Shown here in pieces: positions 1-64,000 of a stretch of 64,000 nucleotides of DNA. This DNA comes from Oceanibaculum indicum P24. Its GTDB lineage: Bacteria; Pseudomonadota; Alphaproteobacteria; Oceanibaculales; Oceanibaculaceae. Under the pieces are notes generated by a model. The model saw only the letters and a program-made list of their open reading frames with translations. It was not told the DNA's origin and made no database searches. Numbering within the stretch: the first letter of the stretch is position 1; each line of letters begins with the position of its first letter. The translations under genes were made by a program, and so were the position numbers. Where the stretch lies: NCBI RefSeq assembly GCF_000299935.1, contig NZ_AMRL01000007.1, forward strand, positions 1-64,000. The letters run 5' to 3'.

Positions 1-299
1 GGCTGGCGCTGGCCCGTGCCTGGACCCTGCAGCCCGAAGTGCTGTTCCTCGACGAGCCGACCTCGGCGCTGGATGTCCGGGGCATCCGCGAGGTCGAGGA
101 GGCGCTGACCCATTTCCACGAGACCGGCACCAAGATCGTCATGACCAGCCATGATTTCGGGCAGGCGCGGCGGTTGGCCGACGAGATCGTGTTTTTGCAT
201 CACGGAAGGCTGGTCGAGGTGACCCCGGCCGAGCGGTTCTTCCGGGAACCACAGAGCGAGGAGGCCCGCGCCTTCATCAAGGGCGAACTTCTCTGGTGA
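1..299 (+). CDS. tupC: ABC transporter ATPase, C-terminal part (tungstate TupC-like), truncated by the window edge
   Basis: Only the last ~99 residues are present; the reading frame is open from base 3 and the start lies outside the window. Visible are the end of the signature helix (LALARA), Walker B with the catalytic Glu and D-loop (VLFLDEPTSALD) and the switch His (MTSHD). The protein ends shortly after the nucleotide-binding fold with no room for a TOBE domain, as in short TupC/WtpC-type ATPases rather than ModC. It would energise import of the oxyanion bound by TupA, whose gene begins 32 nt downstream. ABC ATPase is certain; the substrate is inferred from that neighbour. Confidence 0.85.
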   Translation, partial: LALARAWTLQPEVLFLDEPTSALDVRGIREVEEALTHFHETGTKIVMTSHDFGQARRLADEIVFLHHGRLVEVTPAERFFREPQSEEARAFIKGELLW

Positions 300-331
300 G
301 AAATCGAAATTCCATAAACAGGAGGATAGCA

Positions 332-1165
332 ATGAACAGGTTTGGCAAATTCCTCGCCGTCGCGGCGCTGGCTGTTACCGCAGCTGTGGGCTCCGCGCAG
401 GCACAAGACAAGTTCATCACCGTGGCCTCGACCACCTCGACCGAGAATTCGGGGCTGTTCAAGCACATCCTGCCGCTGTTCAAGGCGAAGACCGGCATCG
501 AGGTGCGGGTGATCGCGCAGGGCACCGGCCAGGCGCTGGACACCGGGCGGCGCGGCGACGCCGACGTGGTGTTCGTGCATGCCCCGGCGGCGGAAAAGAA
601 GTTCGTGGCCGAGGGCCATGGCGTCGAACGGTTCGAGGTCATGTATAACGACTTCGTCATCGTTGGCCCGAAGAGTGATCCGGCCGGTGTGAAGGGCATG
701 AAGGACGCCCCTGCCTCGCTGACGAAGATCGCCGCCGCCAAGGCTGCCTTCGCCTCGCGCGGTGACGATTCCGGCACCCACAAGGCGGAGCTGCGGCTCT
801 GGAAGGAAGCCGGCGTGGATGTGAAGGCCGCCGGCGGCGGCTGGTACCGCGAGCTGGGCTCCGGCATGGGCGCCACGCTGAACACCGCGGCGCAGATGCC
901 GGCCTATGCGCTGACCGACCGCGCGACCTGGATCAGCTTCCAGAATCGCGGCCCGCTAGAGATTAGCGTCGAGGGCGATGCCAAGCTGTTCAACCAGTAT
1001 GGCGTGATCCTGGTGAACCCGGAGACGCACAAGCATGTGAAGAAGGCGGAAGGTCAGGCCTTCATCGACTGGCTGGTCTCCGGCGAAGGCCAGAAGGCGA
1101 TTGCCGACTACAAGCTGAACGGCCAGCAGCTGTTCTTCCCGAACGCGAAGAAGTCCAGCAGCTAA
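332..1165 (+). CDS. tupA: Periplasmic tungstate-binding protein TupA
   Basis: The 277-residue protein starts at the ATG placed 6 nt after AGGAGG (320-325); a start 36 nt upstream lacks a ribosome site. A Sec signal peptide (MNRFGKF, hydrophobic core, AQA-QD cleavage) targets it to the periplasm. Family hallmarks are clear: TTSTENSGLF near the mature N terminus, then TGQALDTGRRGDADVVFVHA, then VMYNDFVIVGP, the oxyanion-binding regions of TupA/WtpA-type proteins. It captures tungstate (or molybdate) for the TupBC importer, which feeds W/Mo cofactor enzymes. It follows the ATPase gene directly, so tupC-tupA are probably one transcript. Tungstate versus molybdate preference cannot be read from sequence. 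Confidence 0.9.
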   Translation: MNRFGKFLAVAALAVTAAVGSAQAQDKFITVASTTSTENSGLFKHILPLFKAKTGIEVRVIAQGTGQALDTGRRGDADVVFVHAPAAEKKFVAEGHGVERFEVMYNDFVIVGPKSDPAGVKGMKDAPASLTKIAAAKAAFASRGDDSGTHKAELRLWKEAGVDVKAAGGGWYRELGSGMGATLNTAAQMPAYALTDRATWISFQNRGPLEISVEGDAKLFNQYGVILVNPETHKHVKKAEGQAFIDWLVSGEGQKAIADYKLNGQQLFFPNAKKSSS

Positions 1166-1201
1166 TGGTCGCAAGCGGCGCACAGGCGAAGGGAGGATGG
1201 C

Positions 1202-2011
1202 ATGAAGCTCCGCACTCTGGTTGTGGTTCTGGCGGTGCTGGTGAGCATGCCCGCTAAAGCCGCTGATACTCTCACCCTGTTCGCTGCCGGCAGCCTGAAG
1301 ACGGCGCTGGGGGAGGTGGCGAAGGCCTATACGGCCAGGCACAGCATGGCGGTGGCGACGGAGTTCGCCGCCTCCGGCCTGCTGCGCAAGCGCATCGAGG
1401 AAGGCGCGCGGCCCGATGTCTTCGCCTCCGCCAACATGGCGCATCCGCAGAAGCTGGCCGCCGCCGGCATTGGCGGGCCGGTCATGCTGTTCGCCCGCAA
1501 CCGGCTGTGTGCCCTCGCCCAGCCGGGCCTCGCGGTGACCAGCGAGACGCTGCTGGAGGTCATGCTGCGCCCGGAGGTGCGGCTCGGCACCTCGACGCCG
1601 AAGGCCGACCCGTCCGGTGATTATGCGTGGGAACTGTTCGGCAAGGCCGATGCGCTGAAGCCCGGCAGCCTGAAGCTGCTGGACGGCAAGGCGCTGAAGC
1701 TGACTGGTGGCCCGGATTCGCCGAAGCCGCCGGTCGGGCGCAACACCTATGGCTGGGTGATGGCGGAGAAGCAGGCCGACCTCTTCCTGACCTACTGCAC
1801 CAATGCAAGGCTGGCGCAGGCGGAGGTGTCGGGGCTGCAGATCGTCGCCCTGCCGGAGAGCCTGTCGGTGGGCGCGGATTACGGCCTGACCGTCATCGGG
1901 GCGGACAAGCCGGCGGCGTGGCAGCTGGCGGCCTTCATCCTCTCGCCGGACGGCCAGACCATCCTAGATAAGTACGGGTTCACCGTGGCCGGGGTGCCCG
2001 CCGAGAAATAG
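1202..2011 (+). CDS. ModA-like periplasmic molybdate/oxyanion-binding protein (orphan)
   Basis: The 269-residue secreted protein has a signal peptide (MKLRTLVVVLAVLVSMPAKA) followed by TLTLFAAGSLKTALGEVAKAY, the ModA-type start of the SBP_bac_11 fold, and a later RPDVFASANMAHPQKL stretch as in molybdate-binding proteins. GGAGGATGGC upstream supports the start. No ModB permease or ModC ATPase follows; the next genes are a different (BtuF-type) ABC system. It may lend its ligand to the Tup permease or to the downstream transporter, or bind another oxyanion. Family assignment is good; substrate and partner are inference. Confidence 0.75.
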   Translation: MKLRTLVVVLAVLVSMPAKAADTLTLFAAGSLKTALGEVAKAYTARHSMAVATEFAASGLLRKRIEEGARPDVFASANMAHPQKLAAAGIGGPVMLFARNRLCALAQPGLAVTSETLLEVMLRPEVRLGTSTPKADPSGDYAWELFGKADALKPGSLKLLDGKALKLTGGPDSPKPPVGRNTYGWVMAEKQADLFLTYCTNARLAQAEVSGLQIVALPESLSVGADYGLTVIGADKPAAWQLAAFILSPDGQTILDKYGFTVAGVPAEK

Positions 2012-2028
2012 AACACAGGAGGATGTGG

Positions 2029-3063
2029 ATGGGCCGTTTCGTCCTTCTGCTGCTGGGCGGCCTGATCTGCTGGAGCCTTGACTCTGCGCCTGCATCGGCG
2101 CGGACACTCACCGATTCGGCCGGGCGCACTGTCACCCTGCCCGACCGCGTCGAGACCGTGTTCGCCGCCGGTCCGCCGGCCACGGTCTTCCTTTACACCC
2201 TGGCACCGGAGACGCTGGCCGGCTGGTCGCGCCCGCTGCATGCCGATGAGCGCCCCTATGTGCCGGAACGCTTCCGCGACCTGCCGAACCTGGGGCGGCT
2301 GACAGGGCGCGGCGGCACCGCCAATCTGGAGGCTGTGCTGGCGGCGAAGCCCGACCTCATCTTCGATTTCGGCTCGACCGCGCCGACCTATGTGTCGCTG
2401 GCGGACCGGGTGCAGGCGCAGACCGGCATTCCCGCCATCCTGATTGACGGGCGCTTCGAGAATACGGCGGCGGCTTTGCGTCTGCTGGGCGAGGCGCTGG
2501 GCCGGCAGGAACGCGCGGAGGCACTGGCGCGCTATACCGAGCGCACGCTGGTCGAGGTCGATGCCATCGCCGCGCAGGTGCCGCAGGACCGGCGGCCGCG
2601 CGTCTATCTGGCGCGCGGGCCGGTCGGGCTGGAGACCGGGGTGCGCGGCTCCATCAATACCGAGATCATCGAGCGTGCGGGCGGCATCAACGTGGCCGAC
2701 GCGCCCGGCCAGCGCGGCATCGTGAATGTCTCGCTGGAGCAGGTGCTGGCCTGGAATCCGGAAGTCATCATCACCTGGGACGAGCGCGGCCTCGCCCATA
2801 TGCTGACCGATGCGCGCTGGCGCAATGTCCGCGCGGTACAGACCGGGCGGCTCTATCTCGCCCCCTCGGTGCCCTTCGGCTGGATCGACCGGCCGCCCTC
2901 GATCAACCGGCTGCTCGGCCTGCGCTGGCTGGCGAAGGTGCTCTATCCCGATATCGATACCGGCGACATGCGGGCGATCACCAGGGAGTTCTACCGGCTG
3001 TTCTACCATGTCGAGCTGGATGAGGCGCTGCTGGCGCCGCTGCTTGCCGGCCCAGGGCGCTAG
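2029..3063 (+). CDS. BtuF/FepB-type periplasmic binding protein of a metal or oxyanion ABC transporter
   Basis: The 344-residue class III binding protein has a signal peptide (hydrophobic FVLLLLGGLICW, ASA-R cleavage) and the usual start RTLTDSAGRTVTLPDRVETVF, then LEAVLAAKPDLIFDFG and WNPEVIITWD. An ATG at 2023 is directly abutted by AGGAGG (2017-2022) with no spacer, so the ATG at 2029, with 6 nt spacing, is the better start. It leads a three-gene unit with the FecCD-type permease and ATPase that follow. Such systems carry ferric siderophores, haem, cobalamin or, as in Haemophilus MolABC, molybdate/tungstate. The TupA and ModA neighbours favour an oxyanion, but this is inference. Confidence 0.8.
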   Translation: MGRFVLLLLGGLICWSLDSAPASARTLTDSAGRTVTLPDRVETVFAAGPPATVFLYTLAPETLAGWSRPLHADERPYVPERFRDLPNLGRLTGRGGTANLEAVLAAKPDLIFDFGSTAPTYVSLADRVQAQTGIPAILIDGRFENTAAALRLLGEALGRQERAEALARYTERTLVEVDAIAAQVPQDRRPRVYLARGPVGLETGVRGSINTEIIERAGGINVADAPGQRGIVNVSLEQVLAWNPEVIITWDERGLAHMLTDARWRNVRAVQTGRLYLAPSVPFGWIDRPPSINRLLGLRWLAKVLYPDIDTGDMRAITREFYRLFYHVELDEALLAPLLAGPGR

Positions 3064-3095
3064 ACGGTTTTGGGCGCTAGCCTGATACTGCGCGC

Positions 3096-4139
3096 ATGAC
3101 AGTGGAAACCCGGCATGGCGCGGCGGCGGGCGTGCGCTCCTGGCTGATGCCGGGGGCGCTGCTGGTGCTCTTGGCGCTGCTCATCCTGCTGGCCCTGTCG
3201 GTCGGCCAGTATCCGGTGACGCCGGGGCAGCTGTTCGACCTGATCGTCGCCGGCCTGACTGGGCGGCCCTCCGCCGTGCCGGAAACCGTGCAGACCGTCA
3301 TCTGGCAGGTGCGCCTGCCGCGTGTTGCCGGCGCGCTGCTGGTCGGCGCGGCGCTGGCTGCCGCCGGGGCCGCCTATCAGGGGCTGTTCCGAAACCCGCT
3401 GGTCTCGCCGGACATACTGGGTGTGTCTGCCGGCTCCGGGCTGGGCGCGGTGCTGGGCATCTTCCTGTCGCTGCCGGTCATCTTCATCCAGCTCAGCGCC
3501 TTCGTGTTCGGCATCGCGGCGGTCACGCTGGTCTATCTGATCGCCGCCTCGGTGCGCGGGCGCGAGCCGGTGCTGGTCCTTGTGCTGGCCGGCGTGGTGC
3601 TGGGCACGCTGGCCGGCGCCGTCATCTCGCTGCTGAAGGTGCTGGCCGACCCCTATGACCAGTTGCCCGCCATCACCTTCTGGCTGCTGGGCAGTCTTGC
3701 CACGCTCAATCCCGGCGATGTGCTGGCGGCGGCACCGCTGGTGCTGCTTGGCCTCGCGCCGCTGTATCTGCTGCGCTGGCGGATGAACCTGATGGCGCTG
3801 GGCGATGAGGAGGCGAAGACGCTGGGCGTCGATGCCGCGCGGCTGCGCCTGCTGTTCATCGCCGCCGCCACGCTGATGACCGCCGCCGTGGTGTCGATCA
3901 GCGGCATTGTCGGATGGGTCGGCCTCGTCATGCCGCATATCGCGCGCATGCTGGTGGGGCCCAATTTCGAGCGGCTGCTGCCCGCCTCGTTGCTGCTGGG
4001 GGCGGGCTATCTGCTGATCGTCGATACGCTGGCGCGCACCCTGACCGTGACCGAGGTGCCGCTGGGCATCCTGACCGCCTTCCTCGGCGCGCCCTTCTTC
4101 CTGTGGCTGCTGGCGCGCGGGAGGCACGGATGGCAGTAG
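3096..4139 (+). CDS. FecCD/BtuC-family ABC transporter permease
   Basis: The 347-residue integral membrane protein has about ten hydrophobic segments and the family motifs RLPRVAGALLVGAALAAAGAAYQGLFRNPLVSPDILG (split here as RLPRVAGALLVGA and FRNPLVSPDILG) and GIVGWVGLVMPHIARMLVG. Its length matches BtuC/FhuB half permeases. It forms a homodimeric inner-membrane channel that takes ligand from the binding protein encoded just upstream. Its last 10 nt overlap the start of the ATPase gene, implying translational coupling. The transported ligand is not evident from the permease itself. Confidence 0.88.
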   Translation: MTVETRHGAAAGVRSWLMPGALLVLLALLILLALSVGQYPVTPGQLFDLIVAGLTGRPSAVPETVQTVIWQVRLPRVAGALLVGAALAAAGAAYQGLFRNPLVSPDILGVSAGSGLGAVLGIFLSLPVIFIQLSAFVFGIAAVTLVYLIAASVRGREPVLVLVLAGVVLGTLAGAVISLLKVLADPYDQLPAITFWLLGSLATLNPGDVLAAAPLVLLGLAPLYLLRWRMNLMALGDEEAKTLGVDAARLRLLFIAAATLMTAAVVSISGIVGWVGLVMPHIARMLVGPNFERLLPASLLLGAGYLLIVDTLARTLTVTEVPLGILTAFLGAPFFLWLLARGRHGWQ

Positions 4140-4921
4140 AGGCAGGATTGCGCGTCGAGGCGCTTTCCTTCGGCTATGGCGGCCGGCCGGTCGGGCGGGA
4201 GGTCGGCTTCGCGCTGGAAGCGGGGGAGGTGATCTGCCTGCTGGGACCGAATGGCGGCGGCAAGACCACCCTGTTCAAGACCATGCTGGGCCTCTTGCGT
4301 CCGCTCGGCGGGCGGGTAACGCTGGGCGGTGAGGATATCGCTGGCTGGAAGCGCGAGACCCTGGCCCGCCACATCGCCTATGTGCCGCAGGCGCACAGCG
4401 CCTTCTTCCCCTTCACCGTACGCGACATCGTGCTGATGGGGCGGGCATCGCAGGTCGGCCTGTTCGCCACGCCGGGGGCGGCTGACCGCAAGGCGGCGGA
4501 GGCCGCGCTGGCGGCGCTGGGCATCGAACGACTGGCGGACCGCGCCTATACGGAGATCAGCGGCGGCGAACGCCAGCTCACCCTGATCGCCCGCGCGCTG
4601 GCGCAGGAACCGCGCGTGCTGGTGATGGACGAGCCGACGGCCAGCCTCGATTTCGGGAACCAGATCCGGGTGCTGGAGAAGGTGCGCGGGCTGGCCCGCA
4701 CCGGCATCGCCGTGCTGCTCAGCACGCACGACCCGGACCATGCCTTCCTGTGCGCCGACCGGGTGGCGCTGCTGCATGAGGGGCGGCTGCACGCGCTGGG
4801 CGCCCCGGCGGAAGTGGTCACCGCCGAGGCGCTGCGCCTGCTCTATGGCGTGGAGGTCGAGATCGTGACGCTGCCGGAGTCAGGACGGCGCATCTGCGTG
4901 CCGTCCCTGGTTTCATTTTAG
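4130..4921 (+). CDS. ABC transporter ATPase of the BtuD/FecE type
   Basis: The 263-residue cytoplasmic ATPase begins at the ATG inside the end of the permease gene, preceded by GGGAGG. Walker A GPNGGGKTT is at residues 39-47, the Q-loop at YVPQ (~84-87), signature ISGGERQL at 143-150, Walker B VLVMDEPT at 163-170 and the switch His in STHD. It powers the FecCD-type permease. It is the last gene of the uptake operon; its TAG stop overlaps by 4 bp the stop of the convergent lipoprotein gene, leaving no room for a separate terminator. Confidence 0.9.
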   Translation: MAVEAGLRVEALSFGYGGRPVGREVGFALEAGEVICLLGPNGGGKTTLFKTMLGLLRPLGGRVTLGGEDIAGWKRETLARHIAYVPQAHSAFFPFTVRDIVLMGRASQVGLFATPGAADRKAAEAALAALGIERLADRAYTEISGGERQLTLIARALAQEPRVLVMDEPTASLDFGNQIRVLEKVRGLARTGIAVLLSTHDPDHAFLCADRVALLHEGRLHALGAPAEVVTAEALRLLYGVEVEIVTLPESGRRICVPSLVSF

Positions 4922-6024
4922 GGCCGATAGACCGCCAGGAACTGCGCGCGCTGCTGGCCGGCCTCATCCAGCAGGGACAGCCGGTCGCCGTCGATCCGCC
5001 AGGTCGCCGTCTCCTTCAGTACGTTCGTCAGCGCGGCCTCGCGGCTCATCGCCGGTTCCGGGCAGGCCATCCGGGTAGCAAGCCCGTCGCCGAAGCGCAG
5101 CGTGTCGCCTTCCAGCCGATAGCCGCCGGCAATCTGGTTGCAGCCGGCATTGGCGGCATAGCGCGCCGGCTCCGGCAGCAGCAGCAGATAGGGCTCACGC
5201 CCGCCTTCCGTAGGGGCCACCGGTTCGCCCTCCAGCGCAATCAGCCGCCAGTAGCCATTGGCCAGCGTGTTGGAGGCCGGCACGCCGGGATCGCAGGCGC
5301 GTTCGGTGGATAGCCGGTCGAAGCGCTGTACCAGAATGGTGGGCTCGCTGCCGGGGCCGTCCATTCTGGGTCGCTGGGTGAGGGCACCCTTGAACTCCGC
5401 CGTCAGCGGTGCGGCACCCTTCGGCTTGGCGGCGAGGTAGGCGCGCTCCAGCGCCAGATACTCGCCCTCCATTGCCACCGGATAGGAATTGCCGGTGCGG
5501 CATTCGGTCAGGCGCGGCGCATCGGCCATGTAAGTGAAGGCGCCGCGCAGCGGCAGCACCGGCTCCAGCGGCGCCGCGTCCATCTGTCGGGTCAGCTCGT
5601 AGGGCAGGGTAGAGGCAATCGGCTGGCCGGTACGGTCGAGCAGGCGCAGCGTGCCATTGCCCATTATCTCCAGGCGCAGCACCTCGGGCGTGCCGGCTTC
5701 CTCGCTGCCGAGGATCAGCGTGCGGCGCGCCGGGTCGGCATGCCAGCGCCCGATGCTCTCCTCGCTCAGATTGCGTTCCAGATAGGTCCGGCGCAGCGCG
5801 TAGCTCTGGTCCGGGCGCAGGGTCAGCTCGTGCCTGATGCCCGGGCAGTCGGCGCAGGGCAGCACGCCGGCATAGCTGCCGGGCAGGCTCAGGCCGTTCG
5901 CCGCGACATAGCTTGCCGGCATGGCGGGCGGCGTCATCGGCCCCTCGGCAATGTGCTGGTCCGTGGCACAAGCGGCCAGCGTCAGGCCAAGGGCCACGAT
6001 GGACAGGCTGAGGGTGGGGCGCAT
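4918..6024 (-). CDS. Outer-membrane lipoprotein with NlpE-like and META (HslJ-like) domains
   Basis: The 368-residue protein has a lipoprotein signal (LGLTLAAC, Cys at ~19). Residues ~45-150 resemble the NlpE N-terminal domain: GSYAGVLPCADCPGIRHELTLRPD, with the CxxC pair of copper-related NlpE proteins, then TYLERN and a GRW strand. Residues ~255-365 look like a META/HslJ domain (WRLIALEGEPV, NAGCNQIAGGYRLEGDTLRFG, ATRMACPEP). NlpE senses envelope stress and surface contact in enterobacteria; META proteins are linked to heat or antibiotic stress. The combined protein is probably an envelope-stress lipoprotein; its signalling partner is unknown. Confidence 0.75.
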   Translation of the reverse strand: MRPTLSLSIVALGLTLAACATDQHIAEGPMTPPAMPASYVAANGLSLPGSYAGVLPCADCPGIRHELTLRPDQSYALRRTYLERNLSEESIGRWHADPARRTLILGSEEAGTPEVLRLEIMGNGTLRLLDRTGQPIASTLPYELTRQMDAAPLEPVLPLRGAFTYMADAPRLTECRTGNSYPVAMEGEYLALERAYLAAKPKGAAPLTAEFKGALTQRPRMDGPGSEPTILVQRFDRLSTERACDPGVPASNTLANGYWRLIALEGEPVAPTEGGREPYLLLLPEPARYAANAGCNQIAGGYRLEGDTLRFGDGLATRMACPEPAMSREAALTNVLKETATWRIDGDRLSLLDEAGQQRAQFLAVYRP

Positions 6025-6077
6025 TGGAACCTCCCGCGGTATCGCGCTCTTCGCATTGAGTACTTGCCAGAAACGGC

Positions 6078-6107
6078 AACGGCCCGCCGGCGGTTCCGGC
6101 GGGCCGT
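6078..6107 (-). terminator. GC-rich hairpin downstream of the cupin gene
   Basis: A perfect 10-bp stem (GGCCCGCCGG at 6081-6090, CCGGCGGGCC at 6096-6105, loop CGGTT) extends to about 12 bp at its base. It lies 3' of the minus-strand cupin gene and 5' of the lipoprotein gene. No strong T-run follows, so it may act as a weak terminator or as an mRNA-stabilising hairpin between the two genes. Confidence 0.5.
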
Positions 6108-6131
6108 CAGGGCGGTGCGGAAGGCTGCCGT

Positions 6132-6641
6132 CTATTTCTGCGCGATCGGCGCGAACACGGTATCCATCTCGATGCTGTCCACATCCTCAGGTCGCGCGAA
6201 GGGCGCAGGCGCCGGCTCGCCGGGCGTGCGCGGGCGACCGATCTCCTCGAAGAACAGGTCGAGCCCGCCCGGCATGATGGTCCAGAACATCTTCAGGTCC
6301 TTCGTGCCGGTGTTCATGATCTTGTGACGGCGGAAGGAGCCCAGCAGGATCGCCGTGCCGGGGCGCACCGGATGCGGCTCGCCATCCAGCTCCACCGTGC
6401 CCTCGCCCTCATAGAAGAACAGGATCTCGGTATGGTCGGGGTGCTGATGGTCGCGGATGAAGCAGCCCGGCGCGATGGACTGGACGCCGGTGGAGAAGGG
6501 CAGGCCCGGCACGTTGCGCTGGGAGAACTTCACCTCGCCATAGCCATTGGCCGGCACCGGCTGCCACCAGCTCGGCCCCTCGTCAGGCTGCACCACCACC
6601 GCGAAATTCCGGGTTGCGTCTTCGTGCTTCAGCGCGGTCAT
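6132..6641 (-). CDS. Cupin-domain protein of unknown substrate
   Basis: The 169-residue protein is a single small-barrel cupin. Cupin motif 1 is seen as DHQHPDHTEILFFYEGEG (two His and a Glu for a metal), and motif 2 as the PGTAILLGSFRRHKIMNTG region with one His. There is no signal peptide, so it is cytoplasmic. The family includes dioxygenases, isomerases and sensors; nothing here discriminates between them. It is transcribed toward the lipoprotein gene and separated from it by a hairpin. Confidence 0.75.
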   Translation of the reverse strand: MTALKHEDATRNFAVVVQPDEGPSWWQPVPANGYGEVKFSQRNVPGLPFSTGVQSIAPGCFIRDHQHPDHTEILFFYEGEGTVELDGEPHPVRPGTAILLGSFRRHKIMNTGTKDLKMFWTIMPGGLDLFFEEIGRPRTPGEPAPAPFARPEDVDSIEMDTVFAPIAQK

Positions 6642-6752
6642 CGCTTGTCCCTCTCCTTCGCCAGACCTCTATCCACCAATGCTGACATAAAGGTCAGGCG
6701 ACGCCAAGGCCAGTCCGACAGGTTCGTCCATCCACAAAAGATAACCAATGGA

Positions 6753-6783
6753 ATGACAATACTCAACTGTCATCATTTATAAT
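6753..6783 (+). promoter_or_regulatory. Candidate sigma-70-type promoter upstream of the degenerate GGDEF-EAL gene
   Basis: A perfect TATAAT hexamer lies at 6778-6783 with ATGACA (5/6 match to TTGACA) at 6753-6758, a longish 19-nt spacer. It sits in a locally AT-rich pocket 125 nt before the chosen start at 6908. The -10 hexamer is embedded in a small palindrome (TCATT-TAT-AATGA), a possible operator. Assigned from consensus only. Confidence 0.35.
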
Positions 6784-6907
6784 GAATGCCGGGGATTCTT
6801 AAAGGTCCCTTAAGCCAGTGGCGTTAATCTCCGTGCATAACCGTGCGACCGCCGAGAAGAAGCGGGTCGCGCAGATAACAGGCCGGAAACGCCAGGCAGG
6901 AATCAGC

Positions 6908-8335
6908 ATGCAGGACACCAAGCTCCCGGATCGTGTGAAAAGCTTCGTCGGCCGTATTTTTGGCGCCGCCGAGGCCGAACAGGCCGGAAACGGGCAGCCT
7001 TTGACCCGCCCCATTGTGGCGGCCGGCAACCGGTCCGTGCCGGAAGCACAGCGCAGCCGCGAGGATTTCCTGCGCCGGCTGACCGACGTGCTGCAACAGC
7101 ACAAGGCGGCGGCGGTGGGCCGGGTGCATCTGTTCGACCTAGAGGCCATCCGGCAGAAGCTGGGCGGCCGCTGGGAAGACCATCAGGCGCGCGTGCATGG
7201 GCTGACGCAGAAGGTGCTGGGCCGGCACCTGCAGGGCGGCGATGTGTATTGCCCGGTTGCCGGCGATTCCTATGTCGTGGTGTTCGCCGACGCCAGCCCG
7301 GAGCATGCGAAGGTCATGCTGATGAAGGTTGCACTGGAGATCGAGCAGCAGCTGTTCGGTGAGGTCGAGAAGCCTGTCGCCGCGGTCCAGGTGGCCAGCG
7401 CCACGGTGGATGGCGATGTGGTGTTCGCCGAAGAGAATCTGGAGTCGGTGTTCGAGCGCATCGGCATGCTGCTGGACGCGACGCTGCCTGTGGTGAAGCC
7501 TGCCGCGAAGGCCGATGGCGATCCATTGCAGGCAAAGCGGCCGCAACGGGAATCCGTTGATCTGCTGATCGACCGGCATCTGCCAGAACAGCTCGTCACC
7601 GAGGAGGATATCTGCTTCCTCTACACGCCCTATTGGGACGTGAAGGCACAGGCGCTGTCGATCTGGCAATGCGCCGCCGTGCTGAAAGACGGCAGCCTGC
7701 CGGACATCGTCGGCTACGACGTTCTGGGCCGCAACCCGGATACCGGGGATATCGGCTGGCTGGACAGTTTGCGGCTGGTAAGCGCCTGCAGCACGCTGGT
7801 CGAGATGCTGGCGAAAGGCTTCACCGTCTTCATTTCCGCCAACATCCATTTCGAGACGCTGGCGAATCGGCGCAACCTGGCGACGGTCACCAAGATTCTC
7901 GACCGGCTGCCGGGCCATGCGCACAAGTTCCTGGTCATCAGCATTGCCGGCGCGCCGGCCGGTGTACCGCAGAGCCGGATCGCGGATTTCGTGAACCTCT
8001 TGCGCCCGCGCTGCCGGGCGGTGCTGCTGCAGACCGAACTGGGCACGACCGAGATCGGCACCTTCACCGGCGTCGGGCTGGGCGGCCTCAGTCTCAGGGT
8101 CGCGCCGGATGCCTGCTATGACGCCCGCTTCGAGGTCAAGCTGGCCGGTTTCTCGGCAGAATGCCGCAAGGCGCGGCTGCTGCTGGCGGTGAACGGGCTG
8201 AACAGCGAAGGCCTGGTCCGGTCCGCCGTCAATGGCGGGGCGCGCTATATCGCCGGCGCGGCCATCGGCGGTCGCGTGGAGAAGCCGCGCAATATTGCCC
8301 GTTACACGCTGGAAGAAGTGCTGGTCGCCGCCTGA
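6908..8335 (+). CDS. Degenerate GGDEF-EAL-like protein, probably catalytically inactive
   Basis: The 475-residue cytoplasmic protein starts at an ATG 6 nt after AGGA; an upstream GTG at 6818 has no ribosome site. Residues ~60-180 follow the GGDEF fold (GRVHLFDLEAIRQKLGG, then VYCPVAGDSYVVVFAD where active enzymes carry RxGGDEF). Residues ~235-475 follow the EAL barrel: YTPYWDVKAQ aligns with the YQPIVDL start, FISANIHFETL with VNLS, LAVNGLNSEGLVRSAVNGGARYIAG with the AEGVE...G...QG end. The EAL triad, the metal Glu/Asp residues and the DDFG motif are missing. It is likely a c-di-GMP-binding or purely structural regulator. This is my alignment by eye; the family may be catalogued only as a domain of unknown function. 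Confidence 0.6.
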   Translation: MQDTKLPDRVKSFVGRIFGAAEAEQAGNGQPLTRPIVAAGNRSVPEAQRSREDFLRRLTDVLQQHKAAAVGRVHLFDLEAIRQKLGGRWEDHQARVHGLTQKVLGRHLQGGDVYCPVAGDSYVVVFADASPEHAKVMLMKVALEIEQQLFGEVEKPVAAVQVASATVDGDVVFAEENLESVFERIGMLLDATLPVVKPAAKADGDPLQAKRPQRESVDLLIDRHLPEQLVTEEDICFLYTPYWDVKAQALSIWQCAAVLKDGSLPDIVGYDVLGRNPDTGDIGWLDSLRLVSACSTLVEMLAKGFTVFISANIHFETLANRRNLATVTKILDRLPGHAHKFLVISIAGAPAGVPQSRIADFVNLLRPRCRAVLLQTELGTTEIGTFTGVGLGGLSLRVAPDACYDARFEVKLAGFSAECRKARLLLAVNGLNSEGLVRSAVNGGARYIAGAAIGGRVEKPRNIARYTLEEVLVAA

Positions 8336-8371
8336 CCGTTCCAGTACCTGCCCTATCGCATGGCAGCCTCA

Positions 8372-8403
8372 CCATCGCCGGGGTTACGCGATCCCGGCGA
8401 TGG
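8372..8403 (+). terminator. Hairpin after the degenerate GGDEF-EAL gene
   Basis: An 11-bp perfect inverted repeat, CCATCGCCGGG (8372-8382) and CCCGGCGATGG (8393-8403), with a 10-nt loop, lies 37 nt after the stop codon. There is no clear T-tract, so termination strength is uncertain. Confidence 0.45.
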
Positions 8404-8462
8404 CGGCATGCTGTTCCCCTGAACGTCAATACTAACAGGGTAACAACAGGGATGGGCAGGCA

Positions 8463-9935
8463 ATGACCCGACGGATTTTCACCGCCACGCTGGGCACCGA
8501 GACAAACACCTTCTCCTCGCTGCCGACCGGCATGAAGATGTTCGAGGATACCTGCCTCTACCGCAATGCCAGCTATGGCGACAAGCCGCCGATGTTCGGC
8601 GCGCCGCTGGTGGTCTGGCGCCGCCGGGCGGAGGAGCGCGGCTGGGATGTGGTCGAGGGGCTGTGCGCCTTCGCCATGCCGGCCGGCAAGACGGTGGCGC
8701 GCGTCTATCGCCAGTTCCGTGACGAAATCCTGGCCGACATCAAGGCGGCGATGCCGGTCGATGCGGTGCTGTTGTCGCTGCATGGCGCGATGGTGGCCGA
8801 GGAGCATGACGATGCCGAGGGCCAGCTGATCGAGGCGGTGCGCAAGCTGGTCGGCCCGGATGTCGCCATTGGCGTGGAGCTGGATTTGCACGCCAATGTC
8901 GGCAAGCGCATGCTGGAGAACGCCACGGTCATCGTGCTGTTCAAGGAATATCCGCATATCGACATCCCGGAACGCGCGGAGGAGGTCTTCACCCTGATCG
9001 CCGACCATCTGGACGGCAAGACGAAGCCGGTGATGGGCTGGTTCGACTGCAAGACCATCGGCGTGTTCCATACCACCCGCCCGCCGATGCGCGGCTTCGT
9101 GGACCGGATGGCGGCGCTGGAAGGCAAGGATGGCATTCTGTCAGTCTCCGCCATTCACGGCTTCCCCTGGGCGGATGTGCCGGATATGGGCAGCAAGATG
9201 CTGGTGGTTGCCGATGGCGACCGGGCGAAGGCGACCGCGCTGGCGGAAAAGCTGGGGCGGGAGTTCTACGGCTTCCGCGAAGAGGCGCAGCCCGCCTACA
9301 CCAGTCTGGATCAGGCGATGGCGCGGGCGGCCAGCCACAACCAGCCGAAGCCGCTGGTGCTGGCCGATGTCTCCGACAATGCCGGCGGCGGGGCGGCCAG
9401 CGATTCCACCTTCGTGCTGGAGGCGATGCTGAAGAAGGGCATAAGCGACGCCGCCATCGGCATGTTCTGGGACCCGATGGCGGTGCGCGTCGCCTTCGAG
9501 GTTGGCGTGGGCGCGGAAACCGATATCCGGCTTGGCGGCAAGCTGGGCGCGTCCTCCGGCCAGCCGCTCGACCTCAGGGTGAAGGTGCTGGCCCTGCTGG
9601 AAGATGCGACCGTGCAGTTCGGCGGTGCCCGCAAGGGCCATCAGAAGGTCGGCGACATGGCGGCGCTGGAGGCGGACGGCATCGTGATCGTGGTGAACAC
9701 GCTGCGCACGCAGTGCTCCAGCGCCGACTGCTTCACCAATCTCGGCATCGATCCGGCGTCAAAGAAGGTCGTGGTGGTGAAGTCGATGCAGCATTTCCAT
9801 GCCGCCTATGCGCCGCTGGCCTCCGACGTGCTCTATGTCGCCGCTCCCGGCGCACTGATGCCGGACTTCACCAAGCTGGATTACAAGAAGGCGCCGCGCG
9901 ATCAGTGGCCGCTGGTGCCGGCCCCGCTGGGCTGA
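8463..9935 (+). CDS. M81-family metallopeptidase (MlrC / microcystinase C-like)
   Basis: The 490-residue cytoplasmic protein matches MlrC length. N-terminal hallmarks are IFTATLGTETNTFSSLPTG, LLSLHGAMVAEEHDDAEGQLI and GVELDLHANV, the Asp and His residues expected to hold zinc; the C-terminal MlrC domain has VLADVSDNAGGGAASD and VVVVKSMQHFHAAYAP. MlrC of Sphingomonas cleaves the linear tetrapeptide of microcystin; most homologues, found widely in Proteobacteria, have unknown peptide or amide substrates. GGCAGG precedes the ATG. Its 3' end overlaps the convergent GH17 gene by 34 bp. Confidence 0.85.
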   Translation: MTRRIFTATLGTETNTFSSLPTGMKMFEDTCLYRNASYGDKPPMFGAPLVVWRRRAEERGWDVVEGLCAFAMPAGKTVARVYRQFRDEILADIKAAMPVDAVLLSLHGAMVAEEHDDAEGQLIEAVRKLVGPDVAIGVELDLHANVGKRMLENATVIVLFKEYPHIDIPERAEEVFTLIADHLDGKTKPVMGWFDCKTIGVFHTTRPPMRGFVDRMAALEGKDGILSVSAIHGFPWADVPDMGSKMLVVADGDRAKATALAEKLGREFYGFREEAQPAYTSLDQAMARAASHNQPKPLVLADVSDNAGGGAASDSTFVLEAMLKKGISDAAIGMFWDPMAVRVAFEVGVGAETDIRLGGKLGASSGQPLDLRVKVLALLEDATVQFGGARKGHQKVGDMAALEADGIVIVVNTLRTQCSSADCFTNLGIDPASKKVVVVKSMQHFHAAYAPLASDVLYVAAPGALMPDFTKLDYKKAPRDQWPLVPAPLG

Positions 9936-11506
9936 AGCCTCAGGGCGGCGCGCCTGTCACGCAGGCGTGCCGCCAGCACCGGCAGCGCCAGCAGCAGGCT
10001 GGCCGCGCACCACAGCAAGGCCTGTGTGTTGTGCGGGCCTTCCCGGACGGCGATGAAGATGGCGCAGGGGACTAGGGCGAGGGCGAGGCCGACCTCCGCG
10101 TCGCCGATGGCTTCCGGCAGACCGCGGAGCAACGCCAGCAGGGCAAGCCCCACCGCCGGCAGCAGCGCGAAGGAGGCCGGGAAGTCGCGGTAACGCGGAT
10201 CGAACACCAGCCCCAGACACATCGCCAGCACGAAGGCCAGCGCCAGCAGCCGCACCGGATCGACCAGCCGGCTTGTCGCGCTGTCGGGTTTTTCCTCAAC
10301 AGCACGCGCCAGCGCCGTCGCCAGCACCAGCATGGCGCCCAGCGACAGCAGCCACAGCGCCCCGCCCGCCGCCCATTCGAAGGGCATGCGGCTCATCTCA
10401 ACGACATAGCGTGCCTGCATGGTGAGCAGCGTGCCGGAGGCGGCACCCGTCAGCACCAGCGTGGCCCAGCCGGCGGCTGTACCCGGCGCCTCGCGGCGGA
10501 GGGTGGCCCAGGCCAGCGGCAGCAGGCCGAACAGCAGAGATCCGGTGAGCCAGAGCTTCCAGCCGGGCAGTTCCTCGACCGGGCCGGTCAGCGGGAACTT
10601 GGCCTCGCGGCCGACATCATACAGGCCCCAATGGCCGCCGACCGTGCCTTCATTGGCGCGCTTCCAGGGCTGGTCGAACGCCTCGATCAGATTGTAGTCG
10701 ATGCCCTGCTTGCTGACCTCGGAAACGAAGTCGCGCAGGAAGGCGGCCTGGTTCACCCGGCCGGGCACCGCGCCCTCGCGCTGGCGGCCGGCGCTGGGCC
10801 AGCCGGTCTCGCCGATCAGCAGGGTGACACCCGGCATCTGCTTTTCGACGAAGCGGTAGATGTCCATGATGTGGGCGACGGCCGCGTCGATGCCGACCGG
10901 CTCGTCCTCCCAATAGGGCAGGATATGGATGGTGGCGAAATCCACCTCATCGAGCAGCGGCTTGTGCCGCATCCAGAATTCCCACACATCGGCATAGGTC
11001 ACCGCCACCTGCGAGCGCTGCCGGACCCAGCGAATGGTCTCGGCCAGCTTCTCGCGCGGCAGCTCGCCGCGCAGCATCACCTCATTGCCGACGACGATGG
11101 CGCGGACCGTCTGCGGATGGGCGTTGGCGAGTTCGACCGCCTTTGCCATCTGCAGCATGTTCTTGTCGGCCTGGCTGCCGATCCACACGCCCAGCAGCAC
11201 CTCCAGCCCGTGGCGGGCGGCGATCTCCGGCACCTTGTCGAGGCCCTGATCGACGGCATAGGTGCGCACGCAGCGCGTGTTGCTGGCGAGGGCCGCGAAA
11301 TCCTCGTCGATCTGCCATTCCGGGATGATGATGCCTTCCTGGAAGGGCGACTGGCCCTCGCGGAACGGCGCGTAGGAGACGCAGGCGAACTTGCCGCCGC
11401 TTACATCCGGCAAGGCCACCGGAACGCCTTGCGCGATCCAGTGGCCAATACCGGCAATTGTGGCCAGCGCCAGCAGCGCCAGCCCGGCAAGCCTGCGTGC
11501 CCGCAT
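9902..11506 (-). CDS. GH17 glucanase/transglycosylase-like protein with C-terminal membrane domain
   Basis: The 534-residue protein has an N-terminal anchor (~5-27), a GH17 domain (~35-320) and about six to seven membrane segments (~325-525). The GH17 acid/base Glu is in VVGNEVML (E142) and the nucleophile in IGETGWPSAG (E233). The GH17 domain should face the periplasm and cut or transfer beta-1,3-glucan. It follows the GH17-GT2 synthase gene with no gap. A GTG at 11521 overlapping the synthase stop (GTGA) is an alternative start adding five residues. Annotations of homologues as beta-(1-6)-glucan synthase (NdvC-like) exist, but no GT motif is visible here. Confidence 0.75.
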   Translation of the reverse strand: MRARRLAGLALLALATIAGIGHWIAQGVPVALPDVSGGKFACVSYAPFREGQSPFQEGIIIPEWQIDEDFAALASNTRCVRTYAVDQGLDKVPEIAARHGLEVLLGVWIGSQADKNMLQMAKAVELANAHPQTVRAIVVGNEVMLRGELPREKLAETIRWVRQRSQVAVTYADVWEFWMRHKPLLDEVDFATIHILPYWEDEPVGIDAAVAHIMDIYRFVEKQMPGVTLLIGETGWPSAGRQREGAVPGRVNQAAFLRDFVSEVSKQGIDYNLIEAFDQPWKRANEGTVGGHWGLYDVGREAKFPLTGPVEELPGWKLWLTGSLLFGLLPLAWATLRREAPGTAAGWATLVLTGAASGTLLTMQARYVVEMSRMPFEWAAGGALWLLSLGAMLVLATALARAVEEKPDSATSRLVDPVRLLALAFVLAMCLGLVFDPRYRDFPASFALLPAVGLALLALLRGLPEAIGDAEVGLALALVPCAIFIAVREGPHNTQALLWCAASLLLALPVLAARLRDRRAALRLQPSGAGTSGH

Positions 11507-11517
11507 CCTGTCCAGAC

Positions 11518-14136
11518 TCACTTGGCCTGCTGGTTCGCCGGGGTCTTGCCCGTGCTGGTCCAGGGCAGCATGCCGACCAGCGCGCGGTAGGGGGCGACAT
11601 TGATGAAGGACATGCCCAGCGCCGCCCAGTAGGGCAGGGACAGCACGCCCAGCATCGCCAGCCACAGCCGTTCCTCAAGCTGGTTGAAGTGGTTGGTCAG
11701 CAGCATGGCCGCCATCGCGCCCAGCAGCAGCACCAGCATCAGTGCCTCCTCGCGCACCTGGCCGATCACCTGCACCCAGGCCGGACGGTTCTCCAGCTTC
11801 GGGGTACGCAGGAACGGACGTCCGGAGGTGAAGATGCCGGTCAGCATCGCCTTGGCGACCATGTGGCCCAGTGCCAGGCCGCCCAGGGCCGCGCCCAGAT
11901 TCTCCGCGAAGGAGCAGGGCACGCGCAGCTTGTACAGCCACAGCGACCGCAGCACCTTGAACACGAACACCGACAGGGCGGGCACCACGAAGGCGGCGGA
12001 CGGGAATTCCAGCACCTTCGGGAAGGCGATCATCATGCCGGTCCAGAAGATCGCGGCGACGGTGAAGACCATGCCCAGCGCATCGGCGAACCAGGGCGCC
12101 CAGCCGCTGATGAAGTGATAGCGCTGCGCGTTGGTCAGGTGGGTGACGCCCGGCTTCAGCAGGCTGCGCCAGTGCCGCTTCAGGATCTGCACCGAGCCAT
12201 AGGCCCAGCGGAAACGCTGGGTCTTGTAGGCATCCAGCGAATCCGGCATGACGCCCTTGCCGTAGGAGCGGGAATCATAGACCGACTGCCAGCCCTCCTG
12301 GAACAGGCGCAGGCCCAGCTCCGCGTCTTCGGTGATGCACCATTCCGCCCAGCCGCCGACATCCTGTAGCGCAGACTTGCGCACCATGGTCATGGTGCCG
12401 TGCTGGATGATGGCGTTGTCGTCGTTGCGCTGCACCATGCCGATCTTGAAGAAGCCGGCATATTCCCAGTAGCAGGCCTTCTTGAAGGCGCTTTCGTCCT
12501 GGTCGTAGTAATCCTGCGGCGCCTGCACCAGGCCGACGGCAGGGTCCTGGAAGTGCGGCACCATGTTCGTCAGCCAGTCGGGCGTGACGATGTAGTCGCT
12601 GTCGATGACGGCCACCACCTCGGCGTCGCCGGCGGTCTCCTTCAGGGCGAAGTTCAGCGCGCCCGCCTTGTAGCCCGGCCACGGGCACAAGTGGAAGAAG
12701 CGGAAGCGGTCCCCCAGCGCCTGGCAATGGATTTCCACCGGGCGCCAGACGGCCTCGTCCTTGGTGTTGTTGTCGATCACCAGCACTTCGAAATTCGGAT
12801 AGTCGAGCTTCGCCAGCGCGTTCAGCGTCTGCTTCAGCATCTCCGGCGGCTCGTTGTAGCACGGCACGTGGATCGACACCTTGGGCAGGCGCGACATGTC
12901 CGTGCCGGCGACGCGCGGCGCCTGCACCCGGCGGTTCTTGCGCCAGATCACGTCGATCAGCTCCACCATGTCGCCGGCGACAGCGGTGAACAGCAGCACC
13001 TGCAGCATGATGAGCACGGCCCAGGCAGCGATCTCGCCGGCGCCCAGATAGCGCATGGCTGGGATCAGCATGGCCATGGTGATCGCCGTGCCGGCACCCT
13101 GGAAGGTGGCGGCGAACACGGCGCGGCCGGGCAGCTTCAGCTCGCCGCGGGCGCGCAGATAGACGATGGTCGGGATCAGGCCGATGAACACCGCGATGGC
13201 AGCCCAGAGCGGCCAGTCCGGCAGTTCGGAGACCGGCTGGTTCCAGGAGAATTTCGGCTGGCGGTCAGCGTCGTACAGGCCCCAATAGGCGCCGACGATG
13301 CCTTCCTCGCCGATCTTCCAGGGCTGGTCGAACGCCTCGATGATGTAATAGTCGAACTGGTGGATGCGCGCGACATTCACCCATTCGCGGATGAAGCGCG
13401 CCTGGTTGACCAGCGAGGCCTCGGCGGCGCCCACCTTCTTGCCGGCGCTCGGCCAGCCCACCTCGGTGATGACGATCGGCTTGTTCGGATACAGCTCGCG
13501 CAGCTTGGCGTAGCGCTGCAGCGTGTCCTCGATGGCCATTTCGACCGGCACGCCTTCCCAGTAGGGCAGCAGCTGCACGGCGATGAAATCGACGGCCTCG
13601 ACCAGTTCCGGATGCTTGTGCCAGATGTGCCAGGGCTCCGCCGTGGAGACGCGCACCGAGGCATTCATCTGCACCTGGCGGATGAAGTCGATGATCTCCG
13701 GCACGGTCACCTCGGCGCGCAGCAGCGCCTCGTTGCCGACGATGACGCGCGAAACGTTGCGGTTCTGCCGCACGATGCTGATCAGGTCGGCCACCTCGCG
13801 CTTGTTGCGCGCGTCGTCGCTGCCGATCCAGGCGCCGGGCATGACACGCAGCCCATACTCGCGGGCCAGGGCCGGTATCCGGTCATGGCCATCGCTGGTG
13901 GTATAGGTGCGGATGCCCGAGGTCTCCTTCGAGACCAGTTCGAGGTCGCGGCGGATTTCCTCCGCCGACGGACCCTTGGTCAGCGGACCCTGGTCGCGCC
14001 GGTAGGGGCTGAAGGACATGCCGGCAATCGCGCCATCGGCATTGACGGCCGGGCGCGGCCAGTAGATGGCGCCCCAGACCGCGACATTCGCCAGAATGAC
14101 AAGCCCGACGATAAGCAGATTCGACAAACGCAACAT
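11518..14136 (-). CDS. ndvB: NdvB-like bifunctional GH17-GT2 beta-glucan synthase
   Basis: The 872-residue inner-membrane protein has an N-terminal helix, a periplasmic GH17 domain (~35-305; acid/base E136 in VGNEALL, nucleophile E225 in ITEVGWPSAG), membrane helices ~308-325, ~345-385, a cytoplasmic GT2 domain (~415-650) and C-terminal helices. GT2 motifs are complete: VPCYNEP, D-x-D as IDSD (512-514), TED (602-604), and QRFRW (640-644). The layout and size match Pseudomonas NdvB, which makes cyclic beta-1,3-glucans, and related GH17-GT2 proteins whose GH17 domains are beta-1,3-glucan transglycosylases. Expected role: polymerise UDP-glucose into beta-glucan and branch or cyclise it in the periplasm. 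Confidence 0.85.
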   Translation of the reverse strand: MLRLSNLLIVGLVILANVAVWGAIYWPRPAVNADGAIAGMSFSPYRRDQGPLTKGPSAEEIRRDLELVSKETSGIRTYTTSDGHDRIPALAREYGLRVMPGAWIGSDDARNKREVADLISIVRQNRNVSRVIVGNEALLRAEVTVPEIIDFIRQVQMNASVRVSTAEPWHIWHKHPELVEAVDFIAVQLLPYWEGVPVEMAIEDTLQRYAKLRELYPNKPIVITEVGWPSAGKKVGAAEASLVNQARFIREWVNVARIHQFDYYIIEAFDQPWKIGEEGIVGAYWGLYDADRQPKFSWNQPVSELPDWPLWAAIAVFIGLIPTIVYLRARGELKLPGRAVFAATFQGAGTAITMAMLIPAMRYLGAGEIAAWAVLIMLQVLLFTAVAGDMVELIDVIWRKNRRVQAPRVAGTDMSRLPKVSIHVPCYNEPPEMLKQTLNALAKLDYPNFEVLVIDNNTKDEAVWRPVEIHCQALGDRFRFFHLCPWPGYKAGALNFALKETAGDAEVVAVIDSDYIVTPDWLTNMVPHFQDPAVGLVQAPQDYYDQDESAFKKACYWEYAGFFKIGMVQRNDDNAIIQHGTMTMVRKSALQDVGGWAEWCITEDAELGLRLFQEGWQSVYDSRSYGKGVMPDSLDAYKTQRFRWAYGSVQILKRHWRSLLKPGVTHLTNAQRYHFISGWAPWFADALGMVFTVAAIFWTGMMIAFPKVLEFPSAAFVVPALSVFVFKVLRSLWLYKLRVPCSFAENLGAALGGLALGHMVAKAMLTGIFTSGRPFLRTPKLENRPAWVQVIGQVREEALMLVLLLGAMAAMLLTNHFNQLEERLWLAMLGVLSLPYWAALGMSFINVAPYRALVGMLPWTSTGKTPANQQAK

Positions 14137-14735
14137 GTTCAGTGCCGTTTCATTGTCAGAAGGCTTCCGTGTTCAAGATCACAGCATGACGAGAAAAACG
14201 GCCAGCAAAGGGCGGAGGTTCCGTCCCTTGGCCCAGCAATGGCCATATTCCTGGCTGCCATTTCGGCTGTATGTCCCGAAGACGGGAGCGCTTTCACCCA
14301 CCGGGAGGCTTGTTTGAGCCAGTCCGCTAGCCTCGACTTGCAGGATGGCTGGGGGTCCCTTCCGACCCGACGGCGGCAAATATAGCCATGTCGAAACCAC
14401 CATTCAAGTCTTTATCGATTCTCGGAATTTAGAAGATTGTTATAGTAATGTGTTATTATTTACATAGATCATGAAGTAAAAATTGGCGCCTATTTGTATA
14501 TTCGTAAATTCATATGGTGACGAAAAAAGGGGTGCGGCCTTGCTGCCGGGTCACGCGAAAAATGAATCCATCTCGCAGGTGCGGGATAAGCCCGTGCGCC
14601 GCCCATCAGTGCTGGCGATAAGCGATTCTTTTTAAGGGCTTATTCCGGCTTCTGGCCGGTGCGGCGCGCTTGTCTTGCGCCGGTCTTATCGGCGGGATTT
14701 ATGGGGGCGATTTGCCGGTGGGGTTTAGAGGGGGC
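14137..14735. other. 600-nt non-coding stretch with an AT-rich island
   Basis: No convincing gene. Bases ~14400-14525 are markedly AT-rich and would suit the promoter of the minus-strand glucan synthase, leaving a ~260-nt leader. That leader contains a 74-codon minus-strand frame (14179-14403, start ATG) without recognisable motifs; it could be a leader ORF but I do not call it. GGGCTTATTC occurs twice (14636-14645, 14732-14741), and ATAAGCCC at 14586-14593 is its inverted partner. Confidence 0.5.
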
Positions 14736-15605
14736 TTATTCGGGCAGCCAGTTGTCCGTGCGCACGCCCACCAGCAACCGGTCTGGCCGGTTGCCATCGG
14801 TCGAGAAAGGCAGCAGCAGGCGGGTGTAATGCCGGCGCGACCCATCCACGGTGGCGATCACCCGGTGATAGGCCGGCACGCCGGTCATGCGCACGGTGTT
14901 GTAGTCCGTCGCCACCGACTCCCGGTAGATCGGAATGGGGAAGTCGTGCAGGGTCCGGCCCGAGAAATTTCGGTTATTGAACAGGGTCACACGGCTGCCA
15001 TAGACGCTGACGTGGAAGTTCATAGGGTTTTCGGAAGAAGCATCGATCAGATGTACGAAGCCCAGCATGCCGATATCGGCGATGAACTTCGGATCGATAT
15101 CCGATAGCAGCGGCAGACCATGACGCCGCCCTGTCGCCTGCTGGGCCTGACGCCAGATCTGCAACAGGTTTTCCATGCCAAGGCTGTCGGAAGTCGAAAC
15201 CTCATCTACCGGCATCGGCATGCGGTAGATGAAATTCCCCCGCTCGTCTTCGGCGGTCGCGGGCCTCGCATTGCGGCTGTTGCCGTATAGAGCCTTCAGC
15301 CCCAAGGCGGAACTGGCCATTGGCCGTTGCGCAAGCCGTTCTCTGCGATAGGCGGAAAGATCGATGACCTTGTGGCTTTTATAGACATTGCCGCCGCGAC
15401 GGGAATGCTCCTCGTCCAGCACGACAAGCCGGTCGCGGAAAAACGCGCTATCGACTGGCGTGAGCAGGGCAGCATTCGCCCGCAGAGCGCCGATTGCACT
15501 GCTCGCGCTGGCAAGCTTGTTCTGTGCCAGGAACAGATTGGCCATATTCAACAGGTCGTGGCAGCGCCGTAAGTTGCCATCGATGAACGGCTGCGATGTC
15601 GTCAT
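14736..15605 (-). CDS. PAS_5-family protein with N-terminal extension
   Basis: The 289-residue protein starts at the ATG preceded by GGGGAGA; a TTG six codons upstream has no site. Residues ~140-289 form a PAS_5 domain: LLQIWRQAQQATGRRHGLPLLSDIDP, then a core strand region (NFHVSVYGSRVT), SGRTLHDFP, and a final RLLLPFSTDG strand. The ~135-residue N-terminal half is helical, polar and not recognised. PAS_5 proteins are abundant in alphaproteobacteria and their ligands and partners are mostly unknown. It shares the domain with the three tandem genes at 36-38 kb. Confidence 0.7.
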   Translation of the reverse strand: MTTSQPFIDGNLRRCHDLLNMANLFLAQNKLASASSAIGALRANAALLTPVDSAFFRDRLVVLDEEHSRRGGNVYKSHKVIDLSAYRRERLAQRPMASSALGLKALYGNSRNARPATAEDERGNFIYRMPMPVDEVSTSDSLGMENLLQIWRQAQQATGRRHGLPLLSDIDPKFIADIGMLGFVHLIDASSENPMNFHVSVYGSRVTLFNNRNFSGRTLHDFPIPIYRESVATDYNTVRMTGVPAYHRVIATVDGSRRHYTRLLLPFSTDGNRPDRLLVGVRTDNWLPE

Positions 15606-15809
15606 GAGGTCTCCCCACCCCAAACAGCCTAAAAATAGAATTATTATATTAAAGTAGAATTACGGAACTATTTTCAATAGGCAACTGTAAAATGCATACC
15701 ATATGACGCGCCGCATCGCGGTCCGGCAGCCACGGACAAAACCGACATACCCCGGTGCGGGCAGGCGGTCACCCCTTCTAGATGACCGCTTTCCATATCC
15801 CGCGACCCC

Positions 15810-16529
15810 TTACGCGGCGGCGGTTTCGGCGGGCTCCAGCGTGGCGGGCTGCACCCATTCCGCGAACTGCTTCAATATTTCAGGTCGCGTGATCCATCCC
15901 ATGTAAACCGTTTCATTCTTGTCGGTTACCGGGAAGTATCCATCGATGCAGACATCCATGTGCGGATAGCCATAGGCCTTCAGCGGCAGCCCCCTGTCGG
16001 CGATGTGCTTCAGAACCGCACCGCAATGCCAGTCCACATCGAAATGCCGCATCGACAATGCCCGCGTGAGCCGGGGCAGGGTGCCAGCCAGGCCATGACC
16101 GCGCCAGTCGGGGTGAACCCACAGGCCGCCATGATGGCCGACACGGCCACTGATGTGCGGCACATCCTCGGGCAGAACGATGTTCAGCGGCTGGCGGACC
16201 AGGACCGGCTTCAGGTCGTACCAAAGACGGAACGACCTCTTGAGGCCGATATAGTCATCGGTGATGAACAGACGGTTGGCGATGCAGGCAACCGTCTGTC
16301 CTTCATAGCGCAGCCGCAGCCAGAAGCTGTTGCCCGGATGCAGGTGACTTTCCGAGGGATCAAAAGTCGGGTTCAGCAACGACATCTTCGGAGCCGAGCG
16401 CATCACATCGGCCCAGCCGGCCATGTCGGTTTCGACCGTAAGTTCCAGCCCCATCCCCTCAAGGCTGTCGAGATAGAGGCTGATGACGGCTTGAATATTG
16501 TCGTAGTCCTGCGAAGTCAAAGCACGCAT
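15810..16529 (-). CDS. GNAT-like N-acyltransferase domain protein
   Basis: The 239-residue protein has a GNAT motif A late in the chain: GLWVHPDWRGHGLAGTLPRL, giving the R-G-x-G-x-A phosphate-binding loop for acetyl-CoA, preceded by a beta-strand core. The start is well supported by AGGAGG 6 nt before the ATG. The N-terminal ~110 residues are less typical of GNATs and may form a substrate lobe. Substrate unknown. It lies 200 nt upstream of the PAS_5 gene on the same strand; no operon evidence. Confidence 0.6.
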   Translation of the reverse strand: MRALTSQDYDNIQAVISLYLDSLEGMGLELTVETDMAGWADVMRSAPKMSLLNPTFDPSESHLHPGNSFWLRLRYEGQTVACIANRLFITDDYIGLKRSFRLWYDLKPVLVRQPLNIVLPEDVPHISGRVGHHGGLWVHPDWRGHGLAGTLPRLTRALSMRHFDVDWHCGAVLKHIADRGLPLKAYGYPHMDVCIDGYFPVTDKNETVYMGWITRPEILKQFAEWVQPATLEPAETAAA

Positions 16530-16696
16530 TTTGTCCTCCTGTGCCGTAAGCCCGCGGAATGCAGGCCAGCGTTCATTAGAAGGACTCTTTGCGCTTCGCT
16601 TCTAGGGCGGATGTACCTCTCTGCTCACTTTTCAATTCTGGATTGAATAAGGGCGGTTGAATGCAGGCCTCAGCGGATCGCGCCTAGGCCTTGCGA

Positions 16697-17638
16697 TCAT
16701 TGTGAAACTGCTTTTTCCGGGCTCTCGGCCTCTGCCTCCGTGGTGCGGATCGTCGGCAGGTGCAGCAGCAGGGCCGCGGCGACGAACACCGAGGAGAAGG
16801 TGCCGATCAGAATGCCCCAGACCAGCGCCACGGTGAAATTCAGCAGCGTGCTGGTGGCGAAGAACATCAGCGGCAGGATGGCCACCAACGTCGTGCCGGA
16901 GGTCAGGATGGTGCGCGACAGCGTCTGGTTCACGCTGAGGTTGATCAGCTCCGCCATCGGCAGCTTCTTGTGCTTGCGCATGGTCTCGCGGATGCGGTCG
17001 AACACCACCACCGTGTCGTTGATCGAATAGCCGGCCAGGGTCAGCAGCGCGGCAATCGCGGTCAGGTTGAATTCCAGCCCGGTGATCGACAGCAGCCCCA
17101 GCGTGACCACCACGTCATGCGCGGTGGCGATCATCGCCGCCACGCCGAACTGCCATTCGAAGCGGAACCAGACATAGAGCGCGATGCCCAGCACGGCCAG
17201 CGCCGTGGCCAGCGCACCGTCGCGGAACAGCTCGGCACTGACGCGCGGGCCGACCAGTTCGGTGCGGCGGAACTCGTAGCCTTCGCCCAGCGCGGCGCGG
17301 ATGCGCGGGGCCGCCTGCTTCGCCTCGGTGGTGCCAAGCTGGTCGCTGTCGAGCCGGATCAGCGCCTCATTGGGCTTGCCGAACTGCTGTACTTCGGCGG
17401 CGCCAAGGCCGGCCTCGGTCAGCCGGCTGCGCAGACTGCCGGGATCGATGGGCTGGGCAGACTGGATCTCGACCAGCATGCCGCCCTTGAAGTCGATGCC
17501 GAGATTGAGGCCGTTGATCGCCAGCGACCCCAGGGTCGCCACGACCAGCAGCAGGGAGAAGGCATAGGCGGCGAAGCGATAGCGCACGAAGTCGAACGCC
17601 GTATTGTCCGGCAGCAGCCGGATGGGCAGGAAACGCAT
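16697..17638 (-). CDS. secF: Protein translocase subunit SecF
   Basis: The 313-residue protein starts at the ATG 8 nt after GGAGG. It has the SecF layout: TM1 (~18-38), the GIDFKGGMLVEI motif after TM1, a periplasmic P1-like domain (~45-130), and five C-terminal helices carrying TLAGYSINDTVVVFDRIRE, the D4/D5 motif. SecF works with SecD and YajC to drive late steps of Sec export using the proton or sodium gradient. Unusually, no secD is adjacent: a small unrecognised frame and then thiE lie upstream. The C terminus (residues ~300-313) is short and polar. Confidence 0.95.
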   Translation of the reverse strand: MRFLPIRLLPDNTAFDFVRYRFAAYAFSLLLVVATLGSLAINGLNLGIDFKGGMLVEIQSAQPIDPGSLRSRLTEAGLGAAEVQQFGKPNEALIRLDSDQLGTTEAKQAAPRIRAALGEGYEFRRTELVGPRVSAELFRDGALATALAVLGIALYVWFRFEWQFGVAAMIATAHDVVVTLGLLSITGLEFNLTAIAALLTLAGYSINDTVVVFDRIRETMRKHKKLPMAELINLSVNQTLSRTILTSGTTLVAILPLMFFATSTLLNFTVALVWGILIGTFSSVFVAAALLLHLPTIRTTEAEAESPEKAVSQ

Positions 17639-17729
17639 GGATAAAGCCTCCGGGCACGCCGCCGTCTGTTGTGGGCGCGTGCCGAAAATTGTCGGGAACT
17701 CCAGCCGCGCATCGGGCGGCCGGTACGGA

Positions 17730-18155
17730 TCACGACAGGAGGCTGGGAGGGCCGGTCGGTCGGTGCCGGTCCGGTGTCCGGGTAGCGGGGAGAGGAAGCG
17801 TCGCAGCGGAAGCTGCCAGCGACACGGGCAGGGAGGTGTCCGCAAGGTTTGCGTGCGGCAATCCATAGCTATCGTTGCCGCCAGGCGCAGGGAGTTCGTC
17901 CGCGCGCTGCTGGACCTGCCGGAAATCCTCGGCCAGCACATGGCCGGAGGGGCCGAAGGTGCCGCCGCCCAGCTCCAGCGAGGCCGGTTGCGGGGTAAGG
18001 GCGATCACCTGCGTCTGCGTCGGCGGATGCGCCATCCCCAGCAACAGCCCGGCCAGCACCGCGAGCGCCGTGACGGCGCGCAGTACAGAAGCGGGCAGGG
18101 CTTTGGAGAAAGCGGTCAACCGGGTCGTCCAGAGGGACCGGGCTGAAAACGCCAC
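17730..18155 (-). CDS. Possible small exported or membrane-anchored hypothetical protein
   Basis: A 141-residue frame runs between thiE and secF on their strand, from a GTG at 18155 (a TTG at 18203 is possible). It has one hydrophobic segment (AVTALAVLAGLLLGMAHPP, ~20-40) that could be a signal anchor, then a Pro/Ala-rich region with LELGGGTFGPSGHVLAEDFRQVQQRADELP. Codon third positions are GC-biased like a real gene in the first two thirds, less so near the end. No ribosome site is convincing and no family is recognised. It may be real or a chance frame. Confidence 0.35.
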   Translation of the reverse strand: MAFSARSLWTTRLTAFSKALPASVLRAVTALAVLAGLLLGMAHPPTQTQVIALTPQPASLELGGGTFGPSGHVLAEDFRQVQQRADELPAPGGNDSYGLPHANLADTSLPVSLAASAATLPLPATRTPDRHRPTGPPSLLS

Positions 18156-18223
18156 AGTGGCGCAAGGCCGCCGGTCACAGGCGATAGATGCGCCTTCGTG
18201 CAAAGGCCGTCAAGAGGTGGGGG

Positions 18224-18850
18224 TCAAGAGGCAGCCTTTGCCAGTGCCGCCAGCAGATCGCGGACCTCGGCCGCCGGATCCTGCGCCCGCATGATACCGC
18301 CCATCACGGCGACGGCGGCGGCGCCGGCCTTCAGGCAGGTGCCGGCATTATCGACATCGATGCCGGCCAGCGCCACGATGGGAATTTGAAGCCGTGCTGC
18401 CACCTGGCGCAGCCCCTCGCTGCCCAGCGCCGGACCATGGCCGGGCTTGCTGGCGCTGGCGAAGATCGGGCTGAGAGTGACGTAATCGGCCCCGCTATCC
18501 AGCGCCTTCTCGGCCTCTTCCACACTGTGCGCGGACTGGCCGATCAGCACCTTTGGCCCCAGCACCGAACGGGCGCCCAGCGGCTTGCCGCCGGTCGGCA
18601 GGTGCAGCCCGGCCTTCAGCGCCTGTGCCGCCGCAATGTCGCTGTTGATCGTCAGGGTGGCGCCCTTGGCCGCGGTCAGTGCCGCGATCTCGTGGGCCAG
18701 TGCCAGCAGCTCGTCCGGCGGCAAATCCTTCTCGCGCAGCATCACCCAGCGGCAGCCGCCTTCCAGCGCCATTGCGACGGTCTCGGTCAGCGGGCGGGGG
18801 CTCTGCGTCCGGTCGGTGATCAGCAGCAGTCGCGCGGGGAGGGACCTCAA
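18224..18850 (-). CDS. thiE: Thiamine phosphate synthase ThiE
   Basis: The 208-residue TIM-barrel protein couples hydroxymethylpyrimidine diphosphate and thiazole phosphate carboxylate to give thiamine phosphate. Family motifs: LLLITDR at the N terminus, [10 protein letters not shown] (the QLREK pyrophosphate site), GHLP-type [24 protein letters not shown], and VAVMGGI at the phosphate loop. It overlaps thiG by 4 bp as the last gene of thiOSGE. TenI-type thiazole tautomerases are close paralogs; the operon position and the LREK and GGI loops favour ThiE, though TenI is not excluded. Confidence 0.85.
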
Positions 18851-19638
18851 GAGCCGATCATGCCCAGCTGCGGACTCGACGCCTCGGCATAGCCCTTGCG
18901 CGGGATGCGCCCGGCGCGGCGCGCGGCGCGACCGGCGGCCACGGCGTCACGCATGGCAGCCGCCATCAGCACCGGGTTGCGTGCCTTGGAGATGGCGGTG
19001 TTCAGCAGCACCGCGTCAGCCCCTATCTCCAGCGCGCGGGCGGCGTCGGAGGCGGTGCCGATGCCGGCATCGACGATCACCGGCACGGTGGAGCGGTTGC
19101 ACACCATCTCCAGATTATACGGGTTCACCAGCCCCATGCCGGAGCCGATGGGCGAGGCCAGCGGCATGACGGCGGCGCAGCCGACATCGGCCAGCTTCTG
19201 GCACACCACCGGGTCGTCGGTGCAGTAGGGCAGCACGATGAAGCCGTCCTTCACCAGCTCCTCCGCCGCCTCGACCAGCTGGGCGACATCGGGATACAGC
19301 GTTTCGCGGTCGCCGATCAGCTCCAGCTTCACCCAGTCGGTGCCGACTGCCTCGCGGCCCAGCTGCGCGGTCAGCACGGCGTCGCGCACCGTGCCGCAAC
19401 CCGCCGTGTTGGGCAGCAGGTGGCAGCGGTCCTTCAGCAGGTCCCACAGGTTTTCGGCATAGGATTCGGTGCTGACCCGGCGGATCGAGACGGTGACGAT
19501 CTCCGCGCCGCTGACCTCCAGCGCATCCAGCATGACCTGGCGGTTGGGATAGCCGGCCGTGCCGATCAGCAGGCGCGAGCCGAAGCTCTTGCCGGCCAGC
19601 GTGAAGGGGTCTTTCGCGGTGTCGTTCATCGCGTTCAT
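18847..19638 (-). CDS. thiG: Thiazole synthase ThiG
   Basis: The protein builds the thiazole ring from DXP, ThiS-thiocarboxylate and dehydroglycine. Motifs: [41 protein letters not shown] (the Schiff-base Lys), [12 protein letters not shown] and [18 protein letters not shown] at 19647 overlaps the thiS stop; the ATG at 19638 with GGTGAG five bases before it is preferred (263 residues), and another ATG follows at 19629. It is the third gene of the riboswitch-controlled operon; ThiO at its head supplies the dehydroglycine (imine), which is the oxygen-dependent version of the pathway. Confidence 0.93.
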
Positions 19639-19643
19639 GTCTC

Positions 19644-19883
19644 TCACCCGCCCTGGAAGGGCTGTACGATCTCGATGTCGTCGCTGGCGGAGATGGGCGT
19701 CGCCGCCCAGTCGCCGCGCTTCACGACCTTCTGGTTCACCGCCACGGCAATGCCGGGCCGGCTGGAATCGATGCCGCGCTCGGCCAGCAGGGCGGCGATG
19801 CTGCCGGCCATCGTGCCGTAGGGCTTGCCGTTCAGGCGGATCGAAAGCAGGGTCTTCGCGTCACTCATCGCAACCATACTCAT
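19644..19883 (-). CDS. thiS: Sulfur carrier protein ThiS
   Basis: A 79-residue ubiquitin-like protein with the C-terminal diglycine (EIVQPFQGG) that is adenylated and thiocarboxylated to donate sulfur to ThiG. SIRLNGKP at the start and [13 protein letters not shown] in the middle are typical. The ATG at 19883 overlaps the thiO stop (ATGA), pointing to coupled translation; an internal ATG at 19868 would give a more usual 74-residue length. Confidence 0.92.
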
Positions 19884-21037
19884 TCTGCGGCGATCTCAGG
19901 TCTTGCAGCAGCCTTAGCGGCGAAGCGCGCCAGCGTAAAGGGGGCAGCTTCGGGCAGCGGGCTGCCGGTCAGGATCTGGCGGGCGATGGCGTCGGCGGTG
20001 ATCGGCGCCAGCAGGATGCCGTTGCGGTGGTGGCCGGTCGCCACCAGCAGCCCATCGGTGCCGGTTTCGCCCAGGATCGGCGCATCGTCGCGGCTGGTCG
20101 GGCGGAAGCCCACCCACATCTCCTCAATCGGCAGTTCCTCAATGGCGGGAATCGCCCGCCAGGCCGCGTCCAGCAGCGCCAGCACGCCACCCGCCGTCAG
20201 CTCCGGGTCATGGCCTTTTTCCTCGACGGTGGCGCCGACGATCAGCCGCCCGTCGGCGCGCGGTACCAGATAGATTTTCGGCGCCCACAGCACTGACGTT
20301 GCCAGCGGTGCCTTCGGGTCCATGCACAGGCTCAGCATCTGGCCCTTCACCGGGCGGACCGGCGGCAGGGCGGCCTGCGGCAGGCCGGGAATGTCGCGCG
20401 ACCAAGAGCCGGCGGCCAGCACCACGATGTCAGCCTTATGGAGATCATCGCCAACCCGCACGCCGACGGCGCGGCCGTCTTCGGTCTCGATGCCGGCGAC
20501 CGGGCTGTTCTCGTGCAAGGTCCCGCCGGCATGCAGGAAGGCCGCCTTCAGCGCCTCGGACAGCCGGCGGTTCTCAACCTGATGATCGTCGGGTGCCCAG
20601 ATCGCCCCCGGCACGCCGGGCCGCAGATAGGGCTCGCGCTTCCGCGCCTCCGCCCCGCTCAGCCATTCGACGGCGAGGCCGAGATCGCGCTGGAATTCGT
20701 AAGTGAAGCGCAGCTGCTCCGCCTCGTCGCGGTTGGTGGCGGCGACCAGCGTGCCGGTCTCGCGATACTCGACATCAATGCCGCTGGCATCCTTCAGCTC
20801 GACGGCGAAGCCGGGCCACATCTTCTGGCTGGCCAGCGTCAGCGGCAGCAGGGATTCCTCACCGGGTTCGGTCTCGGCATTGGCGGCCAGCATGCCGGCG
20901 GCGGCCCAGCTGGCGCCGCGCCCGGCCTGGCCACGCTCGAACACGGACACCGGACATCCCGCCTGCGCCAGCCGCCAGCCGATGCCGAGGCCGCAGACAC
21001 CGGCACCGATGATGGCGACGGTTGGTTTAGGTGACAT
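19880..21037 (-). CDS. thiO: Glycine oxidase ThiO
   Basis: The 385-residue FAD-dependent oxidoreductase has the Rossmann GxGxxG at the N terminus (AIIGAGVCGLGIGWRLA), the family's GASWAAAGMLAA, a DHQVENRRL region, VLAAGSWSRDIPGL and the C-terminal GLLVATGHHRNGILLAPITA FAD motif. It oxidises glycine to iminoacetate for ThiG. It is the first gene of thiOSGE, and its start codon lies just after the TPP riboswitch, whose 3' strand includes the GAAGGGA ribosome site. Confidence 0.92.
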   Translation of the reverse strand: MSPKPTVAIIGAGVCGLGIGWRLAQAGCPVSVFERGQAGRGASWAAAGMLAANAETEPGEESLLPLTLASQKMWPGFAVELKDASGIDVEYRETGTLVAATNRDEAEQLRFTYEFQRDLGLAVEWLSGAEARKREPYLRPGVPGAIWAPDDHQVENRRLSEALKAAFLHAGGTLHENSPVAGIETEDGRAVGVRVGDDLHKADIVVLAAGSWSRDIPGLPQAALPPVRPVKGQMLSLCMDPKAPLATSVLWAPKIYLVPRADGRLIVGATVEEKGHDPELTAGGVLALLDAAWRAIPAIEELPIEEMWVGFRPTSRDDAPILGETGTDGLLVATGHHRNGILLAPITADAIARQILTGSPLPEAAPFTLARFAAKAAARPEIAAE

Positions 21038-21041
21038 GGTA

Positions 21042-21130
21042 ACGCTCCCTTCGCTGGCATGATCCAGATCAGGTTCAATGGGTATGATCTCAGCCGCGTC
21101 GGCTCATCCCGCCCCGGCACCCCAGCACAC
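21042..21130 (-). promoter_or_regulatory. TPP riboswitch (thi box) controlling thiOSGE
   Basis: Read on the minus strand, the leader carries the TPP aptamer signatures in order: GGGGTGCC, then GGCTGAGATCATACCC, then TTGAACCTGATCTGGATCATG, then CCAGCGAAGGGA. These form P1 to P5 of the THI element. The aptamer's 3' strand contains the AGGGA ribosome site 7 nt before the thiO ATG, so ligand binding probably hides it (translational control), as is common in Proteobacteria. Confidence is very high from the conserved core. Confidence 0.97.
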
Positions 21131-21161
21131 TATGCCATGTAATGGTTCTGTCCCGAAATGC

Positions 21162-21240
21162 AACGGCGGGGCTGGAGCCCCGCCGTTTTCTCATGCTCCC
21201 ACTGGGGCGGGGCCTGCGCCCCGCCGTTTTCACATGCTCC
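21162..21240 (-). terminator. Two consecutive terminator-like hairpins with a duplicated 23-bp segment
   Basis: Hairpin 1: AACGGCGGGGC (21162-21172) with GCCCCGCCGTT (21177-21187), 4-nt loop. Hairpin 2: GGCGGGGC/GCCCCGCC around 21206-21225, 4-nt loop. Each right arm is followed by GTTTTC and ATGCTCC, so 21177-21199 and 21218-21240 are 23-bp direct repeats with one mismatch. They sit between the riboswitch and the end of the first chemoreceptor gene and would stop transcripts of that gene before the thi leader. Confidence 0.6.
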
Positions 21241-21253
21241 GCAATGATTTTGC

Positions 21254-23233
21254 CTAAGCGGCGCGGACCTGGGACAGGAAGCTCTCCATCTCGCTGCGCA
21301 GCCTGACGGAAGACTGCGACAGCTCCTGCGCGCTGGACAACACCTGCCCGGCAGCCGAGCCGCCTTCGGATGCCGCCTGGCTGACCTGCACGATGGCGCT
21401 GGTCACTTCCTGCGTGCCGGCCGAGGCCTGCATGACATTGCGGGAGATTTCCTGCGTCGCCGCGTCCTGCTCCTCCACCGCAGAGGCGATGGCCGAGGCG
21501 ATCTCCCGGCTTTCGCCGATGACGGCGGCGATATCGCGGATCGCACCGACAGTGCGCTGCGTGCCGTCCTGCACCTCGCCGATCTGCAGCGTGATGTCCT
21601 CGGTCGCCTTGGCGGTCTGGCTGGCCAGGTTCTTCACTTCCGACGCGACGACGGCGAAGCCCTTGCCGGCCTCGCCGGCGCGGGCGGCCTCGATGGTGGC
21701 GTTCAGCGCCAGCAGGTTGGTCTGCTCGGCGATCTCGTTGATGAGCTGCACCACCTCGCCAATCTTCTGCGTCGCGGCCACCAGCCCTTCGGCGGTCACC
21801 TGGGTCTGGTTGGCGGTGCCGACGGCGCGGTCGGCGACCTGGGAGGATTGCGCCACCTGCTGGCCGATCTCGCGGACCGAGGCTGCCAGCTCCTCGCAGG
21901 CAGTAGCCACCGTCTCGACATTGGTGCTGGCCTCGGTCGCGGCAGCCGCCACCGTATCGGCCTGGGCGGTGGTTTCCTCCAGGCTGCTGTTCAATGTCTG
22001 CGCCGCCGCTTCCAGCTCGTTCGCCGCCGAGGACACGACGCGCACGATGCTGCCGACATTCTGCTCGAACTGGTCGGCAAGCTGCGCCATGACGCGCTTC
22101 TTCTCAGCCTCCAGCCGCAGGCGGTTCTCTTCCTCCGCCTGCTTTTCGGCCAGCGCGCGGTCGATGGCGTTCTGCTCGATGCGCTTCACCGCCCGCCCGA
22201 TAGCGCCGATCTCGTCGCCGCGATTCTGCGCCGGGATAGTCACTTCGGTCTGGCCGCCGGCCAGCGCATTCAGGGCGCCGGCCATGCCGACCAGCGGGCG
22301 CGAGATCGACAGGGCCAGCCAGATCGCCAGCAGCGACAGGGCCGCCAGGATGCTGGATATCATGATCCACAGCAGCTTTTCGGCTTCGGCATGTTCGGCG
22401 GCAAGGGTCTGCTGCGTGGATTCGTAGCCGGCGGCGATGCCGGCGAATACCTGCTCGATCAGCGGGTCGATGGCGGCATAGGCGCTGGACAGCGCCTCCA
22501 CCTGCTCGACCAGTTGCAGGCGCGTGGTCGCGAAGGCGTTGAAGGCGTCCTGGTAGCTGTTCAGCAGACCGGTGATCTCCTGCTTGGTGGCGGGCGGGAT
22601 ACTGTCGGTTTCGGCCATCAGCGCGGTGAAGGCGACCTTCCGCTGCGCGATATCCTCGATATATTTCGGGGTGAGGCGCAGCATGAAATCCTTCTCGTGC
22701 CGGCGCATCATCAGCATTAGCACGGCAAGTTCCGCCTGCTCATATTCCTTCAGCCGGGTCTCCACCGCATGCACGGCGGCGCGGAGATTGCCTTCCAGCC
22801 CTTCCGTCTCCTTGTAGCCGAGGCGGCGCTGGGACTCGACGACGGCGGCGAAACGCTGCCGGTAGGTATCGAGACCGGCGCCGATCTCGCGCAGCTTCTC
22901 CGCCAGGGCGGCGTCGGTCCGGGCCAGCGAGGTTGCCAGCCCACCGATCATGCCGCTGGCGTTATCGATGATTTTCCCGTGCCGCTCGACATAACGGTCC
23001 TCCCGGCGGATCAGGAAATCCTTCTCCGCGCGTCGTGCATCGAGCAATGCCGCATCAAGGCGCAGCGCCTGGAACTGCTGATCGGCGGCGAGGTCCAGCC
23101 GGGCCTGCTGTTCGGCGAATTTCTCCATGCCCTGGAAGAAGACGGCAACAGCCGCCAAGAGCCCGACGATGCCGAGCAGGCCGAGCAGGCCAACCTGAAA
23201 TTTGACGCTGACGCGCGAGAGGAAGCTGGACAT
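21254..23233 (-). CDS. Methyl-accepting chemotaxis protein with a long helical (HBM-like) sensor domain
   Basis: The 659-residue receptor has TM1 (~13-34), a ~250-residue all-helical periplasmic domain, TM2 (~288-310), HAMP (~311-365) and a cytoplasmic signalling domain. The sensor shows two similar halves, each with a conserved [13 protein letters not shown] or [13 protein letters not shown] segment, as in helical bimodular domains that bind organic acids. The hairpin tip has [31 protein letters not shown]. No CheR-tethering pentapeptide is at the C terminus. It signals through CheW/CheA encoded elsewhere. Confidence 0.92.
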
Positions 23234-23355
23234 GAAGGGGTTCCTGCGGTTCGGGGAAAAGAGTCGCGGCTGTTTTATTAGTGAATTATATTTTAATAAT
23301 TAATTAAATGCCAAGCGCTTCGCCCGGCAATATCACGGTCGCGCTGAGCGGAGGC

Positions 23356-24675
23356 CTAAATCGGCAGGCGGATGGTGACGGTGGTTCCCTGGTCGGGGGC
23401 ACTGTCCAGCGTGAAGCTGCCGCCATGCAGCTCGACCAGCCGGCGGGCCAGCGGCAGGCCGATGCCGATGCCGTCATGCTGGCGCACCAGCGCATCGTCG
23501 AACTGCACGAAGGGGGTCATCGCCTCGGCCAGCCGGTCTTCGGGAATCCCGATGCCGGTATCGGCAATGCGGATTTCCAGCCAGTGCTTCGGTGTCACAC
23601 GGGCGGCCAGCGTAATCGCTCCGCCTGCCGGCGTATGGCGCAGCGCGTTGGACAGCAGCTGGTCCAGGATCTGCCGCAGGCGGGACTGATCGCAGGGCAG
23701 GGATGGCAGGTCTTCCGCGATATCGCCGGTGAGGCTCACGCCAAGGCGCGTGGCCGTCTCGCCATGATGCCGCAGGCAGTCCGCCAGCTCCTGCCGGATG
23801 TCGAGAGGCGTGCGGGAGAGCGTCAGCATCCCGGCCTCGGCCTGCGAGACCTCCAGGATCTGGGTGATGGTCTGCAGGGCGCGGGTGCCGCTTTCGTGGA
23901 TATGGTCGATATAGGCCTTGTGCTTCGGGTTGCCGATCGGCCCCAGCACCTCGCTGCGCAGCATGTCGGAAAAGCCGATCACGGCATTCATCGGCGTGCG
24001 CAGATGATGGCTGAGCTGCGCCAGGGTCAGCTATTTGTTGCTCTGCGCCAGGGCCAGTTCCTGCCGGGTCGCTTCCAGCCGCCGGTGTTCCCGGTCCAGC
24101 GCGGCTTCCAGGCGCAGATTCTGCAGCAGCCGGCGGCTGTAGAAGGCGGAAATTACCCCCAGCATGATGGCGTAGAACAGCACCTGCCCCGCCATCGCCA
24201 GATAGACCGGCTGCTGCAGGATCAGCAGGGAAGCGGAAAGCGGCAGGGTGGCCCCCAGCAGATAGGCGAGATAGGCCGGCTGATACCAGCACAGGGCGGT
24301 GATCCCGCCGGCGGTCATGCCGGCGATCATGAAGCCGGCGAAGGCGAAATCCGCCTCGGTGCCGGCCGGCAGCAACAGCACCGGAAGGCACCCCCAGCTG
24401 AGGCCGCTCAGCGCTGCGCCCACGGTGAAGACATGCAGTTTCCGGCGGGTTGGCCATGCCGACCGCAGCATCCAGTGCGACAGGAAAAGCCGGGCAACAT
24501 TGAGGGCCGCCATGCCGGCGATCCAGCCCAGTGTGGTCGCGGTCGGCAGGGTTTCCCGCAACACCAGGACGGAGAGCAGCGCAACGACAAGGTTGGACAG
24601 GATGGTCGCGCGGTTCCGCAACAGCCCTTCTGCCTGCTGCGGGGCGATATCCGGCGCTGCTTCGGGATTAGGCAC
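23356..24675 (-). pseudogene. Membrane histidine kinase gene interrupted by an in-frame TAG
   Basis: One frame spans 440 codons but contains an amber codon (minus-strand TAG at 24031-24033). The 5' part (214 aa) has six hydrophobic segments and a coiled-coil end (LEAALDREHRRLEATRQELALAQSNK); the 3' part carries the H-box LSHHLRTPMNAVIGF, N-box QLLSNALRHTP, G1 ADTGIGIP and G2 GIGIGLPLARRLV. The stop falls between the linker helix and the H-box, where relatives have ...K-S[10 protein letters not shown]. All kinase motifs downstream look intact, suggesting a recent nonsense change or a sequencing error. The 3' part alone from the ATG at 23991 would lack the phosphorylated His. Confidence 0.85.
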
Positions 24676-24784
24676 CTGGCTGGTCCATCGCGGATGTCGT
24701 TGCGGGGTGGCCGTCGGGAGATGATCGAAGCACGCTAGAGTAGAAGAGTTGAGCGTCTGTTAACAGAAGGACAGGAAAAGGTGA

Positions 24785-24816
24785 CGGGACGGTGGGGCCC
24801 ATACCCCACCGTCCCG
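24785..24816 (-). terminator. Terminator of the second chemoreceptor gene
   Basis: A perfect 13-bp stem (CGGGACGGTGGGG, loop CCCATA, CCCCACCGTCCCG) lies 20 nt beyond the minus-strand stop codon; on that strand it is followed by TCACCTTTTCC. A good intrinsic terminator. Confidence 0.75.
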
Positions 24817-24835
24817 CCCGTTACCCGGTCGCGCT

Positions 24836-26551
24836 TCAGGCGGTACGCACGCGGTTCAGGAAGTTGCCCATCTCGTTGCGCAGCTTGGCTGCCGTACGGG
24901 ACAGTTCCTTGGCGCTTTCTAGCACCTGGCTGGCCGCTGACCCGCCCTCGGACGCGGCCTGGCTGACCTGCACGATGGCGCTGGAGACCTCCTGCGTGCC
25001 GGCCGAGGCCTGCTGCACATTGCGGGCGATCTCGTCGGTCGCGGCGCCCTGCTCCTCGACGGCGGCGGCGATGGAGGAGGCAATCTCCCGGCTTTCGCCG
25101 ATGACATTGGCGATCTCCTTGATCGCATCCACCGTGCGGTGGCTGACCGACTGGACCTCGCCGATCTGCAGGGTGATGTCCTCGGTCGCCTTGGCGGTCT
25201 GGCTGGCCAGGTTCTTCACCTCGGACGCCACCACCGCGAAGCCCTTGCCGGCTTCACCAGCTCGGGCGGCTTCGATGGTCGCGTTCAGCGCCAGAAGGTT
25301 GGTCTGCTCGGCGATCTCCTGGATGAGGTTCACGACCTCGCCGATCTTCTGGGTAGCGGCCACCAGCCCTTCGGCGGTGGTCTGGGTCTGGTTGGCGTTG
25401 CTGACCGCGCGGTCGGCGATGCTGGAGGACTGGCTGACCTGGCCGCCGATCTCGCGGACCGAGGCCGCAAGCTCCTCGCAGGCGGTCGCCACGGTCTCGA
25501 CATTGGCGCTGGCCTGGTTGGCTGCCGCGGACACCGTATTGGCCTGGCTGTTGGTCTCGTCCAGGCTGGCATTCAGCGTCTGCGCCGCGGTTTCCAGCTC
25601 CGTCGCCGCCGCCGAGACGATGCTGACGATGCTGCCGACATTCTCCTCGAAGCTGTCGGCCAGCGCGATCATCGCCTGGCGTTTTTCCTCGGTGGCGCGG
25701 GCTGCATCCTGCTCGCGTTCGGCTTCCAGGCGCTGGCGTTCCTGCGCGTTCGCCTTGAAGATATCGAGCGCGCGGGCCATGCCGCCAACCTCATCGCCCC
25801 GCCCGGTATAGGGTGTGTCGCCGTCCAGCCGGCCGTTGGCGACTTCGACCATCAGCCCGCTCAGCCGGCCCAGCGGCGCGGTGGTCCGACCCATGAGCAC
25901 CACGGCGATCAGCCCGCCGATCACCAGAACCACGCCGCTGGCCGTCAGGATGGCGACGATCATCTCGTTCAGCGTGGCGTTGATGGTGGATTTCAGTACG
26001 CCGGCATAGAGGATGCCGATCACCTTGCGCTCCGGGCCGAAGATCGGCTCGTAGATGGTGTAGTATTCCTTGCCCAGGATGGTGGCCTCGCCGTTATAGG
26101 TCTCGCCGCGCAGCATGTAGGGATAGACCGCGCCGTTCTTGCCCAGCGGCGTGCCGACGGCGCGCTGGCCGTCATCCTTGATGATGTTGGTGGAGCGGCG
26201 GAAGAAATCCTCCTTCGCCGGGTCCCAGGCGAAGACGGTCGCGGTCTCGCCGGTCAGCAGGCCGATCTCGTCGATCATGTCGTGGTTCGGAAAGTCCGGG
26301 ATGGCCGGCAGGGTGAGGGCCGACACCCGGCCTTCCTTGCTGACCGTGAAGCGGGTTTCCGGGATCGCCTTCCGCAGCAGCACGGCAGCGGTGCGCAGGC
26401 TGGCATTCTGCCGGGCGATGACCTGGCTGGCGATGTCCTGCTTCAGGATATAGGCCGTGGTGCCGCCGACCGCGAGCACAGACAGCGCGATGAGGCAAAG
26501 GGTCAGGGTGACCAGCTTGCCGCGGAGAGAGAGGCTGAACCTGTTCTTCAA
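24836..26551 (-). CDS. Methyl-accepting chemotaxis protein with single Cache sensor
   Basis: The 571-residue receptor has TM1 (~13-36), a periplasmic domain (~37-195), TM2 (~197-220), HAMP and the signalling hairpin. The sensor matches the Cache_3-Cache_2 type: [11 protein letters not shown], then [19 protein letters not shown], then [10 protein letters not shown] and [10 protein letters not shown]. Such domains bind small carboxylates or amino acids. The start appears to be TTG at 26551, eight nt after GGGAG; no in-frame ATG precedes it. The last ~260 residues are nearly those of the two neighbouring receptors. Confidence 0.92.
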
Positions 26552-26755
26552 TGTCTTGTCTCCCGTCAGGAGTGATTGTTCGGGCTAAGGCTATTTCCAG
26601 TCCCTGACCGATAAGCTGCAGGTTGAATTTCTTTTGTTTTTTAAAGGTTTGTTAAAGTCGCGCTAAATTAGATATCAGCCTATTCTTAATTTTTCTTAAA
26701 CATGTCCGGCGCTGCTCTTCAGAGCCTGCTGCGCCATGCAGGCTCCGGACGCGAA

Positions 26756-26785
26756 AAGGGCGCCGGCAGTGCTGCCGGCGCCCTT
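26756..26785 (-). terminator. Terminator of the third chemoreceptor gene
   Basis: A perfect 13-bp stem (AAGGGCGCCGGCA, loop GTGC, TGCCGGCGCCCTT) followed on the minus strand by TTTTCGCG. It lies about 40 nt after the stop codon of the chemoreceptor gene and isolates it from the next one. A second, weaker hairpin (GAGCCTGC/GCAGGCTC, ~26722-26746) follows it. Confidence 0.8.
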
Positions 26786-26826
26786 CTGTTGCGGTGTCAG
26801 ATGGAGTGTTGATCAGGCTGCGCGCC

Positions 26827-28620
26827 TTAGGCCGCGCGAACCCGGGCGAGGAAGCTTTCCATCTCGGTCCGCAGCTGGGCGGCGGACTGGGAGAGTTCCT
26901 GCGCGCTGGACAGCACCTGGCTGGCCGCCGAGCCGCCTTCGGATGCCGCCTGGCTGACCTGCACGATGGCGCCCGAGACCTCCTGCGTGCCGGCCGAGGC
27001 CTGCTGCACATTGCGGGCGATCTCCTGGGTTGCCGCGTCCTGCTCCTCCACCGCCGAGGCGATGGCCGAGGCGATCTCCCGGCTCTCGTTGATGACCTGG
27101 GCAATCTCCTTGATGGCGCCGACGGTGCGCTGGGTACCGCCCTGCACCTCACTGATCTGCAAGGTGATATCCTCAGTCGCCTTGGCGGTTTGGCTGGCGA
27201 GGTTCTTCACCTCCGAGGCCACCACGGCGAAGCCCTTGCCGGCCGCACCAGCGCGGGCCGCCTCGATGGTGGCGTTCAGCGCCAGCAGATTGGTCTGTTC
27301 GGCGATCTCCTGGATCAGGTTCACCACCTCGCCGATCTTCTGGGCGGCGGCAAACAGGCCTTCGGCGGTTTCCTGGGTCTGTTCCGCCGTGCCGACCGCG
27401 CGTTCGGAGACGCGGGAAGACTGGCTGACCTGGCTGCCGATCTCGCGGACCGAGGCCGCCAGCTCCTCGCAGGCAGTGGCCACCGTCTCGACATTGGTGC
27501 TGGCCTGGGTCGCCGCGGCCGCGACCGTGCTGGCCTGGGCGTTGGTCTCTTCCAGGCTGGCGTTCAGCGTCTGCGCCGCCGCCTCCAGCTCCGTCGCCGC
27601 CGCCGAGACGATGCCGACGATGCTGCCGACGCTCTGCTCGAAACTGTCAGCAAGCTGCAGCATCGCCTGACGCTTTTCTTCCTCGGCCCGCGCCTCGCGC
27701 TCGGCCTGTTCCGCCTCCAGCCGCTTGATCTCGATGGTGCGCTGCTTGAAGGTGCGGAAGGCGAGGCCGACCTGGCCCACCTCGTCACGGCTGCGCACAT
27801 CGACATCGATGCTGGTGTCGCCCTCGGCAAGCCGCAGCAGCGCATTGACAACCTGCGACAGCGGGCGGGTGATCTGGCCGCGTACCAGCCAGGCGGCGAT
27901 GCCGAAGCCCAGCACGGCGCCGGCAATCGACAGCGCAGCCATGAGCTTCAGGGCGAACTGCTCATGCGCATAGGCGGTTTCCATGGCCTCCGCGGTGAAG
28001 CTGTCCAGCTTGTTGATCAGCGCGACGAACTGCTTGTGCAGGGTTTCCTCGCTGGCCAGCACACCGGCCAGCATGCCTTCCGCCTGCTCGATACGGCCCT
28101 CGCGCAGGGCCGTGGTGATGTCGCGGATCTGATCGGACAGGATAACGAAGTTGCGGTCGATGGCCTCCAGATCATGCAGGGCGGTGCTGTACTCTTCCGC
28201 TTCCGCCGCATCCTTGGCGTTCGCGATGGCCGCTTTCGCCAGATCCTCTGCCGCGCGGATTTCCGCATAGACCTTCGGTGTCGTTGCTTCCAGTGCCGAG
28301 ATGGCGTTCTGCAGGCTGGTGGCGTTGGCATCGGACCGCAGGCCGCCGAGGCGGGTCACCCGCTCCAGCAGTACCGCCTGTTCAAGCTGATGTTCGGAAA
28401 CCTTGTGGACCATGGAGGTCAGCGGCATGTCGTTGCGCACGACCGACTGCATTTCCTCGCCGATCAGTGAGAGCTGCCAGACGGCGGCACCGCCGACGGC
28501 GAAGGTGAAGGAAATGCAGAGGCCGACAATGGCCAGCAGCTTCTGCATGACGGAGAGGCTGCGACCGTCGCGCCGGGCGCGGACGGGGCTGCCTGACAGG
28601 GCAATATCGCTCATGTTCAT
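26827..28620 (-). CDS. Methyl-accepting chemotaxis protein with four-helix-bundle-type sensor
   Basis: The 597-residue receptor has TM1 (~25-48), a ~165-residue helical periplasmic domain ([27 protein letters not shown] at its start), TM2 (~218-240), HAMP ([21 protein letters not shown]) and the signalling domain. The sensor resembles four-helix-bundle ligand domains but the ligand is unknown. Two ATGs lie at 28620 and 28614; AGGAG is 3 and 9 nt away respectively, so the second is about equally likely. The cytoplasmic tip is nearly identical to the other two receptors. Confidence 0.92.
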
Positions 28621-28983
28621 GAACTCCTCAGAAGGGAAAATTATTCCGACATTTTGAGGCTTTATCGCCGGAATTTTCCCGATAATAATTCGCGATAAAA
28701 ATTAAAATTTTATTAACGATAAGATTATATTCACAGTAAAAAATGCTTAATATTTGTGCTGTTGCAGGCTAATTGGTCATCATTTCTGATGATTATTATC
28801 CATTTCAGAGTTTATGTTTTGGTTTTTGCAGATTAAAAACGGGCTGCACTTCATAAGTGTGGCGATGCACAATATTTCTTGTGATGGGAGGCGTCGGGCT
28901 GTCACGGCATGCTTGACCTGCTATCTATTACGCCTGCCCGCTACATCTGGATCACCCGGATCGCAAAAAAAGGACAACACGGT
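28621..28983. other. AT-rich divergent promoter region
   Basis: About 360 nt between the chemoreceptor and the epimerase, clearly AT-rich (28650-28830), no gene seen. It should hold both promoters. A small palindrome, TCATCA-TTTC-TGATGA at 28777-28792, is a possible operator. I could not pick -35/-10 boxes with confidence. Confidence 0.5.
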
Positions 28984-29961
28984 ATGAGCGTGCTGGTCAC
29001 CGGCGTTGCCGGCTTCATCGGCTTCCATCTGGCGGCGGCGCTGCTGCGCGCCGGGCAGCGCGTGGTCGGCATCGACAATCTGAACGATTATTACGACCCG
29101 GCGCTGAAGCGCGCCCGGCTGGCCGCTCTGCCGAAAGGCGATTTCCGCTTTATCGAGGCCGACCTGGCAGAGGCGGCAGGCGTGCGCGCGGCATTGGCCG
29201 GCGAGGGGCCGTTCGAGGCGATCGTGAATCTCGCCGCGCAGGCCGGCGTGCGCTATTCGCTGGAACATCCGGAAGCCTATGTGCGCAGCAACATCCAGGG
29301 CTTCCTGACGGTGCTGGAACTGGCCCGCCATAGTGAACAGCCGGTACATCTGGTCTATGCCAGCTCGTCCTCCGTCTATGGCGCGAACAAGAAGCTGCCC
29401 TTCGCGGTGGGCGACCCGACCGACCGGCCGGTCTCCTTCTATGGCGCGACCAAGAAGGCGAACGAGGCGATGGCCTATTCCTATTCCAGCCTGTACGGCA
29501 TCCCGGCCACGGGGCTGCGCTTCTTCACCGTCTATGGCCCGTGGGGCCGGCCTGACATGGCGCCCTGGCTGTTCGCCGACGCGATCTTCGCCGGCCGGCC
29601 GATCAGGCTGTTCAACCGGGGGGAGATGGCGCGTGATTTCAGCTATATCGACGATGTGATTGCCGGAGTGATGGCCGCCATTGCCCGTCCGCCGGCAGCG
29701 GACGAGGCGGGCGTGCGCCACACGCTCTATAATCTCGGCAACAGCCGGCAGGAGCCGCTGCGCCGCTTCCTGTCGGTGATGGAACAGGCCGCCGGGCGCA
29801 CGGCGATCATCGAGGAACTGCCGATGCAGGCCGGCGATGTGACCGCCACCCATGCCGATATCGCGGATAGCCGCCGTGACCTTGGCTACGACCCGGCCAC
29901 GCCCATCGATGAGGGCGTGCCGCGCTTCATCGACTGGTTCCGCCAGTACAAGGGCGTATGA
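28984..29961 (+). CDS. UDP-glucuronate 4-epimerase-like SDR protein
   Basis: The 325-residue extended SDR enzyme begins at ATG 28984 (MSVLVTGVAGFIGFHLAAALL, NAD-binding GxxGxxG). Catalytic residues are in YASSSSVYG and SFYGATKKANE (YxxxK). IDNLNDYYDPALKRARL and FFTVYGPWGRPDMAPWLFADAI are typical of UDP-GlcA 4-epimerases (LpsL/CapI/GAE), which make UDP-GalA for LPS or capsule. It stands alone rather than in a sugar cluster, so the destination of the product is unknown. A terminator hairpin follows directly. Confidence 0.82.
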   Translation: MSVLVTGVAGFIGFHLAAALLRAGQRVVGIDNLNDYYDPALKRARLAALPKGDFRFIEADLAEAAGVRAALAGEGPFEAIVNLAAQAGVRYSLEHPEAYVRSNIQGFLTVLELARHSEQPVHLVYASSSSVYGANKKLPFAVGDPTDRPVSFYGATKKANEAMAYSYSSLYGIPATGLRFFTVYGPWGRPDMAPWLFADAIFAGRPIRLFNRGEMARDFSYIDDVIAGVMAAIARPPAADEAGVRHTLYNLGNSRQEPLRRFLSVMEQAAGRTAIIEELPMQAGDVTATHADIADSRRDLGYDPATPIDEGVPRFIDWFRQYKGV

Positions 29962-29964
29962 AAA

Positions 29965-29990
29965 AGGCCGGCGGGATGATCCGCCGGCCT
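29965..29990 (-). terminator. Bidirectional terminator between epimerase and aminotransferase genes
   Basis: A perfect 10-bp stem AGGCCGGCGG/CCGCCGGCCT with a 6-nt loop. On the minus strand it is followed by TTTTTCATAC, a proper T-tract for the aminotransferase transcript; on the plus strand GTTCATCTT follows, so it probably serves both convergent genes. Confidence 0.8.
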
Positions 29991-30015
29991 GTTCATCTTG
30001 GTATGTAGCCTGCAC

Positions 30016-31350
30016 TCAGTGCAGGGTCTTCAGCACATCGCCCAGCGTGCCGAACATCTCGTCGATGTGGCTCTTCTCCAGGATCAGCGGCGGGGAGAGG
30101 GCGATGATGTCGCCGGTGGTGCGGATCAGCAGGCCCTTCTCATAGGCCTTGGTGAAGGCCTCCATGGCGCGCGCCGTCGGCTTGCCGGGGATGCCCTCCA
30201 GCTCGATGCCGGCGATGATGCCGAGATTGCGCAGGTCGATGACCGGGCCGGTGCCCTTCAGCGAATGCACGGCATCCTCCCAGTAGGGCGCCAGCTCGGC
30301 GGCGCGCTCGAACAGCCCTTCTTCCTTATAGACGTCGAGCGTGGCGAGGCCCGCGGCAGCGGCCAGCGGATGGCCGGAATAGGTGTAGCCGTGGAACAGC
30401 TCGATGGTGCCTTCCGGCGCCTTGTCCATGAAGGTGTCGTAGATGCCCTGCTTCGCGAACACGGCACCCATAGGCACGCAGCCGTTGGTAAGCCCCTTGG
30501 CGGTGGTGATGAGGTCCGGCTTCACGCCAAAATGCTCGGTGGCGAAGCTGGATCCCAGACGGCCGAAGCCGGTGATGACCTCGTCGAAGATCAGCAGGAT
30601 GCCGTGCTTGTCGCAGATCTGCCGCAGCTTCTGCAGATAGCCCTGCGGCGGGATCAGCACGCCGGTCGAGCCGGCCACCGGCTCCACGATGACGGCGGCG
30701 ACGGTGGAGGCGTCATGCAGCGCCACGATGCGCTCCAGCTCGTCGGCCAGATGCCCGCCCCAGGCCGGCTGGCCGCGCGTGAAGGCCTGGTTTTCCGGGC
30801 TGTGGGTGTGCGGCAGATGATCGACGCCGGGCAGCAGGCTGCCGAAGAATTTGCGGTTGGCGACAATGCCGCCGACCGAGATGCCGCCGAAGCCGACACC
30901 GTGATAGCCGCGCTCGCGCCCGATCAGCCGGGTCCGTGCCCCTTCGCCGCGCACCCGGTGATAGGCGATGGCGATCTTTAGCGCGGTATCTACCGATTCC
31001 GACCCGCCGCCGGTGAAGAACACCCGGTCATAGCCGGGCAGCATGGTGGTCAGCCGGCTGGCCAGCTCGAAGGACAGCGGGTGGCCCATCTGGAAGGACG
31101 GCGCGTAATCCAGCTTCTCCGCCTGCTTCTGGATCGCCTTCACGATCTTCTCGCGGCGATGGCCGGCATTCACGCACCACAGGCCGGCGGTACCGTCCAG
31201 GATGCGGCGGCCATCGGCGGTGGTGTAGTGCATGCCCTCGGCCTCGACCAGCATGCGCGGGTTCTTCTTGAAGGCGCGGTTCGCGGTGAACGGCATCCAG
31301 AAGGATTCGAGGTCGTTCGGACGGGTGATGTCCTGATAGTCGGTGTCCAT
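30016..31350 (-). CDS. Class III omega-amino acid:pyruvate-type aminotransferase
   Basis: The 444-residue PLP enzyme starts at ATG 31350 preceded by GGGAG. Hallmarks: FWMPFTANRAFKKNPRML, DGTAGLWCVNAGH, FFTGGGSESVDTALKIA (PLP phosphate site), LIFDEVITGFGRLG (PLP Asp) and LITTAKGLTNGCVPMGAV with the Schiff-base Lys. The start and the LWCVNAGH segment are those of beta-alanine:pyruvate transaminases. Homologues also act on taurine, GABA or putrescine-derived amines; the nearby agmatine genes make an amine substrate thinkable, but this is only inference. Confidence 0.85.
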   Translation of the reverse strand: MDTDYQDITRPNDLESFWMPFTANRAFKKNPRMLVEAEGMHYTTADGRRILDGTAGLWCVNAGHRREKIVKAIQKQAEKLDYAPSFQMGHPLSFELASRLTTMLPGYDRVFFTGGGSESVDTALKIAIAYHRVRGEGARTRLIGRERGYHGVGFGGISVGGIVANRKFFGSLLPGVDHLPHTHSPENQAFTRGQPAWGGHLADELERIVALHDASTVAAVIVEPVAGSTGVLIPPQGYLQKLRQICDKHGILLIFDEVITGFGRLGSSFATEHFGVKPDLITTAKGLTNGCVPMGAVFAKQGIYDTFMDKAPEGTIELFHGYTYSGHPLAAAAGLATLDVYKEEGLFERAAELAPYWEDAVHSLKGTGPVIDLRNLGIIAGIELEGIPGKPTARAMEAFTKAYEKGLLIRTTGDIIALSPPLILEKSHIDEMFGTLGDVLKTLH

Positions 31351-31501
31351 TGTCGGCAGCTCCCTGTCTAGTGCCTTTGATCGATGATTACCGCGTTGCT
31401 GACCTATAGGTAAAGTGCCGCCACTCATCGGGCATGGCAGGCTTGCATCCACGCCGCGCCAGACCGAGATATGATCGGCACGCTGATCCGAGGAAATCGC
31501 C

Positions 31502-32404
31502 ATGACCGAGCTTTCTTACATCCTGCCGCCGCGCCGTCTGCTGAAGGTTTCCGGCGAGGACCGGCTGAGCTTTCTGCAGGGGCTGGTGTCCAACGATGTG
31601 GCGAAGGTGACGCCGGACCGCGCGCTCTGGTCGGCGCTGCTGACGGCGCAGGGCAAGTTCCTGCACGATTTTTTCATTGCCGAGCAGGACGGGACCTATC
31701 TGCTGGATGGGGAAGCCGACCGGCTCGACGATCTGAAGCGGCGGCTGTCGCTCTACCGGCTGCGCGCCAAGGCCACCATCGAGGTGGTGGAGGATAGGCA
31801 GGTCGTCATCGCCTGGGGCGAAAATGCAATATCAGCACTCGGACTGCCGGATGAAGCCGGCGCGGCGGCAACTTTCGGCGGCGGCGTCGCCTTTGCCGAT
31901 CCGCGCCTGGCGGGAGCGGGCGCACGGCTCTATCTGCCCGATGTCGCGGCGCTGGAAGCGGCCGGGTTCGCCGCAGGCGATCCGGCGGCCTATGACCGGT
32001 TGCGGATATCGCTCGGCCTGCCGGATGGCAGCCGCGACATGCAGGTGGACAAGGCGATCCTGCTGGAAAACGGCTTCGACGAGCTGCACGGCGTCGACTG
32101 GAAGAAGGGCTGCTATGTCGGGCAGGAGCTGACAGCGCGCACGAAATATCGCGGTCTCATCAAGAAGCGGCTGCTGCCGGTCGGCATCGCCGGGCCGCTG
32201 CCGGATGCCGGCGCGATCATCGAGGCGGACGGCAAGGAAGCCGGCGAGATGCGCAGCGCCGTGGATGGGCCGGATTTCGCGGTCGGTCTCGCCTTGCTGC
32301 GGCTGGAAGCGCTGGAGAGCGGCGCAAGGCTGACCGTCGGCGACACGGTGCTGACGCCGCTGACGCCGGATTGGGTCGTGCTGCCGGAGAAGAAATCCGC
32401 CTGA
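31502..32404 (+). CDS. ygfZ: Folate-binding Fe-S assembly/repair protein YgfZ
   Basis: The 300-residue GcvT-related protein has the diagnostic KGCYxGQE motif (KKGCYVGQELTART) and the N-terminal LKVSGEDRLSFLQGLVSND and SALLTAQGKFLHDF segments. YgfZ/IBA57 proteins use tetrahydrofolate in assembly or repair of certain [4Fe-4S] enzymes. It is transcribed divergently from the aminotransferase gene with a 150-nt gap. Confidence 0.9.
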   Translation: MTELSYILPPRRLLKVSGEDRLSFLQGLVSNDVAKVTPDRALWSALLTAQGKFLHDFFIAEQDGTYLLDGEADRLDDLKRRLSLYRLRAKATIEVVEDRQVVIAWGENAISALGLPDEAGAAATFGGGVAFADPRLAGAGARLYLPDVAALEAAGFAAGDPAAYDRLRISLGLPDGSRDMQVDKAILLENGFDELHGVDWKKGCYVGQELTARTKYRGLIKKRLLPVGIAGPLPDAGAIIEADGKEAGEMRSAVDGPDFAVGLALLRLEALESGARLTVGDTVLTPLTPDWVVLPEKKSA

Positions 32405-32550
32405 CACGCGCTTTCCCTTTCGATGCAACGGGGCGTTACGGCAATCGCGATTGACCCGCCCTCCCTGCCGTGGTGTCTGCGGATATTCGGATATCTTGCG
32501 GATCATCGCGGTGCTACAGGCTGACTCTCTCTTTTCGATACATCTCAGGC

Positions 32551-32651
32551 CGTCATTCCCGGTCTTGTTCCGGGAATCCAGGGTTCAGCCTGCTCGACCG
32601 ACGATCCAGCAGGCCGAAGCCTGGACCCCCGCAATAAATGTGGGGGTGACG
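32551..32651. repeat. Alphaproteobacterial-type intergenic palindromic element
   Basis: The element begins CGTCATTCCCGG and ends GGGGGTGACG, with internal arms CCGGGAATCCAGGG and CCTGGACCCCCGC and a central CAGCCTGCTCG/CCAGCAGGCCG pair. This CGTCA...CCAGG/CCTGG...TGACG form is that of abundant REP-like elements in alphaproteobacteria. It occupies most of the 315-nt gap before the DMT transporter; only one copy is in this window. Confidence 0.6.
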
Positions 32652-32719
32652 GGTGGAGTAGGTGGCGGTGTCCCGGCGATGAGACGGCATGTGCGGATTC
32701 TCGCAGCGGGGCAGGAATC

Positions 32720-33658
32720 GTGACGGCGGCTTCGGACACAGCTTCAGTATCTCCCGGGCGCGGGCCGGTCATCGGTGCGGCGATGATGGTGTGTTCCTGC
32801 GCGCTGATCGCCGCGACCAGCCTGATGGCAAAGGCGCTGGGGCCGCTGGGCAGTGCAGCACTGGGGATCGAGGGCACGCCGCTGCATCCGATGCAGGTCA
32901 GCGCCGGGCGCTTCGGCTTCGCCTTCCTGGCGCTGCTGCTAATACTGACGGTCTGGCGGCCGCGCTTCCATGGCATCCAGTGGGGCACCCATGCGGCGCG
33001 CAGCACGGTCGGCTGGGCCGGCGTGTCCTGCATGTTCGCCGCCGCCGCGCATATGAACCTGGCCGACGCCATGGCGATCAGCTTCCTCAGCCCGATCTTC
33101 ACCATGATGCTGGCGATCCCTTTCCTGGGGGAGAAGGTGGGCCGCTGGCGCTGGCTGGCCGCGGCCATCGCGCTGGTCGGCGGCATGCTGATCGTGCGGC
33201 CGGGCACGGACGCCTTCCAGATCGTGGCGCTGGTGGCGCTGTCCGCCGCCCTGCTGATGGGGGCGGAGGCGATCCTCATCAAGCGGCTGACCAGCCGAGA
33301 GCCGCCCTTCCAGATCCTGGTGGTGAACAATGGCATCGGCGCCGCCATCGCACTGACCGCGGTGCTGTTCGTCTGGCTGCCGCCGACGCCCGCGCATTGG
33401 GGCGTGATGGCGCTGATCGGCGTCACCATGCTGTGCGCCCAGACCTTCTTTCTGCAGGCGATGCGCCGGGCCGAGGCCAGCTACGTCATCCCATTCTATT
33501 ACGCCACCCTGATCTTCGCGACCTTCTACGATTTCGTGGTGTTCGGCGACCTGCCGGCCTGGATCAGCGTGGCGGGTTCGGCCCTCATCGTCAGCGGCGC
33601 GCTGCTGCAGGTCTGGCGCGAGAAGCTGGCCCGCGAACGCAAGGCTGCTGCAGCATAG
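32720..33658 (+). CDS. DMT-superfamily (EamA) transporter
   Basis: The 312-residue protein has ten hydrophobic segments in two EamA repeats; EamA marks are AISFLSPIFTMMLAIPFLGEKVGRWRW in the first and YVIPFYYATLIFATFYDFVVFGDLPAW in the second. Start is a GTG with GCAGGAA upstream. EamA exporters move amino acids, purines or unknown metabolites across the inner membrane. Substrate not identifiable. A second, distinct EamA gene is at 57 kb. Confidence 0.85.
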   Translation: MTAASDTASVSPGRGPVIGAAMMVCSCALIAATSLMAKALGPLGSAALGIEGTPLHPMQVSAGRFGFAFLALLLILTVWRPRFHGIQWGTHAARSTVGWAGVSCMFAAAAHMNLADAMAISFLSPIFTMMLAIPFLGEKVGRWRWLAAAIALVGGMLIVRPGTDAFQIVALVALSAALLMGAEAILIKRLTSREPPFQILVVNNGIGAAIALTAVLFVWLPPTPAHWGVMALIGVTMLCAQTFFLQAMRRAEASYVIPFYYATLIFATFYDFVVFGDLPAWISVAGSALIVSGALLQVWREKLARERKAAAA

Positions 33659-33660
33659 TT

Positions 33661-33812
33661 CCCCCTCACCCGGCTTCGCCTAATCTCGGCTATCTCCTCG
33701 ATAAGGCTGCGCAACCCTCTCCCTCCAGGGGAGAGGGAAAGAAGGGGGCAGCTTTGTAACCCTCTCCCCTCGCGGGAGAGGGTGGTGAGCGACAGCGAGC
33801 CGGGTGAGGGGG
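33661..33812. repeat. Intergenic palindrome family, copy 1
   Basis: Two inverted modules: CCCCCTCACCCGGCTTCGCC...CCCTCTCCCTCCAGGGGAGAGGG (written in parts) followed by CCCTCTCCCCTCGCGGGAGAGGG-TGGTGAGCG...CCGGGTGAGGGGG. Each module contains a CCCTCTCC/GGAGAGGG hairpin and a CCCTCACCC/GGGTGAGGG end. Two further copies are at 50.6 and 54.4 kb in this window. Confidence 0.8.
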
Positions 33813-33917
33813 CAACCTGAAAAGGCTGCAACCAAAGCGTAACCCTTGCGGCCTTGCATGGCGGGGGGCTTGCGGTAATCCTGCCGGCCTGACCGACCGG
33901 AGGAGTGCCCGCGCGCC

Positions 33918-35107
33918 ATGAGTTCCGTTCCCCGCCATTCCGTCCTCGACATTTTTCTGATCTTCCTCCGGCTCGGCTGTACCTCCTTCGGTGGGCCGGT
34001 CGCGCATCTGGGCTATTACCGGCAGGAATTTGTCGCAAACCGGCGCTGGCTGGATGAGCAGACCTATGCCGACCTTGTGGCACTGTCGCAGTTCCTGCCG
34101 GGCCCCGCCTCCAGCCAGACCAGCTTTGCCATCGGCACGCTGGCGGGCGGGCGGCTGGGCGGCATTGCCGCCTGGATCGGCTTCACCCTGCCTTCGGCGG
34201 TGGCAATGGCACTGTTCGCCTATGGCGTGATGGCGCTGGGCGAGACGCAGGCGGCCTGGCAGCAGGGCGCGCTGAAGGGGCTGAAGCTGGTGGCGCTGGC
34301 GGTGGTCGCGCAGGCGGTATGGGGCATGGCGAAGTCGCTCTGCCCGGACCGGGAGCGCGCGACGCTGGCGGTGGCAGCGGCTCTGATCGTCGTGTTGTGG
34401 GCGGGATCGGTGGCGCAGATCGCCGCCATCCTGCTGGGGGGCATCGTCGGTGCGGCGCTGCTGAAGCCGGCGGCGGGCAATGGCGCCCAGCATGTCGCCG
34501 CCCCCTATGGGCGCGGTTTCGGCTGGCTGTGCCTTGCCTTGTTCTTCGCTCTGCTGGCGGGACTGCCGCTGGCGGCGTCGGCGGGGGATTCGCTGATGCT
34601 GTCCGCCTTCGACAGTTTCTACCGTATCGGCGCGCTGGTGTTCGGCGGCGGCCATGTCGTGCTGCCGCTGCTGCAGGCGGAGGTGGTGGAGCCCGGCTGG
34701 GTCGGGCGCGAGGCCTTCATCGCCGGCTATGGCGTGACCCAGGCGATGCCGGGGCCGATCTTCACCATCGCATCCTATCTCGGTGCGCTGATGGGCGGCG
34801 TGCCGGGGGCGCTGCTGGCCACGCTGGCGATCTTCCTGCCGGGCTTCCTGCTGATCTGGGGCGCGCTGCCCTTCTGGTCGTCCTTAAGGGCGCATCCGAA
34901 GGCGCAATCGGTGCTGATGGGGGTGAATGCCGCCGTGGTCGGGCTGCTGCTGGCGGCGCTCTATGACCCGGTCTTCACCACCGCCGTCGCTGGCGCGCCG
35001 GATTTAGCGGCGGCGCTGGTCTGCTACGCCGCGCTGCAATTCTGGAAGGCACCGCCCTGGGCGGTGGTGGTGCTGGCTGGCCTCGTGGGCGCCGTGCTCT
35101 ACAGCCT

Positions 35108-35111
<4 letters not shown>
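33918..35111 (+). CDS. chrA: Chromate transporter ChrA (two-domain CHR family)
   Basis: The 397-residue membrane protein has two homologous CHR halves: FLRLGCTSFGGPVAHLGYYRQEFV with LSQFLPGPASSQ in the first, and FYRIGALVFGGGHVVLPLLQAEVV with TQAMPGPIFTIASYLG in the second. Long-chain CHR proteins expel chromate using the membrane potential; many homologues in non-resistant bacteria may carry sulfate or related anions. No ChrB regulator is nearby. It ends 4 bp inside the convergent AguB gene. Confidence 0.88.
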
Positions 35112-35983
<872 letters not shown>

Positions 35984-36184
35984 GCGTCTTTCCTCATCCT
36001 GTCCCGGGGGGTATCGCAGGGGCTATCGCGGTGGCGCCTGCCGGTGATATGGCTATGCCACTGCCTCTTGCAATGATAATCCTCGGTTTGTCAGTCTGTT
36101 ATCGCTCGTTCACGACAATATTATTGGAATTGAATAAAAATACGTGCGACTTTGCGCATGCAAGTGTGCACACAAGGCGGTGTC

Positions 36185-36652
36185 ATGGCGGAAACGAAGC
36201 CGGGGGTTTGGGACCCGGACATGAAGGTGGAGGCGCCGCTGCTGCTGCGGCTCTACACACTCTGGCAGGAGAAATGCCGGGGAGACCTCCTGCCCGCCCG
36301 CGCTGACTTCGATCCGCTGGAGATGCGCGACTGCCTGGGGAGCGTGTTCCTTGTCGAGGCACTGCCGGAGGATGATGATTTCCGCTACACGCTGGTCGGC
36401 AGCGAGATCACCAGCGTGGTGCGCCGCGACAGCACCGGCCTGCTGATCAGCGAGGTGTTCGGCGCCGCGGGGCTGGCGCTCTATCGCAAGGTGCGCGACG
36501 AACGGCGGCCGATCCGCGTTCACGGGCCTGTCGACTGGCTGGGCCGGGACTATATCGGCTATGAAACCGTGGTCCTGCCGCTGGCCGACGATGGCAGGCA
36601 GGTGAACCGGTTCATCGGGGGGATGATCTTCCGTCTGGCGAGCGAACAATAA
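36185..36652 (+). CDS. PAS_5-family protein, first of a tandem triplet
   Basis: The 155-residue protein is essentially one PAS_5 domain. The family signature is LLLRLYTLWQEKCRGDLLPARADFDPLEM, then FRYTLVGSEITSVV, and a C-terminal VVLPLADDGRQVNRFIGGMIF strand pair. The start at 36185 has AAGGCGG before it; an ATG at 36152 has none. No transmembrane or output domain is present, so it must act through a partner. It is followed 10 nt later by a paralog. Confidence 0.8.
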   Translation: MAETKPGVWDPDMKVEAPLLLRLYTLWQEKCRGDLLPARADFDPLEMRDCLGSVFLVEALPEDDDFRYTLVGSEITSVVRRDSTGLLISEVFGAAGLALYRKVRDERRPIRVHGPVDWLGRDYIGYETVVLPLADDGRQVNRFIGGMIFRLASEQ

Positions 36653-36662
36653 TGCAGGCGAT

Positions 36663-37145
36663 ATGGAAGATGATGGTTACATACCGCACGAGGATGTCGA
36701 ACTCGATACCGAGGTAAGGCTCGAGTCGCCGCGCCTCATTCTGCTGCACGATCTCTGGCGCGGCAAATGCCGGGATGGCCACCTGCCGGCGCGCCGGGAT
36801 TTCGATCCGCCGGAGATGAAGGAGGTGCTGGGCGCCATCTTCCTGACCGAATATGTGCCGGAACTGGATGATTTTCGTTACACGCTGATCGGCACCGAGA
36901 TCGTGAAATGGGTCGGCGTCGATAATACGGGCCGTCTGGTCGGCGAGCTTTTCGGTGAGCATGGCCGCTCCTTCTATCGGCTGGTCCGCACCTCCGGAAA
37001 ACCGGCCCGTATTCATGGCACCGTGCATTGGCGCGACAAGCGGCATGTGCGCTTCGAGCTTCTGGCCCTGCCGCTGGCTGATGACGGGGTGACTGTGGAC
37101 CGGATCATGGGCGCCACGATCTATTGGCTGGAATCCTTCGCGTGA
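36663..37145 (+). CDS. PAS_5-family protein, second of the triplet
   Basis: The 160-residue single-domain protein is more similar to the third member than to the first: LILLHDLWRGKCRDGHLPARRDFDPPEMKEVLGAIFLTEYVPELDDFRYTLIGTEIVKWVGVDNTG matches it over most positions (quoted in part: HLPARRDFDPPEM, YVPELDDFRYTLIGT, WVGVDNTG). Probably co-transcribed with the first gene. No output domain. The ribosome site is weak, so translation may be coupled to the gene before it. Confidence 0.8.
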   Translation: MEDDGYIPHEDVELDTEVRLESPRLILLHDLWRGKCRDGHLPARRDFDPPEMKEVLGAIFLTEYVPELDDFRYTLIGTEIVKWVGVDNTGRLVGELFGEHGRSFYRLVRTSGKPARIHGTVHWRDKRHVRFELLALPLADDGVTVDRIMGATIYWLESFA

Positions 37146-37396
37146 ATTGGCTGCGTTGGCGGTCAAAGCCACTGATTGTGCAAGCCAGTCGCAATATTAA
37201 AGGGAGGGGAAGTCCCGGAATATCCTGTGATTTCTTGGTAAATCGCGCGGTGTCACCTTTATTTACAAAGCTGCGTCCCGCCTTTTTGCGCACGATTAAC
37301 TGTGCGGGCGAAAAATGATCCAGATAAGTGCGTGTGTTCGTATATATTGAATAAAATTCGATCCAGTGACGCAGAAGGCGCCGCGAGCGTTTGACC

Positions 37397-37936
37397 ATGG
37401 CGATGAACGATACCAGCAAGGGCGCCGATACGGTGCCAGGCGCGCTCCCGGCGGAGGATACACCCCCGCTCGTCAATAGCCCCCGCGACGATGCCATTGC
37501 GGATTACGGCATGGACATCCAGTCGCCGATGCTGATGCGGCTCTATGAGTTGTGGCGGAGCAGGCGTGTCGGGGGGAAGCTGCCGGCGCGTGGCGATTTT
37601 GATCCGGTCGAGATGAAGGAATGTCTCGGGAATATCTTTATTCTCGAATATGTCCCCGAACTCGATAATTTCCGCTACACGCTGATCGGCACCAAGATCG
37701 TCAACTGGGTCGGCGTGGACAATACCGGCAAGCTGGTGGACGAGATTTTCGATGACCGCATGCGGCAGTTCTACAAGGGGTTGCAGGCACGACAGCTACC
37801 GGTCCGCACTTCCGGAAAAGTGGTCTGGCGGGGTAAGGACCATGTCGCCTATGAGCTGGTCACCCTGCCGCTGTCCGACGACAAGCAGGTGGTCAATCGC
37901 TTCATCGGGGCGATGGATTTCCATATGAAGTGCTGA
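37397..37936 (+). CDS. PAS_5-family protein, third of the triplet
   Basis: A 179-residue protein with a ~40-residue Pro/Asp-rich N-terminal tail, then a PAS_5 domain (LMRLYELWRSRRVGGKLPARGDFDPVEM, YVPELDNFRYTLIGTKIVNWVGVDNTGKLVDEIF). ATGs at 37397 and 37403 and a TTG at 37391 compete; no start has a strong ribosome site. A 250-nt AT-richer gap, likely with its own promoter, separates it from the second gene. It converges on aguA with 16 nt between them. Confidence 0.8.
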   Translation: MAMNDTSKGADTVPGALPAEDTPPLVNSPRDDAIADYGMDIQSPMLMRLYELWRSRRVGGKLPARGDFDPVEMKECLGNIFILEYVPELDNFRYTLIGTKIVNWVGVDNTGKLVDEIFDDRMRQFYKGLQARQLPVRTSGKVVWRGKDHVAYELVTLPLSDDKQVVNRFIGAMDFHMKC

Positions 37937-37952
37937 GCGCTGGCGTCCCCCT

Positions 37953-38984
37953 TCAGGGCATCGGCTCCTGCTGGGTAATGCAATGCACCCCGCCGCCGCC
38001 CTCGAACAGGATGGTGCCGGGCACGGTGACGATCTCACGCTCCGGGAATACGGCTTGCAGCGCGGCGATGGCGGGTTCGTCCGCCGGATCGTCATAGATT
38101 GGCAGCACCAGCCCCTGCTTCCCGTCCGGCACGCCGGCCAGGTAGAAATTCACGTAAGACATCGGCAGCCGTCCGCCGGTTGCCTCATCTTCGCGCCGTG
38201 CCGGCTGTTCGATCTCCACTACCTCCAGCTTGCGGCCCCGCGCATCCGTCGCGGCCTTCAGCGCGCGCAGATTTTCCTGCAGCGTCTCGTAGTCGCTGTC
38301 AGCCGGGTCGCGCGTCACCTGCGCCAGCACGAGGCTAGGTCGGGCGAAGCAGGCCACCGTGTCGATATGGCCGTCGGTGCCGACCGGCCCGTAATCGCCA
38401 TCCAGCCCGCCGGGCAGCCAGATCACCTTCTCCGCACCGGTGGCGGCGCAGAGTTCGCGTTCGATCTCGACATGGGTGAGGTCGGGATTGCGGTTCTGGT
38501 TCAGGATCGTGGTCTCGACCGCCAGCAGCGTGCCCTCGCCATCGACATGAATCGCCCCGCCCTCATTCACCAGCGGCGAGGGGCGGCGGGTGATGCCCTC
38601 ACGGTCCAGAATCCAGCCGGCCAGCGCCGCGTCGCGCTCATGCGGCTGGCGCTCGCCCCAGCCATTGAACACCCAGTCGGTGCCGGCGATGCCGCCCGTG
38701 CCATCGATGACGAAGCTGGGGCCGGTGTCGCGCAGCCAGGAATCGTCGTAGGACGCCTCGATCACTTCCGCAACGCCGTCCAGCAGCTGGCGGGCGTTCG
38801 GCGCATCCTCCGGGTTGGCCAGCATGCGCACCGGCTCGAACCGGGCAATCGCGCGGGCGACGGCGACGAAGGCGGCATGCGCCTCGCCCGTCTTCTCGCC
38901 CCACAGCCGCGTGCCGGCGGGCCAGGCCATCCAGCAGCGCCGGTGCGGGTGCCATTCGCCGGGCATGTAGAAGCTGCCGGTCAT
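37953..38984 (-). CDS. aguA: Agmatine deiminase AguA
   Basis: The 343-residue guanidino-group-modifying enzyme converts agmatine to N-carbamoylputrescine. Family marks: MPGEWHPHRRCWMAWP, SWLRDTGPSFV, LVNEGGAIHVDGEGTLL, GTDGHIDTVACF (catalytic His) and GGGGVHCITQQ with the nucleophile C335 near the C terminus. The first codon overlaps the stop of the upstream hydrolase gene (ATGA). With AguB it gives a complete agmatine-to-putrescine route; arginine decarboxylase is not in the window. Confidence 0.94.
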   Translation of the reverse strand: MTGSFYMPGEWHPHRRCWMAWPAGTRLWGEKTGEAHAAFVAVARAIARFEPVRMLANPEDAPNARQLLDGVAEVIEASYDDSWLRDTGPSFVIDGTGGIAGTDWVFNGWGERQPHERDAALAGWILDREGITRRPSPLVNEGGAIHVDGEGTLLAVETTILNQNRNPDLTHVEIERELCAATGAEKVIWLPGGLDGDYGPVGTDGHIDTVACFARPSLVLAQVTRDPADSDYETLQENLRALKAATDARGRKLEVVEIEQPARREDEATGGRLPMSYVNFYLAGVPDGKQGLVLPIYDDPADEPAIAALQAVFPEREIVTVPGTILFEGGGGVHCITQQEPMP

Positions 38985-39907
38985 CCTTTGTCCTCAGTCA
39001 TGAATGCATCGAAGGCGCGCCAGAATTCCAGCCGGATGGCATCCCGTTCAAGCAGGATTTCGTGTTCAGCCTCGGGAAAGTCGAGAATCCGGCAGGCCGG
39101 CATGTGCCGGGCAAGCTCGTGTTGGGCGGCGCTGCGCACGATGCGGTCGCGCCCGGCGCTGGCGATCAGCACCGGCGTTGTGATCTCGGCGGCATAGGAA
39201 GGCCGGCGCAGCAGACTCATGCTGTCGAAGGCGCTGTCCAGCCAGCGCCAGGTCGGCCCGCCCAGCGCGAGGTCGGGATCGTCCAGGATGAGCTGCTTGG
39301 TGCGCTCAAACCGTGCCCGGTCGCCGGTCAGCGGGTTGCCCTCGAAGCGCTTCTTCGCCGGGTCATAGGGGCCGGTATTCGGCACATAGGAATCGGGCGT
39401 GATATGCACCATCGCACAGGCAATGGCCCGGCTGATGGCGGGCGGCAGGAAGCCCGACCAGATGTCGATCATCGGCGCCACAGCCACGGCGCGGCGGAAA
39501 TCGCCGCCCCGGTCATGCAGCAGCCGCAGCAGGTTGTGCCCGCCCATGGAATGGCCGAGGCCGTAGAGCGGCCGCCCCGCCGCCAGCGGCAGCGCGACCT
39601 CGTCCAGTAGCTGCCTTGCATCCTGCTGGAAATGGCCGAAATCCAGCACATGCCCCTTGTGCCGGTCGGCCAGCCGCGGGTCCGACTTGCCCTGGCCGCG
39701 CCAGTCCAGCACCACGCAGTCATGGCCGCGTGCCGCCAGTTCCTCCACCACCTCCAGATATTTTTCGATGAATTCGGTGAAGCCCGGCAGCACCAGGAAG
39801 CAGCCGTGCGCCCCTTCGTGGCGGAAGGTCGCGTAACGCAGCCGCGCGCCGTCGCTGGCGGTCAGCCAGCCGACATTGCCGCCGGCCTGTTGGATTGGGT
39901 CTGACAT
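38981..39907 (-). CDS. Alpha/beta hydrolase of the lysophospholipase/monoacylglycerol lipase type
   Basis: The 308-residue hydrolase has the nucleophile elbow GHSMGG (S120), VVLDWRGQGKSD near residue 70, an Asp in SAGRDRIV and the catalytic His in EAEHEILLE. These match PldB/MGL-type (Hydrolase_4) enzymes that act on lysophospholipids or monoacylglycerols. There is no signal peptide. It is translationally coupled to aguA downstream and follows the FemAB-like gene by 7 nt, so the three form an operon whose shared logic is not obvious. Confidence 0.8.
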   Translation of the reverse strand: MSDPIQQAGGNVGWLTASDGARLRYATFRHEGAHGCFLVLPGFTEFIEKYLEVVEELAARGHDCVVLDWRGQGKSDPRLADRHKGHVLDFGHFQQDARQLLDEVALPLAAGRPLYGLGHSMGGHNLLRLLHDRGGDFRRAVAVAPMIDIWSGFLPPAISRAIACAMVHITPDSYVPNTGPYDPAKKRFEGNPLTGDRARFERTKQLILDDPDLALGGPTWRWLDSAFDSMSLLRRPSYAAEITTPVLIASAGRDRIVRSAAQHELARHMPACRILDFPEAEHEILLERDAIRLEFWRAFDAFMTEDKG

Positions 39908-39914
39908 GCTGTCC

Positions 39915-41093
39915 TTAACTTTCCGAATCCTGCCGGTAGGGGCTGTATTCCTGGGTCAGTGCCGCGATCTCGCGCTCGACCAGCGGGCGTTCGCGGTCCA
40001 TGGCGCGGGCAACGGCCTCGGCGAGGCCGGGATGGGCGATCCAGTGCGCGCTGTAGGTCGGGGCGGGCAGGTAGCCGCGCTGGATCTTGTGCGGGCCCTG
40101 CGCGCCGGCCTCCACGCGGGCCATGCCCTGCTCGATGGCCCAGTCGATGGCGCGGTAGTAGCAGGCTTCGAAATGCAGGAATTTCACATGCTCGTCGCAG
40201 CCCCAGTTGCGGCCATAGAGCGTGTCGGTGCCGGCAAGGTTCAGGGCACCGCAGACCGGTCGCGTGCCGTCCTCGCCGAGGAACAGCACGACGCGCTCCC
40301 CCAGCTTTTCGCCCAGCAGGTCGAAGAAGCCACGCGTCAGATAGGGCCAGCCCCATTTGCGGTCGATGGTGCTTTCATAGAAGCGGTAGAAGGCATCCCA
40401 GTGCGCCGGCTTCAGGTCGCTGCCGCTGTAAGCGGTAATGGCAATGCCGCTATCCTGTGCCTCGCGGCGTTCCTTGCGGATCTGCTTGCGCTTGCGGGAG
40501 TTCAGCGCGCCCAGGAAATCCTCAAAGCTGCCATAGCCCCGGTTCTCCCAGTGATATTGCTGGCCCATCCGGCGGATCAGGCCGAGATCGCCCATCTGCC
40601 GGTATTCCGGCTCGGTCGGGAAGGTCACATGCAGCGAGGACAGGCCGGCCTGCTCGCACAGCTGCACCAGCGCCGTCACCAGCGCCGGGCGCAGCCGCCC
40701 GGCATCTTCTCCGGGGGATACCAGCAGGCGCGGTCCGGTCGCCGGGGTGAAGGGTACGCAGACCTGCAGCTTCGGATAATAGCGCCCGCCCGCGCGCTCA
40801 AAGGCGTCGGCCCAGCCATGGTCGAACACATATTCGCCCTGGGAATGCAGCTTGATATAGGCCGGCGCGCAGGCCAGCAGCCGGTCCGCCGTGTCGCGCA
40901 GCGCCACATGCTGCGGCAGCCAGCCAGTCGCCTCCGTCCCGACCGAGCCGGATTCTTCCAGCGCTGACAGGAAGGCATGGCTGATGAAGGGATTGTCCGG
41001 CCCGGCGCAGCGATCCCATTCGGCGGCGCCGATCTCGGATATCCGGGCATGGACGGTGGCGGTGAGGCGCTCTTCCGGCGCGTCATCTGGCAT
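39915..41093 (-). CDS. FemAB/GNAT-like protein of the COG3146 family
   Basis: The 392-residue protein starts at ATG 41093; a longer frame to 41168 has an implausible N terminus. Characteristic segments are NPFISHAFLSALEESGSVG, YIKLHSQGEYVFDHGWADAFERAG, HWENRGYGSFEDFLGALNSRKRKQIRKERR, and WGCDEHVKFLHFEACYYRAIDWAIEQG with GAQGPHKIQRGYLP near the end. The family has two GNAT-like halves related to peptidoglycan-bridge FemAB enzymes, but no activity is proven. First gene of the set ending in aguA. Confidence 0.8.
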   Translation of the reverse strand: MPDDAPEERLTATVHARISEIGAAEWDRCAGPDNPFISHAFLSALEESGSVGTEATGWLPQHVALRDTADRLLACAPAYIKLHSQGEYVFDHGWADAFERAGGRYYPKLQVCVPFTPATGPRLLVSPGEDAGRLRPALVTALVQLCEQAGLSSLHVTFPTEPEYRQMGDLGLIRRMGQQYHWENRGYGSFEDFLGALNSRKRKQIRKERREAQDSGIAITAYSGSDLKPAHWDAFYRFYESTIDRKWGWPYLTRGFFDLLGEKLGERVVLFLGEDGTRPVCGALNLAGTDTLYGRNWGCDEHVKFLHFEACYYRAIDWAIEQGMARVEAGAQGPHKIQRGYLPAPTYSAHWIAHPGLAEAVARAMDRERPLVEREIAALTQEYSPYRQDSES

Positions 41094-41183
41094 GAAGAAA
41101 ACCTGCGTTGCGGTCACCAGCCCATTAGATCGGTCACCCGGCGCTCTGTGCAAGCGTTCGGTGCGCACCGGATCAGGACCGGA

Positions 41184-42470
41184 TCAGGACTCGCTGTCGC
41201 GCAGGGCCAGTGTCAGCTGTGCGGGGTCGATGACGGCGTCCCGCAGATTGGCGCCGATCAGGTTGGTGTTGTGCAGCTTGGCGCCGGTCAGGTCGGTCTT
41301 GGCCAGGTTGGCGCCGGACAGGATGGCGTTGGTGAGGTCGGCGCGCGACAGGTCGGCGCCAGCCAGGTTCGCCGGCCACAGCCGGCCGGTCGGCTTGCCG
41401 TCACTGTTCTTGATCTCGACCGAGGCGAGGGTGGCACCGCGCAGCCGGGCGGCGGTCATGTTGGCGTTGGACAGGTTGACCCCGTCCATCACCGCGCCTT
41501 CGAGGTCGGCCCCTTCCAGATTGGCCTCCGACAGGTCCGACATGACCAGCCGGCTGCCGGCCAGGCGCGCGCCCACCAGCACCGCGCCGCGCAGGTCGGC
41601 GCCGGACAGGTCGGCGCCGGACAGGTCCTGGCGGCTGAGGTCGGCCTTCGAGAGTTCGGCACGCACGCCCATAACGCCGTCGCTCTCGACCCAGGTGACA
41701 TGGTCGCGGACGATGTCGTGGATCGAGCGCGACAGGGCACGGCGCGTCTCCGCCATGTTGGCGCCGGTCAGGTCGGCGCCGCCCAGATCGACATTGGTCA
41801 GGATGGCGCGGTTCATCTCCGCGCGCGCCATGTTGGTCCGCGAGATCACGGCGCCGGTCAGGTTCACGCCGGTCAGATTGGCATCGGCCAGGTTGGCGCC
41901 GGTCAGGTTGGCGCCCGACAGGTCGGCCCCTTCCAGCTGTGCGCCCCGCAGATTGACGCCGGACAGGTTGGCGCCGCACAGCAAAGCACTTTCCAGATTC
42001 GCCTCGACCATAGTGGCGTTCGATAGGTCGGCGCCGGACATGTTGGCGCTCTGCAGCATGGCGGCATCCATCTCCGCGAAGCTGAGGTCGGCACGCAGCA
42101 TGGTCGCCGGGTTCGCGGGATTGCCGCTGATCAGCGCGCCGCCGCGCAGGTCGGCTTCCTTCAGATTGGCGCCGGTGAAGTTGGCGTTGCGCAGATGCGC
42201 GCCGCGCAGATCGGCACGGTGCAGCACCGCATTGCTGAGGTCGGCGGCATCCAGATTGACGCAGAACAGGTCGCAATAGCTGAGGTCCGCGCCGGCCAGG
42301 ATGCAGCGGCTGAGATTGGCGCCGGAGAATTTGGCGGACTGCAGGTTCAGATTGGCGAGGTTGAACCCGGACAGGTTCATGCCCGACAGGTTTGCACGGC
42401 CACCGCCGGGCTTCCGTTCAAGCCAGAATTCGTGACGCTGAATGAGCAGCAATATTTCCTGGGGGGTCAT
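41184..42470 (-). CDS. Bipartite pentapeptide-repeat protein, paralog 1
   Basis: The 428-residue protein is nearly all A(D/N)LxG-type pentapeptide repeats, predicted as two right-handed quadrilateral beta-helices. Each is headed by the same cap: H13-xx-W16-L...G-G-G-R-A-N-L-S and H257-xx-W260-V...G-V-R-A-E-L-S. Irregular loops break the coils at ~111-124 (GALISGNPANPATM) and ~353-368 (DGKPTGRLWPANLAGA). There is no signal peptide. Known pentapeptide proteins of this size include DNA-mimic gyrase protectors (Qnr/MfpA), but most have no known role. No ribosome site is evident before the ATG. Confidence 0.9.
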   Translation of the reverse strand: MTPQEILLLIQRHEFWLERKPGGGRANLSGMNLSGFNLANLNLQSAKFSGANLSRCILAGADLSYCDLFCVNLDAADLSNAVLHRADLRGAHLRNANFTGANLKEADLRGGALISGNPANPATMLRADLSFAEMDAAMLQSANMSGADLSNATMVEANLESALLCGANLSGVNLRGAQLEGADLSGANLTGANLADANLTGVNLTGAVISRTNMARAEMNRAILTNVDLGGADLTGANMAETRRALSRSIHDIVRDHVTWVESDGVMGVRAELSKADLSRQDLSGADLSGADLRGAVLVGARLAGSRLVMSDLSEANLEGADLEGAVMDGVNLSNANMTAARLRGATLASVEIKNSDGKPTGRLWPANLAGADLSRADLTNAILSGANLAKTDLTGAKLHNTNLIGANLRDAVIDPAQLTLALRDSES

Positions 42471-42599
42471 TCAATAATCCGTTCTAGGCCGTTCGCCCCG
42501 GGAAACAGAAGTGATGTGTCATCGTCACCAACATTCTCGCGCTGCGCATACTATGTCTTGGTGGCCCGGCCATCAAGACAGACGGGTGTTAATTGATGG

Positions 42600-42962
42600 T
42601 TAAGACCAGCCATCGACCACCACCTTATATATACGTGTGAAAACAGGTTGCTGGCTGTAGAAATGTTCTTCCAGCCGGGCGGTAAGGTGCCGCAGCTTGC
42701 AGGTCTCCACCAGATTTGCGAAACCCTCTGTCTCTTCCATCTCCTTCATTGTGATGCCAACACGCACAAGCGTCGTGTCCTTCAGGGGCTCGCCTTCGCT
42801 GTTGCGCAGGAAATAGAGCACGAAGCCGACGGCGGCCGGAACCGGGCTGCTTGCGGCATGATGCGTCACATCCTGCGAAACGCGTTTTGCGATATCCTCG
42901 AACTGCCGGCTTATATGCAGCAAGACAGCCTCTCGGCTGTTGCGGTCCTGGTGCTGCGGCAT
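42600..42962 (-). CDS. Small hypothetical protein
   Basis: A 120-residue soluble, mostly helical protein starting at ATG 42962; an ATG at 43037 has its GGGG directly abutting it and is less likely. Recognisable features are few: a His-rich start (MPQHQDRN), FEDIAKRVSQDVTHHAASSP, VGFVLYFLRNSEGEPLKD, and a C-terminal FTRIYKVVVDGWS. I do not recognise a family. It sits between the pentapeptide gene and the PAS kinase, divergent from the kinase. Confidence 0.6.
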   Translation of the reverse strand: MPQHQDRNSREAVLLHISRQFEDIAKRVSQDVTHHAASSPVPAAVGFVLYFLRNSEGEPLKDTTLVRVGITMKEMEETEGFANLVETCKLRHLTARLEEHFYSQQPVFTRIYKVVVDGWS

Positions 42963-43142
42963 GTGAATCCCCGAGTCGGAATGATGCTGAAGGAGAGCAG
43001 ATGACGCTATTATAGTATCGTATGCCGCTTTCAACATCCCCAGATTTTTTGTGTATTAGCAGATTCGAACAAGCCTGATTCGCGAAAAAGCATCTTGTTC
43101 ATTAAGCTTTTTTAAAAATCACCCCCTAAATAAAAAGGTATG

Positions 43143-43168
43143 TTGACATTGGGCACACAATGTTGCTC
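43143..43168. promoter_or_regulatory. Candidate operator: inverted repeat over a TTGACA box
   Basis: ACATTG (43146-43151) and CAATGT (43158-43163) form a perfect inverted repeat with a 6-nt spacer, overlapping TTGACA (43143-43148) in the AT-rich gap between the small hypothetical gene and the histidine kinase. It looks like a regulator site on the kinase promoter; no good -10 box was found at normal spacing. Confidence 0.35.
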
Positions 43169-43293
43169 GTTAGTTTGTCTAAAAATCGCATAGATTTATC
43201 GCAATCTGCTGGCGGGACACGCCAAGTGAAGCGGCCGGGGTGGCCAGACGGAACGTTCATGATTCTTCGCATCGGCGATAGCGGATATTCCGG

Positions 43294-44835
43294 ATGACCG
43301 GGGACGCCAGCAGACAACAACCCAGGGACGGTGTGCCCTCGTGGCCGGCGGTCTTCGATCATCCGCTGCTCGGCATGTTCCTGCTGGCCGATGACGGTGC
43401 CGGCGGATTCCGGCTGGCCGAGGTGAATACCCGCTTCGCCGCGCTGGCCGGGTTGCCGCCCGAGGCCATGGCCGGCCGGAGCCTCTACGACCTGATGAGC
43501 GTGCAGGAGGCGGCGTCCCTGCAGGCGCGGTTCCGGCAATGCCGGGACAAGGGCCTTCCGGTGCAATGCGAGGAAGTGGTGACGCTGCCGGCGGGAAAGA
43601 TGTGGTGGCGTCTCGATCTGCATCCTGTTGGTGGAAGCCCGGCTGGGGCGGTGGTTTTCGGCAGTGTCCTCGACCTTAGCGAACAGAAGCGGCTGCTTCA
43701 GGTGGTCCGGCAGAGCGAGCGGCGCATCCAGACGCTGGTCGAGGCGGTGCCCGACACGATGCTGCGGATCGACCGGACCGGGCGCGTGCTGGACATCGAG
43801 GAGGGCAAGGACAGCGCCCTGTGGATGGCGCCGGCAACGCTCATCGGCCGGCCGCTGGAGGCGGTTCTGCCGCCGGAGGCCGCCCCGCTTGTCCGTGCCG
43901 CGATCGACGCTGTCTTCGCCACCGGGACGACACAGCTGTTCGAGTTCTGGCTACAGGATTCGGCCGCCGGCGATGCGGCATCGGGCAGACGTGATCTGGA
44001 GGCGCGCATCGTGGTGCTGGATGCGGGCGAGGCGATGGCCTTCGTGCGCGACATCACCGGGCGCAAGCGGTTCGAGCGGGAAATGCTGCTGGCCAAGGAA
44101 CAGGCCGAGGCGGCGAACCGCGCGAAGTCGGAATTCCTGGCCAATATGAGCCATGAGCTGCGCACGCCGCTGAACGCGATCCTGGGATTCTCCGAGATCA
44201 TCCGCGATCAGGGGCTGGGGCCGGTCGGCCAGACAAAATATGCCGAATATGCCGCCGACATCCATCACAGCGGCAGCCAGCTGCTGGACAAGATCAACGA
44301 CATTCTGGATCTGGCGCGCATCGAATCCGGGCGGTTCGAATTCGCCGAGGGGCTGCTGGATATGGGCGGGCTGATCGATGCGGTCCTGCGCCCGCTTCAG
44401 CCCCGGCTGGAAGGCGCCGGCCTGACCGTGATCCGCCAGCCTGCGGCGGAGACGCTGCACATCCGTGCCGACGCCCGTGCATTGAAGCGCAGTCTGCTGA
44501 ACCTGCTGTCGAACGCCGCCAAATTCACCCGGCCGGGCGGTACGGTCACCTTGTCCTCGGGCCTCCTGCCCACAGGCGAGGTGGAGATCGCGGTGGCGGA
44601 TACCGGCATCGGCATCGAACCGGCGGCCATGGAACTGATCCTGCAGCCTTTCGGTCAGGCCGACGGTTCGCTGACCCGCTCCTTCGAAGGGGCGGGGCTG
44701 GGATTGCCGCTGGTGAAGTCGATGACCGAGATGCAGGGCGGCCGGCTGGTGCTGACCAGCACGCCGGATGTCGGTACCCGCGTTGCCATCGTGCTGCCGG
44801 CCAGCCGGCGCGTCGCCTCGGAACAGCCCGGCTGA
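43294..44835 (+). CDS. Cytoplasmic PAS-PAS sensor histidine kinase
   Basis: The 513-residue protein has no membrane segment. PAS1 spans ~18-130 ([14 protein letters not shown] to LDLSEQKR), PAS2 ~143-258 ([23 protein letters not shown] to [10 protein letters not shown]), a coiled linker ~258-282, then HisKA with H287 in [21 protein letters not shown], and HATPase with [19 protein letters not shown] and [12 protein letters not shown]. No receiver domain or cognate response regulator is adjacent. It lies between two paralogous pentapeptide-repeat genes on the opposite strand. Confidence 0.92.
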
Positions 44836-44855
44836 CGGGGGTTATTTTCCAGCGG

Positions 44856-46091
44856 CTATTCCCCGGTGATCGCCTTGTCCATCTGCGCGACGTCGATGAT
44901 GGTATCGGTCAGGTTCGCGTCGGTCAGGTTGGCGCCGTTCAGGTCGGCGTCAGTCAGGTCGGCATCCATCAGATTGACGTGCCGCAGATCGGCCTGCGCC
45001 AGCTTTGCGCCGCGCAGCCGGGCGCCGGCCAGGTTGGTCGGCCATTTGCGCCCGGTCGGCCGGCCCTGGCCATCCTTCAGATCGACCGGGCCGAGGCTCG
45101 CCTTGCGCATGTCGGCGCCGGACAGGTCGGCATCCACCATGCTGGCGCCATCGACGATGGCGCCCAGGAAGCTGGCATTGGTCAGCACGGCGCGCGACAG
45201 GTCGGCCATCACCAGCCGGCAGCGCTCGAACTTGGCGCCGACCAGCTTGGTGTCCTTCAGTTCCGCGCCGGACAGGTTGGTGCCGCTGAAATCCATGTAG
45301 CTGAGGTCGGTGCCCGACAGCACCGCGCGCTCGCCAGTGCGGCCCTGGTCCTTGATCCACAGCGCATGCTTGTCCAGCACCGCCTGCACGTTCGGCGGCA
45401 GCCCTTCCTGCATGCCGACCAGCTGGGCGCCGGTGACATCGACCGCCGACATGTCCACGCCTTCCAGATTGGCGCCGACCAGCGTGGCGTTCTTCATCAC
45501 CGCATTGGCGACGACGGCGCCTTCCAGATTGGCGCCCGACAAATTGGCGCCGGTCAGGTTGGCCTCGGCCAGATTGGCGCCCGACAGATTGGCGCCCGTC
45601 AGGTCGGCACCCTTCAGGTTGACGCCCGACAGGTTGGCGCCGGCCAGCGCCGCCCCCTTCAGGTTGCAGTTCATCATCGCGGAGTTCGACAGGTCGGCGC
45701 CGTTGGAATTGGCGTTGCGCATCCGCTCATTCTCGTGGTCGCCGCCGCCATACAGGGCGCCGCCGCGGAAATCCGCCTGCTCCAGATTGGCATTGTTCAG
45801 ATTGGCCCGCCGCAGGCTGACGCCGCGCAGGTCGCATTTGCGCAAATTCGCCTGGCGCAAATCGGCGCGGTCCAGCGTCGCGCAGAACAGGTCGGCCTCT
45901 TCCAGTACGCAGCCCGCCAGCACGGTGCGGTGCAGATTGGCGCCCGCCATATTGGCGCCTTTCAGGTTCGCCCTGGCCAGGGTCAGCCCCGACAGGTCGC
46001 GCATCGACAGATTGGCGCGTAACCCGCCCTTGCGGTGTTTCAGCCAGCTTTCATGCTGGTCGATGATCGAGGCAATTTCCTGCGGCGTCAT
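44856..46091 (-). CDS. Bipartite pentapeptide-repeat protein, paralog 2
   Basis: The 411-residue protein has the same plan as the one at 41-42 kb: N-terminal MTPQEIASIIDQHESWL cap (H13, W16), pentapeptide coils ~25-225 broken by GALYGGGDHENERM (~111-124), a second cap VLDKHALWIKDQGRTGERAVLS (H242, W245; quoted in parts VLDKHALWIKD and GERAVLS), coils ~258-335, a GRPTGRKWPTNLAGA loop (~343-357), and final coils ending in IIDVAQMDKAI. The co-linear caps and loops show the two genes are duplicates. Function unknown. Its stop lies 20 nt from the end of the kinase gene. Confidence 0.9.
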   Translation of the reverse strand: MTPQEIASIIDQHESWLKHRKGGLRANLSMRDLSGLTLARANLKGANMAGANLHRTVLAGCVLEEADLFCATLDRADLRQANLRKCDLRGVSLRRANLNNANLEQADFRGGALYGGGDHENERMRNANSNGADLSNSAMMNCNLKGAALAGANLSGVNLKGADLTGANLSGANLAEANLTGANLSGANLEGAVVANAVMKNATLVGANLEGVDMSAVDVTGAQLVGMQEGLPPNVQAVLDKHALWIKDQGRTGERAVLSGTDLSYMDFSGTNLSGAELKDTKLVGAKFERCRLVMADLSRAVLTNASFLGAIVDGASMVDADLSGADMRKASLGPVDLKDGQGRPTGRKWPTNLAGARLRGAKLAQADLRHVNLMDADLTDADLNGANLTDANLTDTIIDVAQMDKAITGE

Positions 46092-46404
46092 GGCATCCTG
46101 CGCTGTAAGGCCGCCCTTACTGGAGGCCTGTTTCGGTCGTCGTTCTGTCTGTCGCGCCCGTTTATCGGGTCGCCGGTTTGTGAGTGCCGTACGAAAGAAA
46201 GCAGGCCCGGTAAGTGAAAGTGTTTTTCGTAAAGATTGTATTACCGGTCCCGCGCAATCCCCATCGGAGTATGTTGTGAGAGCGCTGCGACCGCAAGACG
46301 TTCGGCAATGTCTTCGGCGCCCTGATTTTCATATTGTCGGTCGCCGGTCCGCCGTGCTTCCCTCGATTTTGGGAAAATTGTCCTATATTTCCGTGTTCCC
46401 CAAT
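46092..46404. other. Intergenic region upstream of the HDAC-like gene
   Basis: About 310 nt with no supported gene. It must carry the promoters of the pentapeptide gene (minus) and the deacetylase gene (plus). The part at 46330-46410 is AT-richer (GATTTTGGGAAAATTGTCC), a likely promoter zone for the deacetylase. Confidence 0.4.
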
Positions 46405-46446
46405 AAAGACCCGACAGTAAAGACCGGACAGGGAAGACCCGATGGC
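46405..46446 (+). repeat. Three 14-bp tandem repeats abutting a start codon
   Basis: AAAGACCCGACAGT, AAAGACCGGACAGG and GAAGACCCGATGGC follow each other without gaps; the third copy includes the ATG (46442) and the second/third junction forms the ribosome site GGGAAG. Direct reading of the sequence; the effect on translation is not known. Confidence 0.7.
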
Positions 46447-47368
46447 GACGCTGCTCTACACGCACGAGGCCTGCCTCGCGCACGATACCGGCCCCTATCA
46501 CCCGGAGCGACCGGACCGGCTGCGCGCCGTGCTGGAGGCGCTGGACGAGCCGCGCTTTGCCGGTCTTGTCCGCCGTGAGGCGCCGGCCGCGACGGAGGAG
46601 CAGCTGCTGCGCGCCCATCCGCAGGCGCATGTCGATGCGGTGAGGGCGGCGATCCCGGCCGAGGGGCTGTCGGGAATCGATGCCGATACGATTGTCAGCC
46701 CGCAGTCGCTTGAGGCGGCACTGCGCTGCGCCGGCGCGGTCTGCGCGGCGGTGGATGCGGTCGTCGGCGGCGAGGCGGAGAATGCCTTCTGCGCCGTGCG
46801 CCCGCCCGGACACCATGCCGAGGCGGCCCGCGCCATGGGGTTCTGCCTGTTCAACAGTGCTGCCGTCGGCGCCTATCATGCACGCGCCGTGCATGGGCTG
46901 AAGCGCGTCGCCGTGGTGGATTTCGACGTGCATCACGGCAATGGCACGCAGGACATCTTCTGGAACGACCATGAGATGTTCTACGCCTCGACGCATCAGG
47001 CGCCGCTCTATCCCGGCACCGGGGCAGCCAATGAACGCGGGCTGGACAACATCCTGAACGTACCGCTGCCGCCGCTGGCCGATGGCGCGGCGTTCCGCCA
47101 TGCCTTCGCCGAACATCTGCTGCCGGCACTGACGGAGTTCCGCCCCGACCTGGTGATCATCTCGGCCGGCTTCGATGCCCACAAGGACGACCCGCTGGCC
47201 GCCCTGTGCCTGGAGGAGGAGGATTTCGCCTGGGCCACGCGGGAGCTGATGCGGCTGGCGGCCTATCAGTGCGGCGGACGGCTGGTCTCCACGCTGGAAG
47301 GCGGCTATGACCTCGACGCGCTGGGTCGGTCGGCCGCTGCTCATGTTGCCGCGCTTATGGGGCAATAG
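46442..47368 (+). CDS. Histone-deacetylase-family deacetylase (class II HDAC / acetylpolyamine amidohydrolase-like)
   Basis: The 308-residue arginase-fold enzyme has a full zinc deacetylase site: RPPGHHAEAARAMGFCLFN (tandem His), VAVVDFDVHHGNGTQDIFW (Asp/His zinc ligands), PLYPGTGAANERG, ISAGFDAHKDDPL (third ligand Asp) and LEGGYDLDAL. Bacterial relatives deacetylate acetyl-lysine, acetoin-utilisation AcuC substrates or acetylpolyamines; the length and LYPGTG segment are those of the general bacterial class II group. It precedes xseB by 81 nt and may be co-transcribed with it. Confidence 0.88.
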   Translation: MATLLYTHEACLAHDTGPYHPERPDRLRAVLEALDEPRFAGLVRREAPAATEEQLLRAHPQAHVDAVRAAIPAEGLSGIDADTIVSPQSLEAALRCAGAVCAAVDAVVGGEAENAFCAVRPPGHHAEAARAMGFCLFNSAAVGAYHARAVHGLKRVAVVDFDVHHGNGTQDIFWNDHEMFYASTHQAPLYPGTGAANERGLDNILNVPLPPLADGAAFRHAFAEHLLPALTEFRPDLVIISAGFDAHKDDPLAALCLEEEDFAWATRELMRLAAYQCGGRLVSTLEGGYDLDALGRSAAAHVAALMGQ

Positions 47369-47449
47369 CGCGCGGCTTCGGCTTGTTCCGGCGGGGCGAG
47401 GTGGCTACACTCCGCCCCCTTTCCACCCAGCAGGCGCCAAGGCAACAGC

Positions 47450-47701
47450 ATGAGCGAAAAGACCCACAGCGACATCGACGCCCTGAGCTTCGAGCAGGCC
47501 CTCGCCGAGCTGGAGGCCATCGTCTCCAAGCTGGAGAAGGGCGAGATCGGCCTTGAGGATTCGATCGATACCTACGAGCGCGGCGTGCTGCTGAAGGCGC
47601 ATTGCGAGCGCAAGCTGCAGGACGCGCAGATGAAGGTGGAGCGCATCAAGCTGGGGCCGGATGGCAGCGTCGCCGCCGAACCCTTCGATCCCGCCAACTG
47701 A
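47450..47701 (+). CDS. xseB: Exodeoxyribonuclease VII small subunit
   Basis: An 83-residue helical protein with the XseB core LSFEQALAELEAIVSKLEKGEIGLEDSI...YERGVLLKAHCERKLQDAQMKVE (quoted in parts: ALAELEAIVSKLEKG, LEDSIDTYERG, LKAHCERKL). XseB binds XseA to form the single-strand exonuclease. Its position just before ispA and dxs is the classic proteobacterial arrangement. Confidence 0.95.
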   Translation: MSEKTHSDIDALSFEQALAELEAIVSKLEKGEIGLEDSIDTYERGVLLKAHCERKLQDAQMKVERIKLGPDGSVAAEPFDPAN

Positions 47702-47712
47702 GCGGTCCTGCG

Positions 47713-48600
47713 ATGGATGTCAAGGCCGCCATGGCGGAGGCCGCCGAGGCCGTCGCCGAGACGATGGACCGGCTGCTGGCCTTGCCGGACGGGCCGGAGG
47801 CGCGCGTCGTCGAGGCGATGCGCTATTCAGCACTGGGCGGCGGCAAGCGGCTGCGCGCCTTCCTGGTGCTGCAAAGCGCGGCGCTGTTCTCGGTCAGCCG
47901 CAGCTGCGCGCTGCGGGTAGCGGCGGCGGTGGAATTCCTGCACGCCTATTCGCTGATCCATGACGATCTGCCGGCGATGGATGACAGTGACCTGCGGCGC
48001 GGCCGGCCCAGCTGCCACAAGGCGTTCGACGAGGCGACGGCGGTACTCGCCGGCGATGCGCTGCTGACCTACGCCTTCGAGGTGCTGGCGCAGGAAGAAA
48101 CCCACAGCGACCCCAGGGTCCGGGCCGAGCTGGTGCTGGCGCTGGCGCGTGCCTCGGGCACGCAGGGCATGGTCGGCGGCCAGATGCTCGACCTGCTGGC
48201 CGAGGACATGGACAGCATCGATGCCAGCCTGATCACCCGGCTGCAGCGCATGAAGACGGCGGAGCTGCTGTGCTTCAGCTGCGAGGCCGGCGCCATTCTG
48301 GGCAAGGCCGGCAAGGCGGCGCGCCACGCGCTGCATTCCTACGGGCAGGAGATGGGGCTGGCCTTCCAGATTGCCGACGACCTGCTGGATATCGAGGGCG
48401 ACAGCAGCGTGACCGGCAAGCCGACCGGCCTCGACGATGCCGCCGGCAAGGCCACGCTGGTAGCGGCGCTGGGCGTCGAGAATGCCCGCGCCCATGCGCT
48501 GATGCTGGTCGATCAGTCGGCCCGGCACCTTGATTTCTTCGATGACAAGGCGAAGCTGTTGAAGCAAGTTGCCCGTTTCGTCGTCGAACGGCAGGCATGA
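47713..48600 (+). CDS. ispA: Farnesyl diphosphate synthase IspA
   Basis: The 295-residue polyprenyl synthase condenses IPP with DMAPP/GPP to farnesyl diphosphate. The first aspartate-rich motif is [23 protein letters not shown], the second is [14 protein letters not shown]; the sequence [11 protein letters not shown] holds the IPP site. ATG 47713 is chosen; frames reaching upstream overlap xseB. It overlaps the earliest possible dxs start by 4 bp, implying tight coupling. Confidence 0.94.
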
Positions 48601-48635
48601 GCGATAGTCCCATCGCGGATAAAGAGGTAAGGCCC

Positions 48636-50555
48636 ATGGCCGACAGCCCGACCCCGGTTCTGGACAAGGTCACCACACCGGCGGACATGAAGGATTTCTC
48701 CATCGACCAGCTGACTGCGCTGGCCGGCGATCTGCGCCGTGAGACCATCGACGCGGTCTCGCGCACCGGCGGCCATCTGGGCGCCGGGCTTGGCGTGGTG
48801 GAGCTGACGGTGGCGATCCACCATGTGTTCGACACGCCGCGCGACCGGCTGATCTGGGATGTCGGCCACCAGGCCTATCCGCACAAGATCCTGACCGGGC
48901 GGCGCGACCGCATCCGCACGCTGCGCCAGGGCGGCGGCCTTAGCGGCTTCACCCGCCGGTCGGAGAGCGAATACGACCCGTTCGGTGCCGCGCACAGCTC
49001 GACCTCGATCTCCGCCGGTCTCGGCATGGCGGTGGCGCGTGACCTGCAGGGCGGCGACAACAATGTCATCGCGGTCATCGGCGATGGCTCGATGAGCGCC
49101 GGCATGGCCTATGAGGCGATGAACAATGCCGGCTCGATGGACAGCCGGCTGATCGTCATCCTGAACGACAATGACATGTCCATCGCGCCGCCGACTGGGG
49201 CGATGAGCAACTATCTCTCCCGTCTCATTGCCTCGAAATCCTATCGCGGGCTGCGCGAGGCGATGAAGCAGATGGCCAGCCGCTTCCCGAAGCCGCTGGA
49301 GAATGCGGCGCGCCGGGCCGAGGAATATGCCCGCGGCATGGTCACCGGCGGTACGCTGTTCGAGGAGATGGGCTTCCTCTATATCGGCCCGGTGGACGGG
49401 CACGATATCAGCCATCTGGTGCCGATCCTGAAAAGCCTGCGCGACCGGCCGGAAGCCGGCCCGGTGCTGCTGCATGTCGTCACCGAAAAGGGCAGGGGGC
49501 ATCCCTTCTCGAAGGACAGCCCGGAGAAGTATCACGCGGTCCAGAAGTTCGATCTGGTGACCGGCGCGCAGGTGAAGGCGAAGGCGAACGCGCCCAGCTA
49601 CACCAATGTCTTCGCCCAGGCGCTGATCCAGGAAGCGGAGGCCGACGAGCGCATCGTCGCCATAACCGCCGCCATGCCGGGCGGCACCGGTCTCGACAAG
49701 TTCGCCGAGCGGTTCCCGGACCGCAGCTTTGATGTCGGCATCGCCGAGCAGCATGCCGTCACCTTCGCCGCCGGCCTGGCGACGGAGGGGATGAAGCCGT
49801 TTGCGGCGATCTACTCCACCTTCCTGCAGCGCGGCTATGACCAGGTGGTGCATGACGTGGCGATCCAGCGCCTGCCGGTGCGCTTCGCCATCGACCGCGC
49901 CGGGCTGGTCGGCGCCGATGGCGCGACTCATGCCGGCAGCTTCGATGTTGCCTATCTGGGCTGCCTGCCGGATTTCGTGCTGATGGCAGCGGCCGACGAG
50001 GCGGAGCTGGTGCATATGGTGGCCACTGCGGCCGCCATTGATGACCGGCCGTCTGCCGTACGCTATCCGCGCGGCGAGGGCACCGGCGTGGAACTGCCGG
50101 CGCGCGGCCAGCCGCTGGAGATCGGCAAGGGCCGGGTGATGCGCGAGGGCACGGCGGTCGCCATCCTCTCCTATGGCGCGCGGCTGCAGGAATGCCTGGC
50201 CGCCGCTGAGGAGCTGGCGGGCTACGGCCTATCCGCCACGGTCGCCGATGCGCGCTTCGCCAAGCCGCTGGATACCGGGCTGGTGGAGCGGCTGGCGCGC
50301 GGCCATGAGGTGCTGATCACCATCGAGGAAGGCTCGGTCGGCGGCTTCGGCTCCTTCGTGCTGCAGCATCTGGCCACATCGGGGATGCTGGATGCCGGCC
50401 TGCGCGTGCGGCCGATGGTGCTGCCCGACCGCTTCATCGACCATGATTCGCCGGAGAAACAGTATGCCGAGGCCGGGCTGAACGCCGACGGCATCGTGCG
50501 CACTGCCCTGGCGGCACTCGGCCGTAGCGCCAGCGAGGCGCCGGCCCGGGCGTGA
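48636..50555 (+). CDS. dxs: 1-deoxy-D-xylulose-5-phosphate synthase
   Basis: The thiamine-diphosphate enzyme condenses pyruvate and glyceraldehyde-3-phosphate, the first step of the MEP pathway. From ATG 48636 it has 639 residues and the family's usual start ([22 protein letters not shown]); an ATG at 48597 overlapping ispA adds 13 atypical residues. Motifs: [66 protein letters not shown] (ThDP/Mg site) and [21 protein letters not shown] also feeds the ThiG reaction of the thi operon at 18-21 kb. Confidence 0.96.
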
Positions 50556-50564
50556 GGGATAAAA

Positions 50565-50735
50565 CCCTCGCCCCGGAAGGGGAGAGGGATGCCGAGGCTT
50601 GGCGAACGATAGTGAGGCTAGCTGCGGCTGGGTGAGGGGAGACTAACTCCGCCCGTGCGACACCCCCTCACCCAGCTCCGCCTAATTCGCTGCGCGATTA
50701 AGGCTGCGCAACCCTCTCCCCCAAGGGGGCGAGGG
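50565..50735. repeat. Intergenic palindrome family, copy 2
   Basis: CCCTCGCCCCGGAAGGGGAGAGGG and CGGCTGGGTGAGGGG form one module; CACCCCCTCACCCAGCTCCGCC...AAGGCTGCGCAACCCTCTCCC...GGGGGCGAGGG the inverted one (ends quoted in part). The order of modules is reversed relative to copy 1. It begins 9 nt after the dxs stop and could serve as a terminator. Confidence 0.8.
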
Positions 50736-50751
50736 ATTGTTTAAATTCCTC

Positions 50752-51234
50752 CTACTCCCGAGGCACGCCGTTCGGGTCTTCGCTGCCGGCGCGGTAGCGG
50801 AAGGTGCCGGTGCCGGTGGCGACCAGCGTGCCGTCCTCGGCGGTCACCTCGGCGGCGACGAAGAATATCTTGCGCCCGCCGCCGGTCACGCGGGCGGTCG
50901 TGCGCAGCGTGCCCTTCGAGGCCTGCCCCAGATATTGCGTGGTCAGCGACAGCGTCACGCAGCGCCGCACCCGGCCGGGGATCGGGCAGTAGCAGCCGCA
51001 GAAGCCGGAGATCGTGTCGATCAGCGAGGCCGGCACGCCGCCATGCAGCACACCGGCGCGGTTCAGATGCTGCGGGCCGATATCCAGCTCCAGCACGGCA
51101 TAGCCCTCGCGCCACTCCACCAGCCGGTAGCCCATCAGTTCCTGATAGCCCGAGATGGGCTCCAGCGCGATCAGCTCGCGCATCAGGCTGTCGTCATGCT
51201 GCGCTGCGGCGGCGGAGGCGGCGGATTTCGTCAT
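50752..51234 (-). CDS. PaaI-type hotdog-fold thioesterase
   Basis: The 160-residue protein starts at ATG 51234. The hotdog active-site segment is HLNRAGVLHGGVPASLIDTISGF (N, HGG and the acidic D on the long helix), followed by TTQYLGQASKGTLRTTARV and a C-terminal GTFRYR strand. Such enzymes hydrolyse aryl- or acyl-CoA thioesters. No paa genes are near, so the natural acyl-CoA is unknown. Confidence 0.85.
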   Translation of the reverse strand: MTKSAASAAAAQHDDSLMRELIALEPISGYQELMGYRLVEWREGYAVLELDIGPQHLNRAGVLHGGVPASLIDTISGFCGCYCPIPGRVRRCVTLSLTTQYLGQASKGTLRTTARVTGGGRKIFFVAAEVTAEDGTLVATGTGTFRYRAGSEDPNGVPRE

Positions 51235-51428
51235 CTTGATCCCGTTCGGGTTGCGGAAAGACAGGGGTTTTTCGGCATGCCCCGCAGCATATCGCACTGC
51301 GGTGCCGCCGTCCCTCTTGACCATCAATGGGTATGTGTACAGTCTAGCCTGTACGCAAAGCAAACAGGTTGATCGGAGCACCGCGCGCCGATGAGACCGA
51401 AATCTCACTCCGGAACAGGGAGCACACA

Positions 51429-52403
51429 ATGCGGAAATTCTTCACGGCCATGGCGCTTTCCATGGCGGTTGCCGGCTTTTCCACCGCCGCCTCGGCGGAA
51501 ACCTGGGACATGCCGCTGCCGTACCCCGATACCAACTTCCACACCAAGAACACGCGGATGTTCGCCGAGGATGTGGCGAAGCTGTCGGGCGGCAAGCTGA
51601 CCATCACCATCCACAGCGGTGCCTCGCTGTTCAAGATGCCGGAGATCAAGCGCGCCGTCCGTACCGGACAGGCGCAGATCGGCGAGATCCTGCTGTCCGC
51701 CTACGGTAACGAGAACGCGGTGTTCGAGGCTGACGGCGTGCCGTTCCTGGCCACCGGCTACGACAATGCCATGAAGCTGTACAAGGCCCAGAAGCCGGTG
51801 CTGGAAAAGCTGCTGGCCGAGGAAGGGCTGAAGCTGCTTTATGCAGCGCCCTGGCCGGGCCAGGGGCTGTTCGTGCAGACCGAGATCGCGTCGGTTGAGG
51901 GCATGAAGGGCGTGAAGTTCCGCGCCTACAACGCCGCGACCGCGCGCTTTGCCGAGCTGGCCGGCGCGGTGCCGACCACCGTGCAGTATGCCGAGGTGCC
52001 GCAGGCCTTCTCCACCGGCCTGGTCTCCTCGATGCTTACCTCCGGCGCCACCGGCGTGGACGTGAAGGCCTGGGACTTCGTGAAAGTGTTCTATCAGACC
52101 GACGCGATGCACCCGAAGAACATCGTCTTCGTGAACAAGCGTGCCTTCGACGGGCTGGACAAGGCAACGCAGGACGCGGTGATGAAGGCCGCCGCCGATG
52201 CCGAGACCCGCATCTGGGCCGCCAGCAAGGAAGAGGCCGATCGCACCGTGAAGGCGCTGGGCGACAATGGCATGAAGGTGCTGATGCCGAGCGACAAGCT
52301 GCAGGCCGACCTGAAGGCCATCGGCGACCAGATGGTCAAGGAATGGCTTGAGAAGGCCGGCGCCGACGGCAAGACCATCGTGGACGCCTACAACAAGATG
52401 TAA
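51429..52403 (+). CDS. dctP: TRAP transporter solute-binding protein DctP
   Basis: The 324-residue periplasmic protein has a signal peptide (ASA-E cleavage) and GGGAG before its ATG. TRAP-P marks: LPYPDTNFHTKNTRMFAEDVAKLSGGKLTITIHSGASLFK (quoted in parts NFHTKN, KLTITIHSGASLFK), the ligand-contact Arg in GMKGVKFRAYNAATARF, and VQYAEVPQAFSTGLVSSMLTSG. It binds an organic acid or similar anion for the DctQM permease. The TAYAEV-like region is typical of C4-dicarboxylate or amino/keto-acid receptors; the ligand cannot be named. Confidence 0.92.
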   Translation: MRKFFTAMALSMAVAGFSTAASAETWDMPLPYPDTNFHTKNTRMFAEDVAKLSGGKLTITIHSGASLFKMPEIKRAVRTGQAQIGEILLSAYGNENAVFEADGVPFLATGYDNAMKLYKAQKPVLEKLLAEEGLKLLYAAPWPGQGLFVQTEIASVEGMKGVKFRAYNAATARFAELAGAVPTTVQYAEVPQAFSTGLVSSMLTSGATGVDVKAWDFVKVFYQTDAMHPKNIVFVNKRAFDGLDKATQDAVMKAAADAETRIWAASKEEADRTVKALGDNGMKVLMPSDKLQADLKAIGDQMVKEWLEKAGADGKTIVDAYNKM

Positions 52404-52419
52404 GGCGTCTCCCGGTCCG

Positions 52420-52455
52420 AAACGCCCAGGGCTGCAACCGGCACCCTGGGCGTTT
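52420..52455 (+). terminator. Intercistronic hairpin between dctP and dctQ
   Basis: A perfect 12-bp stem AAACGCCCAGGG (52420-52431) / CCCTGGGCGTTT (52444-52455) with a 12-nt loop, followed by CTCC. In many TRAP operons such an element lets dctP be made in excess over dctQM by partial termination or mRNA stabilisation; that function is inferred here. Confidence 0.7.
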
Positions 52456-52511
52456 CTCCATCGGCCGGGCCTCTATCCCTTTTCCAACCTGTCACGCATC
52501 GCGGGGTGGCC

Positions 52512-53066
52512 ATGCGCGCGGCGCTCGATTTCCTGTACAAGCTGTGCGGCGTTCTGGCGGCGATCTCGCTGGCCGGCATCGCCGTCCTTATCCTGGCGCA
52601 GATCGTCGGCCGCTTCTTCGGCGTGCTGGTGCCGTCCGCGAACGAGATCGCCGGCTTCCTGATGGCCGCCTCTTCCTTCCTGGCGCTGGCCTATGCCTTC
52701 AAAGCGGGCAGCCACATCCGGGTCAATCTGGTGCTGCTGCGGCTCGCCCCCTCGTCGCGGCGCTGGGCCGATATCGTCTGCCTGGTGGCCGGCACCATCC
52801 TGTCCTCCTATTTCGCCTGGTACACCTGGGTGCTGGTTGCCGATTCGATCCGCTTCAAGGAAGTCGCGGACGGGCTGGTGCCGATTCCGCTGGCCTGGCC
52901 GCAAGGCGCCATGCTGGTTGGCCTTACGGTACTGGCCATCGCCTTCCTGGACGAGCTGATCTCCGTGATTCGCGGCAATACGCCGTCCTATGACAATTCC
53001 GAGGATGTGGTGCTGGAGAACCGCCCTGAGCTGGGGCCATCCGACCGCATCGAAGCGAACGATTAA
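52512..53066 (+). CDS. dctQ: TRAP transporter small permease DctQ
   Basis: A 184-residue protein with four membrane helices (~10-32, ~48-66, ~88-110, ~130-150) and the DctQ hallmark VPSANEIAGFLMAASSFLALAYAFKAGSHIRVNLVL (quoted in parts NEIAGFLMAASSFLALAY, GSHIRVNLVL). ATG 52512 is preferred over a GTG two codons earlier. It caps the DctM transporter core. Confidence 0.92.
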   Translation: MRAALDFLYKLCGVLAAISLAGIAVLILAQIVGRFFGVLVPSANEIAGFLMAASSFLALAYAFKAGSHIRVNLVLLRLAPSSRRWADIVCLVAGTILSSYFAWYTWVLVADSIRFKEVADGLVPIPLAWPQGAMLVGLTVLAIAFLDELISVIRGNTPSYDNSEDVVLENRPELGPSDRIEAND

Positions 53067-53081
53067 GGCGGGGACCGGTTC

Positions 53082-54389
53082 ATGGACCAGCTTATCCAGT
53101 CGATCCTGCTGATCGCGCTGCTCTTCCTCTTCCTCGGCGGCGGCTTCTGGGTCGCCATGTCGCTGCTGGCCATCGGCTATGTCGGCATCTCCATGTTCGC
53201 CAGCGCGCCGCCCGGCATCGTCATGTCCACCACGGTGTGGGGGGCGTCGGCCAGCTGGACGCTGACCGCCCTGCCGCTGTTCATCTGGATGGGCGAGATC
53301 CTGTTCCGCACCAAGCTGTCGGAGGACATGTTCCAGGGGCTGGCCCCCTGGCTGACCCGGCTGCCGGGCCGGCTGCTGCATGTGAATGTGCTGGGCTGCG
53401 CGGTGTTCGCCGCCGTCTCCGGCTCCTCGGCGGCGACTGCGATGACGGTCGGCAAGATGTCGGTGCCGGAGCTTTCCCGGCGCGGCTATGACGAGAAGCT
53501 GTCGATCGGCTCGCTGGCCGGCTCCGGCACGCTCGGCCTGCTGATCCCGCCCTCGATCATCCTGATCGTCTATGGCGTCTCGGCCGAGGTGTCCATCGTC
53601 CAGCTGTTCATTGCCGGTGTGTTCCCCGGCATGCTGCTGGCCGGGCTGTTCATGGGCTATATCGCGCTGTGGGCGGTGATCCATCCGGGCAAGACCCCGC
53701 CCGCCGATTTCAGCATGGGCTTCCTGGAGAAGGTCTATGCCTCGCGCCGGCTGATCCCGATCATCCTGCTGATCGTCTTCGTCATCGGCTCGATCTACTG
53801 GGGCTGGGCGACGGCGACGGAGGCGGCGGCCTGCGGTGTCGCCGGCGCGCTGTTCCTGTCGCTGGTCACCGGCTCGCTGAACTGGCAGGCCTTCTGGTCC
53901 AGCCTGCTGGGTGCCACCCGCACCTCCTGCATGATCGCCTTCATCCTGGCGGGGGCGGCCTTCCTGTCGGTGGCGATGGGCTATACCGGCCTGCCGCGCG
54001 TGCTGGCGGAATGGATCCGCGACATGCAGCTCTCGCCCTATGTGCTGCTGATCGCGCTGACCCTGTTCTTCATCGTGCTGGGCTGTTTCCTGGACGGCAT
54101 CTCGGTGGTGGTGCTGACCGTCGCCATCATCCTGCCGATGGTGCAGGCGGCGGGTATCGACCTGCTGTGGTTCGGCATCTATGTCGTGCTGGTGGTGGAG
54201 ATGTCGCAGATCACCCCGCCGGTCGGCTTCAACCTGTTCGTGCTGCAGGGCCTGACGGGACGCAACATCCTCTATATCGCCTATGCGGCGCTGCCCTTCT
54301 TCCTGCTGATGGTGGTGGCGGTCGTGATCATCACCATCTTCCCGGAGATCGTCACCTACCTGCCGCAGCAGGCGACGGCGCGGAACTGA
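53082..54389 (+). CDS. dctM: TRAP transporter large permease DctM
   Basis: The 435-residue protein has about twelve membrane segments and DctM motifs: SWTLTALPLFIWMGEIL, NVLGCAVFAAVSGSSAATAMTVGKMSVPELSRRGYDEKLSIGSLAGSGTLGLLIPPSIILIVYG (quoted in parts FAAVSGSSAATAMT, GSGTLGLLIPPSI) and the C-terminal ITPPVGFNLFVLQG. It is the sodium-coupled carrier subunit; 15 nt from dctQ. Confidence 0.95.
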   Translation: MDQLIQSILLIALLFLFLGGGFWVAMSLLAIGYVGISMFASAPPGIVMSTTVWGASASWTLTALPLFIWMGEILFRTKLSEDMFQGLAPWLTRLPGRLLHVNVLGCAVFAAVSGSSAATAMTVGKMSVPELSRRGYDEKLSIGSLAGSGTLGLLIPPSIILIVYGVSAEVSIVQLFIAGVFPGMLLAGLFMGYIALWAVIHPGKTPPADFSMGFLEKVYASRRLIPIILLIVFVIGSIYWGWATATEAAACGVAGALFLSLVTGSLNWQAFWSSLLGATRTSCMIAFILAGAAFLSVAMGYTGLPRVLAEWIRDMQLSPYVLLIALTLFFIVLGCFLDGISVVVLTVAIILPMVQAAGIDLLWFGIYVVLVVEMSQITPPVGFNLFVLQGLTGRNILYIAYAALPFFLLMVVAVVIITIFPEIVTYLPQQATARN

Positions 54390-54404
54390 GGGGGAGCTTG
54401 TAAA

Positions 54405-54549
54405 CCCTCTCCCCTGGCGGGAGAGGGTGGTGAGCGTCAGCGAACCGGGTGAGGGGGCGGCTCGGCCCGTGCAACTACCCCTCACCCAGCTTCGCCTAAT
54501 TCGCTCCGCTCATAAGGCTACGCAACCCTCTCCCGCAAGGGGAGAGGGA
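54405..54549. repeat. Intergenic palindrome family, copy 3
   Basis: Begins CCCTCTCCCCTGGCGGGAGAGGG with TGGTGAGCGTCAGCGAACCGGGTGAGGGGG, then inverted module CCCCTCACCCAGCTTCGCCTAAT...CAACCCTCTCCCGCAAGGGGAGAGGG (ends quoted in part). Same two modules as copies 1 and 2. Lies between dctM and the convergent reductase gene; the hairpins could terminate both. Confidence 0.8.
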
Positions 54550-54573
54550 GAACACGAAATAGCCCCACCCCCC

Positions 54574-55560
54574 TCACCCCGCCGGGTATAGCCCCTCATT
54601 GATGGCGAGGCGCTTCAGCAGCGCGTAGATCAGGTCGATGGAGGGCGTATCCACGCCGGTCAGGTCGCCCAGTTCGACGACCGCGCCGACGATCGGCTCG
54701 ATCTCCAGCGGCCTGCCGGCCAGCAGGTCCTGCAGCGTCGAGGTCCTGAAGTCCTTCAGCCGGGGCCCGCTCTCGAACCGCTTGTCGATGCTGACCGGCA
54801 GGCTGGCGCCCAGCGCGCTGGCGACGGCTTCCGCCTCCTCCATCATCCGGCGCATGAAGCCGCGCAGGATGTCGTCGTCATAGAGCTGGCCCATGGTCGC
54901 GCGGGTCAGCGCGCTGAGCGGGTTGGAGGTGATATTGCCGAGCAGCTTCGACCACACATAGTCGCGGATATTGTCGTGCGCGACGGCGGTGATGCCGGCG
55001 GTCCCGAACGCCTCCATCAGGCGGGTCAGGCGCGGGCTCATGCTGCCGTCCGGCTCACCCATCTCGAAACGTTCGCGGCCGGTGACGGTCACCGTGCCGG
55101 GGCTGGTGACTTCCGCGCCGATATGGACGACGCAGCCGATGGCGCGCTCAGGCCCGGTGGCGTCGCGGATGGTCCCGCCGGGGTCCAGCCGGTCGATGGA
55201 GCGGCCCTCATGCTGGCCGGGCAGGGCGTGGAAATACCACCAGGGCACGCCGTTCATGGCGAACACCACGGCGGTGTCCGGCCCCAGCAGTGGCGCCATG
55301 CTGCGCGCGATGCCGGTAAGGCCGTGCGCCTTCACGGTGCAGATCACCACATCCTGCGGGCCGAAATCCGCGGGATTGTCGCTGGCGGCGGGGCGCACGG
55401 TGACGCTCTCGCCCTGCTGGTGCAGGGTCAGCCCGTCCTGGCGGATCGCCGCCAGATGCGCCCCCCGGGCGATCAGGCTGGCCTCGATGCCGTCCGCCGC
55501 CGCCAGCCGCGCGCCGAGATATCCGCCGACCGAGCCGGCGCCATAGATGCAGATTTTCAC
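54574..55560 (-). CDS. Ketopantoate reductase-family (ApbA/PanE-like) dehydrogenase
   Basis: The 328-residue NADP-dependent protein starts at a GTG with CGGAGG nine bases upstream (KICIYGAGSVGGYLGARLA, GxGxxG). Further marks are VVICTVKAHG, FAMNGVPWWYFHAL, a central Lys/Asn region WSKLLGNITSNPLSALTRATMG and a helical C-terminal domain. PanE itself is usually ~300 residues; this longer form with VPWWYFH is common in alphaproteobacteria as a paralog acting on other 2-keto acids. Adjacency to a TRAP transporter for organic acids fits a catabolic role, an inference. Confidence 0.8.
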   Translation of the reverse strand: MKICIYGAGSVGGYLGARLAAADGIEASLIARGAHLAAIRQDGLTLHQQGESVTVRPAASDNPADFGPQDVVICTVKAHGLTGIARSMAPLLGPDTAVVFAMNGVPWWYFHALPGQHEGRSIDRLDPGGTIRDATGPERAIGCVVHIGAEVTSPGTVTVTGRERFEMGEPDGSMSPRLTRLMEAFGTAGITAVAHDNIRDYVWSKLLGNITSNPLSALTRATMGQLYDDDILRGFMRRMMEEAEAVASALGASLPVSIDKRFESGPRLKDFRTSTLQDLLAGRPLEIEPIVGAVVELGDLTGVDTPSIDLIYALLKRLAINEGLYPAG

Positions 55561-55709
55561 GCTTTCAGCCTCCGATTTGCTTTGTGCGCTTTGTACTGCC
55601 TGACGGCGCGGCGGGCAATCATCGCTGTCATGCCGCGCTGACGGTTGACGCGGCGCGCGTGCACAACACACTCTCATCGCAACACAAGAAAAGACGAGGG
55701 TCGGAAACC

Positions 55710-56942
55710 ATGGATGCCAGCGTCGCGCTGCCGCGCAGCGACACGAAGGTCATTGGCCTTATCAGCACGGCGCACTTCCTCAGCCATGTGTACATGCTGG
55801 TGCTGCCGCCGCTGTTCCCGCTGCTGAAGGACGTCTATGGCGTCAGCTTCGCGGCGCTGGGGCTGGCGCTGACCGTGTTCAACGTGGCGACCGGCCTGAC
55901 CCAGGCGCCGATGGGCTTTCTGGTGGACCGGTTCGGTGCCCGCGCCATCCTGATCGCCGGGCTGATCGTCGAGGCCATCGCCTTCATGATGATCGGCCTG
56001 TTTCCCAGCTACTGGGCGCTGATCGCGCTGATGGCCGTCGCCGGCCTCGCCAATGCCGTCTATCACCCCGCCGACTACACGATCCTGTCGGCCTCAGTCG
56101 ATGGCAAGCGCATGGGGCGGGCCTTTTCCATCCATACTTTCGCCGGCTATTTCGGCTTCGCCGTCGCCCCGGTGATGATGGTGTTCCTGCTGGGCGCGGT
56201 GGGCTGGCAGATGGCGCTGGTCATCGCCGGCGGGGCGGGCCTTGCCGTGGCGCTGGTGCTGATGGCGTTTTCCGGCGTTCTGAAAGACGAGACTCCTGCT
56301 GGCGCCCAGGCGGGAGGCCGCAAGCCGAAGGCGGAAGAGTCAGCGTCCGCATCTGGCCCGCAAGGTATCAAATTGCTGCTCAGCCTGCCGGTCATCATGG
56401 GCTTCCTGTTCTTCGTCGGCATCTCGATGACCAATGGCGGCTTCACCAGCTTCGGCGTCTCGGCGCTGGTGACGATCTATGAGGCACCACTGGCGCAGGC
56501 CAACGTGCCGCTGACCGCCTATCTGTTCGCCAGCGCGGCCGGCGTGCTGGCCGGCGGCTGGGTTGCCGACCGCACCAATCGCCATTCGCTGGTGGCCGGT
56601 GGCTGCTTCCTGCTGGTCGGGCTGTTCGTCGCCTGCGTCGCCGCCTTCAGCCCGTCGCTGGCGGTGGTCGGCGTGCTGTTCGCGCTGGCCGGCTTCTTCA
56701 GCGGCATGGTGGCGCCCTCGCGCGACATGATGATCCGCGCGGTCACCCCGGCGGGTTCGACCGGCAAGGTATTCGGCTTCGTCTCCACCGGCTTCAACCT
56801 GGGCGGGGCGATCACGCCGCTGATGTTCGGCCTGCTGCTGGACCGGGTGGCCGATCCGTCGATCCTGTTCTGGGTGATTGCCGGCCTTAGCGTGGCGACC
56901 ATCGCCACCGTGCTGACGGCGGGCAGCGTCAGCCGGCGCTGA
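55710..56942 (+). CDS. MFS transporter (Fsr/fosmidomycin-resistance-like)
   Basis: The 410-residue protein has twelve predicted helices with LISTAHFLSHVYMLVLPPLFPLLKD at the start, GFLVDRFGARAIL (MFS motif A), ANAVYHPADYTILSASV, and a long central loop (~190-225) rich in Lys/Ala/Glu. The HFLSH and YHPADY segments are typical of the fosmidomycin-resistance branch. Substrate unknown. It overlaps the convergent DMT gene by 14 bp. Confidence 0.85.
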   Translation: MDASVALPRSDTKVIGLISTAHFLSHVYMLVLPPLFPLLKDVYGVSFAALGLALTVFNVATGLTQAPMGFLVDRFGARAILIAGLIVEAIAFMMIGLFPSYWALIALMAVAGLANAVYHPADYTILSASVDGKRMGRAFSIHTFAGYFGFAVAPVMMVFLLGAVGWQMALVIAGGAGLAVALVLMAFSGVLKDETPAGAQAGGRKPKAEESASASGPQGIKLLLSLPVIMGFLFFVGISMTNGGFTSFGVSALVTIYEAPLAQANVPLTAYLFASAAGVLAGGWVADRTNRHSLVAGGCFLLVGLFVACVAAFSPSLAVVGVLFALAGFFSGMVAPSRDMMIRAVTPAGSTGKVFGFVSTGFNLGGAITPLMFGLLLDRVADPSILFWVIAGLSVATIATVLTAGSVSRR

Positions 56943-57819
56943 GCGGTAGTTTACGGGCGAGCTGCCGTTCGCGGTGCCAGACATAGAGGCCGCTGGCGAC
57001 CAGCAACGCGGAGCCGGCGAGCATGTGCGCCTGCGGCACATCGCCGAACATCAGGAAGCCCAGCAACATCGCCCAGATCAGCTGGCTGTAGCTGAACGGC
57101 GCCAGCGCTGACGCCTCCGCCAGCTTGTAGGCGCGGATCAGCACCAGATGGCCGAGGCCACCCAGCGCGCCGACCGCGCCGAACAGCAGCCAGCTCTCCA
57201 GCGGTACGGCGCGCCAGTAGAATGGCACGATCAGGCTGGTGACGGCACAGCCGACCACCGCCGTGTAGAGCAGCATGGTGGTGCCGTCCTCGCTGCGGCC
57301 CAGGATGCGGGTCATCAGCGAGAAGCCGGCAAAGGTCAGCGCCACGCCCAGCACCAGGAAGGATGCCCAGTGCACGCTGCCCATGCCGGGGCGCAGGATG
57401 ATCAGCACGCCGACCAGACCGACGACAACGGCGGCCCAGCGGCGCGGGCCGACCTTCTCGCCCAGCACCGGCACCGACAGGGCGGTTACCAGCAGCGGCG
57501 ACAGGAAGCCGATGGCGCTGGCGTCGGCCAGCGGAATGTAGCTGATGGCGGTGAAGAACATCGCGGTCGAGGCCAGCAGCAGGCTGGCGCGCAGGATCTG
57601 CGCCAGCGGCCGCTGCGTCCTCAGCAGGCGCGGAATGCGGTGCGGCCCCAGGATCAGCGCCATCGCCAGCAGGTGGAAGGTATAGCGCGCCCACACCACC
57701 TGCGGCATCTCGTGGCGTTGCAGCAGGAATTTCGCCAGCGCGTCCATCGAGGCGAAGCAGGCGATGGCCAGCAGGATCAAAAGGATACCACGGGCATTGT
57801 CGATGGGGGTGGCGGGCAT
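56929..57819 (-). CDS. DMT-superfamily (EamA/RhaT) transporter
   Basis: The 296-residue protein has ten helices in two EamA halves; FASMDALAKFLLQRHEMPQVVWARY at the start and DASAIGFLSPLLVTALSVPVLGEKVGPRRWAAV in the first repeat (quoted in part) mark the S-adenosylmethionine/drug-metabolite group. Start ATG 57819 is the one at the head of the hydrophobic region. Substrate unknown. Confidence 0.85.
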   Translation of the reverse strand: MPATPIDNARGILLILLAIACFASMDALAKFLLQRHEMPQVVWARYTFHLLAMALILGPHRIPRLLRTQRPLAQILRASLLLASTAMFFTAISYIPLADASAIGFLSPLLVTALSVPVLGEKVGPRRWAAVVVGLVGVLIILRPGMGSVHWASFLVLGVALTFAGFSLMTRILGRSEDGTTMLLYTAVVGCAVTSLIVPFYWRAVPLESWLLFGAVGALGGLGHLVLIRAYKLAEASALAPFSYSQLIWAMLLGFLMFGDVPQAHMLAGSALLVASGLYVWHRERQLARKLPLSAG

Positions 57820-58047
57820 GCGTTGTCCGGTGTAGGAACGGCGGGTTGCCGCATCGCGCCAGCCTAGCCTTCGGTGCAGCGTCCTGTCATCCCGATGCCG
57901 CGCGACACTGCCATGTGCCGCGGGAGACGGAAGTCGGGCGCTGCGCTGGCCCAGTGCCAGTTGGCCATGCAATTGGCGCAATGTGGCGGCATCGTGCGCT
58001 CCCGCCTGCTGGCGGGGGATAGGGTCCGTTACCAGTGCCGGGAAAAC

Positions 58048-58773
58048 ATGTCCTACGGTCTATACGATACTGAGCGGCGTTATCGGAAGCGCCTTATCGG
58101 GCGGGTGCTGCGCTTCTTCCTGTTCGTGGCCCTGCTGGCCGGCGTCGGGCTGTTCGCCTACCAGCTGGGGATCGAGGACCGGAAGACCCAGCTGGACCGG
58201 CAGCGCGACGATCTGGCGGCGGCACGGGCCGAGATCGAGACGCTGAACCAGCAGGCCCAGGCAGCATTGCTGCGCAGCCGCGAGGCAGCCCAGCAGCTGG
58301 CGACGCTGCAGCAGCGCTATGAGCAGGACGTCCCCACACCGGAGATGCAGGAGATGCTGGCGCTGCTCCGGGACAGGATGGCGGCCGGCGTGCCGGCGGA
58401 ACGGCTTTCCTTCGTCATCCGCGAGGCCAGCATCGGGCGCGATTGCGAACCGGCGGAAACCAAGCGCTTCCTGGTGCGCACGCCGCTGACCGATGGCGCG
58501 GCCTCCGTGGTCGGCTTCGTGAACAATACCGTGACCATCACCGGCCTGGGCGAATCGGCCCTGAATGCCGAGGGGCGGCCGGAAGCCTGGTTCGACCCCG
58601 CGCAGCCGATGACGCTGACCGTGACCCGGATCGACGGCAAGGCGGACCAGAAGACCGGCACGCTGCCGATGACCCTGTCGGTCGTGATCGGCGCGGTCGA
58701 ACATCGCTTCGGGGTGACAGCGGGGCAGCGCGGCTTTGTGCAAGTGACCGCCGAACGCTGCCGCTTCCCGTAA
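58048..58773 (+). CDS. Membrane-anchored coiled-coil protein of unknown function
   Basis: A 241-residue protein with a basic N terminus (RRYRKRLIGR), one membrane helix (~27-46), a coiled coil of ~60 residues (DRKTQLDRQRDDLAAARAEIETLNQQAQAALLRSREAAQQLATLQQRYEQD, quoted as DRQRDDLAAARAEIETL) and a beta-rich C-terminal domain with a Cys pair (GRDCEP, AERCRF). This is the type II topology of divisome or envelope accessory proteins. Not recognised further. Its stop is 4 nt from the next gene's start. Confidence 0.6.
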   Translation: MSYGLYDTERRYRKRLIGRVLRFFLFVALLAGVGLFAYQLGIEDRKTQLDRQRDDLAAARAEIETLNQQAQAALLRSREAAQQLATLQQRYEQDVPTPEMQEMLALLRDRMAAGVPAERLSFVIREASIGRDCEPAETKRFLVRTPLTDGAASVVGFVNNTVTITGLGESALNAEGRPEAWFDPAQPMTLTVTRIDGKADQKTGTLPMTLSVVIGAVEHRFGVTAGQRGFVQVTAERCRFP

Positions 58774-58777
58774 GGAG

Positions 58778-59962
58778 ATGACGCAGGACACTCTTCCGGG
58801 CACCGCTCCGGCGCTGACGGACCGCGCGCGGCGGCTGGCCATGCTGGCGCTGCTGTCGGTCTCGCTGGGGGCGGGGCTGATGATCGGCGTCACCATGCCG
58901 CTGCTGAGCATGCTGCTGGAGCTGCGCGGCACCGACACGGTGCTGATCGGCCTGAACGCGGCCATGTCCACCTTCGCCATCCTGCTGACCGGGCCGTTCC
59001 TGCCACGGGCGATCCGCCGCTACGGCACGCTGCCGGTCATGTACCTCTCCATTGTCTTCGGCATTGCCGTGCTGCTGGCGATGCCGGTGTTCACCAGCCT
59101 GCCGGCCTGGTTCGTGCTGCGCTTCGCGCTGGGCATCTCGGTCGGTGTTGCCTGGATCGCCAGCGAGGCCTGGCTGAACGCCATCGTCACCGACCGCAAC
59201 CGCGGCAAGATGCTTGGGCTCTACGTCACCTGCTTTGCCGGCGGCTTCGCGCTGGGGCCGGTGATTATCGGCCTGGTCGGGCTGGAAGGGCCGGTGCCGT
59301 TCCTGATCGGCGCGGCTATCCTCGGCGCCTCCGCCCTGCCGTTGCCGCTGGCACGCCACGCCCTGCCGCCGGTGCCCTCGCACGCCGCCGGGAATATCGG
59401 GCGGCTGATGCTGCTGGCCCCCACCATCATGTTGGCGGCGGCGGTCAGCGGCCTGTCGGATGCGACCGTCTTCGCGCTGCTGCCGGTCTATGCGCTGCGT
59501 GTCGGCTTCGCGCCGGAAACCGCTGTGCTGCTGCTCTCCACCTTCCTGGCCGGCAATCTGGCGCTGCAGGTGCCGCTGGGCTGGCTGGCAGACCGGATGA
59601 ACCGCCGGCTGCTGCTGGCGATCTGCGGCGCGGCCGGCGTGCTGGGTCCGCTGGCCTTCTGGCTGGCGCTGGATACCCTTCTTATCTGGCCGCTGCTGTT
59701 CGCCTGGGGCGGGGTGGTGATGGGCATCTACACCATCGGCCTGTGCATGCTGGCGGAGCGGTTCGACACCGCGACCCTGCCCGGTGCCAATGCTGCCTTC
59801 GTCATGCTCTACAGCCTGGGCAGCATGTCCGGCCCGGCGCTGGGCGGCGGCGCCATGACGCTGTGGGACCCGCACGGCATGCTGGTGTTCGGGGCGCTCG
59901 CCAGCCTGCTGTTCCTGCTGATCGTGCTGGGGCGGGCCTGGGTCAGGAATCGTTCAGACTGA
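58778..59962 (+). CDS. MFS transporter (YcaD-like)
   Basis: The 394-residue protein has twelve helices; GVTMPLLSMLLELRGTDTVLIGLNAAM, RFALGISVGVAWIASEAWLNAIVTDRNRGKMLGLY and VPLGWLADRMNRR (MFS motif A-like) are shared with YcaD/sugar-efflux type transporters. AAGGAG stands only one base before the ATG, so spacing is poor and translation may be coupled to the gene before. It overlaps the convergent SPOR lipoprotein gene by 20 bp. Confidence 0.82.
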   Translation: MTQDTLPGTAPALTDRARRLAMLALLSVSLGAGLMIGVTMPLLSMLLELRGTDTVLIGLNAAMSTFAILLTGPFLPRAIRRYGTLPVMYLSIVFGIAVLLAMPVFTSLPAWFVLRFALGISVGVAWIASEAWLNAIVTDRNRGKMLGLYVTCFAGGFALGPVIIGLVGLEGPVPFLIGAAILGASALPLPLARHALPPVPSHAAGNIGRLMLLAPTIMLAAAVSGLSDATVFALLPVYALRVGFAPETAVLLLSTFLAGNLALQVPLGWLADRMNRRLLLAICGAAGVLGPLAFWLALDTLLIWPLLFAWGGVVMGIYTIGLCMLAERFDTATLPGANAAFVMLYSLGSMSGPALGGGAMTLWDPHGMLVFGALASLLFLLIVLGRAWVRNRSD

Positions 59963-61376
59963 CCACCTGGCAGAACTGCCGGCGGGCGGCCAGGTCGTTG
60001 CAGGCCTTGGTCGCGGCATCGCGGCTGGGGAAGGGGCCGGCCACCAGCCGGACGAAGGCACCGCGCGTATCGCCGGTCCTGAACTCCGAATTGAACGGCT
60101 TCAGCGGCCCCAGCAGGCTGGGGTAACGCTCCTTCAGAATATCCCAGCCGCGCTCCGCTGCCGGCAGCTCACGGTAGGACCCCAGATGCAGGCCGAACTG
60201 TTCGCCGGGTCGCGCCGGGGCGGCGCTGGCTGTCTGCTGGGGGGGCTGCCGCTGGGTTGGCTGCGAGGGCGCCGGCGGTTGGCCGGTCAGCGACAGCGGC
60301 GCGCCGCTGCTTGCCGACCGGGGCAGGGGCTGTGCCGCAGGGGGCGTCATCGGGCTGGAGGCATTGGGTGCCATCGCGGATGGCGCGGCGCCGGGCAGAC
60401 GGGCGGCGTTGCCCTGGCCACCCATCAGCTGCTCCATCCGGGCCAGCACGGCCTCCAGACGCTGCACCACAGACGCCATGTCGCCAGCAGGCGCCATAGC
60501 TCCCATGGCACCGGCCGGCGGGACCGGCGGTGCCGGCGGCAGGGTCTGCGCCGCCGAGGGATCGACCGGCATTTCGGTGCTGCGCCCCAGCGAGGCCTGC
60601 CGGCTGTCGCCCTCGGTCATCGCCACCAGCTGCTCGTCCTTGGCCTCGCGCAGCTCGGCATGCTGGAAGCCGGCCAGTTCCTTGCGCTCGGAGCGGAACG
60701 GGAACTGCCGGGTGCGCAGCACGTAATTCTGCACGACCGGCGAATAGAACAGCGTCTCCAGCGTGTCGCCGCGCTGGCAGCCGATCTGGAAGGTGTTGAA
60801 GGTGCCGGCCTCGACCGTCACCTGGGCCTGCCCGGCAACCTCGCAGCGCTGATCCATCTTCCAGCCGCCGGGCTGCTTCTCGCTGGAGCCGGTCACCTGG
60901 AAGGCCACCTGCTCGCCCGCCGTCAGCGGGAACAGGCTGGCCGGGTTGCCATCGACGATATCCTGCCGGCCGCGCCCCAGTTCCGGGTCGGCGGACCAGG
61001 ACAGCATCGGCGAGACAAGGTCGTAGCCGGTGGTCCAGATCAGCCCCTGATCGTTGGTCCAGACCACGCGGTCCGGGGTGGTGGTCAGCACCTGCTCGCG
61101 CATGGTCGCGTTGCCGACGCGATAAACGAAGGTATCGCCGGGAACGTAGCGCGGCAGCGGGGCGGGCGGCAGCATGGCCTGCGCTGGCTTGCCGGTTCCG
61201 CCCTGCGGGGCCCCGGCCTGCGCGGTCGCCGGCTGGGGCGCTGTCGCCTGCGGGGCGGAAGAGAAGGTGTCGTTCACGAAGCTGGAAACCGTGTCGCAGC
61301 CGGCCAGCAGCAAGGCCGTTCCGGCGAGCATCACGGTGAAGCGGCCCCGTTTCGTCCGCTTCTCAATCTTCTTCAT
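59943..61376 (-). CDS. SPOR-domain lipoprotein
   Basis: The 477-residue protein starts at ATG 61376 with a lipobox (TALLLAGC, Cys ~27). A Pro/Ala/Gln-rich linker follows, then a globular domain (~80-255; FVYRVGNATMREQVLTTTPDRVVWTND, quoted in part) and a second disordered segment rich in Pro/Met/Gln (~290-390). The last ~85 residues form a SPOR domain (FGLHLGSYRELPAAERGWDIL, FVRLVAGPFPSRDAATKACNDL), which binds denuded septal peptidoglycan. Probably an outer-membrane lipoprotein placed at the division site. Confidence 0.8.
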   Translation of the reverse strand: MKKIEKRTKRGRFTVMLAGTALLLAGCDTVSSFVNDTFSSAPQATAPQPATAQAGAPQGGTGKPAQAMLPPAPLPRYVPGDTFVYRVGNATMREQVLTTTPDRVVWTNDQGLIWTTGYDLVSPMLSWSADPELGRGRQDIVDGNPASLFPLTAGEQVAFQVTGSSEKQPGGWKMDQRCEVAGQAQVTVEAGTFNTFQIGCQRGDTLETLFYSPVVQNYVLRTRQFPFRSERKELAGFQHAELREAKDEQLVAMTEGDSRQASLGRSTEMPVDPSAAQTLPPAPPVPPAGAMGAMAPAGDMASVVQRLEAVLARMEQLMGGQGNAARLPGAAPSAMAPNASSPMTPPAAQPLPRSASSGAPLSLTGQPPAPSQPTQRQPPQQTASAAPARPGEQFGLHLGSYRELPAAERGWDILKERYPSLLGPLKPFNSEFRTGDTRGAFVRLVAGPFPSRDAATKACNDLAARRQFCQVVSLNDS

Positions 61377-61694
61377 CGCCCCATCCTCCGCGCCGCTCAT
61401 CCCAAGCGCTTGCCCTTGCGCGCTTATGGGCCGCGTAACCCTCATGGAGTCTCATATAGCGGGCGAGTCCTGTCAAGGAATCGCCCGTAACCGGTTCCTG
61501 AAAAGCGGGAAAAATGAGAGGGTTGGAAACAGTCTGCGGCAATCGGGCGTGGTCCTGACGCGAATTTGCAACCAGCGGATTGACTTCCGGCGGAAGCTTG
61601 CGCAAGACTTGTATGTGACATTTACAAGCAAGGCACGGCTCCCTTTCGGTGTCATTTGCACCGCAACAGGAGCACGTACCGAATGGAGAGCATC
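61377..61694. other. Divergent intergenic region
   Basis: About 320 nt between the SPOR lipoprotein and the aldolase-type gene, no gene seen. A short dyad cluster lies at 61583-61606 (CTTCC-GGC-GGAAG, then CTTGCGCAAG) next to the longer inverted repeat listed separately. Confidence 0.4.
61608..61628. promoter_or_regulatory. Candidate operator: CTTGTA-N9-TACAAG
   Basis: A perfect 6-bp inverted repeat with a 9-nt spacer (whole site 21 bp), 67 nt before the aldolase-type gene start. Its TTGTnnn...ACAA form resembles sites of GntR/FadR- or TetR-type repressors; no regulator gene is adjacent in the window. Confidence 0.35.
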
Positions 61695-62471
61695 ATGTCT
61701 GGGACAGTCACTCCGTTGAAGCCGCGCAGCGTGCGCGAGCAGGTCAGCGCCGAGGAATGGGCCGCGCGCGTCGATCTGGCGGCCTGCTACCGGCTGGTGG
61801 CGCGGATGGGCTGGACGGACCTGATCTACACCCACATCTCGATGCGTGTGCCGGGGCCGGAGCATCACTTCCTCATCAACCCCTACGGGCTGATGTTCGA
61901 CGAGGTGACGGCCTCCAGCCTGGTGAAGGTCGATCTGGACGGCAAGATCGTCATGGAGACGCCCTACAGCTTCAACCCGGCGGGCTTCACCATCCACAGC
62001 GCCGTGCATGCGGCGCGTGAGGATGCGTTATGCGTGCTGCACACCCATACCGCCGCCGGCATGGCGGTGGCGGCGCAGAAGGGCGGGCTGCTGCCGATCA
62101 GCCAGCACGCGATGCGCTTCTACAACCGCGTCTCCTACCATGATTATGAAGGCATCGCGCTGGACCTCGACGAGCGCGAGCGGCTGGTCGCCGACCTGGG
62201 CGATACCTATGCCATGATCCTGCGCAACCACGGCCTGCTGACCTGCGGGCGCAGCGTTGCCGAGGCCTTCACCATTATGTTCTACCTGCAGAAGGCCTGC
62301 GAGGCGCAGATCGCCGCCATGTCGAGCGGGGCGGAGCTTGCCATGGTGCCGCCGGAGGTGGCCGAGCATGCCGCCAGGCAGTTCGAGCGCGGCGGCGAGA
62401 AGAGCGCCAACCGCCCGTGGGAGGCGCTGCTGCGCACGCTCGACCGGGAAGATGCGGGATATCGCGACTAA
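61695..62471 (+). CDS. Class II aldolase/adducin-family protein
   Basis: The 258-residue protein has the zinc-binding His pair of the family (VLHTHTAAGMAVAAQ) and the third His in AMILRNHGLLTCGRSVAEAF; the acidic residue is in the YEG segment. DLIYTHISMRVPGPEHHFLINPYGLMFDEVTASSLVKVDLDG (quoted in part as THISMRVPG, INPYGLMFDE) aligns to the fold's N terminus. ATG 61695 with GGAGAG is preferred to 61683. Known relatives split sugar phosphates such as fuculose-1-phosphate or ribulose-5-phosphate epimerase substrates; in alphaproteobacteria this branch is usually of unknown function. Confidence 0.85.
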   Translation: MSGTVTPLKPRSVREQVSAEEWAARVDLAACYRLVARMGWTDLIYTHISMRVPGPEHHFLINPYGLMFDEVTASSLVKVDLDGKIVMETPYSFNPAGFTIHSAVHAAREDALCVLHTHTAAGMAVAAQKGGLLPISQHAMRFYNRVSYHDYEGIALDLDERERLVADLGDTYAMILRNHGLLTCGRSVAEAFTIMFYLQKACEAQIAAMSSGAELAMVPPEVAEHAARQFERGGEKSANRPWEALLRTLDREDAGYRD

Positions 62472-62694
62472 CCGGCGTGACTGACTGGCGCATGGGCAGT
62501 TGACCGGCTTTTGGGCAGGCCAGCGCATCCGGCGCGCCGCTCAGGGGGCCGGAAAGGCCACGCAGCGTCACCGGCGGATTCTCGCAACAGGCTGATCTTA
62601 AAAGAGCTTTCGGACCGTGGCGATTATTCGCGACAAAGATATCGGGTGCCGCGCGAAACGGACCGGCTTTTGCGTAACAGGGCCGGCGCGGCAG

Positions 62695-62740
62695 CGTTGA
62701 ATATGTGCGTTGAGTACTGGCGTTGAACATAGCCGTTGAA
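62695..62740 (+). repeat. Four CGTTGA boxes at exact 13-bp spacing
   Basis: CGTTGA begins at 62695, 62708, 62721 and 62734, i.e. three exact 13-bp steps, ending 17 nt before the amidohydrolase start codon. The bases between boxes vary. The period is neither a codon multiple nor a helical turn. The rest of the 285-nt gap (62472-62694) holds nothing else I can name, apart from GACCGGCTTTT repeated at 62502 and 62661. Confidence 0.7.
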
Positions 62741-62756
62741 CAGGGGATGGGCTGAG

Positions 62757-64000
62757 ATGGTGCTGCCGAAGGCAGATGTCGTTCTGAAGAACGGCAGGAT
62801 TTTTCAGGGGCTTCAGGAAGGATTCGTGGAAGCCCTGGCGGTCTGGAAGGGCCGTGTGCTGGCGGCCGGAAAAACGTCCGAGATCGAGGCGCTGGTCGGC
62901 CCCGGCACGAAGATCATCGACCTTGCCGGTCGCTGCGCCACGCCGGGCATCAATGACGGCCACCAGCATCTGCTTCCCTTCGGCATGGGGCTGCGCCAGG
63001 TCGATCTGTCGGCCAGCGAGGTGAAGACGCTGGACGAGGTGCTGGCGCGGGTGAAGGCCTTCGTGGACAAGGCCAAGCCGGGCGAATGGATCTTCGGCGG
63101 CCGCTACGACCATTTCCATCTGGATGTGAAGCGCCATCCCTTCCGCGAGGAACTGGACAAGGTCTCGCCGAACAATCCCGTCTATATCAAGCGCACCTGC
63201 GGCCATATGGGCGTGGCCAATTCGAAGGCGCTGGAGCTGGCCGGTATCGACGAGAAGACGCCGCAGCCGACCGGCGGCTTCATCGAGACGCAGAACGGCC
63301 GGCTGACCGGTCTGATGCAGGAGCGCGCGCAGGAGCTGGTTACCAAGGCGATGCCGCCGCTGCCGATCGCTGATCTGGTGCGCGGCATCGAGGAGGGCGG
63401 CAACGTGTTCCGCAGCTATGGCATCACCAGCGTGATGGATGCCGGCGTCGGGCTGGTGCAGGGCTATGACCATTACCTGGCCTATCAGGAAGCGCGCCGT
63501 CAGCGCCGCCTGCCGGTGCGCACCTACATGTCGCTGACCGGCGGCCCGGCGGGTGTCATGGACAAGGCGCTGCCGCAGGGTCTGAAGACCGGTGTGGGCG
63601 ACGAATATCTGAAGGTCGGCTCGGTGAAGCTGTTCACCGACGGCAGCGCCGGCGGCAAGACGGCGGCGATGCGCCACCCGTACAAATGTTCCTGCGGCTC
63701 CATCGGCATCTTCATCTACAGCGATGGCGAGCTGAACGACTGGGTCGCGAAATATAATGAGCTTGGCTACCAGCTTTCGATCCATGCCATCGGCGATGCC
63801 GCCATCGACCAGGCGGTGAACGCGGTCGAGGCGGCGAACCGGAAGGTGCCGGTCGCCGGCCGCCGCCACCGGGTCGAGCATTGCGGCTTCACCACGCCGG
63901 ACCAGATTGCCGCGATGAAGCGCCTGGGCATGATCCCGGCGCCGCAGCCGATCTTCATCTACGAGTTCGGCGACCTCTATATCGAGGTGCTGGGCGAGGA
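62757..64000 (+). CDS. YtcJ-like metal-dependent amidohydrolase (family 3), cut by the window end
   Basis: The first 414 residues are present from ATG 62757; the frame is open at base 64000. YtcJ marks: ADVVLKNGRIFQG, CATPGINDGHQHLLPFGMG (metal-binding HxH), GEWIFGGRYDHFHLD, YIKRTCGHMGVANSKAL, VKLFTDGSAGGKTAAM, LSIHAIGDAAIDQAVNA and RVEHCGFTTPDQI (further metal His). Family members remove formyl or amide groups from varied substrates; the true one is unknown. Full length should be ~540-560 residues, so roughly a quarter is missing. It may belong with the aldolase-type gene upstream, 285 nt away. Confidence 0.88.
   Translation, partial: MVLPKADVVLKNGRIFQGLQEGFVEALAVWKGRVLAAGKTSEIEALVGPGTKIIDLAGRCATPGINDGHQHLLPFGMGLRQVDLSASEVKTLDEVLARVKAFVDKAKPGEWIFGGRYDHFHLDVKRHPFREELDKVSPNNPVYIKRTCGHMGVANSKALELAGIDEKTPQPTGGFIETQNGRLTGLMQERAQELVTKAMPPLPIADLVRGIEEGGNVFRSYGITSVMDAGVGLVQGYDHYLAYQEARRQRRLPVRTYMSLTGGPAGVMDKALPQGLKTGVGDEYLKVGSVKLFTDGSAGGKTAAMRHPYKCSCGSIGIFIYSDGELNDWVAKYNELGYQLSIHAIGDAAIDQAVNAVEAANRKVPVAGRRHRVEHCGFTTPDQIAAMKRLGMIPAPQPIFIYEFGDLYIEVLGE

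Follow-up and report, generated by a model that had tools for sequence, protein, structure and literature searches.

An in-frame amber codon just ahead of the H-box interrupts a membrane histidine kinase gene that is intact in two related genomes

Introduction

In-frame stop codons occur in bacterial genes whose dN/dS lies below 1, as outlined by Belinky et al. 2021 (PMC7918605). The lone in-frame stops of that account resemble the case described here in being nonsense substitutions in genes otherwise under purifying selection, but they are common to at least two species, whereas ours is known from one genome. A kinase function carried by two polypeptides, as a working split kinase would require, is described for CheA3 and CheA4 of Rhodobacter sphaeroides (PMC3591291). 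These are presented as two complex-forming proteins of the CheA type, in contrast to the present locus, where a single frame encodes a membrane kinase of the HisKA type and the second half has no usable start. A literature search for amber stops within histidine kinases returned no such case, judged by titles and abstract openings.

Results

A lone amber codon divides one kinase frame

The window, that is, the whole 64,000-nucleotide stretch of Oceanibaculum indicum P24 DNA analysed here, comes from one draft assembly of one strain (71 contigs). Translation of the minus-strand frame 23356-24717 gave a single internal stop, a TAG, followed by a terminal TAG (Table 1). From the GTG at 24675 to the terminal stop the frame comprises 440 codons with both halves in register, as an earlier note on this DNA had described. 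The residues ...ELALAQSNK precede the amber codon and LTLAQLSHHLRTPMNAVIGFSD... follow it. Hydropathy peaks in the 5′ half lie at residues 25-43, 84-102, 110-128, 135-153 and 157-175, and its linker is charged, with the look of a coiled coil when judged by eye; this 214-codon half had no match in Pfam. The 3′ half, in contrast, scored 51.2 bits for HisKA (cut-off 26.9) and 100.6 bits for HATPase_c (cut-off 26.4), and with the H-box histidine also present the coding sequence belongs to the HisKA/HATPase_c histidine kinases. The HisKA match starts directly after the amber codon, and all the motifs that we take to be H, N, G1 and G2 are kept. By analogy with the HisKA family, the H-box histidine is likely the phospho-acceptor. 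The earlier note was thus right that the membrane segments and coiled coil reside in one half and the kinase motifs in the other, and equally that codon bias is normal on both sides of the stop: GC3 is 0.836 in the 5′ half and 0.857 in the 3′ half, within the 0.749-0.913 spanned by eight neighbouring genes. Of the 29 places in the genome with a HisKA match, the one in the window has the shortest open frame (224 aa; next 366).

Table 1. Coordinates of the interrupted kinase gene, its orthologues and other frames with stops
Feature	Coordinates	Strand	Length or basis
5′ kinase half with uncertain GTG start, five or more hydrophobic segments and a probable coiled-coil linker	24034..24675	-	214 codons
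Internal TAG (amber); each orthologue has TGG (Trp)	24031..24033	-	
3′ half (224 codons) carrying HisKA and HATPase_c	23359..24030	-	profile scores
H-box histidine codon (SHHLRTP), codon 8 after the stop	24007..24009	-	sequence
First ATG/GTG/TTG in frame after the amber codon (ATG, codon 14)	23989..23991	-	Met also in uninterrupted orthologues
Normal terminal stop, likewise TAG	23356..23358	-	
Intact syntenic orthologue in G001	G001:C2:363819-365123		same genus
Intact syntenic orthologue in G002	G002:C10:43856-45163		same genus
G001 frames with a stop before the listed start	listed starts at 14136, 39907, 6641, 36663		
Stop-bearing frames antisense to a listed gene, one each in the G001 and G002 comparisons	21192-22322; 17178-17594		

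The kinase core bears a resemblance to DivJ, HrmK, TorS and PdhS, with scores that stay far under all the curated cut-offs. Identity with DivJ or PdhS was rejected on the NCBIfam equivalog cut-offs (149.9 bits vs 1000 and 132.9 bits vs 2000, respectively); both matches start at residue 194 and cover the kinase core and linker only. We therefore claim no named family for this kinase. No partner gene was noticed beside it. Two frames on one side, 18847-19647 and 19880-21037, appear ThiG- and ThiO-like on reading of the sequence, and together with the chemoreceptor genes beside the kinase they follow the same order as in the related genomes G001 and G002. Three chemoreceptor genes recognized by Pfam surround the kinase (21254-28620). 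The compared stretch of G001 holds one counterpart, 85% identical to 26827-28620, and G002 holds counterparts of 21254-23233 (87%) and 24836-26551 (77%); members of this chemoreceptor cluster thus appear to be gained and lost within the genus.

Both orthologues encode tryptophan at the stop

We searched 59 genomes (the source genome and 58 others) with the read-through protein. Full-length uninterrupted matches were found in G001 (80% identity, 757 bits) and G002 (75%, 708 bits), the next best match reaching 215 bits. Both correspond to the same gene, with the same architecture and chromosomal neighbourhood. The 5′ half is 81% identical to its counterpart in G001 and 74% to that in G002, and the 3′ half 78% and 77%, respectively. 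Since a stop-free orthologous frame covers both halves in the two genomes, the interrupted frame is a genuine gene and not a chance product. Among the genomes searched, the order is represented by four including the source, three of which carry the kinase gene; the search of these four gave no match to the 5′ half in the one remaining member of the genus, a genome of 91% completeness. A contig scan for further strains of the species returned the G002 contig alone.

In the codon alignment, the window reads AAC AAA TAG CTG ACC, G001 reads AAT AAA TGG CAG ACC and G002 reads AGC AAA TGG CGC ACC. Hence, the stop stands where both of the orthologues found have a sense codon, TGG, and no frameshift or second stop distinguishes the window copy from them. 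Most simply, the ancestral residue would be tryptophan, lost through one G-to-A transition on the coding strand; the direction from TGG to TAG would follow from parsimony over three sequences with no outgroup.

The earlier note had aligned a serine to this position and proposed a change from TCG to TAG. The comparison with close strains that it called for, made here with other genomes of the genus, gave TGG and not a serine codon, and serine was rejected as the ancestral residue on this basis. Across 37 distinct H-box contexts drawn from loci L001-L038, of which two yielded two contexts and three yielded no context, the stop column holds Ser in 28, Ala in 2, Thr in 2, Gly in 1, Asn in 1, Trp in 2 (the orthologues) and the stop in 1. 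Serine is thus frequent at this column in distant kinases, which is why alignment by eye pointed to it. A further kinase match with an internal TAA is L026 (G054:C2:1633311-1634093), whose genome belongs to the same class and a different family.

We then considered stops in the surrounding genes, keeping frames with at least half of their base differences on third codon positions. Of the frames matched to the window, 6 of 34 in G001 and 2 of 9 in G002 contain a stop. These are the kinase in both comparisons, four G001 frames in which the stop precedes the listed start, and one antisense frame in each (Table 1); no other listed reading frame has an internal stop among the 34 and 9 matched frames. 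This argues against a generally poor assembly, though not against a single wrong base.

Decoding of UAG and possible restarts

Release factor 1 is present in the genome (492.6 bits vs a cut-off of 423.25). ARAGORN called 41 tRNAs and RF00005 matched 42 places, the 42nd being a partial tRNA-Lys. None of the 41 identified tRNAs has a CUA anticodon, in a set that looks incomplete, as no tRNA-Ile was called; the suppressor tRNA whose search the earlier note had suggested was accordingly not seen within that set. Nor was there a sign of general amber tolerance, none of the 29 HisKA matches in the genome holding an internal stop. As a separate observation, an integrated element of ~5.8 kb lies outside the window (L091, G000:C16:6000-12900), with an intact tRNA-Lys(CTT) at one end and an exact 49-base copy of the 3′ end of that tRNA at the other. 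It carries a tyrosine integrase, a BRO-N protein and a KAP-family NTPase that matches PADLOC's PifA over almost its full length (373.5 bits).

Downstream of the amber codon, codons 1, 3 and 10 are CTG. No ATG, GTG or TTG lies between the stop and the histidine at codon 8, where CTG alone is available; since the first ATG is codon 14, a restart product would have no phospho-acceptor. By eye, an AGGA string ends 25 bases ahead of the TAG and 28 bases ahead of the first CTG, a distance that exceeds the usual spacing.

The kinase half evolved under constraint

To compare branches, we counted as private each kinase codon at which a single sequence differs from the other two (window, G001, G002). 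In the window such changes number 27 nonsynonymous and 33 synonymous, and in G001 14 and 22, ratios that do not differ significantly between the two branches (Fisher p 0.67). The window share of 45% nonsynonymous changes lies below the 68% expected under neutrality for this composition with transitions weighted 3 (binomial p 1.6e-4). The 3′ half alone also falls below (15:21, p 7e-4), whereas the 5′ half is only marginally under neutral (12:12, p 0.055). Purifying selection has therefore acted on the gene in the past: the kinase half was selected through much of the period after the split, and the kinase as a whole through a large part of its recent past. In a rough fit with the G001 rate fixed, the neutral share of the window branch had a maximum-likelihood value of 12% and an upper limit of ~47%.

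The count of private residues in the kinase is 42 in the window vs 20 in G001, compared with totals of 66 vs 69 in eight neighbours. These totals omit chemoreceptor genes, where paralogues confuse the matches (18 private residues vs 19 for 26827-28620). Such an excess could reflect relaxation lasting longer than “very recent”, or a different history of this gene. The nonsynonymous share of the kinase exceeds that of its neighbours on both branches (Fisher p 1.7e-4 for the window and 1.5e-3 for G001), indicating that this gene is fast-evolving in general, and the nonsynonymous excess of the window over G001 is weak (27 vs 14, p 0.06). In the kinase, G002 is almost as near the window as G001 is, but in the neighbours it is much more distant, and because this pattern of relatedness is unlike that of the neighbours, recombination or replacement at the kinase locus may be involved. 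For the 3′ half, dN is 0.093 between G001 and G002, and 0.159 and 0.153 to the window, so that the two orthologues are more alike than either is to the window copy.

Discussion

The interruption probably reflects an ordinary event that disables a sensor kinase, either a nonsense mutation of recent date or a polymorphism of the strain. We propose that a membrane histidine kinase, intact in the two nearest genomes carrying the gene, newly gained one nonsense mutation, which would most simply be a change of TGG to TAG. The stop falls where the linker ends, and seven codons separate it from the H-box histidine. A protein terminated there would be a membrane/linker stub of 214 residues lacking the kinase domains, and no phosphorylatable form of the 3′ half would be produced; together these would make the gene a pseudogene at an early stage, or else a polymorphism at the level of strains. 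The stop is likely real in the organism and would be expected to abolish kinase function. The “very recent pseudogene” of the earlier note is upheld as to a single, probably recent nonsense change in an otherwise intact kinase; how recent is less certain, since the excess of private residues could mean longer relaxation.

An error of sequencing or assembly, in which case the organism would have a sense codon and an intact kinase, is an unlikely though sensible alternative, also raised in the earlier note. A lone substitution with all else intact is what an error would look like, and the data are a single draft assembly. Against this, the listed frames compared nearby and the 29 HisKA matches contain no other stop, so the assembly is not generally error-prone, and substitution errors are rare in short-read assemblies, as this one may be. 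Functional low-level readthrough of the amber codon, yielding a reduced amount of full-length kinase, is considerably less probable. Amber codons with a C directly after them are leaky, and the 3′ half did evolve under constraint, although selection predating the mutation explains that constraint. RF1 is present, no suppressor tRNA appears among the 41 identified in the incomplete-looking set, and the stop is absent from both orthologues, where conserved recoding would retain it. Bacterial in-frame stops with dN/dS below 1 lend the idea a precedent, but such stops tend, in the account of the same authors, to last only a short evolutionary time (PMC7918605).

A more elaborate version, in which the amber codon is a tolerated switch that lowers expression, seems very improbable: weak UAG-C readthrough would keep a small full-length pool, with the more plentiful stub occupying the sensor or joining the full-length form in inactive heterodimers, and this would tune the kinase among the chemoreceptor genes. 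We consider it scarcely credible that the membrane stub and a separately translated kinase half form a working split kinase, as the earlier note had also envisaged. Both halves are intact in the DNA, the AGGA string precedes the TAG, and CheA3/CheA4 provide a precedent, as described (PMC3591291), for a kinase on two polypeptides. Nevertheless, every conventional start lies past the H-box histidine, only CTG codons precede it, the AGGA string is farther from the first of these than is usual, and a break between linker and HisKA would be expected to uncouple sensor from kinase. Thus, neither readthrough, which may still occur at a low level, nor a split kinase has positive support.

With a recent disabling nonsense mutation or polymorphism as the favoured explanation, the kinase can be marked as probably lost in this strain, with the intact orthologues supplied for comparison; beyond annotation, this would mean little. 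If the stop proved to be fixed across strains with constraint downstream, the gene would become a clean natural case for readthrough in a signalling protein.
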